Position numbers and translations under genes: made by a program. This document shows positions 1-39,361 of a stretch of 39,361 nucleotides of DNA, piece by piece. The notes beneath the pieces were generated by a model, which searched no databases, was not told where the DNA came from, and saw nothing but the letters and a program-made list of their open reading frames with translations. Source of the stretch: Caulobacter sp. HMWF025 (GTDB lineage: Bacteria > Pseudomonadota > Alphaproteobacteria > Caulobacterales > Caulobacteraceae); NCBI RefSeq assembly GCF_003060965.1, contig NZ_QAII01000155.1, positions 15,246 to 54,606 of the forward strand. The letters are read 5' to 3'. The first letter of the stretch is position 1. The number at the start of each line of letters is the position of its first letter.

Positions 1-299
1 GGGCCACGCGGACCCCGGATCGCATCGACGAGCACTCCCGGCTCGATCGCCCTCCAGGACCGCGAAGGTCGCTGGCCGCGCGCCCTCCCCATCGCCCTGA
101 AGTGAAGTCAGGATACGGCGGGCGGTAAAGGTGCGGACAAGTTTTTATGGGGTTGAAGGATTTCAGTGGGTTAGGCGGAAAAGGACGGGGATTGGCAGGG
201 GGAGATCCGCCCGGCCAGCGAAGGTCCGGCTTACGGACAGGGGGCGACTTCTGCTCCCGCCCCATTGCGGCCGTTCGCTGCGGCAGTACGTTGGGGACC
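1..299. other. Left edge, no supported gene
   Basis: I see no gene that can be defended here. All three forward frames meet a stop within the first 130 bases. A reverse-strand ATG at 90-92 opens a short frame that runs off the left edge, so the start of a leftward gene is possible, but nothing recognisable is encoded in it. The frame of the next gene stays open upstream to about 147, without a good ribosome binding site. Confidence 0.4.
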
Positions 300-668
300 A
301 TGTCCGCAACCAAGAAGAAGCCGCGCGATCTGATTTTCGGCGCTCGTCCGCATGAGCAAGCGCTCTGGCTCGCTCACAAAATGGTCGAAGAAAGCGAAGT
401 GCATTTCGACGGACCAGAGGGCTGGGTGGGCATAACTCTGAAAGCCGACCCGCCAGGAGTCATCGAGCGTGTCTTGGCCGAGCGCACGAACTCGGAGGCC
501 ACACGTGATGACCCAGATTTGTACTTCTGGGGTGAAGGCGACTGTCCGATAGAGCTATTCGAAACCGCGCCAAACGTCGGCAGTCTCCGCGCATTTGTGG
601 AGGGTCCCATCGACGGCGATGACCGGACATGGTGGTCCGTTGGCATATGGCACAGTCGCAAAGCCTAG
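300..668 (+). CDS. Small hypothetical protein, 122 aa
   Basis: I do not recognise this protein. It is soluble-looking, with no signal peptide or membrane segment, a lysine-rich start and a Trp-rich end (WWSVGIWH). The start at ATG 300 follows a GGGGA stretch at a plausible distance; an in-frame ATG at 147 would add 51 residues of Arg/Gly-rich sequence that looks untranslated. Base composition is visibly less GC-rich than in the neighbours, which may mean recent acquisition. It stands alone, followed by about 650 bases of repeats. The size and composition would suit an immunity-type or orphan protein, but nothing in the sequence proves it. Confidence 0.5.
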   Translation: MSATKKKPRDLIFGARPHEQALWLAHKMVEESEVHFDGPEGWVGITLKADPPGVIERVLAERTNSEATRDDPDLYFWGEGDCPIELFETAPNVGSLRAFVEGPIDGDDRTWWSVGIWHSRKA

Positions 669-738
669 GTATGGTTTAGCGGCCAGGCGGCAACGTCCGG
701 TTTCGGGCGGAGGTCTGGTTTCGGCTCGCGGCTCTAGT

Positions 739-919
739 CGGACGCTTGGAAGTTCAGTTTCAAAATCAAAGAAGCCGTCATCCCGCGCTTTATGCGCGGG
801 ACCCATGGTTCGGCTTCCACATGAGAGATCCACGCCGTACCGCATCTGCGGCAGGCAAATGGGTCCCGCGTATAAAGCGCACGATGACGGCTATTGTGTC
901 GTTGCCTCCCCTCCCCCTT
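739..919. repeat. Palindromic intergenic repeat, family A, copy 1
   Basis: The core at 774-891 is a long imperfect inverted repeat. Its left arm runs from GCCGTCATCCCGCGC, and its right arm (ATGGGTCCCGCG to GATGACGGC) mirrors it around a loop of about 50 bases. The same element occurs in opposite orientation at 22008-22193. Similarity between the copies extends beyond the palindrome on both sides (the GGAAGTTC flank and the C-rich flank), so the mobile or duplicated unit is about 180 bases. It encodes nothing convincing. Confidence 0.8.
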
Positions 920-956
920 TCAGACGCTGAGTGGGTCTGCACTGCGCTCTTTTGAA

Positions 957-1087
957 CCGCTCTCCCCGGCGAAAGCCGGGGCCCAGATTCAGCCTGAGCC
1001 CCCGGGGATGATGCGCCTACGCGCCCGGCCGAACGCGATCGGCGTTCGGGGTTCGATCTGGACCCCGGCTTTCGCCGGGGAGAGCGG
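957..1087 (+). repeat. Palindromic intergenic repeat, family B, copy 1
   Basis: A unit of about 130 bases is bounded by perfect inverted ends: CCGCTCTCCCCGGCGAAAG at the left and its complement at the right. The interior carries a conserved GGGGATGATGCGCC block and a GTTCGATCTGGACC block. Three further copies are at 16148-16278 (same orientation) and at 22232-22362 and 34005-34134 (opposite orientation). Its strong hairpin ends suggest a REP/MITE-like element. A lone half-arm (CCGGCTTTCGCCGGGG) lies nearby at about 1227-1242. Confidence 0.85.
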
Positions 1088-1319
1088 AGATGCGGGTCGG
1101 TCCGATGCGCGGGCTCCCACCTCCCCCCAAAAGTCATGTCATCCCGGCCGGACGCCCGCGAGGGCGGGAGCGCCGGACTCCTGCGGCAAGGGCAGTGCGG
1201 TGGCCGCTGGGTCGCGGCTCTTCCCCCGGCTTTCGCCGGGGTACGGCTGGGAAGACAGGATGATTGGGGGCCGCCGGGAATTGGGGTTAGCTGTCGCTTC
1301 CGTTCCCCGCGAGTCGCCC

Positions 1320-2597
1320 ATGCGCCCGTTTCTCACCGCCCTTGCCCTGGCCCTGACGGCGACCACCGCCCAGGCCGCCCCGCCGATCCTGCTGAAGCCC
1401 GCGCGGGTCTGGACGGCCGAGGACGCCGGGCCACCGCATGAGGGCTGGGGCGTGCTGGTGCGCGACAACCGCATCGCCGCCGTCGGGCCGGTCGCGGGCC
1501 TCGACGCCACCGGGGCCGAAGTCATCGAGCTGCCCGGCGCGACCGTGATCCCCGGCCTGATGGACTTGCACAGCCATCTGCTGCTGCACCCCTATAACGA
1601 GGCCTCTTGGGACGACCAGGTCCTGAAGGAAACGCCCGACTACCGGGTGATCCGCGCCACGGTCCAGGCCAGGGCGACGCTGGACGCCGGCTTCACCACC
1701 CTGCGCGAACTGGGCACCGAGGGGGCGGGTACCTCGGACGTGGCGCTCAAGCGCGCCATCGGCGACCGGCTGATCCCTGGGCCGCGCCTGTTTGTCACCA
1801 CCCGGGCTATTGTGGCCACCGGGGCCTATGGCCCGGCGCGGCGTAACTTCAATCCCGACGCCGAGATCCCCCAGGGGGCCCAGGAGGTCAGCGGCATCGA
1901 CGAGGCCGTCCGGGCCGTGCGCGAACAGGCCGCCGCCGGCGCCGACTGGATCAAGATCTATGCCGACTATCGCGTCGGGCCCGACGGCGCGACGCGGGCG
2001 ACCTTCACCCAGGAGGAGCTGAAGGCCATGGTCGAGGTGGCCCATTCGGGCGGCCGTCCGGTGGCCGTCCATGCCGCCAGCGATGAGGGCATGCGCCGAG
2101 CGATCCTGGCCGGGGTCGATACGATCGAGCACGGCTATGGCGGCAGCGAAGCCACCTTCAGGCTGATGGCCGAAAAGGGCGTGGCCTATTTCCCGACCCT
2201 GACGGCCAGCGAGAGCACCTCGACCTATTTCGGTGGCTATGTCGCCGGCAAGACCCCGCCGACCCCGGCCATGCAGGCGGCCGAACGGGCCTTCAGACTG
2301 GCCCTGAAGAGCGGGGTGACGATCGGCATGGGCAGCGACGTCGGGGTCTTCCGCCACGGCGACAATGCCCGCGAACTGGTCTGGATGGTCCGCCTCGGCA
2401 TGAGCCCGTCCCAGGCCCTGCTGGCGGCCACCGCCGTCGATGCCCGGGTGCTGGGCCGGCAGGATGATCTGGGCCGGCTGAAGCCCGGCTTCCTGGCCGA
2501 TATCGTGGCCGTCTCGGGCGACCCGACCCGCGATATCGAGGCCAGCAAGGCCGTCGTTCTGGTGATCAAGGACGGCGTCGTCCACCGCAGGCCGTGA
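1320..2597 (+). CDS. Secreted metal-dependent amidohydrolase
   Basis: A 425-residue member of the amidohydrolase superfamily, close to the Xaa-Pro/Xaa-Arg dipeptidase (imidazolonepropionase-like) branch. Residues 1-20 form a signal peptide ending AQAA, so it should act in the periplasm. The metal site is complete: HSH at 84-86, a candidate carboxylated lysine K212 (WIKIYADY), H251 (VAVHA), H271 (IEHG) and D340 (MGSD). The usual C-terminal motif LGRLKPGFLADIV is present. The family hydrolyses amide bonds; relatives characterised from Caulobacter are dipeptidases, so a peptide substrate is a fair inference but not shown. ATG 1320 is chosen because it begins the signal peptide; a longer upstream frame runs through repeat DNA. 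It converges on the histidine kinase with only 4 bases between the stop codons. Confidence 0.9.
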   Translation: MRPFLTALALALTATTAQAAPPILLKPARVWTAEDAGPPHEGWGVLVRDNRIAAVGPVAGLDATGAEVIELPGATVIPGLMDLHSHLLLHPYNEASWDDQVLKETPDYRVIRATVQARATLDAGFTTLRELGTEGAGTSDVALKRAIGDRLIPGPRLFVTTRAIVATGAYGPARRNFNPDAEIPQGAQEVSGIDEAVRAVREQAAAGADWIKIYADYRVGPDGATRATFTQEELKAMVEVAHSGGRPVAVHAASDEGMRRAILAGVDTIEHGYGGSEATFRLMAEKGVAYFPTLTASESTSTYFGGYVAGKTPPTPAMQAAERAFRLALKSGVTIGMGSDVGVFRHGDNARELVWMVRLGMSPSQALLAATAVDARVLGRQDDLGRLKPGFLADIVAVSGDPTRDIEASKAVVLVIKDGVVHRRP

Positions 2598-2601
2598 AGG
2601 C

Positions 2602-5442
2602 TCAGACCCCGTCAGGCTCTGCAAGCTCGCGTCCCTGGGCGAGCGCAGCCGAGAGGGCCGCGACCAGGCCCAGGGCCGAGACCGGCTTGGCGATCTCGCC
2701 ATCGAACAGGCCGTCGTCCGCCAGGCTGGAGGCATCGGCGGAGAAGGCCAGCATCGGTGTTGACCGGTTCCGGCCCGCGCGCCGGATATGGGCCGCTGCG
2801 GTTCGGCCGTCGACCCGAGGCATGCGCAGGTCCATCAGAATGGCATCGAAGGCTGTCGCGTTCGCCGAGGCGATGGCCTCGTCACCGTCCGCAGCCTCGC
2901 TGAGCTGCAGGTCAAACGGGGTCAGTATGGCCCGCACCAGGGCGCGGTTGGCGCTGTTGTCGTCGACGATCAGGATATGGGCCGCATCGGGAAGCGACAG
3001 TCCCTGGCCTGCTGACGGTTCGGGCGCGTGCCGGGCCGCCACCGCCTCGGCCGAGACCGAGAACCAGAAGCGTGACCCCTGCCCTTCCCGGCTCTCGACG
3101 CCGATCTCGCCGCCCATGGCCTCGACCAGGCCCTTGCAGATCGCCAGACCCAGCCCGGTGCCGCCGTGGCGACGGGTCGCCGCCCCGTCGATCTGGGAGA
3201 ACCGCTGGAAAAGCTGCCCGACCCGCTCGGCCGGCATGCCCGGGCCGGTATCGCTGACCGCCACGGACAGCCTGGAGGCCTCGAGATCATAGGCCAGGAC
3301 CACCTCGACCGAGCCGGCCTCGGTAAACTTCACCGCATTGCCGATCAGGTTCAGCAGGACCTGACGCAGGCGGTCGGGATCAGCCGTCACCTGTGAGGGC
3401 AGCCCCTGCAGACCGGACAGATGCAGCGACAGGCCCTTGTCCACGGCCTGGGCCTCGAAGAGCTCGACCGTTTCGCGCGCCAGGTCCGAAAGCGCCATCG
3501 CGACCGGCTTTATCTCGACCTGTCCCGCTTCAAGCCTGGAGAAATCGAGGATGTCATTGACCGTCGCCATCAGGGCCTTGCCGGCATTGGACACCCTGGC
3601 GACATAGCTGCGGGTCGTCGGGCTGAGCTCGGGCTGATCCTCGACCAGGCGCGAGAAGCCGAGCACGGCGGTCAAGGGGGTCCGCAGCTCGTGGCTCATA
3701 TTGGCCAGGAATTCGGCCTTCACCGCCGCCGCGTCTTCGGCCTCGGCCCGGGCCCGGCGCAGATCACTTTCCAGGGCCTTCTGTTCGGTGATGTCGCGAA
3801 TGATGTCGGTCACGCCCGTCGGCTTGCCGGTATCGGGGTCGAAGACCACCGTCGGACGGGCTTCAAGCCAGACCGTTCCCCCGTCCTTGTGACGGGCCCG
3901 GTAGGCGACACGGATCGGCGTGGACCGGCCCCGGCTTTCAATCTGGGCCGCAACGGCGGCCTGGACTGCGCCGGCGTCTTCAGGATGGATCTCGGCCGCA
4001 AAGCTCCGTCCGAGCAGGTCTTCCGGCGTGTAACCCATCCGCAGCGCAACGGAGGGAGAGATATAGGTCAGGACGCCGTCAATGCGCGTATGGGTCACCA
4101 GGTCGCTGCCGTTCTCGGTCAGGGTCCGGTAGCGCGCTTCGCTCTGCATGATGGCGATCTCGGCCTGCTTCTGCGCCGTGATGTCCATGATCACGCCGAA
4201 GATGGTGACGGGCCGCCCTTCGGCATTGCGCTCGACCCGCATGTTGCCGGCGGCATAGCGCTGCTCACCAGACCGGGTCAGCAGCCGTCCGATATTGTTG
4301 CCGGCCGTGGCCGGTGCCTCCAGCGCCTTGCGAAACCGTATCTTCATGGCCTCGCGGTCGTCAGGATGCACACAGTTCAGGGCCAGGGCCGGAGACAAGG
4401 GCGCGTCGCGCGGCACATCCATGATCACGTACATCTGGTCGGACCAGGTCATGACCTTGGTCGCCAGGTCGAGCCGCCAGTAGCCGACGCCGGCCAGGGT
4501 CGCGGCCATGCCGGCCCAGCGCGTCTGCTCCTGGGCCACGTCGCGCAGCCGCCGCCGCTGGGTATTGATCGTTGCGAGCGGCAGGGCCGAAGCGGCGGTG
4601 ACCAGCAGCACGATCTGCAGGAAGACCACCCGGTCGGTCAGGTCGGTGACCACAAGGCTGATCGGACCCCGGCCCATCGCCGTGAAGGCCATGGCGAGGA
4701 CGGCAATGATGGCAAGGCCGACCACCGCCCCGAGGATCTCGAGTTCCAGAGCGACGAAGGCCAGGATCGGCGGCAGCAGGAAAAGCAGCGGATAGCGGGT
4801 ATTGCTGAAGACCAGGACCGTCGCGGCGACCAGCAGCAGCAGGGCCAGCCAGCCGGTCAGCCGAACCGGCCGCTCGGCCAGCAGATCCCGCGCCCGACTG
4901 ACCGTCAACAGGAAGGGCGTTCCGAGCATCAGGCCAAGACCGTTGGCGAGGGCCCAGGTGGACAGGGTGGTCCAGAGGTCCGTGCCCCGGCTCAAGAACA
5001 GAACCAGGGCGGCGAGGCCTCCGGAGAGCAGCGGCGCGCAAAGGCCGCAGGTTGCGGCGATCCACAGCAGATCGCGCGGCCGGCCCACATCGATGTCGCG
5101 GCCAAGGGCCTTCAACAGAACAAGGGCGCAGAGCAGGTATTCCAGGCTGTTGGCCAGGCTCAGGCTCACAACGATGGCGATCTGGCCACCGGAGTGGAGG
5201 CCGGCCAGCACATTGCCGATCAGGGCAAAGAGCCCGTAGAGCGGCCAGTCGCGGCGCTCTGTCCGCAGCAGAACCGCCAGCACGGCCGCATTCGCCAGCC
5301 AGACCGGGGTGACCTGGTTGTGCTCACGCGGAAGGTCCACGCAGAGATAGGCCAGCACCGCGACAAGGACACCCAGACCCGCCGCCCGCCCGAGGCGGAG
5401 CGCGAGCGACCGGAAATCACGTCGGGACTCGGCGAGGGTCAT
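2602..5442 (-). CDS. MASE1-PAS-PAS hybrid sensor histidine kinase
   Basis: A 946-residue membrane sensor kinase with a fused receiver. Residues 1-300 form a multi-pass MASE1-type sensory domain. Two PAS domains follow (about 320-430 and 435-560, each with a PAC-like end), then a HisKA dimerisation domain with phospho-acceptor H584 in [10 protein letters not shown], and an HATPase_c domain (about 690-805) with N-box NLIGNAVKF and G-boxes DTGPGM and [11 protein letters not shown]-terminal receiver (about 825-940) has phospho-acceptor D871 in LMDLRMP. Such proteins autophosphorylate on His, pass phosphate to their own receiver and usually on to a histidine phosphotransferase. No separate response regulator or phosphotransferase gene is nearby, so it is an orphan here. 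The signal cannot be read from the sequence; MASE1 ligands are generally unknown. Confidence 0.93.
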
Positions 5443-5510
5443 GAGCGCAGCTTACCCGGGAGGGGTTTAGGATTGCTTGTCCCGCAACCGCGGGCCGTGC
5501 TCCCCTCGCC

Positions 5511-5563
5511 TAGAGCCCTTTCCGACCTGATGGCTTCATCAGGGTCGGGCGAAAAGGGCTCTA
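5511..5563. repeat. Inverted repeat TAGAGCCC family, copy 1
   Basis: A near-perfect 53-base inverted repeat with ends TAGAGCCCTT and AAGGGCTCTA, and inner arms CCGACCtGATG and CATCAGGGTCGG around a 4-base loop. It would fold into a long hairpin. It lies between the kinase start and the upp stop and may act as a transcription barrier; it belongs with the next element as a TAGAGC-ended repeat. Confidence 0.8.
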
Positions 5564-5574
5564 AATCATAAGTT

Positions 5575-5626
5575 TAGAGCATTTTTCGATCCGATAACCG
5601 TTTCACACTTATCGGAAAATGCTCTA
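5575..5626. repeat. Inverted repeat TAGAGCATTTT family, overlapping upp stop
   Basis: A 52-base inverted repeat with ends TAGAGCATTTT and AATGCTCTA and inner arms CCGATAA and TTATCGG. TAGAGC-ended hairpins of this kind are common between genes in alphaproteobacteria. The outermost TAG of the right arm, read on the reverse strand, is the stop codon of upp (5624-5626). The hairpin is therefore also positioned to end or stabilise the upp transcript. Confidence 0.8.
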
Positions 5627-6253
5627 GCGCGTCCCGAACGTCCGGTCGCCGGCGTCGCCGAGGCCCGGCACGATATAGCCGTGATCGTTCAGCTCGGCAT
5701 CGATGGCGGCAGTCCAGATCGGCACGTCCGGATGGGCGGCACTCAGGTTGTCGATGCCGGTCCGGGCCGAAAGCAGGCAGACGAAGCGCAGGTCGGTGAC
5801 GCCCGCCGCCTTCAGGCGACTGATGGCGGCGATCGCCGAATGGCCGGTCGCCAGCATGGGATCCACCACGATCACGAGGCGTCCGGCGATGTCCTGCGGA
5901 GCCTTGAAATAGTATTCGACGGCTTCCAGCGTCTCCGGGTCGCGGTAGAGGCCGACATGGGCCACGCGGGCCGAGGGGACCAGATCCAGCATGCCGTCGG
6001 CCATCCCCAGGCCCGCCCGCAGGATCGGCGCAAAGACCAGCTTCTTGCCGGCGATCTCCCGGGCCGTGGTCGGGGCGACGGGGGTCTCGATCTCGACCTC
6101 CTCCATCGGCAGGTCGCGGGTGACCTCGTAGCAGATCAAGGTCGCCGTCTCGCGCATCAGGGCCCGGAAGGTCCGGGTTGAGGTCGTCTTGTCCCGCATG
6201 CGGGTCAGCTTGTGCTGGACCAGCGGATGGCTGACGACAGTGACGTGGGACAT
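5624..6253 (-). CDS. upp: Uracil phosphoribosyltransferase
   Basis: A 209-residue cytoplasmic enzyme of pyrimidine salvage that converts uracil plus PRPP into UMP and pyrophosphate. Length and sequence fit the family (E. coli Upp is 208 residues). Visible landmarks are the flexible loop [10 protein letters not shown] (101-110), the PRPP-binding stretch [13 protein letters not shown] (128-140), and the C-terminal uracil-binding segment with [18 protein letters not shown] 6253 gives the canonical N-terminus ([16 protein letters not shown]); a longer open frame upstream lacks family similarity. It is flanked on both sides by long inverted repeats and appears to be transcribed alone. A perfect 14-base palindrome lies 18 bases upstream of the start. 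Confidence 0.97.
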
Positions 6254-6271
6254 GACACGGCTCGGCTTGAT

Positions 6272-6285
6272 ACGGGGATCCCCGT
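6272..6285. promoter_or_regulatory. Perfect 14-bp palindrome upstream of upp
   Basis: ACGGGGATCCCCGT is an uninterrupted palindrome 18 bases before the upp ATG. It could be an operator or an mRNA hairpin in the upp leader; it could also be chance in GC-rich DNA. There is no second copy in the neighbourhood. Confidence 0.3.
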
Positions 6286-6290
6286 TCCTA

Positions 6291-6333
6291 GAGGGTTTTC
6301 CGGTCGCTGTGAAACGACGTGCGGAAAACCCTC
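6291..6333. repeat. Inverted repeat between upp and the molybdenum hydroxylase
   Basis: A 43-base inverted repeat, GAGGGTTTTCC paired with GGAAAACCCTC around a loop of 21 bases. It is preceded by TA, so its left end reads TAGAGGG, resembling the TAGAGC-ended repeats downstream of upp. It lies just beyond the stop of the large hydroxylase subunit and could serve as its terminator. Confidence 0.65.
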
Positions 6334-6360
6334 GGGCGTCCTGATCCGGCGGCCGCAGGG

Positions 6361-8544
6361 TCAGGCCAGCTGATCCCCGATCGGCAGGGTTCTGATGCGC
6401 TTGCCAGTGGCGGCGAACAGCGCATTGCACAGGGCCGGCGGGGTCGGCGGATAGGCCGGCTCGCCCAGCCCGGTGGGCGGATGGTCAGACAGCACAAAGG
6501 CCACCTCGACCGGCGGAGCCTCGGCAAAGCGCAGCAGCGGATAGTCGCCGAAATTGCCCTCGACCACGGCCCCGTTCTCCAGGGTGATCTTCTGGCGAAG
6601 CGTACTGCCGATGGCATCCAGCACCGAGCCCTGCACCTGCTGTTCGGCGCCGCTGGGATTGAGGATCTGGCGACCGACATCGACGGCCGCCCAGGCCTTG
6701 TGGACCACGGGTGTCCCGTCGTCGCCCACAGACGCTTCGATGACCACCGCCACATAGCCCAGGTGGCTGAAATGGGCCGCGATGCCCAGACCGGTGCCCT
6801 TGGCAACTGCGCGTCCCCACCCCGCCATCTCGGCGGCGCGGTCCAGCACGCCGCGCATCCGACCGGTGTCGAGATTGTCCCAGCCGCCCGGCTTGCCCAG
6901 CGCCCGGGGCTCACCCAGCAGGCGACGGCGGAAGGCCACAGGGTCCTGACCCGAGGCATGGGCCAGCTCGTCGATGAAGCTCTGGAACACCCAGCCGAAG
7001 GCATTGTTGCCCGGCGCCCGCAGCCAGCCCGTGGGGACCGCCAGAGGCAGGGTGGACACCGTCTGGAGATGGTTGGCCACCGCTCGGGCCGGGAACTGGC
7101 TGGCGTCAACCTCGGCGGCGCGGACGAACTTGTCCCCTTCTCCGAAGCTTACGGCGTGGCTGCGCCAGGCCACCAGCGCCCCCTGGGCATCCAGACCGGC
7201 GGTCAGATTGTGCCAGCCGGCCGGGCGATAGAAATCGTGCCGGGTGTCGTCCTCCCGGCTCCAGATCAGCTGGGTCGGGGCTCCGGCCTGGCGGGCGATC
7301 CAGGCCGCTTCGACCATGTAGTCATTCATCAGCCGCCGACCGAAACCGCCGCCGCTCCGCGTCAGGTGGATCGTGACGTCACCGGGCGCGACGCCCAGGG
7401 TCCGGGCGACCAGGCCGCGGCCCTCCTCGGGATCCTGGGCCGGGGCCCAGATCTCGACCTTGCCGTCCTTCCAGGCCGCCGTGCAGTTCTGCGGCTCAAG
7501 GGTCGCATGGGCCAGGAAGGGGTAATGGTAGGCGGCCTCAACTACCTTGGCCGCTCCGGCCAGGGCTGTCTCGACATTGCCCTCCTGTCGCATGACCCGC
7601 TGAGGGGCCTGACGGGCCAGTTCGGCCGCGCGGGCCGCCATGGCGACAGAGCTCTGGCCGGAGGCGGGATGATCGGTCCAGACGACCTCGAGGGCCTGGC
7701 GACCCTTGCGGGCCGTCCACCAGCTGTCGGCCACCACCGCGACGCCGGGCAACAGGCCGTCCAGCGCGGTGCCGCCTTCGACGACAAAGGCGGCGCGCAC
7801 ACCCTTCACGGCCAGGGCCGGTGCGAGATCGACCCGATCGACCCGCGCCCCAAACACCGGGGCCTTGAGGAAGGTGGCGTACAGCATGCCGGGCAGCCGC
7901 ACGTCGAGGCCATAGAGCGGCTGGCCGGTCACGATCGCCGGATTGTCGGACTGCGGATGGGCCTTGCCGATGATGCGGTAGCGGGCAGGATCCTTCAGCG
8001 TCAGCGCCTGCGGGTCCGGCACGGGCAGCTTGGCCGCCGCCTCAACCAGCTCGCCATAGGCGAGGCGGCGCTTGCCGGCCGGATCGATCACGACTCCGGG
8101 CTCGGTGACGAGGCCGGCGGCCGGGAGGCCCCAGCGCTGCGCGGCCGCCGCGATCAGCAGGGCCCGGGCGACAGCGCCGACCCGGCGGGTCGGCTCCCAC
8201 TCCTGCGGCGTCGACATCGAGCCCCCGGCCCACTGGTCGCCATAGACCGCGTTATCGACCGGGGCCTGTTCGATGCGAACCTGGGCCCAGTCGACGTCGA
8301 GCTCTTCGGCGATCAGCATCGGCAGGGTGGTCTTCATGCCCTGACCGATCTCCGCGCGCTTGGCGGCGATGGTGACTGTTCCATCCCTGGCGATGCGGAC
8401 AAAGGCATTCAGACGCGACGGCGCTGCGGCTTCGGCCGCGCGACCGGCCGCCGGCAGATTGAACGACAGGAGCAGGCCACCGCCGACGGCGGCACTGGTC
8501 TGCAGAAACAGGCGCCGCGAAGGGCTTGCGAGCCGCTTGTCCAT
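6361..8544 (-). CDS. Molybdopterin-binding large subunit of a xanthine dehydrogenase-family hydroxylase (isoquinoline 1-oxidoreductase beta type)
   Basis: A 727-residue catalytic subunit of a two-component molybdenum hydroxylase, similar to isoquinoline 1-oxidoreductase (IorB) and related aldehyde oxidases. The N-terminus [17 protein letters not shown] is a twin-arginine signal (SRRLFLQ), so the folded complex should be exported to the periplasm, with its partner carried along. The molybdopterin-binding segments include [12 protein letters not shown] and QNCTAAW. ATG 8544 is chosen because a clear AGGAGGT lies 8 bases upstream and the Tat signal starts there; the frame is open further upstream but overlaps the partner gene. 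It follows the [2Fe-2S] subunit after 2 bases, so the two are co-transcribed. The natural substrate (N-heterocycle or aldehyde) cannot be read from sequence. Confidence 0.92.
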
Positions 8545-8546
8545 GC

Positions 8547-9008
8547 TCAGACCTCCTGGCCGGAGGCCGCCTTGATGGCGGACCGGATGCGGTTGTAGGT
8601 GGCGCAGCGGCACAGGTTGCCGTTCATGGCTGCGTCGATATCGGCGTCGGTCGGCCTGGGTTTGGCCGTCAGCAGCGCCGTGGCCGCCATGATCTGGCCG
8701 GCCTGGCAGTAGCCACACTGGGGCACGTCGATGGTTTTCCAGGCCTCCTGCACGCGGGCCCCGACCGGATCGCTGCCGACCCCCTCGATCGTGGTGACCG
8801 CCTTGGTCCCGACCCGCCGCACCGGCGTAACACAGGCCCGCACCGGGACGCCGTCGAGGTGAACCGTACAGGCCCCGCACTGGGCCGCGCCGCAGCCGAA
8901 CTTGGTGCCGACCATGTTCAGCGCGTCGCGCAGCACCCACAGCAGGGGCGTGTCGCCTTCGACCTCGACGTTGCGAGACTGACCGTTGATCGTGAGCGTG
9001 AACGCCAT
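8547..9008 (-). CDS. [2Fe-2S] small subunit of the molybdenum hydroxylase (isoquinoline 1-oxidoreductase alpha type)
   Basis: A 153-residue electron-transfer subunit. The N-terminal plant-type [2Fe-2S] cluster is bound by C39, C44, C47 and C59 (CGAAQCGAC...C). The C-terminal helical [2Fe-2S] domain has C98 and C101 (QCGYCQAG) and C133 and C135 (NLCRCATY). All eight cysteines are present. It has no signal peptide of its own and presumably travels with the Tat-targeted large subunit. ATG 9008 matches the family N-terminus. A third, cytochrome-c subunit often encoded with such enzymes is not found here, so the electron acceptor is unknown. Confidence 0.94.
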   Translation of the reverse strand: MAFTLTINGQSRNVEVEGDTPLLWVLRDALNMVGTKFGCGAAQCGACTVHLDGVPVRACVTPVRRVGTKAVTTIEGVGSDPVGARVQEAWKTIDVPQCGYCQAGQIMAATALLTAKPRPTDADIDAAMNGNLCRCATYNRIRSAIKAASGQEV

Positions 9009-9274
9009 GTCCGACTCCTGCCTTCGCGAATGCCGCCGCACCATGACGCAGACCAGGTCAGGTGACGAGAGGTTCGACGCGCCTTGCCATCGATCCGGGC
9101 CCCGGCGCGCCCGGACGTGACCTCACGGTGACGCTCGGGGCCGGAGGGCCACTTACGCGCGATCTGCACGCGCAACGGTGCGCTTTCGGGTTTAGCGTAG
9201 CGGCTTCAGCCGTCGGCCGATTCTCCGGGAACCCAACAGGAGCGGCCTTCGGGACCTCAGGACCTTTGGAACAC
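9009..9274. promoter_or_regulatory. Divergent promoter region, hydroxylase / Nudix
   Basis: About 266 bases separate the leftward hydroxylase genes from the rightward Nudix gene and must hold both promoters. I could not identify convincing -35/-10 elements or an operator. The Nudix reading frame is open across most of this stretch but does not look like coding sequence. Confidence 0.35.
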
Positions 9275-9826
9275 GTGACGGAAAAGCCAGCCAGAAAGTC
9301 AGGAAACGGCAAGCGACGCCAGATCGCGGCCCTGCCCTGGCGTGGCGAGGGCGAAGCTTTGGAGATCCTGCTGGTCTCGTCGCGAGAGACCAAACGCTGG
9401 GTGATCCCGAAGGGCTGGCCGATGAAGGGGCGGACGGATCCGGCCGCCGCGGCCCAGGAGGCCTATGAGGAGGCGGGCCTGGACGGCGTAGTCAGCCAGA
9501 CCCCGGTCGGCGAGTACGAGTATCTCAAGCGCCTGAAGAACGGCACCGCCCGCCAGGTCAGGGTCGACGTGTTCCCGCTCAAGGTGACGGGCGAGCATGC
9601 GACCTGGCCGGAAATCGGCCAGAGAACCCTGCACTGGATGAAGCCCGTCGAGGCCGCCCTCGCCGTTCAGGAAGCCGAATTGCGGGACCTGATCGCCCGG
9701 TTTGCCGGCGTCACCCTGCCGGAGGAAGAGCGCCCGGCTCCGATCAGGCCCCCCACGCCGGTGAAGGTCGCCCTGCAGCGCCTGCGTCGCCGGGTCATAA
9801 CCCTGTGGGGCCGCCCGCGAAGATAG
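9275..9826 (+). CDS. Nudix hydrolase, variant Nudix box
   Basis: A 183-residue Nudix-fold protein resembling diphosphoinositol-polyphosphate phosphohydrolase (DIPP/MutT-like) proteins. Members cleave nucleoside diphosphates linked to another group. The Nudix box spans residues 47-69, from G47 through E62, E65, E66, G68 and L69. It departs from G-x5-E-x7-REUxEExGU at two places: the first Glu is R53 and the Arg is Q61. The metal-binding EE pair is kept. GTG 9275 (in CACGTGACGG) is taken as start because the protein then begins just before the conserved KRRQIAALPWR strand; the open frame reaches 9062 with no better site. The C-terminal tail is basic (LRRRVITLWGRPRR). It is transcribed toward the endonuclease III gene and substrate is unknown. 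Confidence 0.82.
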   Translation: MTEKPARKSGNGKRRQIAALPWRGEGEALEILLVSSRETKRWVIPKGWPMKGRTDPAAAAQEAYEEAGLDGVVSQTPVGEYEYLKRLKNGTARQVRVDVFPLKVTGEHATWPEIGQRTLHWMKPVEAALAVQEAELRDLIARFAGVTLPEEERPAPIRPPTPVKVALQRLRRRVITLWGRPRR

Positions 9827-9863
9827 TCACAGCCTGTGGACAATAGTCGGCCAGCGACATAAT

Positions 9864-9878
9864 GTTCTCATTATGTTC
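9864..9878 (+). promoter_or_regulatory. LexA (SOS) box GTTC-N7-GTTC
   Basis: GTTCTCATTATGTTC is an exact match to the direct-repeat LexA operator known from alphaproteobacteria, including Caulobacter. It sits 15 bases before the GTG start of the endonuclease III-like gene, where bound LexA would block transcription. DNA-damage induction of that gene is therefore inferred. Confidence 0.8.
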
Positions 9879-9892
9879 TCGCGAGGCGTGTC

Positions 9893-10651
9893 GTGCAGCT
9901 GTCCCTTGGCCTTTCCCGCTCCCCACTAGAGGGCATCCGTGACCGCCTGCTGGCCGAGTTCGGGCCGCAGCGACCGGTGGCGCGAATGGATCCGGTTTCG
10001 CAGCTCGTAAAATCATCAATCAGTACACGGACGGAAGACGCCGTTTCATGGGCCGCCTTTCTGCGGCTGCGGGCGGCCTTCAAATGCTGGGAGGATCTGG
10101 CCCGCGCCGAGGAGGCCCTGGTTCTCGACGGCCTGGGGGACGTAGCCGGGGCCTGCGACAAGGCCCGTCGCCTGCCGCTGGCCCTGCGGATGATCGAGGC
10201 CCGTATCGGCTGGCTGTCGCTCAGCCACCTGCGCAACCTGTCGGTCGATGCCGCCCGCCACGAACTGCAGAGCCTGCCGGGCGTGGGGACCAAGGTGTCG
10301 GCCAGCGTCCTGAACTTCAGCAGTCTGGCGATACGCGCCCTGGTAGTCGACAGCCATGTGCATCGTACGGCCCTGCGCCTCGGCCTGACCGACGCCGCGG
10401 ATGCGACCGGAGCCTATCACGCCCTGATGGCGCTGGTTCCCGAACACTGGACCGCCGATGACCTGTTCGAGCTGCACTGGCTGATGAAGCGCGGGCTCGG
10501 CCAGATGCTCTGCCTGGAAGATACGCCGCAGTGCGGGGCCTGCACCCTCAAACAGGCCTGCCCCAAGACCGGCGTGGGGCGAAAGGCTGACATCCTGGCC
10601 TGGCGTCAGCGCGACGCCAGGGTCGAGAAGGTCACCGTTCCGATCCCGTAG
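9893..10651 (+). CDS. Endonuclease III-like DNA glycosylase/AP lyase, probably SOS-regulated
   Basis: A 252-residue HhH-GPD superfamily protein for base excision repair of oxidised pyrimidines or related lesions. The helix-hairpin-helix is LQSLPGVGTKVSASVLNF with catalytic lysine K134, and the catalytic aspartate D153 is in VVDSHVHRTALRLGL. A C-terminal [4Fe-4S] cluster is bound by C207, C214, C217 and C223 (C-x6-C-x2-C-x5-C). The hairpin and the Asp strand align with E. coli Nth, but the first 110 residues are divergent, so it is a paralogue rather than certain Nth. GTG 9893 is the only suitable start. The exact LexA box just upstream suggests induction by DNA damage. Its last 46 bases overlap the 3' end of the converging VanX-like gene. 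Confidence 0.9.
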   Translation: MQLSLGLSRSPLEGIRDRLLAEFGPQRPVARMDPVSQLVKSSISTRTEDAVSWAAFLRLRAAFKCWEDLARAEEALVLDGLGDVAGACDKARRLPLALRMIEARIGWLSLSHLRNLSVDAARHELQSLPGVGTKVSASVLNFSSLAIRALVVDSHVHRTALRLGLTDAADATGAYHALMALVPEHWTADDLFELHWLMKRGLGQMLCLEDTPQCGACTLKQACPKTGVGRKADILAWRQRDARVEKVTVPIP

Positions 10652-11574
10652 GCGGCCCAGTCCATGTAGTCGAAATGCCACCATTCCTCGGGCAGCACCG
10701 CGAAGCCCTCGGCCTCCATGGCCTCGCGCAACAGCCCGCGCAGCCGGCGCTGCTCGCTGGTCCCGCCCGGGAAGTCGGCAGAGGAGCGCGCCGACATCTC
10801 GTCATAGCGGCCGGGCATCTCCACGACCTTGCCGGTCTTCTGGTCATAAAGGGTGAGATCCACGGCGCTGCCCCGATTGTGGCGTGAGCCCCGGGCCGGA
10901 TCGGCCACGAACATGTGGAACTGCGGCGGGGTCGCCTCCCAGAACATCCAGGTCACGAACCAGGGCCGGTAGGCATCGTGGATCAGCAGGCCATAGCCCC
11001 GCTGGGCCAGGGCTTTCTGCACCCGGCCCAGGGCCTCGGCCGCCGGGCGTTGCAGATAGGCGGCCGGGCGCTCGTAGAGCGGCAGGCCCATGAAGTTGTC
11101 CGCCCCCGCATAGCGGATGTCGAACCGGATGGCCGGATCGATCGTGGCCAGATCAACCAGATCGGCGGGCCTGAACGGACCGGTCTCGACGGGCGGCACC
11201 GCCGCCAGGGCCCGGGCTCTCAGGGCGACGGGATCGGCCCGTACGGTCTTGCGAATGGCCGCCTCGGCCTCGGCCCCGAAATCGCGGCGCGGCAGCAGCG
11301 TGCCGTTCAGCACCAGACAGCCGCGCTCGAAGGTCAGCGTCCCGCCGCCGTCCAGGCGGTAGACGCCGCGTCCCTGGGGCGTCAGGCGAACCTGGCTGTG
11401 GCCGCCGCCGTCCACGACCAGAACCCCGTCGCGTTCGAGGATGGTGACCGGCGCTTCGGGGGTTCCATATTGCCCCACGCGTGAGAGGTCAGCGCCTTGC
11501 GGTGCGGCAAGGATCACTGCCGGTGAGGCGGCCAGGGTCGCAAAGGCGACCAGTCCATATGACGCCCTGATCAT
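10606..11574 (-). CDS. VanX/DdpX-type D-Ala-D-Ala dipeptidase, exported
   Basis: A 322-residue zinc peptidase of family M15D. The first 24 residues are a signal peptide (ending ILAA), so it acts in the periplasm. Residues about 25-130 form an N-terminal extension absent from VanX. The catalytic domain has the substrate arginine R203 (DAYRP), the zinc motif SRHNRGSAVD with H232 and D239, and EWWHFDY with catalytic E297 and zinc ligand H300. These enzymes cut the D-Ala-D-Ala dipeptide; outside vancomycin resistance they serve peptidoglycan turnover and amino acid recycling. No vanH/vanA partner is present, so a resistance role is unlikely. It ends the leftward gene run and overlaps the endonuclease III gene tail to tail by 46 bases. 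Confidence 0.88.
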   Translation of the reverse strand: MIRASYGLVAFATLAASPAVILAAPQGADLSRVGQYGTPEAPVTILERDGVLVVDGGGHSQVRLTPQGRGVYRLDGGGTLTFERGCLVLNGTLLPRRDFGAEAEAAIRKTVRADPVALRARALAAVPPVETGPFRPADLVDLATIDPAIRFDIRYAGADNFMGLPLYERPAAYLQRPAAEALGRVQKALAQRGYGLLIHDAYRPWFVTWMFWEATPPQFHMFVADPARGSRHNRGSAVDLTLYDQKTGKVVEMPGRYDEMSARSSADFPGGTSEQRRLRGLLREAMEAEGFAVLPEEWWHFDYMDWAAYGIGTVTFSTLASR

Positions 11575-11607
11575 TCCCGCCCCCTTCCTGCCAAACCGCC
11601 TTCAGGA

Positions 11608-12129
11608 TCAGGCGTCGACGTGGACCCGCCGGAACCGGCCCTGCAGATAGACCAGCGGTTCATGGTCGGGGTCATAGCGCAGCTTGACCACCCGTCCGAC
11701 ATAGATGCGGTGATCCCCGGCATCGAACACCTGGTGGGTCTCGCACTCGAAATTGGCCATGCAGCCCGGCAGGACCGGCGTGCCGGTGCGCCAGGTCTCG
11801 ACCTCGACGCCCTCGAAGCGGTCACCCTCCTTGCGGGTAAACTGCATGGCCAGGGCCTCGTGGTCGGCATGCAGGACATTGACCGTGAACACCCCGGCCG
11901 CATCCAGGGCCGGCAGGCTCGACGAGGTCAGGGCCACGCAGATCAGGGCCAGCGGCGGGTCCAGCGACACCGAGGTGAAGGAGTTGGCGGTCAGCCCGAT
12001 CTTGCGACCGTCCTCGCCCGTGGTGGTGACCACCGTCACCCCCGTGGTGAAACACCCGAAAGCGTTACGCAGGGCCCGGGCATCGTGCTCGGCGCCCTCC
12101 CCCAGTTCAATCGTGACGGCCTGACTCAT
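11608..12129 (-). CDS. Flavin reductase domain protein
   Basis: A 173-residue member of the flavin reductase/FMN-binding split-barrel family that supplies reduced FMN or FAD, typically to a two-component monooxygenase. The flavin-binding strand is GLTANSFTSVSLDPPL (45-60) and the C-terminal barrel motif is GDHRIYVGRV (139-147). There is no signal peptide. ATG 12129 gives the common start just before the conserved RNAFGCFTTGVTVVTT; an upstream TTG adds two residues. It lies 38 bases after the cupin-like gene and 33 bases before the dipeptidase gene on the same strand, so co-transcription is plausible. No obvious flavin-dependent monooxygenase partner is encoded in this window. Confidence 0.88.
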   Translation of the reverse strand: MSQAVTIELGEGAEHDARALRNAFGCFTTGVTVVTTTGEDGRKIGLTANSFTSVSLDPPLALICVALTSSSLPALDAAGVFTVNVLHADHEALAMQFTRKEGDRFEGVEVETWRTGTPVLPGCMANFECETHQVFDAGDHRIYVGRVVKLRYDPDHEPLVYLQGRFRRVHVDA

Positions 12130-12167
12130 CGGCAACTTCTGCGATGAAGCGCCCGGCGGAGCAAGCC

Positions 12168-13091
12168 TTACCCGACCGCCCGGTCAATCAGAACGCCGGG
12201 TTGGGCCGGATCGAGGCCGAAGGTGACCGGCAGGTGACGCACATGCGGGGTCTGCAGGTTCAGGGCCTTGGCGCCGCGCGCCACGGCCAGCTTGGTCAGG
12301 GCGACCGGGCCAAAGCCGTCCTGGATCTTCGGCCGAGCGCCCATCCGCCGGCGCAGGACGCCGTTGGCATAGATCACATTGGCCCGCATCAGGGCCGGCG
12401 GGGTCATGAACTCGATCGACAGCGAGACGTTCAGCATCGGACCGTTCTCGATCCGGTGCGGCGCGTTCTGGGTCCAGGTGGCCATCACCCCGGGCTCGAG
12501 GTCATAGACCTGGGCCCCGGCATCCCAGGCCGGATCGAAGGCAAACTGTTCGGCCGTCTCGCGCAGCACGATCTTTTCCAGCGCCAGTTCCCCGACATAG
12601 GGATCGGCGACCGGATAGACCCAGACCGTCTTGCGGCCGCGGATCTGCCACAGCGACACCAGCGGCACGTCCAGATGGTAGAAGACCTGGGCATTGGCCG
12701 AGCTGATCAGCATGCCCAGATCGCGCTTGAAGGTGCGAAGGCCGGGGACCCGGGCTTCCTTTTCCGCGAAGATCTCGTCGGCCAGAGCCGCGTATTCGGG
12801 CACGAAGTCATTGGTATGGCGCAGGTTCAGCCAGATGCGGCCGCTCTGGGCCGCGTCCAGCAGCTGGTCGCCCGAGAGGTTGCCGGCCGCGCCCCGCCGC
12901 CAGGTCGTCCAGGCCTTGGGGTCCTCGCCCATGGTGAAGACGCCCAGCTGGTCGCGGGGATACTGGTCGAGCAGCCGCGCCAGACCCTCGTCGTCGAACA
13001 TCGGCCGTTCGTGCAGGCTGTGGCGGAAGCTGAGGTTCTCGCGGCCGAAAGCCCTGGCCTTTTCCGGGGTCCAGTCGGTGATGATGCTCAT
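12168..13091 (-). CDS. JmjC/cupin-like domain protein
   Basis: A 307-residue protein resembling cupin_8/JmjC-like proteins. The second half carries an iron-binding-type motif: H139-x-D141 in VFYHLDVPLVSLWQIRGRK and H212 in NAPHRIENG. In the JmjC superfamily this triad holds Fe(II) for 2-oxoglutarate-dependent hydroxylation, so an oxygenase role is possible, though many bacterial members are uncharacterised. No signal peptide or membrane segment is seen. Its start codon overlaps the glycosyltransferase stop by 4 bases (ATGA), so translation is coupled. It may modify a sugar or protein in the same surface-polymer pathway as its two upstream partners; this is inference from context. Confidence 0.75.
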   Translation of the reverse strand: MSIITDWTPEKARAFGRENLSFRHSLHERPMFDDEGLARLLDQYPRDQLGVFTMGEDPKAWTTWRRGAAGNLSGDQLLDAAQSGRIWLNLRHTNDFVPEYAALADEIFAEKEARVPGLRTFKRDLGMLISSANAQVFYHLDVPLVSLWQIRGRKTVWVYPVADPYVGELALEKIVLRETAEQFAFDPAWDAGAQVYDLEPGVMATWTQNAPHRIENGPMLNVSLSIEFMTPPALMRANVIYANGVLRRRMGARPKIQDGFGPVALTKLAVARGAKALNLQTPHVRHLPVTFGLDPAQPGVLIDRAVG

Positions 13092-14008
13092 GCCGTCCGT
13101 CCGTAGAACTGGATCTTGAAGGGCCCCCACCAGAAGGTCTTGCCCAGGCCCCGGGCCGCCCGGTCCAGCCAGTCGGCCCGATCGCGGGCCCGGACCAGCC
13201 ATTTGGCGGCGGCCACGGTCCCGAACACGGCCGCCTGGGCCAGGCCCACCGCCATCCAGCGGGCAATGCCCTTGTGGTCCGGCGGGCTGGCTGCGGCGCA
13301 GTGGGCCGAGGGCCCCTGGCCATAGGCGAAGGCGCGGGCGATCGTGTAGTCGAGGCTCAGGCGCGATGGCACGGGATCTTCCCAGACCCAGGCCTCCGGC
13401 GACCAGGCAAACCGGGCTCCGGCCGCCTGCATCTGGCCGAACAGCATGTCGTCCTCGCCGCCGATCTGGTTGCGCTCGACCGCGAAGGGGCTGAGTGGAT
13501 CCGGCAGGGCCGCGCGGCGCAGCAGGCTGTCACCGCAGCCGTAATAGTGGTCGATCACCCCCTCTTCGGCCGGTCCCAGCCGCGAGAAGAAGCGTTCCAG
13601 ATAGTCGCGATGTTCGATGATGCGGTCCGGAGCCCGGGCCCTGACCGGGCCGAACACGGCGTCAGCCTCGAACCGGGCCTGGGTCGCCAGCAGGGCGGCC
13701 AGCCAGCCCGCCGGGGCCTCTTCGTCGTCATCGAGGAAGGCGATGAAGTCGCCGCCGGCCCGGGCCATGCCGGCATTGCGGGCATTGGCCACGCCGGCCT
13801 TCGGCTCATGCACATAGATCACCGGAAACGGCGCGCAGACCGCAGCGGCCTCGACCGACGCCCGGGCCGAGTCGGTCTGGTCGTTGTCGACCACGATCAG
13901 CTCAAGTCCTGCGACGTCGACGCCCTGCTGACCCAGCACCGAGGCGACCGCCACAGACAGGCCGTCGGGGCGACGCTGGGTCGGGATCATGATCGAGACG
14001 CGCGCCAT
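13088..14008 (-). CDS. Family 2 glycosyltransferase
   Basis: A 306-residue GT-A fold glycosyltransferase. The N-terminus MARVSIMIPTQRRPDGL is the nucleotide-sugar-binding strand. D41 (VVDND) and the DDD motif at 93-95 (FLDDDEE) bind nucleotide and metal, and GGEDDML supplies the later acidic motif. A hydrophobic stretch near 253-274 (WMAVGLAQAAVFGTVAAAKW) may anchor it to the inner membrane, so it probably adds a sugar to a lipid-linked or surface glycan on the cytoplasmic face. Its start shares one base with the acetyltransferase stop (TGATG) and its stop overlaps the cupin-like start by 4 bases. The three genes therefore form a tight translationally coupled unit. Donor and acceptor are unknown. 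Confidence 0.88.
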   Translation of the reverse strand: MARVSIMIPTQRRPDGLSVAVASVLGQQGVDVAGLELIVVDNDQTDSARASVEAAAVCAPFPVIYVHEPKAGVANARNAGMARAGGDFIAFLDDDEEAPAGWLAALLATQARFEADAVFGPVRARAPDRIIEHRDYLERFFSRLGPAEEGVIDHYYGCGDSLLRRAALPDPLSPFAVERNQIGGEDDMLFGQMQAAGARFAWSPEAWVWEDPVPSRLSLDYTIARAFAYGQGPSAHCAAASPPDHKGIARWMAVGLAQAAVFGTVAAAKWLVRARDRADWLDRAARGLGKTFWWGPFKIQFYGRTA

Positions 14009-15159
14009 CAGCCGTCCTCGCGGGCACTCGTCCCGCCCTGGCGGCGCGACTGGCCGGCCACCGCATCGACCAGGCCGCGCACCCGGCCGCCGACCGTCAG
14101 TTCGACACTGGCAATGGCATCCATCCGCCGGCGCAGGCGTCCGACCAGTCCGGCCCGCCGCGATCCGGCCAGGGTCCAGGCCCCCTCGACCGAGCTGGCC
14201 ATCAGGCCGCCGACACTCGGAGCGGTGGCCACACCGTCCAGCGCCGTGGTCTGGCTCAGGGCATAGGACCGCTTGTAGTGGTCATGGCTGGGCCCGAGGT
14301 CGTAGCGGGTCAGGCCCAGGCCCGGCATGGCCGCAATGGCCCGCAGGAAGAAGATCTGGCCCGGCGACCAGGCCCCGAAGGCCGGATGGGTCGAGGCGAT
14401 CCACGGGTGATAGATCCCGCCCAGCCGCACGCCGAAATGTCCGGCCACCAACTGGTCGCCGGCATAGAGGCTGACCATCAGGCCCTGGAAGTCGCCGCTC
14501 TGGCGGTTGAACAGGTCGGTCAGCAGGCCGCTGGTCCAGGCGGGGCGCAGGAAGTCGTGCATGCCGGTGCGCTGCAGCTGCTCGCGCTTCCAGGTGATCA
14601 GCAGGTCGAAGGCCTCGCGCGAGGTGTCCGGAGCGACCAGCCGGACCGGCCCGATCTCGCGCTCCAGCTTGCTGTCGAGCCGGCGGTAGTTCTTGATCTT
14701 CTTGGGGCTGGCGGTCCGCACGGCCTCCAGATAGGGCTCGGCCGGACCGTCCAGGGCAATGACATGGGCGGTCTTGACCTCGCCCTGCCCCCCGAACGCC
14801 TCAAAGGGGTCGACCAGACCGGTATAGCGGAAGGCGCTGATCCCGGCCCCGCGCAGCACCTGGGCCCCGTCCAGCCGCTCGCCGGGTTTCGAGACCAGGG
14901 CGTGATAGTCCGACAGCGGCGCGCCGATGGCCCGGGCCATGCCGCCGAACCTTTGATGAAACGGGAAGAAGCCGACGATCTCGCCCTGCCGGCGGATGAT
15001 CGCCACCCGCGCATCCTCCCGCACCGCACCGACGGCCGCGGCAAAATCCGGGCCCAGCAGGGGGTTGGCGAAATCGGGTTGCGCCGCCGCAAAGGCCCGC
15101 CAGAGGCCGGCCTCGGAAGCGCCCAGGGCGCCGGGATGCACGAGTTCCACGTCAATCAT
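14008..15159 (-). CDS. FemAB/CelD-type GNAT N-acetyltransferase, possibly HfsK-like
   Basis: A 383-residue protein with a double GNAT (CelD/BcsL, Acetyltransf_6) layout. Residues about 1-110 form the first, degenerate half and about 145-310 the second, with SPKKIKNYRRLDSKLER, AGDQLVAGHFGVRLGG and RYDLGPSHDHYKRSY. Family members acyl-transfer onto exopolysaccharide or peptidoglycan precursors. The C-terminal tail (about 320-383) is basic, with RLRRR. Caulobacter HfsK, an acetyltransferase that affects holdfast cohesion and responds to c-di-GMP, has this general design and a regulatory tail, so it is a candidate relative; I cannot confirm orthology. It is the first gene of the coupled acetyltransferase-glycosyltransferase-cupin unit and follows msrC by 52 bases. 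Confidence 0.82.
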   Translation of the reverse strand: MIDVELVHPGALGASEAGLWRAFAAAQPDFANPLLGPDFAAAVGAVREDARVAIIRRQGEIVGFFPFHQRFGGMARAIGAPLSDYHALVSKPGERLDGAQVLRGAGISAFRYTGLVDPFEAFGGQGEVKTAHVIALDGPAEPYLEAVRTASPKKIKNYRRLDSKLEREIGPVRLVAPDTSREAFDLLITWKREQLQRTGMHDFLRPAWTSGLLTDLFNRQSGDFQGLMVSLYAGDQLVAGHFGVRLGGIYHPWIASTHPAFGAWSPGQIFFLRAIAAMPGLGLTRYDLGPSHDHYKRSYALSQTTALDGVATAPSVGGLMASSVEGAWTLAGSRRAGLVGRLRRRMDAIASVELTVGGRVRGLVDAVAGQSRRQGGTSAREDG

Positions 15160-15211
15160 GACATCGACCCTAACCGGCCGAGGTTATGAAACCGTGCAAA
15201 CGCTGGCAGGA

Positions 15212-15706
15212 TCAGGCGAAGGTGGCCGCCAGTATGGTTTCGAGGCCGGCCTGGTCGATCGCGTCGAAGGCCGCGGGCCGGTCGGAATCGACGTCAAACA
15301 CTGCCAGCAGGGTTCCGGCCGCATCGAACACCGGCACGACGATCTCGCTCTCCGAGCGACTGTCGCAGGCGATGTGGCCCGGAAAGGCATGGACGTCAGC
15401 GACCAGCTGGGTCTGGCCCGTCGCCGCCGCTGCGCCGCAGACCCCGCGTCCGAAGGCGATCCGCAGGCAGCCCAGTGTGCCCTGATAGGGCCCGACCACC
15501 AGTTCGCCCGGCTTGTCAGGGTCGACCACATAGAAGCCGGTCCAGAAATAGTGATCGAAGCTGTTGGCCAGCATCGAGGCCACCGTCGCCATGCGGGCGG
15601 TCCGGTTCGGTTCGCCGTCCAGCACCGAGGCGATCTCGGCGGCCACCTCGGCATAGCGGGCAGCCTTGTCGGCGGAAAGGGTGAGGTCGTTGAACGCTTC
15701 GGCCAT
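15212..15706 (-). CDS. msrC: Free methionine-(R)-sulfoxide reductase, GAF type
   Basis: A 164-residue GAF-domain enzyme that reduces free L-methionine-(R)-sulfoxide to methionine, part of oxidative damage repair in the cytoplasm. The three conserved cysteines are present at C80 (GPYQGTLGC), C90 (FGRGVCG) and C114 (HAFPGHIACDS), with the spacing of E. coli YebR/MsrC (84, 94, 118). The SRSESEIVVPVFD segment is also typical. Length is normal for the family. It is the most upstream gene in the leftward run leading to the acetyltransferase genes, but its function seems unrelated to theirs. Confidence 0.94.
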   Translation of the reverse strand: MAEAFNDLTLSADKAARYAEVAAEIASVLDGEPNRTARMATVASMLANSFDHYFWTGFYVVDPDKPGELVVGPYQGTLGCLRIAFGRGVCGAAAATGQTQLVADVHAFPGHIACDSRSESEIVVPVFDAAGTLLAVFDVDSDRPAAFDAIDQAGLETILAATFA

Positions 15707-15864
15707 GATGGCGGGGATATAGCGTGTCCGGGGCCGATTGCGAGGGGACTTGCACCAGATCCGCCCCGTGAAGGGGGAGGATCTGCAGGATGCTGGGCGT
15801 CCGGCTCCGGGAACGGATGCAAGGTCGGCTGCCGGTCCAAGTCGGACGTCGCCGACGCGCGTGG

Positions 15865-16056
15865 CTACTGAGGCTGATCAGTAGCTCCAAACCGACGGGC
15901 GAGGCTGGTCGCCGACTTGCCAGCTAGGGCGAGCCCGACCAAACCTATCAGAACCGACTGTGAAGGGCCGGAGATGATTGCGTAAGCTATCAGTCCGAGC
16001 CCGAGCATAGCTGCGACTGCAAATGCCCAAGTCGGCGCTCTATCCAAAGTGCTCAT
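15865..16056 (-). CDS. Small membrane protein, 63 aa, hypothetical
   Basis: A 63-residue frame with two predicted transmembrane segments (about 9-28 and 34-48) and a short basic, Arg-containing tail. I recognise no family. It starts at ATG 16056 after a weak purine-rich stretch (GGATTGAG). Codon use is less GC-rich than in the neighbours. It stands between msrC and a family B repeat. It is real only if this size of gene is accepted on membrane topology alone. Confidence 0.5.
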   Translation of the reverse strand: MSTLDRAPTWAFAVAAMLGLGLIAYAIISGPSQSVLIGLVGLALAGKSATSLARRFGATDQPQ

Positions 16057-16147
16057 GACTCAATCCTATGTCGATCACCTCATGCAGGCAACGTCCGCCC
16101 TTCACCCATTGCAGGCGCTGCCCGCGCCAGAAGTTGGCTCTTTTCAC

Positions 16148-16278
16148 CCGCTCTCCCCGGCGAAAGCCGGGGCCCGGATTCAGCCTGGGTGTCTGGGGAT
16201 GATGCGCCTTCTCGCCTAGCCGAGCGCAATTCGCATTCGGGTTTCGATCTGGACCCCGGCTTTCGCCGGGGAGAGCGG
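16148..16278 (+). repeat. Palindromic intergenic repeat, family B, copy 2
   Basis: Same orientation and ends as the copy at 957-1087, with interior substitutions and the conserved GGGGATGATGCGCC block. It accounts for most of the 320-base gap between the small membrane protein and the deoxyribosyltransferase-like gene. Confidence 0.85.
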
Positions 16279-16376
16279 AGAGATGGGCTAGGCCTGCTCC
16301 CCCCATAAAGGACTCCCGAAACATCCGCTTGGGCACCCTCCGCTCTCCCTCCAGAACCGCCCTCCACTGCCCCCGC

Positions 16377-16940
16377 CTACTCCGCGTAGAGGCCCAGGGC
16401 GTCGAGGCAGAGCTCGAGGCCGGTCAGGTCGTGCAGGACGTCGTCGGTGACGATCACGAACAGGCGGCGGGCCTCGGCCCACAGCATGACGGCTTCGGGC
16501 AGGCCGAAATCCTCGATCCGGCAGCCCTCGCCGTCCCGCCAGACGCCGGCCTCGTCACGCTGAGCCCCGGCCATGGCCTCGACCCGGTCGACATACTCCG
16601 CATGGATTTCGTCGGGGATGTTGAGATAGGCAAAGACCGGTCGCCCCAAACCAGCCAGCACCCCGGCCTCGAAGGCGGCCCCGCTATCGGCGGAGGGACC
16701 CCGCCAGGGCGTCAGGTTGACCACCCCGGCATCGGCCTGACGCAATCGTGCCATGCGGGCCGCATAGAGTTCCCGCGCCTCAAGTTCCGGGTCCGCACTC
16801 GACGCCAGGGGCACCGGATCGGGGGTCAGGCCGGTGAAGCCAGACTCGATGCACAGGGCCCGCTGCCGCGCCGCCTGGGCGGCGGCATCGGGGAGCCAGG
16901 GTTCTGGACCGGCCAGCCAAATGGAACGTACAGGACGCAT
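16377..16940 (-). CDS. Nucleoside 2-deoxyribosyltransferase-like protein
   Basis: A 187-residue protein of the nucleoside 2-deoxyribosyltransferase/YtoQ-like fold. Such enzymes swap bases between deoxynucleosides or hydrolyse nucleotide glycosidic bonds. The signature is visible: an N-terminal IWLAGPE strand, D70-A-G (QADAGVVNLTPWRG), and SADSGAAFEAGVLAGLGRPVF with the likely nucleophile E91. No signal peptide, so cytoplasmic. ATG 16940 begins right before the first conserved strand. It is transcribed away from the CAP-domain gene and its 5' end nearly meets that gene's region. Base or sugar specificity cannot be told. Confidence 0.87.
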   Translation of the reverse strand: MRPVRSIWLAGPEPWLPDAAAQAARQRALCIESGFTGLTPDPVPLASSADPELEARELYAARMARLRQADAGVVNLTPWRGPSADSGAAFEAGVLAGLGRPVFAYLNIPDEIHAEYVDRVEAMAGAQRDEAGVWRDGEGCRIEDFGLPEAVMLWAEARRLFVIVTDDVLHDLTGLELCLDALGLYAE

Positions 16941-16995
16941 GGACCTTAGGTCTGGATCCCGACCCCGACTGTCAATCGCTGCGAGAGCCGAGATT

Positions 16996-17775
16996 TTGCA
17001 ATTTTCCCGACGGGTCCTCCTGGCCACACCCCTCCTGCTGCTGGCGGCCCCCGCCCGGGCCGCGCCGGCTGCTGACTGGCTGGCCTATGAGCGACGCCTG
17101 CGCGCGCGGCTGGCCGACGCGTCCGGCGGACGCTTCGACAAGGGGTTCGAAAACGAGCTGCGGCTGCAGACCAACGCCCTGCGGCAGGCCCGCAGCCTTG
17201 CGCCCCTGATCCAGGACCCGGGCCTGGTGCTGGCGGCCAGGGCCCATGCGGCGGACATGGCCAGGACCGGCCTGATCGACCACGCCACGCCTGAAGGCTA
17301 CATGGCCGCCGCCCGGGTGGGGCTGCTGGCCCGCGACCTGGTCGGGGCGGCGGGCGAGAACATCGCCATGCGTCGCAATGCGTCGGGGCCGGTCAGCCCG
17401 GAACAGATCATGGGCCAGTGGCGGGGCAGCCCCGGACACCGGGCCAACCTGCTGGCAGACGGTTTCACCCATGTCGGCTACGGCGTCCTGCGCCAGGGCC
17501 CCAGGGTGCTGGCGGTCGGGGCCTATGCCGAGGTCGCGTCCAGGCTGCGGGCCCCGGCCCCGTTGCAGGTGGCCTCCACCGACGCCATCGCCCTGGCCCT
17601 GTCGAAGGCCACGCCGGCGATTGGGCAGTTCTCGGTGTCCGAGCCCGGCAGCGAGATCCTGATCAGCGGCTCCGCAGGGGGCCTTGCGGCCGGAGCCTGG
17701 CAGTTGCGCCCGCACCTGTCCTCCGGCGCGCATCGCTACCAGGTGGCCTGGGGCCCGGTGTTCGTGCTGGGGTGA
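16996..17775 (+). CDS. Secreted CAP-domain (SCP/PR-1-like) protein
   Basis: A 259-residue exported protein. Starting at TTG 16996 it begins with a clean signal peptide MQFSRRVLLATPLLLLAAPARA; an ATG at 16939 would add 19 residues ahead of it and is the alternative. The CAP domain covers about 50-180: AARAHAADMARTGLIDH with H84, ENIAMRRN with E121, QWRGSPGHRANLL with H148 and HVGYGVL. A short C-terminal beta-rich domain follows (about 190-259). Bacterial CAP proteins are extracytoplasmic and mostly of unknown activity. It is divergent from the deoxyribosyltransferase-like gene, with the two starts less than 60 bases apart. Confidence 0.85.
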   Translation: MQFSRRVLLATPLLLLAAPARAAPAADWLAYERRLRARLADASGGRFDKGFENELRLQTNALRQARSLAPLIQDPGLVLAARAHAADMARTGLIDHATPEGYMAAARVGLLARDLVGAAGENIAMRRNASGPVSPEQIMGQWRGSPGHRANLLADGFTHVGYGVLRQGPRVLAVGAYAEVASRLRAPAPLQVASTDAIALALSKATPAIGQFSVSEPGSEILISGSAGGLAAGAWQLRPHLSSGAHRYQVAWGPVFVLG

Positions 17776-17786
17776 GCGGACAACTC

Positions 17787-17890
17787 GCCCCCTCCGGATG
17801 CTGCGCATCCTCCTCCCCAGGAGGGGGAAGATGCCCTCATCTGCCCCCTCCTGGGGCGGACGACCGGCGAAGCCGGTCAGGTGGGGGCAA
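17787..17890. repeat. GC-rich intergenic repeat (CCCTCC/GGAGGG hairpins)
   Basis: Stacked small hairpins: GGATG-CTG-CGCATCC, CTCCCC-AGGAGGGGG, and GACCGGC-GAA-GCCGGTC. Similar CCCCCTCC/GGGGGAGG elements occur at 19461-19507, so it looks like another dispersed repeat type. It lies downstream of the CAP-protein gene and could help end its transcript. Confidence 0.55.
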
Positions 17891-17924
17891 GTGGTGAGGT
17901 GTCGCCAGACGCGGTGAGGCCACG

Positions 17925-17954
17925 AAAAAGGGGCCGCCCCGCAGGACAGCCCCC
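17925..17954 (-). terminator. Rho-independent terminator after the zeta-subunit gene
   Basis: Read on the reverse strand, GGGGC pairs with GCCCC around a G-rich loop and is followed by TTTTT (17925-17929). It lies 26 bases past the stop codon of the DUF1476 gene, the right place to end its transcript. Confidence 0.7.
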
Positions 17955-17979
17955 TGATCGTCAGGTCCTGATCGCGGGA

Positions 17980-18297
17980 TCAGGCGCCGGTCTTGATCTG
18001 CTCGCGGGCCTGGGCCAGCAGCTCGTCCATCTTCATGCGAACCTCGCCCTCGGACACGGCCACGCCGGAGCCCTTGAGGTCGCCGAAAACCTTGCGCAGC
18101 ACGTCTTCGTCACCCGGCTGTTCGAAGTCGGACTTCACGACGGCCCGCGCATAGTCGTCGGCGGTCGCCAGGCCCATCAGGCCGGCAGCCCACTCGCCCA
18201 GCAGGCGGTTGCGGCGTGCGGTGGCCTTGAACTCAAGGTCATTGTCCAGCACGAACTTGCGCTCAAAACCCTGCTCGCGATCATCAAAGGTGGTCAT
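17980..18297 (-). CDS. DUF1476 protein, F1-ATPase inhibitor zeta-subunit type
   Basis: A 105-residue member of DUF1476, the family of the alphaproteobacterial F1-ATPase inhibitor zeta subunit first defined in Paracoccus. The sequence matches the family throughout: MTTFDDREQGFERKF, LEFKATARRNRLLGEWAA, VKSDFEQPGDEDVLRKVFGDL and RMKMDELL. The protein is helical and cytoplasmic. Inhibitory strength differs among species, so blocking ATP hydrolysis by F1 is likely but not certain here. ATG 18297 is the conserved family start; the open frame continues upstream without similarity. It has its own terminator and is divergent from purC. Confidence 0.93.
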   Translation of the reverse strand: MTTFDDREQGFERKFVLDNDLEFKATARRNRLLGEWAAGLMGLATADDYARAVVKSDFEQPGDEDVLRKVFGDLKGSGVAVSEGEVRMKMDELLAQAREQIKTGA

Positions 18298-18693
18298 AAA
18301 GGCCCCAAAATCGTCCTGGGCCCACCTGCCGCTACGGAAAGCCTCCGCAGGCGACAAACAGGCTCTATCTCAAACATTTAGTCGCAGCGACCGCCCGGAC
18401 GGGAAACCCGTTCTGTGCGGCTGCGCGCTCAAGGCGGCTGCATATCCCGTGACGCGTCGCCCCGCAATCAGCGGATGGGTGCCAGCCGCGGGTTTCCGCA
18501 TTCGCCCGCCTACCGAACCCGACCTCACGTTTGCGCGCAAGCCCTCATTCAGGTAGGTTCCATGCGACATTTTCAACGAGCGGCCTTGAGTCGAACGCCG
18601 CGCGCAGCTATCCGCCGCGCGCGCTTTTCGTTTCTCCGGACCTTCCCGGATCAGGGGGGCGCTCGGCATCCATGAAGGGCCTCGACGAGAGCC
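18298..18693. promoter_or_regulatory. Divergent region, zeta-subunit gene / purC
   Basis: About 396 bases contain no gene I can support. Both flanking genes need promoters here. Short frames exist but show no family and no coding character. I could not find a clear PurR-type operator or a recognisable riboswitch. Confidence 0.35.
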
Positions 18694-19452
18694 ATGACCA
18701 CCCGGCGCAAGAAGATCTACGAAGGCAAGGCCAAGATCCTGTACGAGGGTCCCGAGCCCGGCACCCTGATCCAGTACTTCAAGGACGACGCCACGGCCTT
18801 TAACGCCCAGAAAAAGGCGGTTCTTGAAGGCAAGGGCGTGATCAACAACCGCATCAGCGAGTACATCATGACTCGCCTGACCGGGATCGGCGTGCAGAAC
18901 CACTTCATCCGCCGCCTGAACCTGCGCGAGCAGCTGATCAAGGAAGTCGAGATCGTTCCGCTGGAAGTCGTGGTCCGCAACATCGCGGCCGGCTCGATCG
19001 CCACGCGCCTGGGCCTGACGGAAGGCCAGCCCTTGCCCCGCTCGATCATCGAATTCTACTACAAGGACGACAAGCTCGGCGACCCGATGGTCTCCGAGGA
19101 GCACATCACCGCGTTCAACTGGGCTGCGACCCAGGAGATCGACGACATGATGGCCACGGCCCTGCGGGTGAACGACTATCTGTCGGGCCTGTTCAGCGGC
19201 GTCGGCATCACCCTGGTCGACTTCAAGATCGAGTTCGGCCGCATCTATGAGGGCGATTTCTCGCGCATCATCCTGGCCGACGAGATCAGCCCGGACAGCT
19301 GCCGCCTGTGGGACTCGATCACCAACGAGAAGATGGACAAGGACCGCTTCCGTCGGGATCTGGGCAATGTCATCGAGAGCTATGCCGAAGTGGCCCGCCG
19401 CCTCGGCATCATGAAGGAAATGCCCACCGTCATTCAGGGCGGCGTGCACTAG
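18694..19452 (+). CDS. purC: SAICAR synthetase
   Basis: A 252-residue enzyme of de novo purine synthesis joining CAIR and aspartate with ATP to make SAICAR. The family is obvious from [14 protein letters not shown] at the start (ATP-binding loop), [12 protein letters not shown] (residues about 89-100), [10 protein letters not shown] and [14 protein letters not shown]. Length matches bacterial PurC. ATG 18694 gives the standard N-terminus. It is followed by purS after 121 bases, which hold a small repeat; purQ comes 3 kb further on, separated by unrelated genes. Confidence 0.97.
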
Positions 19453-19460
19453 TCAGTGAT

Positions 19461-19507
19461 CCTCCCCCTGACGGGGGAGGTGTCGCCGCAGGCGACGGAG
19501 GGGGAAG
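19461..19507. repeat. Double-hairpin repeat between purC and purS
   Basis: Two adjacent hairpins: CCTCCCCC-TGA-GGGGGAGG (19461-19480, with one extra C) and GTCGCC-GCA-GGCGAC. Elements of this form are dispersed in Caulobacterales genomes. In the purC-purS message it could affect processing or relative expression of the two genes. Confidence 0.65.
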
Positions 19508-19573
19508 CCCTTGGCACCGTGGGCGGTCAGCGCTCACCGCTTCGGCGTCCCCCGCCCCCGTGAGGAGAAGAAG

Positions 19574-19813
19574 TTGAAAGCCAAGGTCCAAGTGTTCCTC
19601 AAGCCCGGCGTCCTCGACGTTCAGGGCAAGGCCGTCGAAGCCGCCCTGCACGGGCTGGGCTGGGCCGATGTTGCCAATGTCCGCGTGGGCCGGACCATCG
19701 AGTTCGACGTGACCGAAACCGACGCCGAAAAGGCCAGGGCCGAGGTCAAGTCGATGTGCGACAAGCTGCTGGCCAATACCGTGATCGAAAGCTACGCGAT
19801 CACCGTTGACTAA
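19574..19813 (+). CDS. purS: FGAM synthase subunit PurS
   Basis: A 79-residue protein that joins PurQ and PurL to form phosphoribosylformylglycinamidine synthase, assisting ammonia transfer. The sequence is typical: KAKVQVFLKPGVLDVQGKAVEAAL, then VRVGRTIEF and the LLANTVIESYAI end. The start is TTG 19574, with GAGGAGAAG directly upstream; this gives the usual family length, whereas the longer frame from 19511 would run back into the repeat. It ends 14 bases before the converging TetR gene, so the pur message must stop or continue through the P450 module to reach purQ. Confidence 0.94.
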   Translation: MKAKVQVFLKPGVLDVQGKAVEAALHGLGWADVANVRVGRTIEFDVTETDAEKARAEVKSMCDKLLANTVIESYAITVD

Positions 19814-19827
19814 AACGACCGGCGACC

Positions 19828-20454
19828 TCAGGCGGCGAAACTGCCTCTGAGGGTCGCCAGGCTGGTCTCGCGGATCGGCTCCAGATCGAGGTCCGGATCA
19901 ACCAGCTTCTGGGTGCTGAGCCCCAGCAGCAGCGCCCCGACCATGATCGCCGCCGCATCGGCATTGAAGCCCGGGCGGATCACCCCCTCGGCCTGGCCGC
20001 GCAGGAACAGGGCCTCCAGCTTCAGCTCGACATCCTTGTGGGCGGCCGCAAACGGGCCGCGCAGCTCCGAAATCTCGGCTACGGCCCCGGCCATCATCAT
20101 GAAATAGGCCCGCATCTCGCCGTCCTCGGCCAGGTTGCGCAGATAGATGTCCACAAAGCCCAGGATCGCCTCGAGCCCGTTGGCGGTCTCGAGCTGCCGG
20201 TCATCGAGCAGATGCTGCAGCCGCGCCTGCAGCCGGCCGATCAGGGCCTCGATCAGGCCCTGCTTGGAGCCGAACTTCTGGGTCGCCAGCCCCCGGCTGT
20301 AGCCCGCCCTCGCCCCGATGTTCTCGAAGGTCGCCGCCGCCATGCCGCGCTCGACGATCAGCTCGGCCGCAGCGCGCAGCAGTTCGCTTTCGGACTGCTG
20401 CCGGCGGTCGGACTGGCTTCGGCGAACGGCAGGAACCTTAAGGGCGGATGTCAT
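19828..20454 (-). CDS. TetR-family regulator, likely local repressor of the P450 gene
   Basis: A 208-residue TetR-type regulator. The DNA-binding helix-turn-helix is residues about 22-70 (ELLRAAAELIVERG, FENIGARAGYSRGLATQKFGSKQGLIEAL). The remainder is the all-helical ligand-binding and dimerisation domain. ATG 20454 is taken as start; a GTG three codons upstream is an alternative. It is divergent from the P450 gene, and a 22-base nested palindrome lies between them, the usual arrangement of a TetR repressor acting on its neighbour and itself. Inducer unknown; it may be the P450 substrate or product. Confidence 0.92.
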   Translation of the reverse strand: MTSALKVPAVRRSQSDRRQQSESELLRAAAELIVERGMAAATFENIGARAGYSRGLATQKFGSKQGLIEALIGRLQARLQHLLDDRQLETANGLEAILGFVDIYLRNLAEDGEMRAYFMMMAGAVAEISELRGPFAAAHKDVELKLEALFLRGQAEGVIRPGFNADAAAIMVGALLLGLSTQKLVDPDLDLEPIRETSLATLRGSFAA

Positions 20455-20470
20455 CTTGCGCACGCTATAT

Positions 20471-20492
20471 ATTTGTTGAACAACTAGCAAAT
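20471..20492. promoter_or_regulatory. Candidate TetR operator
   Basis: Nested inverted repeats, ATTTG (20471-20475) with CAAAT (20488-20492) and GTTG with CAAC around a central AA, form a 22-base AT-rich site. It lies 16 bases from the TetR start and about 50 bases upstream of the P450 start, ideal for control of both divergent genes. Confidence 0.55.
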
Positions 20493-20541
20493 AACAAAGG
20501 CGGCCGCAGAGCTGCCCCCGGAGGATGCCAGGAGCGCCAGC

Positions 20542-21816
20542 ATGACCATCGCCGTCGATCTCGCCAACACCATCGTCGACCCCAAGGCCTATGCCGACGG
20601 CGACCGCATCGATCGGGCCTTTGCCCAGCTGCGGCGCGAAAGCCCGCTGGAGGTGGCCCAGCCGGACGGCATCGACCCGTTCTGGGTGGTGACCCGCCAC
20701 GCCGACATCCTCGAGGTCGAACGCCAGAACGAGCTGTTCCACAACGGCGACCGCGCGACGATCGTCACCACCATCGAGGCCGACAAGAAGGTCCGCGAGA
20801 TGATGGGCGGCTCGCCGCACCTGGTCCGCTCCCTGGTCCAGATGGACAATCCCGACCACTTTTCCTATCGCCGCATCACCCAGGGCGCGCTGCTGCCGCA
20901 GAACCTGCGGGCCCTGGAAGCCCGGATCCGCGAGATCGCCCGCGGCTTCGTCGACCGCATGGCCGAACAGGGCGACCGCTGCGACTTCGCCCGCGACGTC
21001 GCCTTCCTCTACCCCCTTCACGTGATCATGGAAGTCCTGGGCGTGCCCGAGGCCGACGAGCCCCGGATGCTGAAACTGACCCAGGAACTGTTCGGCAATG
21101 CCGATCCGGACCTGAACCGCGACGGCAAGGTCGTCACCGACGTCAGCGCCGGCATCGACAGCCTGCAGTCGGTGATCATGGACTTCATGATGTACTTCAA
21201 CGCCATGACCGAGGACCGCCGGGCCAATCCGCGCGAGGACCTGGCCAGCATCATCGCCAACGGCAAGATCAATGGTGAGCCGATGGGGCATCTGGAGGCG
21301 ATGAGCTACTACATCATCGCCGCCACCGCCGGCCACGATACCACCTCCTCGACCACGGCCGGCGCGCTGTGGGCCCTGGCCGAGAACCCCGACCAGTTCG
21401 CCCGGGTCAAGGCCGACCCCGCGCTGATCCCGGGTCTCGTTGAGGAATCGATCCGCTGGGTCACGCCGGTGAAACACTTCATGCGCACCGCCACGGCCGA
21501 TGCCGAACTGGCCGGCCGCAAGATCGCCAAGGGCGACTGGCTGATGCTGTCCTATCCGTCCGGCAACCGCGACGAGGCGGTGTTCGACGACCCGTTCAGC
21601 TTCCGGATCGACCGCACGCCCAACAAGCACGTCGCCTTCGGCTACGGGGCCCACATCTGCCTTGGCCAGCATCTGGCCCGGATGGAGATGCGGGTGCTCT
21701 GGGAGGAGCTGTTCGCCCGCCTCGACAGCGTCGAGCTGGACGGCCAGCCCACCCGGATGACCGCCAACTTCGTCTGCGGCCCCAAGTCGGTGCCGATCCG
21801 CTTCAAGATGAAATGA
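20542..21816 (+). CDS. Cytochrome P450
   Basis: A 424-residue soluble bacterial P450 monooxygenase. All landmarks are intact: I-helix AGHDTTS (263-269) with the oxygen-activating acid/Thr pair, ExxR at E302-R305 (EESIRWV), and the heme-binding loop FGYGAHICLGQHLAR with axial ligand C373. It has no membrane anchor. It would insert one oxygen atom of O2 into an organic substrate; I cannot assign the CYP family or substrate safely. A rubredoxin gene follows after 7 bases and is the most likely electron donor; no ferredoxin or reductase is nearby. The module lies between purS and purQ. Confidence 0.95.
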   Translation: MTIAVDLANTIVDPKAYADGDRIDRAFAQLRRESPLEVAQPDGIDPFWVVTRHADILEVERQNELFHNGDRATIVTTIEADKKVREMMGGSPHLVRSLVQMDNPDHFSYRRITQGALLPQNLRALEARIREIARGFVDRMAEQGDRCDFARDVAFLYPLHVIMEVLGVPEADEPRMLKLTQELFGNADPDLNRDGKVVTDVSAGIDSLQSVIMDFMMYFNAMTEDRRANPREDLASIIANGKINGEPMGHLEAMSYYIIAATAGHDTTSSTTAGALWALAENPDQFARVKADPALIPGLVEESIRWVTPVKHFMRTATADAELAGRKIAKGDWLMLSYPSGNRDEAVFDDPFSFRIDRTPNKHVAFGYGAHICLGQHLARMEMRVLWEELFARLDSVELDGQPTRMTANFVCGPKSVPIRFKMK

Positions 21817-21823
21817 GGCGACG

Positions 21824-22000
21824 ATGAGCGAACCCTTCAAGGTCTGGCAGTGCCGAACCTGCGGCTACATCTATGACGAGGCCGAAGGTGATCCGGGCGA
21901 AGGCCTGGCCCCGGGCACCCGCTGGGCCGACATCCCGGCGGGCTGGATCTGCCCCCTGTGCGGCACGCCGAAGTCGGACTTCGACATGATCGAGCTGTGA
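21824..22000 (+). CDS. Rubredoxin
   Basis: A 58-residue one-iron electron carrier. The four iron ligands are C10 and C13 (CRTCGYIYDEAEGD) and C43 and C46 (CPLCG), in the normal rubredoxin pattern, with the conserved GTRWADIPAGW between. The start lies 7 bases after the P450 stop, so co-transcription is nearly certain. Rubredoxins usually feed AlkB-type alkane hydroxylases; pairing with a P450 is less common, and no alkB or rubredoxin reductase gene is seen. Confidence 0.96.
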   Translation: MSEPFKVWQCRTCGYIYDEAEGDPGEGLAPGTRWADIPAGWICPLCGTPKSDFDMIEL

Positions 22001-22007
22001 GGGGCGG

Positions 22008-22193
22008 CCAAAGGGGATGGGAAGGCGGCGATACAATCATCGTCATCCCGCGCTTTATGCGCGGGACCCATGGTTAAGCTTCCACGTGAGAGATCCACGC
22101 CGTACCGCACCTGCGACAGACGAATGGGTCCCGCGCATAAAGCGCGGGATGACGGATTGTTTGTTTTAGAAACCGAACTTCCAAACGTCCAAC
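22008..22193. repeat. Palindromic intergenic repeat, family A, copy 2
   Basis: Inverted copy of the element at 739-919. The core palindrome is 22041-22154, bounded by CGTCATCCCGCG and CGCGGGATGACG. Flanks outside the palindrome also match copy 1 on both sides. It lies downstream of rubredoxin. Confidence 0.8.
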
Positions 22194-22231
22194 CAGGCTC
22201 GCAAGCCGCCTCTAACCTCCCCCTTTGAAAG

Positions 22232-22362
22232 CCGCTCTCCCCGGCGAAAGCCGGGGTCCAGATCGAACCCCGAACGCCAGAAGCGCTCGGCCAGGCGCGT
22301 AGGCGCATCATCCCCAGAGGCTCAGGCTGAATCTGGGCCCCGGCTTTCGCCGGGGAGAGCGG
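22232..22362 (-). repeat. Palindromic intergenic repeat, family B, copy 3
   Basis: Reverse-orientation copy of the element at 957-1087, with both perfect ends. It fills most of the gap before purQ together with family A. The purQ promoter must lie in the short remaining stretch (22363-22438) unless it is read from upstream. Confidence 0.85.
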
Positions 22363-22438
22363 GTTGGCGGGGGCGTCAGGCGTCTTTTACCGCCCCGACC
22401 GCTGACATCCTGCCCGAACGCTGCTAAGAGCCCGCGCC

Positions 22439-23101
22439 ATGAAAGCCGCTGTCATCGTCTTCCCGGGGTCCAACTGCGACCGCGATTGTAAGGTCGCCAT
22501 CGAGCGCTCGGCCGGAGCCCGCGTCGAGATGGTCTGGCACCAGGAAACGGCCCTGCCGGATGACCTCGACCTGGTCGTCCTGCCCGGCGGCTTCTCCTAC
22601 GGCGACTATCTGCGCTGCGGCGCGATGGCGGCCCAGAGCCCGGTCATGAAAGAGGTCGTCAAGGCCGCCCATGACGGCATGGCCGTGGTCGGCATCTGCA
22701 ACGGCTTCCAGGTGCTGTGTGAGGCGGGCCTGCTGCCCGGCGCCCTGCTGCGCAACGAGAAGCTGAAATACATCTGCAAGCCGGTCGAGCTGGACATCGT
22801 CAACAGCCAGACCCGCTTCACCGCCGAGTTCGGCGAGCAGCGCGAGGCGGTGATGACCGTCGGCAACGGCGAGGGCAACTTCTTCGCCGACGAAGAGACG
22901 CTGGACCGCCTCGAGGGCGAGGGCCAGGTCGTGTTCCGCTACAAGAACAATCCCAACGGCTCGGCCCGCGACATCGCCGGCATCATCAATGCCAAGGGCA
23001 ATGTTCTGGGCCTGATGCCCCACCCCGATCGCGCCTTCGACGCCGATCTGGGCTCAGAAGACGGCGCGATCCTGTTCCGCAGCGTGTTCGCCACCGCCTG
23101 A
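22439..23101 (+). CDS. purQ: FGAM synthase glutaminase subunit PurQ
   Basis: A 220-residue class I glutamine amidotransferase that releases ammonia for PurL within the PurSQL complex of purine synthesis. The N-terminus [15 protein letters not shown] and [17 protein letters not shown] are diagnostic. The nucleophile is C87 (VGICNGFQ) and the catalytic histidine H195 ([10 protein letters not shown]). The third triad position, normally Glu in HPE, is Asp (D197) here. ATG 22439 is the family start. It is split from purC/purS by the P450 module and two repeats, and converges on the chemoreceptor gene. purL is not in the window. Confidence 0.96.
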
Positions 23102-23145
23102 TCGGTCAGGCGCTCAGCCCGGCGAGACCGGGCCAAGGGGCGGCT

Positions 23146-25473
23146 TCAGAATTCTTCCCAGTCGCCGGGCCGTGAGGACGGCTCGACCTTCAGCGCCGTA
23201 TTGCCCGCGACATAGCGCTGGCGGAACGACTCGCGGGTTGGCGCCACCGCCGGACGCGGGGCGTCCCGGGTCCGAAGGCTCTGGACCTCGGCCCCGACCT
23301 TGAAGCGGCTGACCAGACGTTCCAGCTCAGCGGCCTCGCTGGACAGGGCATGGCTGGCCGCCGTCGACTGCTCGACCATGGCGGCGTTCTGCTGGGTGAC
23401 CTGGTCCATCTGATTGACAGCCTGGTTGACCTCGGCCAGGCCCACGGCCTGCTCCTTGGACGAGGCGGCGATCTCGCCGACCAGGTCGTTGATCTCGGCC
23501 ACCTGCCCGAGAATCTGGTCAAGGGTTTCCCCGGTTTCGCCGACCAGCCGCACGCCGCGACCGACCTGGTCGGTCGAGGTGCGGATCAGGGTCTTGATCT
23601 GCTTGGCCGCATCGGCCGATCGCTGGGCCAGGGCCCGGACTTCCTGGGCGACGACGGCGAAGCCGCGCCCGGCCTCGCCGGCCCGCGCGGCTTCAACGCC
23701 GGCGTTGAGGGCCAGCAGGTTGGTCTGGAAGGCGATCTCGTCGATGACGCCGATGATCTGGGTGATTTCCTGCGACGAGCGCTCGATGCCGCCCATGGCC
23801 TCGACCGCTTCCTTGACCACGACGCCGCTGCGCTGGGCATTGGTCTTGGCGCTCTCGGTCACCTGACGGGCCCGTTCGGCCCCTTCCGAGCTGCGACGGA
23901 CCGTGGCGGTGATCTGGTCGAGGGCTGCGGCGGTCTGTTCCAGGCCGGCGGCACCGCGCTCGGTGCGCTGGGCCAGATCGTCCGAGGCCTTGCTGATCTC
24001 GGCACAGCCGGCGCGAATGCTGCGGGCGGCATTGAGGATGCCCGACATGGTCGCCTGCAGGCTCTCGACGGCCGCGTTGAAGTCGCTGGGCATCTTGCGG
24101 GCATCGGCCGCGAACTGGTCTTCGCGCATCCGCCAGATCAGGTCGCCGTCGGCGAGCTTTTCCATGCCCTCGCCCAGGGCCGAGACGGCGCGGGCCTGGG
24201 CCTGGGCAAAGGCGGCGGCTTCCTGTTCGTGACGCAGGCGCTCGGCTTCGGCCACGGCGCGCTCGGATTCCTGTTCGGCCCGGCGGCGCTGGCCATCGGC
24301 GAGATCATGCCGGAAGCCGTCGAGCGCGCGGGCAATGGCCCCGATCTCGTCGCCGCCGGCCGTGCCGGGAACGGCCTGGTCATAGCGGCCGGCGCTGAGC
24401 GTGGCGACCGAGCGGGTCAGGCCGGCCAGCGGGGCCTTGACGAGCGTGGCGCTGGCGAAGAACAGGGCCGCCAGCACGGCCACCGTGATCAACAGGCCGC
24501 CGATGAACAGGATCCGGGCCAGACGGTCGGCCGGACCGGTAATGGCCGCCACCGGCACATCCATGACCAGGGCCCAGGTCGTGTTGAGTTCCGGCATGGC
24601 GATCGGCCGCACGATGCGCAGCATGGCGACATCCCCGGCCTCGATCCCCTTGATCTGGACTGCGGCACCACCGCCGAGCACGGCCTTGACCTGGTCGGCC
24701 CCGGCATCGCCATAGGGCTTCATGCGCAGGGCGGCATCGGGGTGCGCGACCCACTGGCCGTTGGACGACAGCAGCATCACGCGGCCGCCTTCCAGCGGAT
24801 GCAGCGCGCCGAGGGCCTTCGAAAGATTGTCCAGCGACATGTCGAGACCGGCGGCCCCGATCAGCCGGTTGCCGGACATCACCGGCATGGCGACCGAAGA
24901 CATCGCGACTTCCGTACCCGCGATGGTGTCGAGATAGGGCTCGGTCAGGACCGGCTTCTGGTCGCGGACGGTGTCGGTATAGTAGGTTTCGTTGAAGTCG
25001 GACCCGTCAGCCTGCAGCTCCAGAGCCGGCGCGCCGTTCTGATTGACCCAGTAGACCGAGAAGCGGCCGTCCTTGTTGGAGGCCATGGTCGCGTTGCCGA
25101 CGAACTCGGCGTCCTTGCCGTCCAGCGCATTGGGCTCGGCCATGAACCAGGCCCCCATGACGCTGTCGGTCGCCAGGGCGTTCGACTTGACGATGGCCAT
25201 GTACTTGTCGCGCCCGACCAGTCCCGCCTCGTGGGCCGAGGCGAGCGAGCCGCGCATGGCCCGGGTGGCCGAGGCCGCCTGGTTGATGTCGGAGCGCACC
25301 TTCTCGATGGCATCGTCGGCAACGGCACCGGCATACTGGTTCGTGAGGCCCGAGACGATGCTGCCCGTGTGCGACGAGACGGCTATGGCGGCGGCGATCA
25401 GCAGGAGCCCGATGGCCAGCCCCGCGACCAGGATCAGTTTCCAGGCGATCGTCAGGCGGCGGAAAGCAGACAT
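23146..25473 (-). CDS. Methyl-accepting chemotaxis protein, dCache type
   Basis: A 775-residue transmembrane chemoreceptor. TM1 is about 9-33, followed by a large periplasmic dCache_1-like sensor (about 35-318), TM2 (about 320-345), HAMP (345-400) and a long helical linker. The cytoplasmic signalling hairpin has its conserved tip IDEIAFQTNLLALNAGVEA near residue 573, with EAGRGFAVVAQEVRALAQRS. The last residues, GDWEEF, form a W-x-x-F tail like the NWETF pentapeptide that docks CheR/CheB. ATG 25473 is chosen because it gives a short basic lead to TM1; an upstream TTG would extend it by 12. dCache domains usually bind amino acids or other small metabolites; the ligand is unknown. Confidence 0.93.
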   Translation of the reverse strand: MSAFRRLTIAWKLILVAGLAIGLLLIAAAIAVSSHTGSIVSGLTNQYAGAVADDAIEKVRSDINQAASATRAMRGSLASAHEAGLVGRDKYMAIVKSNALATDSVMGAWFMAEPNALDGKDAEFVGNATMASNKDGRFSVYWVNQNGAPALELQADGSDFNETYYTDTVRDQKPVLTEPYLDTIAGTEVAMSSVAMPVMSGNRLIGAAGLDMSLDNLSKALGALHPLEGGRVMLLSSNGQWVAHPDAALRMKPYGDAGADQVKAVLGGGAAVQIKGIEAGDVAMLRIVRPIAMPELNTTWALVMDVPVAAITGPADRLARILFIGGLLITVAVLAALFFASATLVKAPLAGLTRSVATLSAGRYDQAVPGTAGGDEIGAIARALDGFRHDLADGQRRRAEQESERAVAEAERLRHEQEAAAFAQAQARAVSALGEGMEKLADGDLIWRMREDQFAADARKMPSDFNAAVESLQATMSGILNAARSIRAGCAEISKASDDLAQRTERGAAGLEQTAAALDQITATVRRSSEGAERARQVTESAKTNAQRSGVVVKEAVEAMGGIERSSQEITQIIGVIDEIAFQTNLLALNAGVEAARAGEAGRGFAVVAQEVRALAQRSADAAKQIKTLIRTSTDQVGRGVRLVGETGETLDQILGQVAEINDLVGEIAASSKEQAVGLAEVNQAVNQMDQVTQQNAAMVEQSTAASHALSSEAAELERLVSRFKVGAEVQSLRTRDAPRPAVAPTRESFRQRYVAGNTALKVEPSSRPGDWEEF

Positions 25474-25661
25474 CCAGGCAGTCTCCGGGCGCGAAGTGAA
25501 GTGTAACAAGGTTCACCAGACAAACCTGAAGACCTCGTTAACCATGGCGCAGGTTTCGACGGCTGCGACACTTGCCAGAGACTTTAAAGGCATAGCCGAT
25601 CGGCCGCAGCCTGGGCCGGACGAACAGCCATGCGGCCATTCGTCCCACAGGCCAGAGCGGC

Positions 25662-28028
25662 TCAGCGTGCGAAGCGGGCCCTCACCGGCGCATAGCTGTC
25701 CCACACCGCGCCGTCGCTGACCGAGCGCAGCAGCTTGACGTATTCGGCATGCGACCAGGCCAGGGGTGTCGCCGAGTCGGTGCCCTCGCCGCGGACATAG
25801 CCGTGGGCCGGAGCGGTGCCGACACCATCCCAGACCTGTTCGGGGATCAGCAGGCCGTCATTGGCAAACAGTTCCATGCCCTTGACGTACTGGGCGCGGA
25901 CCCGGTCGATCGCCGCCTTGTCCGGCGCGCCGTTCAGGCCGGCCAGGGCCAGCTCGTAATGGCCACGCTCGCCGGTGAAGATCGGCCACACCCGGCCGCG
26001 TCCACCGCGCGGCAGCGGATCGATCTCGCCATAATTGGCCCCGGTCTTGGTGTCCTCGCCATAGCCGTCGACCCCGTAGCGTCGCCAGCCGGCATAGCTG
26101 CCCTCCACGCCCGGGAAGGTGAAGCTGTAGCGGACGCGATAGAGGTCCTCGACGGCCTCGTCGTCCAGTTCCGGCAGGGTGGCCAGGACGGCCGGATCAT
26201 CGGCCCGGCGCACGCCGTAGCGGACCAGCTCCAGGAAGCCGCCGTCCAGCATCTTGTCCTCGGCGACCGTGTCCTGGCCGTTGCGCGACTCGACCGGGCT
26301 CTTGTTCTCGGCGTCCTGGTCGCTGTTGAGGCGCAGATAGTAGCGGCCGTCGCCCAGCGAGCCCTTGGTGGTGACCATCAGGCGCTCGACCTTCGACGAG
26401 TAGTCATCGGCCGTCTTGCGATAGCGGGCGGCCGAGGCCGTGTCGCCGGACAGTTCGGCGATGTCACCGGCCACGACGAGACCGGCGATCACCGCCGCCG
26501 TGGTCGAGGGCGAGTAGCCGCCCTGCTCTTCCCAGCGTTCCTGCTGGGTGAAGGGCGGAACGATGGTGGCGCTGTTCCAGCCGAGGCCCACCTTGCCGCC
26601 GTCGACCAGGAAGTCGGCGGCCGGCTTGATCATCCGGGCGTAGTAGGCCTTCAGCTCGGCCTCCGGCAGCCAGCCCTGCTTCCAGAGTTTCCAGCCCAGC
26701 ATGATCGGCATCGCGGTCTGGTCCAGCTGGACCCCGACCCATTCAGGTGTGCCGTCCACTTCCGACTTCTGCAGGAACCAGCCCCCGGCCCCGGTATTGC
26801 CCTTGGTCTTGCGGCCCACCTGTACGGTCGGCAGATAGTGGAAGGCCGCCAGCGGAGTCTGGATGTCGCCCAGGGCCGCCAGGGCCATGGCGCACTGGTA
26901 GAAGTCACGCGGCCAGACGGCCTTGTAGCCGGTCGAGGGCTTGGAAGCGTCGACCGTGTCGCCCCACGGGTTCGACAGCGAGGCGATCAGGGCCCCGGCA
27001 TAGGTGCGGTCTTCCTGCACCTTCAGCATCAGGGCGCTGGCCTGGACCAGCTTGCCGCCGTCCATGGCCGCGTCGCGCAGGCGCGGCAGCTGGCTCAGCG
27101 AGGCCAGATAGTCCTCCCAGCCCACGCGCGCGCCTTCGCCGTTATAGCGGGCCAGGACCTCGGCATAGCCCGTCTTTAGCGTGCCGTCGGCGGCCGCAGC
27201 GCTGTCGGCGGCGGTCTTGCCGAAGCCGATGGCATAGTCGACCGATACCGACTGCGCGGTCGCGGGCAACTGGCCGGTCAGCATGATCGTGCCGCGCGCC
27301 TTGCCGGTCGAGGCATAGAGCTTGTCGAGCTTGCCGTCCTTCAGGTCGGTGAGGCCGTCCGAGGCCCCGAGGAACCCGGCGCTGGCCGCGACGAAGGGCC
27401 TGGAGCCCTTCAGCGTCAGGAACGTGTTGCCCTCATTGGCGGTCAGGGCCGTCTTGCTGGCCGCGCCGGCATCACCGGCCCCGGTATTGGCCATGTGCGG
27501 TTCCAGCAGCAGATAGGGCGTCACCGACCCCTTCAGCGCCGTCACTGTGACCCGCACCATCAGGCTTTGGCGGTCAGGATCGGTGAAGATCCGCTTCTCG
27601 ATGACGAAGCGGCCCTGCTTGTCGGTGGTGGTGATCTTGTAGGCCGGCGACAGCGGCCGGCCGGCGGCGTCGACGTGCAGATATTCGGTCTTGGCCGTGG
27701 TGTCGGCCCCCTCGACCGCCAGGCCGGTCGCGGTCTGGACCGCAAAGCGCATCTGCTTGATCTGGGCCTGGTGGATCAGGCCGTACATGGTTTCGGTCAG
27801 CACGCCGTCGGCGACCGAGAACCAGACCTTGGAGACCACGCCGGTCGCGCCGCCGTCCTTGTACGCCCCGTCGGTATAGGCCTCATAGGATGCGCCGACG
27901 CCGGTCTTGGCGGCATAGGCCCAGGTCGACCGGGCTCCGGGCGCACCGGGCGCGGTCTGGGCGGCGGCGGAGCCGGCCACGGCGAAGACGGCCGTCGAGG
28001 CCAGGGCAAGAAGCTTCAAGGTACGCAT
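25662..28028 (-). CDS. Exported GH15 glucoamylase (glucan 1,4-alpha-glucosidase)
   Basis: A 788-residue enzyme releasing glucose from the non-reducing ends of maltodextrins. Residues 1-23 are a signal peptide (ending SAAAQ). An N-terminal beta-sandwich of the glucodextranase-N type (about 30-290) is followed by the (alpha/alpha)6 GH15 domain (about 300-785). The catalytic acid region is QERWEEQGGYSPST with E500/E501, and the base is E762 in PLAWSHAEY. WPRDFYQ and WVGVQLDQT are also typical. It is the last gene of the malY-esterase-glucoamylase run, 32 bases after the esterase. It should work in the periplasm on dextrins imported by MalA. Confidence 0.93.
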   Translation of the reverse strand: MRTLKLLALASTAVFAVAGSAAAQTAPGAPGARSTWAYAAKTGVGASYEAYTDGAYKDGGATGVVSKVWFSVADGVLTETMYGLIHQAQIKQMRFAVQTATGLAVEGADTTAKTEYLHVDAAGRPLSPAYKITTTDKQGRFVIEKRIFTDPDRQSLMVRVTVTALKGSVTPYLLLEPHMANTGAGDAGAASKTALTANEGNTFLTLKGSRPFVAASAGFLGASDGLTDLKDGKLDKLYASTGKARGTIMLTGQLPATAQSVSVDYAIGFGKTAADSAAAADGTLKTGYAEVLARYNGEGARVGWEDYLASLSQLPRLRDAAMDGGKLVQASALMLKVQEDRTYAGALIASLSNPWGDTVDASKPSTGYKAVWPRDFYQCAMALAALGDIQTPLAAFHYLPTVQVGRKTKGNTGAGGWFLQKSEVDGTPEWVGVQLDQTAMPIMLGWKLWKQGWLPEAELKAYYARMIKPAADFLVDGGKVGLGWNSATIVPPFTQQERWEEQGGYSPSTTAAVIAGLVVAGDIAELSGDTASAARYRKTADDYSSKVERLMVTTKGSLGDGRYYLRLNSDQDAENKSPVESRNGQDTVAEDKMLDGGFLELVRYGVRRADDPAVLATLPELDDEAVEDLYRVRYSFTFPGVEGSYAGWRRYGVDGYGEDTKTGANYGEIDPLPRGGRGRVWPIFTGERGHYELALAGLNGAPDKAAIDRVRAQYVKGMELFANDGLLIPEQVWDGVGTAPAHGYVRGEGTDSATPLAWSHAEYVKLLRSVSDGAVWDSYAPVRARFAR

Positions 28029-28060
28029 GGGGTCGATCTCCCGAAGGGGCGGACGGCGGC

Positions 28061-29002
28061 TCAGGCCCCCGCCGGGGCGGCGGGGTTGAGCAGGAATTTC
28101 AGTGGGATGGTCAGGCGGCGGTTCCACGACGGCTCGTTATGGTCCGCACCGGGGAAGGCCAGGCTCTCGAACTCCCGGCCCTTGCGATAGCCCTTGGCGG
28201 CAAAGATCGCGTCCACCCGGGCCTGGTACGGCGCATAGTTGGAATCGAGGTTCTGGTCGCCGTGGTCGAAATAGAAGCGGGTGCGCGGCGGTGACGGCAG
28301 GGCCTTGTCCAGATAGGCGGTGATGCCGGCCAGGACGTCAGAGCGCCACTGGTCGCGCGACACGCCGGAGCCTTCGCCGCTGCCCAGCGGCCAGTGGGTG
28401 GAGACACAGCCGACCGCGCCATAGACCTCGGGATAGTTCAGCCCGCCATAGAGCGAGATCAGCCCGCCCATGCTCGAGCCCATCAGGGTCGTGTGCTCGC
28501 GTCCCGGCAGGGTGCGATAGGTCTGGTCGATGAAGGGCTTCAGCTCCTCGACGAGGAACTTCAGATAACCGTCCGATTCCAGCGGTCCACGGGCCTGGGC
28601 CTTCAGCACCGAGCGGGTCGGCTCAGGCACGGCCTCGACCAGGGCTGCGGGGCCGTATTCGATATAGCGCTTGGCGGTGTTCCAGACCCCGACCACCAGG
28701 GTCTGCGGCACCTGGCCCTTGGCGATCAGGTCGGACAGCACCTCGTCGACGCCCCATTCGCCGAACGGCGCGCCGTCCGGATCGAACAGGTTCTGGCCGT
28801 CGTGCATGTAGAGCACGGCATGCGGCGCGCTGCCGGTGTCATAGCCCGGCGGCAGCCAGACCGTGACCCGCCGCGGATCGACATGGGCGGACTTGAAGAC
28901 CGGATACTCGACGACCCGGCCGACCGACACCGCGCGGGCCCGGGCCGTGCCGGCCGTCAGCACCGCGGTGGCGGCGGTGGCGAGAAAGAGACGGCGATCC
29001 AT
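28061..29002 (-). CDS. Tat-exported alpha/beta-hydrolase, esterase D/CE1-like
   Basis: A 313-residue serine hydrolase of the putative esterase (EstD/Fes, CE1-like) family. MDRRLFLATAATAVLTAG is a twin-arginine signal, so it is exported folded. The nucleophile is S177 in GSSMGG; the C-terminal histidine is in FPGADHNEPSW, and an FDHGD segment contributes the acid. VTVWLPPGYD and LYMHDGQNLFD are family features. ATG 29002 shares one base with the malY stop (TGATG), so the two are translationally coupled; a GTG immediately before is the alternative start. It might remove acyl groups from imported glucans, but no substrate is shown by sequence. Confidence 0.87.
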   Translation of the reverse strand: MDRRLFLATAATAVLTAGTARARAVSVGRVVEYPVFKSAHVDPRRVTVWLPPGYDTGSAPHAVLYMHDGQNLFDPDGAPFGEWGVDEVLSDLIAKGQVPQTLVVGVWNTAKRYIEYGPAALVEAVPEPTRSVLKAQARGPLESDGYLKFLVEELKPFIDQTYRTLPGREHTTLMGSSMGGLISLYGGLNYPEVYGAVGCVSTHWPLGSGEGSGVSRDQWRSDVLAGITAYLDKALPSPPRTRFYFDHGDQNLDSNYAPYQARVDAIFAAKGYRKGREFESLAFPGADHNEPSWNRRLTIPLKFLLNPAAPAGA

Positions 29003-30537
29003 CACTCGGCCTTTCCTGCGCTACGACGGGCCGGATCCTCGGGGTCACTGACCGCAAACACGCTGATCGCGGCGATGAAGAAGGCCCCTGCCCCCAGCAC
29101 CAGCGCAAAAATCGCCTGACCGCCGAAGAAGGTCTTCAGCAGCAGGCCCAGCACGGTGGCGGCCAGCAGCTGCGGGATGACGATGAAGAAGTTGAAGATG
29201 CCCATGTAGACGCCCATCTTCCGCGCCGGCAGGGCCCCGGACAGGATCGAATAGGGCACCGACAGGATCGAGCTCCAGGCAAAGCCGACGCCGATCATCG
29301 AGACCCAAAGCAGGGTCGGATCCTTGATGAACGGGAACGACAGCAGGCCCAGCCCGCCGAGCGTCAGGTTGATCGCATGGCTGGCCCGGCGGCCGACGAC
29401 CCTGGCGATCTGCGGGATCAACAGGGCGGCCAGGGCGGCGACGCCGTTATAGACGGCAAACAGCACGCCCACCCAGTCAGCCCCGGCATTGTAGGCGGCC
29501 GAGGTGGCGTCGGTGGAATGATAGTGGAAGGCGGCCACGGCAGGGGTCGTGTAGATCCACATGGCGAACAGGCCAAACCACGAGAAGAACTGGACCACCG
29601 CCAGCTGCTTCATGGTCGAGGGCATGGCGAAGAGGTCCTCGACCACCTCCATGAAGCCGTTGCCGGTGCGGCCGGCGCGCTTGAGCATCGCTGCGACGAG
29701 CTGGCAGACGCCGAAGCCGCCGATCATCGCCGCCAGGACATAGAGTTCCTTTTCCAGCTTCAGGGACACGATCAGGACAGCGGCCAGCACGCCGGTGGCG
29801 GCAAAGGCCACGCCCCAGCTCTGCAGAACCGAGACCGGCCGGTCTGGCTGAACCACGGGAGCCACGTCCGGCCCGAGGGCCGCCAGCCGGGCCGCTTCAA
29901 AGCCCTCGACCTGTTCGGGGCTGTATTCGCGGGTGGTGAACACCGTCCACATCACCGCCAGCAGCAGGCCGGCGGCGCCGGTATAGAAGGCGATCCGCAC
30001 CGCGTCGGGCACGACGCCCGGCGCGGCGGTATTGGCGACATGGAACCAGTTGGTCAGCATCCACGGCAGGGCCGAGGCCAGCACGGCACCGACCCCGATG
30101 AAGAAGGTCTGCATGCCGTAGCCGGTGGTCCGCTGCTCTTCGGGCAGGTTGTCGCCGACAAAGGCGCGGAACGGCTCCATGGTGATGTTGATCGAGGCGT
30201 CCATGATCCACAGCGCGGCGGCGGCGATCCACAGCACCGGCGCATTGGGCATGATCACCAGGGCCAGGCTGGTCAGGATGGCGCCCCAGAAGAAATAGGG
30301 CCTGCGGCGACCCAGCCGCCCCCAGGTCTTGTCGCTGAGATAGCCGATGATCGGCTGGACCAGCAGGCCGGTGGCCGGGGCCGCGATCCACAGGATCGCC
30401 AGGTCGTTCACATCGACGCCCAGGGTCTGGAAGATGCGGCTGGTATTGGCGTTCTGCAGGCCAAAGCCGATCTGGATTCCGAAGAATCCAAAGCACATGT
30501 TCCAGATCTGGAAGAAATTCAGCCGGGCCTTGGTCAT
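29002..30537 (-). CDS. malY: MFS maltose/maltodextrin transporter MalY
   Basis: A 511-residue inner-membrane transporter with about 12 membrane helices, of the SLC45/GPH-like sugar group of the major facilitator superfamily. The loop motif GYLSDKTWGRLGRRRPYFFWG between helices 2 and 3 is typical. In C. crescentus, MalY (CC2283) carries maltose across the cytoplasmic membrane and is repressed by MalI; the same neighbours occur here, which supports the name. ATG 30537 gives the short cytoplasmic lead MTKARLNFFQIWNM; the longer frame upstream is non-coding. It heads the run malY-esterase-glucoamylase. Three phased TTTGCA repeats lie 214 bases upstream of the start. Confidence 0.9.
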   Translation of the reverse strand: MTKARLNFFQIWNMCFGFFGIQIGFGLQNANTSRIFQTLGVDVNDLAILWIAAPATGLLVQPIIGYLSDKTWGRLGRRRPYFFWGAILTSLALVIMPNAPVLWIAAAALWIMDASINITMEPFRAFVGDNLPEEQRTTGYGMQTFFIGVGAVLASALPWMLTNWFHVANTAAPGVVPDAVRIAFYTGAAGLLLAVMWTVFTTREYSPEQVEGFEAARLAALGPDVAPVVQPDRPVSVLQSWGVAFAATGVLAAVLIVSLKLEKELYVLAAMIGGFGVCQLVAAMLKRAGRTGNGFMEVVEDLFAMPSTMKQLAVVQFFSWFGLFAMWIYTTPAVAAFHYHSTDATSAAYNAGADWVGVLFAVYNGVAALAALLIPQIARVVGRRASHAINLTLGGLGLLSFPFIKDPTLLWVSMIGVGFAWSSILSVPYSILSGALPARKMGVYMGIFNFFIVIPQLLAATVLGLLLKTFFGGQAIFALVLGAGAFFIAAISVFAVSDPEDPARRSAGKAE

Positions 30538-30750
30538 CCGCTTCCCCCAATCGCCCGTCGGTTGGCCCGACGATGCGCAAGTTTTTTCATAAGCCTTCAG
30601 AGGCGGCATTTGCGCACGTCGCCGGACACTGCGCAATCCGGATTTCCGGTATTCATAGGGATTTCAGAGCCGATTGATCACGACTTTCAGCGACCTTCAC
30701 CCCTGAAGTGAATCGGCATCCCTCCAGGCGCGGACCCTGGATCCTACAGA

Positions 30751-30776
30751 TTTGCATAAATTTGCAGGTATTTGCA
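30751..30776. promoter_or_regulatory. Candidate MalI operator upstream of malY (three phased TTTGCA)
   Basis: TTTGCA occurs at 30751, 30761 and 30771, exactly one helical turn apart. The first 17 bases, TTTGCATAAATTTGCAG, recur exactly upstream of the GH13 operon at 37648-37664. The site lies in the malY upstream region, just beyond the end of the GH97 gene. Assignment to the LacI-family regulator MalI is inferred from context. Confidence 0.6.
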
Positions 30777-30819
30777 GGACAGCCGCCTCCGGATCTGGCC
30801 GGAGGCGGCACACCCTGCC

Positions 30820-32862
30820 CTACTGCCGCGGCTTGCCCTTGCTGGCCGCCATGAAGCGGATGGCCTGACCGCCGCCGGGGGCCAGTCGCAAGGTCAGGAC
30901 GTCGCTGCTTGTGACCTCGCGTTCCTCAATGACGATGTCCTGCGGGGCCGTCTTCCAGTCCGCCTTGTCGCCATCGCGGTAGATCTGGGCCTTGTAGCGG
31001 CGGCCGGGCTCGAGGAAGCCCAGCGGCGCCGTCAGGACCCGGCCCTCCTCGTCGCTGATCGCGCCCAGGTACCAGTCGTCGCTCTTGCGATCCTTGCGCA
31101 CGATCGTGACGTAGTCGCCGATCTCGCCGTTCAGCACATGCGACTCGGACCAGTCGACGGGCACGTCCTCAATGAACTTGAACGGCTTGGGATTGGCCTC
31201 GTAGTTCTCCAGCAGGTCGGCGGCCATCTGGATCGGGCTGTAGAGGGTTACATACAGCGCCAGTTGCTTGGCCCAGGTGGTGGCCACGCCGTCGGGGGCC
31301 TTGGTCTTCATGCCGAAGATCCCCGGCGTGTAGTCCATCGGCCCGGCCAGCATGCGGGTGAAAATCAGGTTGGCTTCGTGCTCGGGTGGATTGCCGGGCT
31401 GGCCCCAGGCGCTGAACTCCATGCCGCGCGCCCCTTCCCGCGAGATCCAGTTGGGATAGGTGCGACGCAGGCCGGTGTCCTTGATCGGTTCATGGGCATT
31501 GATCGCCACCTGACGCTTGGCGGCCTCGGTCACGACCTTCAGGTGGTGCCGCGCCATGTCCTGGCCCTCGTGCCAGGCGTAGTGGATCTGGCCGTCGGTC
31601 CCCAGCACCTTGGCCTGGCCCGCATCGGCGACATAGCCGGTCTTCACCGCCGACATGCCGAGCGAATGATAGAGATCGAAGGCCGCGCCCATCTGGGTCT
31701 CATAGTGGGCGGCATTGCCCGAGGTCTCGTTGTGCCCGATCAGCGAGACGCCCTTGCTGCGGGCATAGTCGGTGACCTTCTTCAGGTCGAAATCGGGATA
31801 GGGCTTGGTGAAGTCGAAGTCCTGGCCGTTGCCGAACCAGTCGCCGTCCCAGCCCAGGTTCCAGCCCTCGACCAGCACCCCGCCCAGGCCGTGCTTGGCG
31901 GCGAAATCAATGTGCTTGATGGCGTTTTCCGTGGTCGCGCCGTGCTTCTCGCCGGAGGCCCAGGTCTTCTTGTCGAGGTGCATCTCCCACCAGACGCCGA
32001 CATATTTCATCGGCTTGATCCAGGAGACGTCGCCCAGCGCGTTGGGCTCGTTGAGGTTCAGGACGAGGTTGGACTCGACCAGGCCCCCGGCCGTGTCGGC
32101 GATCTGCATCGTCCGCCACGGAGTCGGGAACGGCGCGGTGCGGATCACCTTGGGGCCGCCGATGCCCGGGGTCAGGTTGGCCTTGAAGCGCCGGCCCTCG
32201 ACCCGGGTCAGGTTCATGCCCGAATAGTCGACCAGGGCCGCCTCATGGAAGGCGATGTGCAGGCCGTTGTCGGTGCGCACCGTCATCGGGGTCTGGGCGT
32301 CGCCGACCTCTTCGACGGGCGTGCGATGATAGAGATATTCCTCGCGGTTCCACTCGAAGGCCGGGATCCACCAGACGGTGGCCGGTTCGGCCAGCGAGAA
32401 CTCGGTGAGTTCCTCGCCGATCTTGACCTCTTTCAGATGGGTCTGGTCGGGGAACTCGTAGCGAAAGCCCACGCCGTCGTCATAGACGCGGAACACCACG
32501 TCGAACCGGCGCTGCAGGCCGTTCTTCTCGGCCAGGGTGACGCGCAGTTCGTTGTAGCGATTGCGGATGAACCGGCGCTCGCCATAGGGCTGCTCCCAGG
32601 TCTCGTCGAAGCTGCGGGTCGCCTCGCCGGCCAGCACCAGATTGCGCTCCAGCTTGGGGGCGTCGACCAGGATGAAGCCCAGCCGCGACGGGGCGATCAA
32701 CGGCTTGCCCAGCCGCGCCACGGTATAGCTGGGGCGACCGTCATTGTCGGTGGTGACCTCGACCGACAGCACCTTGTCAGGCGAGGCGATGGTCGCCGTC
32801 GGACCAGCCAGGGCGGGCGCGGCGACCAGCAGGAAGGCCGCGAGCGCTAGACGAAACAACAT
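30820..32862 (-). CDS. Exported GH97 alpha-glucosidase (SusB-like, inverting type)
   Basis: A 680-residue glycoside hydrolase of family 97. Residues 1-19 form a signal peptide (ending PALA), so it is periplasmic. An N-terminal beta-super-sandwich (to about 270) precedes the TIM barrel. The glutamates expected for the inverting SusB type are present: E379 (GHNETSG), E458 (NAHEPIK) and E482 (ARGMEF), with the SusB spacing of 24 between the last two. The family hydrolyses alpha-glucosidic bonds and often needs Ca2+. It is divergent from the LacI-family regulator and ends just before the malY regulatory region. ATG 32862 begins the signal peptide. Confidence 0.93.
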   Translation of the reverse strand: MLFRLALAAFLLVAAPALAGPTATIASPDKVLSVEVTTDNDGRPSYTVARLGKPLIAPSRLGFILVDAPKLERNLVLAGEATRSFDETWEQPYGERRFIRNRYNELRVTLAEKNGLQRRFDVVFRVYDDGVGFRYEFPDQTHLKEVKIGEELTEFSLAEPATVWWIPAFEWNREEYLYHRTPVEEVGDAQTPMTVRTDNGLHIAFHEAALVDYSGMNLTRVEGRRFKANLTPGIGGPKVIRTAPFPTPWRTMQIADTAGGLVESNLVLNLNEPNALGDVSWIKPMKYVGVWWEMHLDKKTWASGEKHGATTENAIKHIDFAAKHGLGGVLVEGWNLGWDGDWFGNGQDFDFTKPYPDFDLKKVTDYARSKGVSLIGHNETSGNAAHYETQMGAAFDLYHSLGMSAVKTGYVADAGQAKVLGTDGQIHYAWHEGQDMARHHLKVVTEAAKRQVAINAHEPIKDTGLRRTYPNWISREGARGMEFSAWGQPGNPPEHEANLIFTRMLAGPMDYTPGIFGMKTKAPDGVATTWAKQLALYVTLYSPIQMAADLLENYEANPKPFKFIEDVPVDWSESHVLNGEIGDYVTIVRKDRKSDDWYLGAISDEEGRVLTAPLGFLEPGRRYKAQIYRDGDKADWKTAPQDIVIEEREVTSSDVLTLRLAPGGGQAIRFMAASKGKPRQ

Positions 32863-32938
32863 GGGGATACTCCGTTCGGTGCGACCGCGCCTGGACTTGC
32901 CAAGCGCTGCCGACGATGCCTTAAGGGGCTTATGAAAA

Positions 32939-32958
32939 CTTTTGCGGCAAATTTTGCA
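32939..32958. promoter_or_regulatory. Candidate operator between GH97 gene and malI
   Basis: Two TTTGC blocks (32941 and 32953) with GCAAA between give overlapping short palindromes, TTTGCGGCAAA and GCAAATTTTGC. The site resembles the TTTGCA elements upstream of malY and malA, but spacing is 12 rather than 10. It lies 18 bases before the malI start, a good position for autoregulation and for control of GH97. Confidence 0.45.
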
Positions 32959-32975
32959 GTCGGGATCGGGCGGTC

Positions 32976-33989
32976 GTGAGCAAGGGCGTTACCCGTCTGG
33001 AAGACCTGGCCAAGATGGCCGGGGTGTCGATCGCCACGGCCTCGCGGGCCCTGAACGACAGTCCGGCCGTCAACAAGCGCACCAAGCAGGCCATCTGGAA
33101 GCTGGCGCGCGAAATGGACTATCCGTTCCGCCGCTACATGCCGGCCGGTCCGATCGGGGCCGAGGCGACCATCGCGATCGTCGTGCCGCGTCCGCAGGGC
33201 CGTGAGGGCCGCCTGTCCGACCCGTTCTTCCTCGAACTGTTCGCCGGTGTCGGTGAAGCCGCCCGCGAGCGGGGCTGCGACGTTCTGGTCAGCCACATCG
33301 CCCCGGCCAATTTCGAAGACCTGTCGGTGGCCATGACCACCAGCCGCGCCGAGGGCGTGATCTTCCTGGGCCAGAGCTCGCTGCACGCCGCCTTCAACCG
33401 CCTGTCGGAAACCGAAGGCCGCTTCGTGGTCTGGGGCGCACAGCTGCCGGACCAGAACTACTGCTCGGTCGGCTCTGACAACCCGCAGGGCGGCCGCCGG
33501 GCGACGCTTCACCTGGCTCGGCTGGGTCGCAAGCGCATCGTGTTCCTGGGCGATACCGAAGCCCCAGAAGCCATGCAGCGGCACCGGGGCTATCTCGATG
33601 CCCTCGAGCACCAGAAGCTGGGGGTCGACCCGGATCTCATCGTTCCGGCGCACTTCGAGGTCGAGTCGGCCGAGGCCTCGATCGACTCGCTGATCCATCG
33701 CGGCGTGAGCTTTGACGGCGTCGTTGCCGCATCCGACCTGATCGCTCTCGGGGCCATCCGCGCCCTCAAGCATGCCGGCCTCAGCGTGCCGGGCGATGTC
33801 TCGGTAGTCGGCTTCGACAATGTCCCCTTCAGCCGCTACAGCAGCCCGGCCCTGAGCACGATTAGCCAGGACACCGCCAAGGCGGGCCGGCTGATGGTCT
33901 CCAAACTGCTGGACGCCAGCGGTGAAAAGGCCAGCCGCTCCGAGCGGGTGCCGACCGATCTGATCATCCGGGAGAGCTGCGGGGGCTAG
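32976..33989 (+). CDS. malI: LacI-family regulator MalI
   Basis: A 337-residue LacI/GalR-type repressor. The N-terminal helix-turn-helix and hinge helix cover residues 6-60 (TRLEDLAKMAGVSIATASRALN). A periplasmic-binding-protein-like sugar-sensing domain follows (about 65-330), with typical EGVIFLG and VVGFDNVPFSRYSSPALSTI. The start is GTG 32976. In C. crescentus MalI (CC2284) represses malA and malY and is relieved by maltose; this gene holds the same place in the same locus. The nearby phased TTTGCA sites are its likely targets. Confidence 0.9.
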   Translation: MSKGVTRLEDLAKMAGVSIATASRALNDSPAVNKRTKQAIWKLAREMDYPFRRYMPAGPIGAEATIAIVVPRPQGREGRLSDPFFLELFAGVGEAARERGCDVLVSHIAPANFEDLSVAMTTSRAEGVIFLGQSSLHAAFNRLSETEGRFVVWGAQLPDQNYCSVGSDNPQGGRRATLHLARLGRKRIVFLGDTEAPEAMQRHRGYLDALEHQKLGVDPDLIVPAHFEVESAEASIDSLIHRGVSFDGVVAASDLIALGAIRALKHAGLSVPGDVSVVGFDNVPFSRYSSPALSTISQDTAKAGRLMVSKLLDASGEKASRSERVPTDLIIRESCGG

Positions 33990-34004
33990 CCCGCCGAAGA
34001 CTCC

Positions 34005-34134
34005 ACGCCCCCCGACGAGAGCCGGGGCCCAGATCGAACCGACGGACACGCTCGAGTCTGGCTGAGGCGGAAGGCGCATCATCCCAAAACGCTCAGGCTG
34101 AATCTGGACCCCGGCTTTCGCCGGGGAGAGCGGG
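34005..34134 (-). repeat. Palindromic intergenic repeat, family B, copy 4
   Basis: Reverse-orientation family B element. The right end is perfect, while the left arm (GCCCCCCGACGAGAGCC...) is degenerate, so this is the most diverged copy. It lies between the converging malI and GH13 genes and may help separate their transcripts. Confidence 0.75.
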
Positions 34135-34158
34135 TTTTGAGAGCCACCGGGATGACAA

Positions 34159-35781
34159 CTAGATCTTCCGCGCCATCAGCCCGCCGCAGGGCGGCACCAC
34201 GCCGTCGTCTGCCAGATTGACGCTTTCGGCGAGGGTCCAGCCGTCCGGCAGCGCCCAGGCCACGGCCTCGTGGCCGAGGTTGAAGGCAAACAGCAGCGCC
34301 TCGCTGCCCTCCCCGCGCTCAAAGATCAGCAGCGGCGTGTTGCTGTCGACGAAGGTCACGTCGCCGGTCCGCAGAACCGGGAACCGGCGGCGCAGGCCGA
34401 TCAGGCGGCGCGCAACAAGCAGGGTCGAGGCCGGGTCGGCTTCCTGGGCATCCACCGCCAGCGGCAGATGGGCCGGATCGACCGGCAGCCAGGGCTCGAC
34501 CGGCGAGAAACCGGCCTGGGGCGCGTTCGCCACCCACGGCATCGGGGTGCGGGCCCCGTCGCGACCCAGGGTCTGGGGCCAGTTGGCGATGGCCTCGGGA
34601 TCCTGCAGCCGCTCGAACGGGACATTGGCCTGGGGCAGGCCCAGTTCCTCGCCCTGATAGACGAAGACATTGCCGCGCAGGGCCACCAGCAGCAGCAGGG
34701 CCATCTCGGCAAAGGCCTTGCGATCCCGGCCCTCGGCCCAGCGCGAGACGGCCCGCGGCGCATCGTGGTTGGAGAAGGTCCACGAGGGCCAACCCTCGCC
34801 GTCCGCCCCGGCCCACATGGCCTGGCCCTGGCGCACCATCTCGCCGGTCAGGTGCTCGGCATAGAGGTAGAGGAAGCCATAGGCGCTGTTGAGGCGGTCC
34901 TCGCCGGCCGTGAACAGCTTCATCTCGCGATCGGCATGATCGCCGCCGACCTCGGCCACCGAGAAGCGGCCACCATGGGCGTCCGTCAGGGCGCGGAGGC
35001 GGCTGAGGAATTTAGGGATGTCCGCATGGCTCTGGTTGTGGATCTTGTCCTGGAAGTCGAACGGCCGCGTCCGCTTGCCGCCGGGCGGCAGGGGCGGATT
35101 GTCGGTCAGGGCCGGGTCGTGCATCGAGAAGTTGATGGCATCGAAGCGGAAGCCCTCGACCCCGCGGTCGATCCAGAACCTGGCCGTAGCCAGAAGCGCA
35201 TCCTGCACGGCCGGCGCATGCACGTTCAGCTGCGGCTGCGAGGCCAGGAAGTTGTGCATGTAGTACTGGCCGCGCCGGGCGTCCCAGGTCCAGGCCGGGC
35301 CGCCGAAAACCGACTGCCAGTTGCTGGGCGGTGAGCCGTCCGGCTTGGCATCGGCCCAGACATACCAGTCGGCATGGGGGTTGGTGCGATCCTGACGGCT
35401 GGCTTCGAACCAGGGATGCTCGTCCGATGTGTGGGAAAACACCTGGTCGATGATGACCTTGACCCCGAGCCCGTGAGCCTTGGCGATCAGCTGATCGAAG
35501 TCGGCCAGGGTGCCGAAGATCGGATCGACATCCAGATAGTCGGAGACGTCGTAGCCGAAGTCCTTCATCGGCGACTTGTAGAACGGCGACAGCCAGATGG
35601 CGTCGACGCCCAGGGACGCGATGTGCTCCAGCCGCGCGGTAATGCCCGGCAGGTCACCGACTCCGTCGCCGTTGGAGTCAGCAAAGCTGCGCGGATAGAC
35701 CTGATAGATCACCGCACCGCGCCACCATTCGGACTCCGCCTGGGACTCCACAGCCGGACGTGAAAGAACCTTGACCGTCAC
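34159..35781 (-). CDS. Cytoplasmic GH13 alpha-glucosidase
   Basis: A 540-residue family 13 enzyme of the alpha-glucosidase/oligo-1,6-glucosidase type (subfamily 23/30-like). It opens with WWRGAVIYQVYPRSFADSNGDGVGDLPGI. Catalytic residues are nucleophile D214 (GFRFDAINF), acid/base E277 (VAEVGGD) and D340 (SNHDAPR). No signal peptide is present, so it should split imported maltose and short dextrins inside the cell. The start is GTG 35781: GAGGGG lies 7 bases upstream, and the start overlaps the stop of the secreted amylase by 4 bases (GTGA); a TTG at 35802 is an alternative but lies inside the amylase gene. The two GH13 genes are translationally coupled. Confidence 0.92.
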   Translation of the reverse strand: MTVKVLSRPAVESQAESEWWRGAVIYQVYPRSFADSNGDGVGDLPGITARLEHIASLGVDAIWLSPFYKSPMKDFGYDVSDYLDVDPIFGTLADFDQLIAKAHGLGVKVIIDQVFSHTSDEHPWFEASRQDRTNPHADWYVWADAKPDGSPPSNWQSVFGGPAWTWDARRGQYYMHNFLASQPQLNVHAPAVQDALLATARFWIDRGVEGFRFDAINFSMHDPALTDNPPLPPGGKRTRPFDFQDKIHNQSHADIPKFLSRLRALTDAHGGRFSVAEVGGDHADREMKLFTAGEDRLNSAYGFLYLYAEHLTGEMVRQGQAMWAGADGEGWPSWTFSNHDAPRAVSRWAEGRDRKAFAEMALLLLVALRGNVFVYQGEELGLPQANVPFERLQDPEAIANWPQTLGRDGARTPMPWVANAPQAGFSPVEPWLPVDPAHLPLAVDAQEADPASTLLVARRLIGLRRRFPVLRTGDVTFVDSNTPLLIFERGEGSEALLFAFNLGHEAVAWALPDGWTLAESVNLADDGVVPPCGGLMARKI

Positions 35782-37592
35782 TGTAGCCCCTCGGAAACGC
35801 AAATCATGTAATCCAGCGGGCCGATCTCGACCCGATAGCTACCGGGAGCCGACGCGGCCCCGGCGCAGGTCCCACGAATCGACCGCCAGGTGCCGGAGGT
35901 CGTTTCGACCTCCACCTGGGCCGCGATCGGCGTGAGCCCGGTATTGAAGACAACCAGATATTCGCGCTGCTCGCCGAGACGCGAAAAGGCCAGCAGGCCA
36001 GGACGCTCGCTCTGGGCCCGCACGACCTGCCGCCCCGAACGAAGCGCCGCGTTGGCTCCGCGGATCCGGGCCATGTCGGCAATGCTCCGGTAAAGGGGTC
36101 CGTCGGTACGATAGTGGTCGCCGTCCGGCGTCCCCTGGACCCCGATCAGCCGGTTGTCCCTATAGCGGGCAACCTGGCTGGCGAACATGTCTTCGCGGCT
36201 GTCGGCATAGTCGCCGTCGCCCGTGAAGCCCTGCTCGTCGCCGTAATAGATCGTCGGCACGCCGCGCGAGAACATCATCAGGGCGTGGCCGAGGGTCATG
36301 CGGCTGAGCAGCTCGCCGTCCGACAGGGCCGGATTGGCCTTGAGCAGGAAATAGCCGAAACGCCCCATGTCGTGATTGCCCAGGAAGGTGGGCAACTGCA
36401 GGGCCGCCGTCGCGCCGCCCTCATAGAGCACGTCACCGGCAAAAACCCGGGCCAGACGATCCGTCCCGGCCTTGCCGGCGATCATGTCGGTCACGGTCGA
36501 CTGGAAGGCAAAGTCGAGCACGGCGGGAAAGCCGTCGACCTTGGTATGTCGGGCCAGGGTGGCGACATCGGTGTCGAACACCTCCCCAAAGATGTGGAAG
36601 TTCTCGATGCCCTTGGCCCGGGCGCGGGCCTGCATGGCCGGGATGAAGGCCTGCCAGAACTCGGGATTGACGTGGCGGGCGGTGTCGATGCGGTAGCCGT
36701 CGATGCCGAAGTCGTCGATCCACTGGCCGTAGATGTCGATGAAGCCCTGCACGACGCGCGGGTTCTCGGTGAAGAGGTCATCGAGTCCGGCGAAATCGCC
36801 CAGCAGCGAGCTTTCACCGGCAAAGGTGCTGTCCCCACGGTTGTGATAAAAGGTCGGGTCGTTCAGCCAGGCGGGCTTCTTGACCGTCTCTTCGCCCGCC
36901 GGAACATAGGGCGAGTAGCTGTGGTCGAAACGGGTCACACGGCCGAAATCCCGTCCATCGAAGGCCGGATTGATCGGCGCGCCGGACAGGCCGCCCCGGC
37001 GTGAATAGGGAAAGTCGGCCTTGGAGCGGTAGCCACAGTCATTGGCCGGGCATTCGCGGTAACGGATCACGTCGGCTGTGTGGTTGGCGACGATGTCCAG
37101 ATAGACCTTCATCCCGCGTGCATGGGCCGAATCGACGAAGGTCTTGAACTCGGCACGCGTTCCAAAGTGCGGATCGACGTCGGTGAAGTCGGTGATCCAG
37201 TAGCCGTGATGGGCGGCCGACTCATGGCCCGGCGCGCCCTGCACCGCTTTGTTGCGGAAGATCGGGCCCACCCAGATCGCTGTTGCCCCCAGCCCCTGGA
37301 TGTAGTCCAGCCGCTCGGTGAGGCCCTTCAGGTCACCGCCGTGATAGAATCCGGCGTGGGTCGGATCAAAGCCCGTCTCGAGCCGTCCGCCCTTGAGTCC
37401 CCCGCGATCATTGGTCGCGTCGCCGTTGGCGAACCGATCCGGCAGAACGAAGTAAATGACCTCGTCGCGGGCCTGGCGCAGCCGGAATGATGCGTCAGCC
37501 CCGTCAGCGAGGGCCTTGCCGCTCACTGCGGCCAGCACACCGAAGGCCGTCATGGCCATCAGCGCCCGCTTCCAGGAGACCCTGGCTGACAT
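35778..37592 (-). CDS. Exported GH13 alpha-amylase family enzyme
   Basis: A 604-residue family 13 glucanohydrolase with a signal peptide (residues 1-29, ending GKALA). Conserved regions are in order: VYLDIVANHTAD (region I), GYRIDTARH with nucleophile D303, IFGEVFD with acid/base E337, and FLGNHDMGR with D408. A C-terminal beta domain (about 500-604) follows. The substrate is probably maltodextrin or starch fragments in the periplasm or at the cell surface; cyclomaltodextrinase-like activity is possible. ATG 37592 starts the signal peptide. It is divergent from malA, and a phased TTTGCA operator lies about 55-72 bases upstream. Confidence 0.92.
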   Translation of the reverse strand: MSARVSWKRALMAMTAFGVLAAVSGKALADGADASFRLRQARDEVIYFVLPDRFANGDATNDRGGLKGGRLETGFDPTHAGFYHGGDLKGLTERLDYIQGLGATAIWVGPIFRNKAVQGAPGHESAAHHGYWITDFTDVDPHFGTRAEFKTFVDSAHARGMKVYLDIVANHTADVIRYRECPANDCGYRSKADFPYSRRGGLSGAPINPAFDGRDFGRVTRFDHSYSPYVPAGEETVKKPAWLNDPTFYHNRGDSTFAGESSLLGDFAGLDDLFTENPRVVQGFIDIYGQWIDDFGIDGYRIDTARHVNPEFWQAFIPAMQARARAKGIENFHIFGEVFDTDVATLARHTKVDGFPAVLDFAFQSTVTDMIAGKAGTDRLARVFAGDVLYEGGATAALQLPTFLGNHDMGRFGYFLLKANPALSDGELLSRMTLGHALMMFSRGVPTIYYGDEQGFTGDGDYADSREDMFASQVARYRDNRLIGVQGTPDGDHYRTDGPLYRSIADMARIRGANAALRSGRQVVRAQSERPGLLAFSRLGEQREYLVVFNTGLTPIAAQVEVETTSGTWRSIRGTCAGAASAPGSYRVEIGPLDYMICVSEGLQ

Positions 37593-37638
37593 CGCTTCCC
37601 CCCTGCAGGTCGCCCGGCCCGATGACCCGGTCGCCACA

Positions 37639-37664
37639 CTGCAATAATTTGCATAAATTTGCAG
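37639..37664. promoter_or_regulatory. Candidate MalI operator upstream of the GH13 operon
   Basis: CTGCAA at 37639 and TTGCAG at 37659 are inverted ends of a 26-base site. TGCA cores within it repeat every 10 bases. Its 17-base core, TTTGCATAAATTTGCAG (37648-37664), is identical to the site upstream of malY. It starts 47 bases upstream of the amylase ATG and would overlap its promoter. Confidence 0.65.
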
Positions 37665-37812
37665 CCGCTTTCCCACGGCGTCAATCACGAAATCAGATCG
37701 ATTCTCCGCCGACCCCTCGCAAACCCAACCCCTATATGGGGGAAATGGGCAACATACCCCCTGTCAGGACGCACTTTTCGACCCGTCAGGAATGTCTCGC
37801 GACATTTTCCTG

Positions 37813-37846
37813 TTGATTGCTGCGCATTAATTTGCAGTAATTTGCG
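37813..37846 (+). promoter_or_regulatory. Candidate malA promoter with overlapping operator
   Basis: TTGATT (37813-37818) and AGTAAT (37836-37841) have 17-base spacing and could be -35 and -10 elements. The phased repeat TGCGCATTAA TTTGCAGTAA TTTGCG covers 37821-37846, overlapping the spacer and -10, which suits repression. The promoter call is weak; the repeat is clear. Confidence 0.45.
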
Positions 37847-37902
37847 TATCGGCTCCGATCGCAGCGTCAGAAACGCACAGAGCCGGACAGGGAGGGTGAG
37901 AC

Positions 37903-39361
37903 ATGGACTTCAGACTTCAACACCGCCGTGCGCGGTTGATGGGCGGCGCGGCGACCAGCCTCGCGCTCATGTTTGCCTCGGCCGGCATGGCCCAGGCCCA
38001 GGAAACGACGACCAAGCCGGCAGACGACAACACCGCCGTTGAGGAAATCGTCGTGACCGGCATTCGCGCCGGTATCGAAAACTCGATCGCCTTGAAAAAG
38101 ACGTCGACCTCGATCGTCGAAGCCATCTCGGCTGAAGACATCGGCAAGCTGCCCGACACCTCGATCGCCGAGTCGCTGGCCCGCCTGCCCGGCCTGACCG
38201 CGCAGCGCCTTGACGGCCGCGCCCAGGTCATCTCGATCCGCGGCCTCGGCCCGGACTTCACGACGACCCTGCTGAACGGCCGCGAACAGGTTTCGACCGG
38301 CGACAACCGCGGCGTCGAGTTCGACCAGTATCCTTCGGAAATCCTGTCGGGCGTTGTGGTCTACAAGACCCCGGACGCTGGCCTGATCGGTCAGGGCCTC
38401 TCGGGCACCGCCGACCTGCAGACGATCCGTCCGCTGAAGTACGGCAAGCGCATCCTGTCGGCCAATGCTCGCTATGAAATGAACAGCGAGAAGAAGCTGA
38501 ACCCGGACGCCAAGGACACGGGCCACCGCTTCAGCGCCACCTACGTCAACCAGTTCGCGGATGACACCGTGGGCGTCGCCCTGGCCGTGTCGGACATCTC
38601 GACCCCGACCCAGAGCCGCCGCTTCAACGCCTGGGGCTATCCGACCATCAACTCGGCCAATGATCGCGTGATCGGCGGCGCCAAGCCCTACGTGCAGTCC
38701 AACAACCTCGAGCGTTTCGGCGTCATCGGCGTTCTGGAATACAAGCCCAACGACAAGCTGACCTCGTCGCTGGACATGTACTATTCGGAGTTCGCCGAAG
38801 AGCAGATCCTGCGCGGCATCGAACTGCCCCTGCAGTGGTCGGCAGCTTCGCTGCAGCCTACCCGCACCACGGAAGCCGGCCTGATCACCAAGGGCACCTT
38901 CACGGGCGTCAAGGGCGTGATGCGGAACGACCTGAACACCCGCGACACCACCCTGAAATCGGCCGGCTGGAACCTGAACTACCTGACCGACAACGGCTGG
39001 TCGCTGACGACCGACCTGAGCTACTCCTCGGCCGATCGTACGGACGTGATCTTTGAATCCTATTCGGGCACCGGCCCGAACGGCGTCGGCGCAACCGACA
39101 CCCTGGGCTTCACGACCACGCCGGGCGCCGGCACGGTGTTCAGCTCGAGCCTCGACTATACCGACCGCAACCTGTTCAAGCTGACCGACCCGCAGGGTTG
39201 GGGTGGCGGCGCCTCCGGCGGCGCTCTGACCCAGGCCGGCTTCTACAACACTCCGTCGATCACCGACGAACTCAAGGCCGCCCGGTTCACCGCCGAGCAT
39301 GACCTGGACTTCGGCCCGATCAGCCACGTCGAGGTTGGCTTCAACACCAGCCGTCGCGAAA
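37903..39361 (+). CDS. malA: TonB-dependent maltodextrin receptor MalA (5' part, cut by window end)
   Basis: 486 codons of an outer-membrane TonB-dependent receptor are present, with no stop before the window edge. A signal peptide ends near residue 32 (AGMAQAQ). The TonB box is EEIVVTG (47-53), close to the EEVVIT reported for C. crescentus MalA (CC2287). The plug domain follows (about 60-180: IVEAISAEDIGKLPDTSIAESLARLPGLTAQR, ISIRGLG, LLNGRE, VVVYKTPDA), then the beginning of the beta-barrel. It would actively import maltodextrins, energised by TonB-ExbBD. ATG 37903 follows GGAGGG. Divergent from the GH13 operon; control by MalI is inferred from the operator. Confidence 0.92.
   Translation, partial: MDFRLQHRRARLMGGAATSLALMFASAGMAQAQETTTKPADDNTAVEEIVVTGIRAGIENSIALKKTSTSIVEAISAEDIGKLPDTSIAESLARLPGLTAQRLDGRAQVISIRGLGPDFTTTLLNGREQVSTGDNRGVEFDQYPSEILSGVVVYKTPDAGLIGQGLSGTADLQTIRPLKYGKRILSANARYEMNSEKKLNPDAKDTGHRFSATYVNQFADDTVGVALAVSDISTPTQSRRFNAWGYPTINSANDRVIGGAKPYVQSNNLERFGVIGVLEYKPNDKLTSSLDMYYSEFAEEQILRGIELPLQWSAASLQPTRTTEAGLITKGTFTGVKGVMRNDLNTRDTTLKSAGWNLNYLTDNGWSLTTDLSYSSADRTDVIFESYSGTGPNGVGATDTLGFTTTPGAGTVFSSSLDYTDRNLFKLTDPQGWGGGASGGALTQAGFYNTPSITDELKAARFTAEHDLDFGPISHVEVGFNTSRRE

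Follow-up and report, generated by a model that had tools for sequence, protein, structure and literature searches.

The window, that is, the whole stretch of 39,361 nucleotides from Caulobacter sp. HMWF025 that was analysed, carries a mal locus whose genes and operator-like sites are collected in Table 1. MalI is the sole regulator among the seven ORFs scanned with Pfam between 28061 and 39361. It scored 42.2 bits with the Pfam LacI domain (cut-off 27) and 117.1 bits with Peripla_BP_3, and exhibits the N-terminal LacI helix-turn-helix and the periplasmic-binding-protein core of the LacI family; its PDB matches by sequence and fold were LacI, PurR and CcpA. The malY gene was matched in 37 of the 55 loci compared, the present window counted in. 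The GH13a start codon at 37592 was chosen by us, the reading frame being open from there.

Table 1. Genes and candidate regulatory sites of the mal locus (positions in the window).
Feature	Positions	Strand	Evidence or remark
malY, MFS-type inner-membrane sugar transporter	29002..30537	-	Pfam MFS_1 E=1.3e-23
Promoter-proximal malY putative operator TGAAAAAACTTGCG	30576..30589	-	One mismatch to TGMAAANNTTTGCR in the scan of its own genome
Distal malY array of three 10-spaced TGCA cores	30751..30776	-	TTTGCATAAATTTGCAGGTATTTGCA; three exact TTTGCA cores
GH97 alpha-glucosidase	30820..32862	-	Pfam Glyco_hydro_97 E=2.6e-105
10-spaced malI candidate operator TGAAAACTTTTGCG, in the gap between the divergent genes malI and GH97	32933..32946	+	Exact match to TGMAAANNTTTGCR
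Second malI element TTTGCGGCAAATTTTGCA, cores 12 apart	32941..32958	+	Spacing kept in relatives
malI, LacI-family regulator without canonical hinge A-x-x-L	32976..33989	+	Pfam LacI and Peripla_BP_3
GH13b, alpha-glucosidase/amylase family	34159..35802	-	Pfam Alpha-amylase E=1.9e-111
GH13a, alpha-amylase family, gene 1 of the GH13 operon	35778..37592	-	Pfam Alpha-amylase E=5e-63
GH13a candidate operator array, three cores 10 apart	37638..37664	-	ACTGCAATAATTTGCATAAATTTGCAG; first core is CTGCAA, not TTTGCA
Probable GH13a -35 element TTGACG	37679..37684	-	14-15 bases from the operator
malA candidate operator array	37821..37846	+	TGCGCATTAATTTGCAGTAATTTGCG; exact TTTGCA in the middle core alone
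malA, TonB-dependent receptor, extends beyond the window end	37903..39361	+	Pfam Plug E=1.8e-17

A preliminary description of this DNA had placed TTTGCA-type repeats upstream of malY, the GH13 operon and malA, with three such cores per array. The repeats were found at all three places and the 10-base phasing held in each, but only six of the nine cores are exact TTTGCA, the malA array consisting of two conserved cores and a weak CGCA first core. The 17-mer TTTGCATAAATTTGCAG, said to be shared by the malY and GH13 arrays, is indeed identical at 30751-30767 and 37648-37664, and the 12-spaced pair reported before malI is present. The malI and malY sites listed there exist, but the list missed the promoter-proximal malY site and the 10-spaced malI site. 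In Caulobacter relatives, a site scoring at least 10/12 lies at -46 to -49 of malY in 15 of 18 cases, the remaining three having at this site the sequence present here, and the 10-spaced malI site was matched in most Caulobacter relatives and in both g4 loci. The distal malY array occupies the gap that separates malY from the stop of GH97; its sites stand roughly 222 and 232 bases ahead of the start of malY, and only a partial version of it occurs in the relatives L081, L087, L088, L090-L092 and L095 (for example TTCTCATAAATTTGCA).

The window has 10 single TTTGCA hexamers where 7.9 are expected, which is no enrichment, and the single 14-mer TGMAAANNTTTGCR with at most one mismatch was not enriched in the genome, with 23 rows, 8 of which correspond to 5 places at the mal locus, against 17 in the reversed control. 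Single cores and the lone degenerate 14-mer, not being above chance, were therefore not used alone as evidence. The 10-spaced pair with at most two mismatches was seen 7 times in the window against 0.67 expected, a count that none of 100 shuffles reached. Exact TTTGCANNNATTTGCA occurs in 3 copies in the whole 3.96-Mb genome, all at the mal locus; with at most two mismatches it has 21 genome places, 6 of them at the mal locus, and 7 in the reversed control. The triple array with at most one mismatch occurs twice in the 3.96-Mb genome, both times at the mal locus, against 0 in the reversed control. Only the TTTGCA-form pairs and triples are locus-specific, the exact ones being confined to maltodextrin genes with none elsewhere in the genome.

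In related species, the motif is conserved at the malA, malY and GH13 orthologues. As the exact pairs and triples are limited to mal genes and conserved at orthologues, neither of the computable outcomes that had been named as counting against the repeats (a motif frequent away from sugar genes, or not conserved upstream of malA/malY orthologues) was observed. The exact pair was present in 32 of 149 related genomes, all 32 of which have a MalI orthologue, and in none of the 94 genomes lacking one (MalI frequency overall 55/149; Fisher p=5e-18, phylogeny ignored). However, malA was also absent from 17 MalI-negative genomes, picked among the 86 in which nothing matched MalI at 1e-60, and the motif, malI and malA accompany one another so closely that co-occurrence is unable to single out MalI as the binder. 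Near-consensus sites, defined as matches to TGCAAANNTTTGCA at 10/12 or better, fell in 174 of 182 cases within the 4.1% of bases of the 55 loci that lie upstream of mal genes, and show the even inverted repeat of canonical LacI operators, in which some 10 bases separate the half-sites. In G091, G003 and G025, malA and malI are on different contigs and malA retains both operators, which represents a trans case. A site adjoining a glucodextranase-domain gene in G054, and another in G058, on another contig and in the upstream stretch of an alpha-amylase-domain ORF whose start is provisional, are compatible with the same regulon.

Of 385 genomes sampled from the class, 3 had a MalI match at 1e-100, two of them Caulobacteraceae, and this scarcity outside the family leaves few lineage-independent tests. 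The MalI of Sphingomonas oleivorans (80% identity) is accompanied by a retained malI composite site. Against the MalI reading, no site of at least 10/12 was found within 20 kb of the MalI of G322 (66% identical, same hinge type), and in the g15 genus near-consensus sites precede malI in only 2 of 18 loci. Five of the 47 exact pattern places have no known tie to a sugar gene. Three were inspected: the nearby ORF tested in G145 has a peroxidase domain, the one adjoining ORF tested in G119 gave no Pfam match, and no gene was recognised at G003:C96; the other two are G085:C4 and G052:C20. These five places outside mal loci were treated as unrelated or unassigned. L053 and L058 are the mal-locus places of genomes G085 and G052.

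The conserved unit, as judged from sequence, is a 14-bp element of two TGCA-centred half-sites 10 apart, with the ideal form TGCAAA-NN-TTTGCA. Core pairs in the 55 loci numbered 98 at spacing 10 (0.3 expected), 27 at spacing 12 (0.45 expected) and 43 at spacing 20 (0.3 expected), and no more than 2 at any of the spacings 9, 11 and 13; these peaks and the upstream count of 174/182 were computed with the correct GH13a frame. The TTGCAA -35 elements that stand before malA in Brevundimonas-type loci, and in some of Caulobacter, resemble cores and inflate the 19-20 base peak; the peaks at 10 and 12 are independent of them. Runs of at least three strict cores at exactly 10 bases occurred 26 times in the 55 loci and never in 20 rounds of random sequence, and four-core runs were found in 3 g15 loci. 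A strict third core at GH13a was present in 10 of 19 Caulobacter loci and in 0 of 14 Brevundimonas-type loci, counts which, like the site-class labels and the GH13a flank and -35 counts below, rest on approximate GH13a coordinates. Of 17 GH13a runs in Caulobacter, 7 have two strict cores only. Since the third core varies between lineages, the three-point contact proposed earlier does not hold as the conserved requirement; what is kept is two cores.

The preliminary description had further contrasted three direct repeats with the single palindrome usual for LacI-family proteins. Because TGCA is self-complementary, a 10-spaced pair of cores also forms a 14-bp inverted repeat of LacI geometry, and malI and malY sites have mostly inverted-like flanks, so that a direct-repeat reading was ruled out as a general rule. 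Direct-like flanks do exist at Caulobacter GH13a, where, among 19 distinct sites, the left core has TT before it in 11 and AA after it in none, and the direct-like look is retained as a flank asymmetry of the malA and GH13a sites. Spacing varies (10 at targets, 12 at malI) and flank orientation differs by site class, as in CytR-type sites. The spacing of the second malI element is 12 in 33 of 35 Caulobacter, g4 and Brevundimonas-type loci and 13 in the other 2, a conservation that ruled out the 12-base pair as a degenerate copy; the composite is absent in 20 of 55 loci, namely the g15 genus and both g21 loci.

The GH13a operator begins 14-15 bases after TTGACA or TTGACG in 25 of 25 loci examined (32 loci carry the gene), the -35 element being TTGACA in the 24 loci other than the present one, and the array would occupy the expected -10 position. 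The sites overlie or sit just downstream of promoter-like sequence, a placement that suits a repressor. The distance between the GH13a and malA operators, read by eye, is roughly 154-187 bases, without tight phasing; rather than looping between them, the simpler reason for the two would be that each operator stands at its own promoter.

The hinge Leu is absent in 55 of 55 MalI orthologues, the equivalent residue being G, S, P or A; Pro stands at Y+7 in all 55, Ala at Y+6 is kept in 6 of 55, and the A-x-x-L motif, whose Leu in LacI relatives is wedged into the central CG, is missing. All 7 of the genome's other LacI proteins keep the hinge A and L. On this basis, the MalI hinge is an exception within the LacI family, not a ground for exclusion from it. 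The AlphaFold model of MalI exhibited no hinge helix (mean pLDDT 66, residues 51-62 below 50; a weak model with no control protein). The central CG pair of canonical LacI operators was found in only 1 of 174 sites. In LacI relatives the hinge Leu is coupled to the central CG, and hinge helix plus central CG is described as a structural rule that is seldom broken (PMC2978694). The absence of CG from 173/174 sites and the loss of Leu in 55/55 orthologues likewise look coupled.

We infer from these features that MalI is the binder, that it represses and that hinge loss is linked to the form of the arrays. In the reading that we favour and consider likely, the repeats are MalI operators at which MalI would repress by covering promoters, would read DNA through its helix-turn-helix only and would gain avidity from extra in-phase half-sites, in a manner resembling CytR. 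A MalI dimer on two half-sites at the malY, malI/GH97, GH13a and malA promoters would block RNA polymerase, and a maltodextrin-derived inducer would free MalI from them; maltose is described as inducing MalA in C. crescentus (PMC3917699). As MalI is without hinge Leu and the operators without CG, flexibly linked helix-turn-helix domains would probably do the reading alone, and MalI might accept half-sites that are direct-like or inverted-like and spaced by 10 or 12, with lineage-specific extra in-phase half-sites supplying alternative registers and avidity. That the repeats are MalI binding sites is very probable, and the switch would be of an ordinary type with two oddities, stacked half-sites shared every 10 bases and a repressor that would lack the helix with which its relatives hold the middle of the site.

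That the sites are plain LacI-type operators, with extra cores and missing CG being functionless products of neutral drift, seems to us rather unlikely. Third cores do differ between lineages, and LacI-family factors with a different centre (49) or a degenerate centre (29) are reported in PMC4052901; but the exact 10-base phasing of the extra cores, with almost no pairs at 9, 11 and 13, is unexpected under drift, and so is the apparent coupling of the CG and Leu losses. The runs of three or more cores, the g15 four-core runs and the Caulobacter GH13a triples would also agree with a cooperative assembly, in line with the preliminary description's idea of cooperative binding, in which two dimers or a higher oligomer need the three in-phase half-sites as a base for lining up on one helix face. 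We hold this to be improbable: two strict cores suffice in Brevundimonas-type loci and in part of the Caulobacter GH13a runs, dimers offset by 10 bases would have a half-site in common, and overlapping dimers are hard to square with structures, the peaks reported being 13, 22 and 32 (PMC4052901).

A regulator other than MalI, for instance an activator reading direct repeats, would account for the direct-like look that a T-tract before each core gives to many malA and GH13a pairs, and the co-occurrence is compatible with an unlinked factor. Yet MalI is the sole regulator among the ORFs scanned, a conserved site lies at malI's own promoter, the promoter placement suits a repressor and the spacing agrees with LacI-family geometry, so we consider such a regulator distinctly improbable. 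It is highly improbable that, instead of protein operators, the arrays are phased A/T tracts with a DNA-bending or promoter-element role: T-tracts do recur every 10 bases within GC-rich DNA, but the conserved letters are TGCA and the motif follows MalI-bearing genomes.

Within the MalI-operator reading, it is conceivable, if somewhat doubtful, that MalI represents a natural LacI-family lineage that lost both the hinge lever and the central CG, and whose operators are chains of self-complementary half-sites common to neighbouring registers. If so, regulation would be tuned by half-site number and by 10- versus 12-base spacing, not by operator sequence, and MalI would perhaps dispense with a CRP partner, which CytR requires. 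The apparent joint absence of hinge helix and central CG in a whole orthologous group bears on whether either is indispensable, and the arrays stand at native promoters, open to base-by-base mutation. The sites also give the maltodextrin uptake of Caulobacter and Brevundimonas a concrete set of predicted operators, the two newly added ones included.

The gene cluster is of the same kind as that of the C. crescentus MalA/MalY/MalI system, given as cc2282-cc2287 in PMC3917699. The literature searched, with Neugebauer 2005, Lohmiller 2008 and RegPrecise outside its scope, yielded no operator description for that system. Like canonical LacI-family operators of the PurR, GalR and CcpA type, the mal sites have two half-sites some 10 bases apart in an even inverted repeat, near the promoter and adjoining the regulator gene. 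The GCAA-N4-TTGC spacing is that of the PurR site. Unlike these operators, the mal sites almost always lack CG, have stacked shared half-sites and belong with a regulator without hinge Leu. The relaxed spacing of CytR has reportedly, going by the title of a 1998 work of Jorgensen, been ascribed to a flexible unstructured linker. CytR, an unusual LacI-family member of gamma-proteobacteria, is described as using TTGCA-type half-sites, direct and inverted, at variable spacing (PMC3454398), and the mal sites resemble its sites in all three respects. However, CytR partners CRP on weak, degenerate sites, whereas the mal pairs are near-consensus and mostly spaced by 10 or 12. For 110 operons, PMC4052901 reports LacI-family sites that overlap at a distance of about 13 bp, such as those of GntR at gntKU; its passages on inter-site peaks do not give 10 among them. 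The malI composite, whose centres are some 12-13 bases apart, belongs with these sites, whereas the malA, GH13a and malY arrays overlap at 10, with whole half-sites in common.

The right end of the window carries a Caulobacter-type maltodextrin locus, whose genes were recognised by their Pfam domains as malY (MFS), a GH97 gene, malI (LacI family), two GH13 genes and malA (TonB-dependent receptor). The closest named MalI found was that of the MAG Caulobacter sp. 32-67-35, with 95% identity. Every repeat reported in the preliminary description was found present; of the nine TTTGCA cores before malY, the GH13 operon and malA, six are exact and three inexact. The genome-wide motif search proposed there, which covered 3,960,983 bases on 176 contigs, gave three exact matches to TTTGCANNNATTTGCA, all inside the mal locus. 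With up to 2 mismatches, 21 places were obtained, 6 of them in the mal locus (7 for the reversed control), and the triple array with up to 1 mismatch occurred at 2 places, both in the mal locus (reversed control, 0). The single 14-mer showed no genome-wide specificity (23 rows vs 17 in the control). At the position of the malY triple array, relatives have just a partial site, e.g. TTCTCATAAATTTGCA, and this array seems, from the sequences compared, to have expanded in the HMWF025 strain. Another contig of the same genome holds the perfect CG-centred palindrome TGCAAACGTTTGCA, which looks like the site of a canonical LacI-family protein, unlike the MalI sites.

Positions of predicted operator features and of a separate palindrome in the Caulobacter sp. 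HMWF025 genome
Feature	Location	Positions
malY triple array	window	30751-30776
malI composite, 10-spaced site	window	32933-32946
malI composite, 12-spaced element	window	32941-32958
TGCAAACGTTTGCA palindrome (locus L004)	G000:C36 (contig of the source genome)	8281-8294

MalI orthologues (E <= 1e-120, identity 56-100%) were detected in 55 of 149 genomes of the family. The search of related species, also suggested earlier, found the exact pair of cores 10 bases apart in 32 of the 149 genomes (reversed-pattern control in 1), each with a MalI orthologue (Fisher p = 5e-18, uncorrected for shared ancestry). Comparison of the place and MalI listings located 39 of the 47 exact-pair places on the same contig as malI, at most ~11 kb from it. 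Two others flank an unlinked malA (genome G091), another is in the stretch preceding an ORF with an alpha-amylase domain (G058), and five, of which three were inspected, have no known tie to sugar genes. Off-locus places were found near a peroxidase-domain ORF (G145) and an ORF without Pfam match (G119), and no gene was recognised alongside the place on G003:C96. In the set of 55 loci, composed of the window and of stretches of at most 20 kb surrounding each of the other 54 orthologues (less at contig ends), 174 of the 182 matches to TGCAAANNTTTGCA at >=10/12 fell upstream of mal genes, in regions amounting to 42,759 of 1,035,092 bases. The repeats are real and conserved. Three of the eight remaining matches correspond to TGTAAACGTTTACA, a CG-centred palindrome ~1.25 kb upstream of malI in three mal loci of the genus-level group g15 (L125, L126, L127), which carry a second LacI-family gene further upstream; TGTAAACGTTTACA probably belongs to a regulator other than MalI.

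The preliminary description had inferred MalI as the binder. Since malA was absent from all 17 genomes in which it was looked for, among the 86 without MalI match, co-occurrence alone cannot name the binder. In three draft assemblies (G091, G003, G025), malA and malI are on separate contigs and both operators flanking malA are kept; in G091 and G025, malI lies >100 kb from the nearest contig end. In Sphingomonas oleivorans, MalI is 80% identical, has a GH13 neighbour and retains the malI composite operator, which suggests horizontal transfer of the regulon or a contaminated record. Against MalI as the binder, genome G322, with a MalI of 66% identity and the same hinge type, showed no comparable site within 20 kb. 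The repeats most likely constitute the MalI operator set. At one locus (L110), the GH97 match is split into two pieces ~0.2-2.2 kb upstream of malI, so the gene may be broken or frameshifted there.

The cores had been described as in-phase direct repeats. The direct repeat is present, and it is equally an inverted one, because TGCA and TTGCAA are their own reverse complements. The flanks of the cores decide which look prevails. Before GH13a, the first gene of the GH13 operon, the distinct Caulobacter sites number 19; the left core has TT directly ahead of it at 11 of these and AA directly behind it at none, and AA follows the left core in 16/22 malI sites and 8/9 proximal malY sites. In the mal upstream regions, core-to-core distances showed three peaks, at 10 (98 vs 0.3 expected), at 20 (43 vs 0.3) and at 12 (27 vs 0.45), and numbered at most 2 each at 9, 11 and 13. 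Among the 35 loci of Caulobacter, g4 (its neighbour genus) and Brevundimonas type, 33 retain the 12-base spacing at malI and both g4 loci have 13 instead; it was found in none of the remaining 20 of the 55 loci. Runs of at least three strict cores (TTGCA or TGCAA) were seen before GH13a in 10/19 Caulobacter loci and before malY in two g4 loci as well as the window; g15 has 13 such runs before malA, spread over 12/18 loci, and the 14 Brevundimonas-type loci have none.

The GH13a operator, in all 25 loci examined (the gene being present in 32), starts 14 or 15 bases past TTGACA (24 loci) or TTGACG (window) and so covers the likely position of the -10 element. The malY and malI operators lie immediately downstream of conserved promoter-like sequence. 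Roughly, the centres of the promoter-proximal operators are ~30-90 bases before the start codons of malY, malI, GH13a and malA (GH13a positions approximate); PMC4052901 gives 30-140 bases upstream for >75% of LacI-family sites. This placement fits repression by occlusion, short of proof. In L101-L115 and several Caulobacter loci, the putative malA -35 is often TTGCAA and stands 19-20 bases away from the first core of the operator; the same letters thus seem to serve both promoter and operator.

According to Camas et al. (PMC2978694), the hinge leucine of LacI-family proteins inserts into a central CG, with rare exceptions; of the 1251 even-palindrome factors in Ravcheev et al. (PMC4052901), 1173 have a CG at the centre. 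Counted from the conserved tyrosine, the MalI position equal to LacI Leu56 holds G, S, P or A in 55/55 orthologues, the residue two positions earlier is Pro in 55/55, and the Ala53 equivalent is retained in 6/55; the seven other LacI-family proteins of the HMWF025 genome all have both hinge Ala and Leu. Only 1 of the 174 predicted MalI operators has a CG centre. Hinge leucine and central CG appear to have been lost in parallel, and we regard this as the most noteworthy finding. In the weak AlphaFold model of MalI (mean pLDDT 66.4), residues 47-63 are non-helical, with confidence <50 at 51-62; this agrees with the loss but, with no control protein for comparison, carries little weight.

In the part of the literature that our search covered, the MalI operators of Caulobacter were nowhere found described, and a prior prediction is possible. 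The predicted operator set is ordinary in kind; what is unusual is the array form and the apparently coupled loss of the hinge leucine and the central CG. One known parallel is CytR, with half-sites of variable spacing and orientation (PMC3454398), and overlapping LacI-family sites ~13 bp apart (PMC4052901) are a second one. The mal arrays differ in overlapping by 10 bases with shared half-sites, a spacing outside the peaks given in the latter paper.
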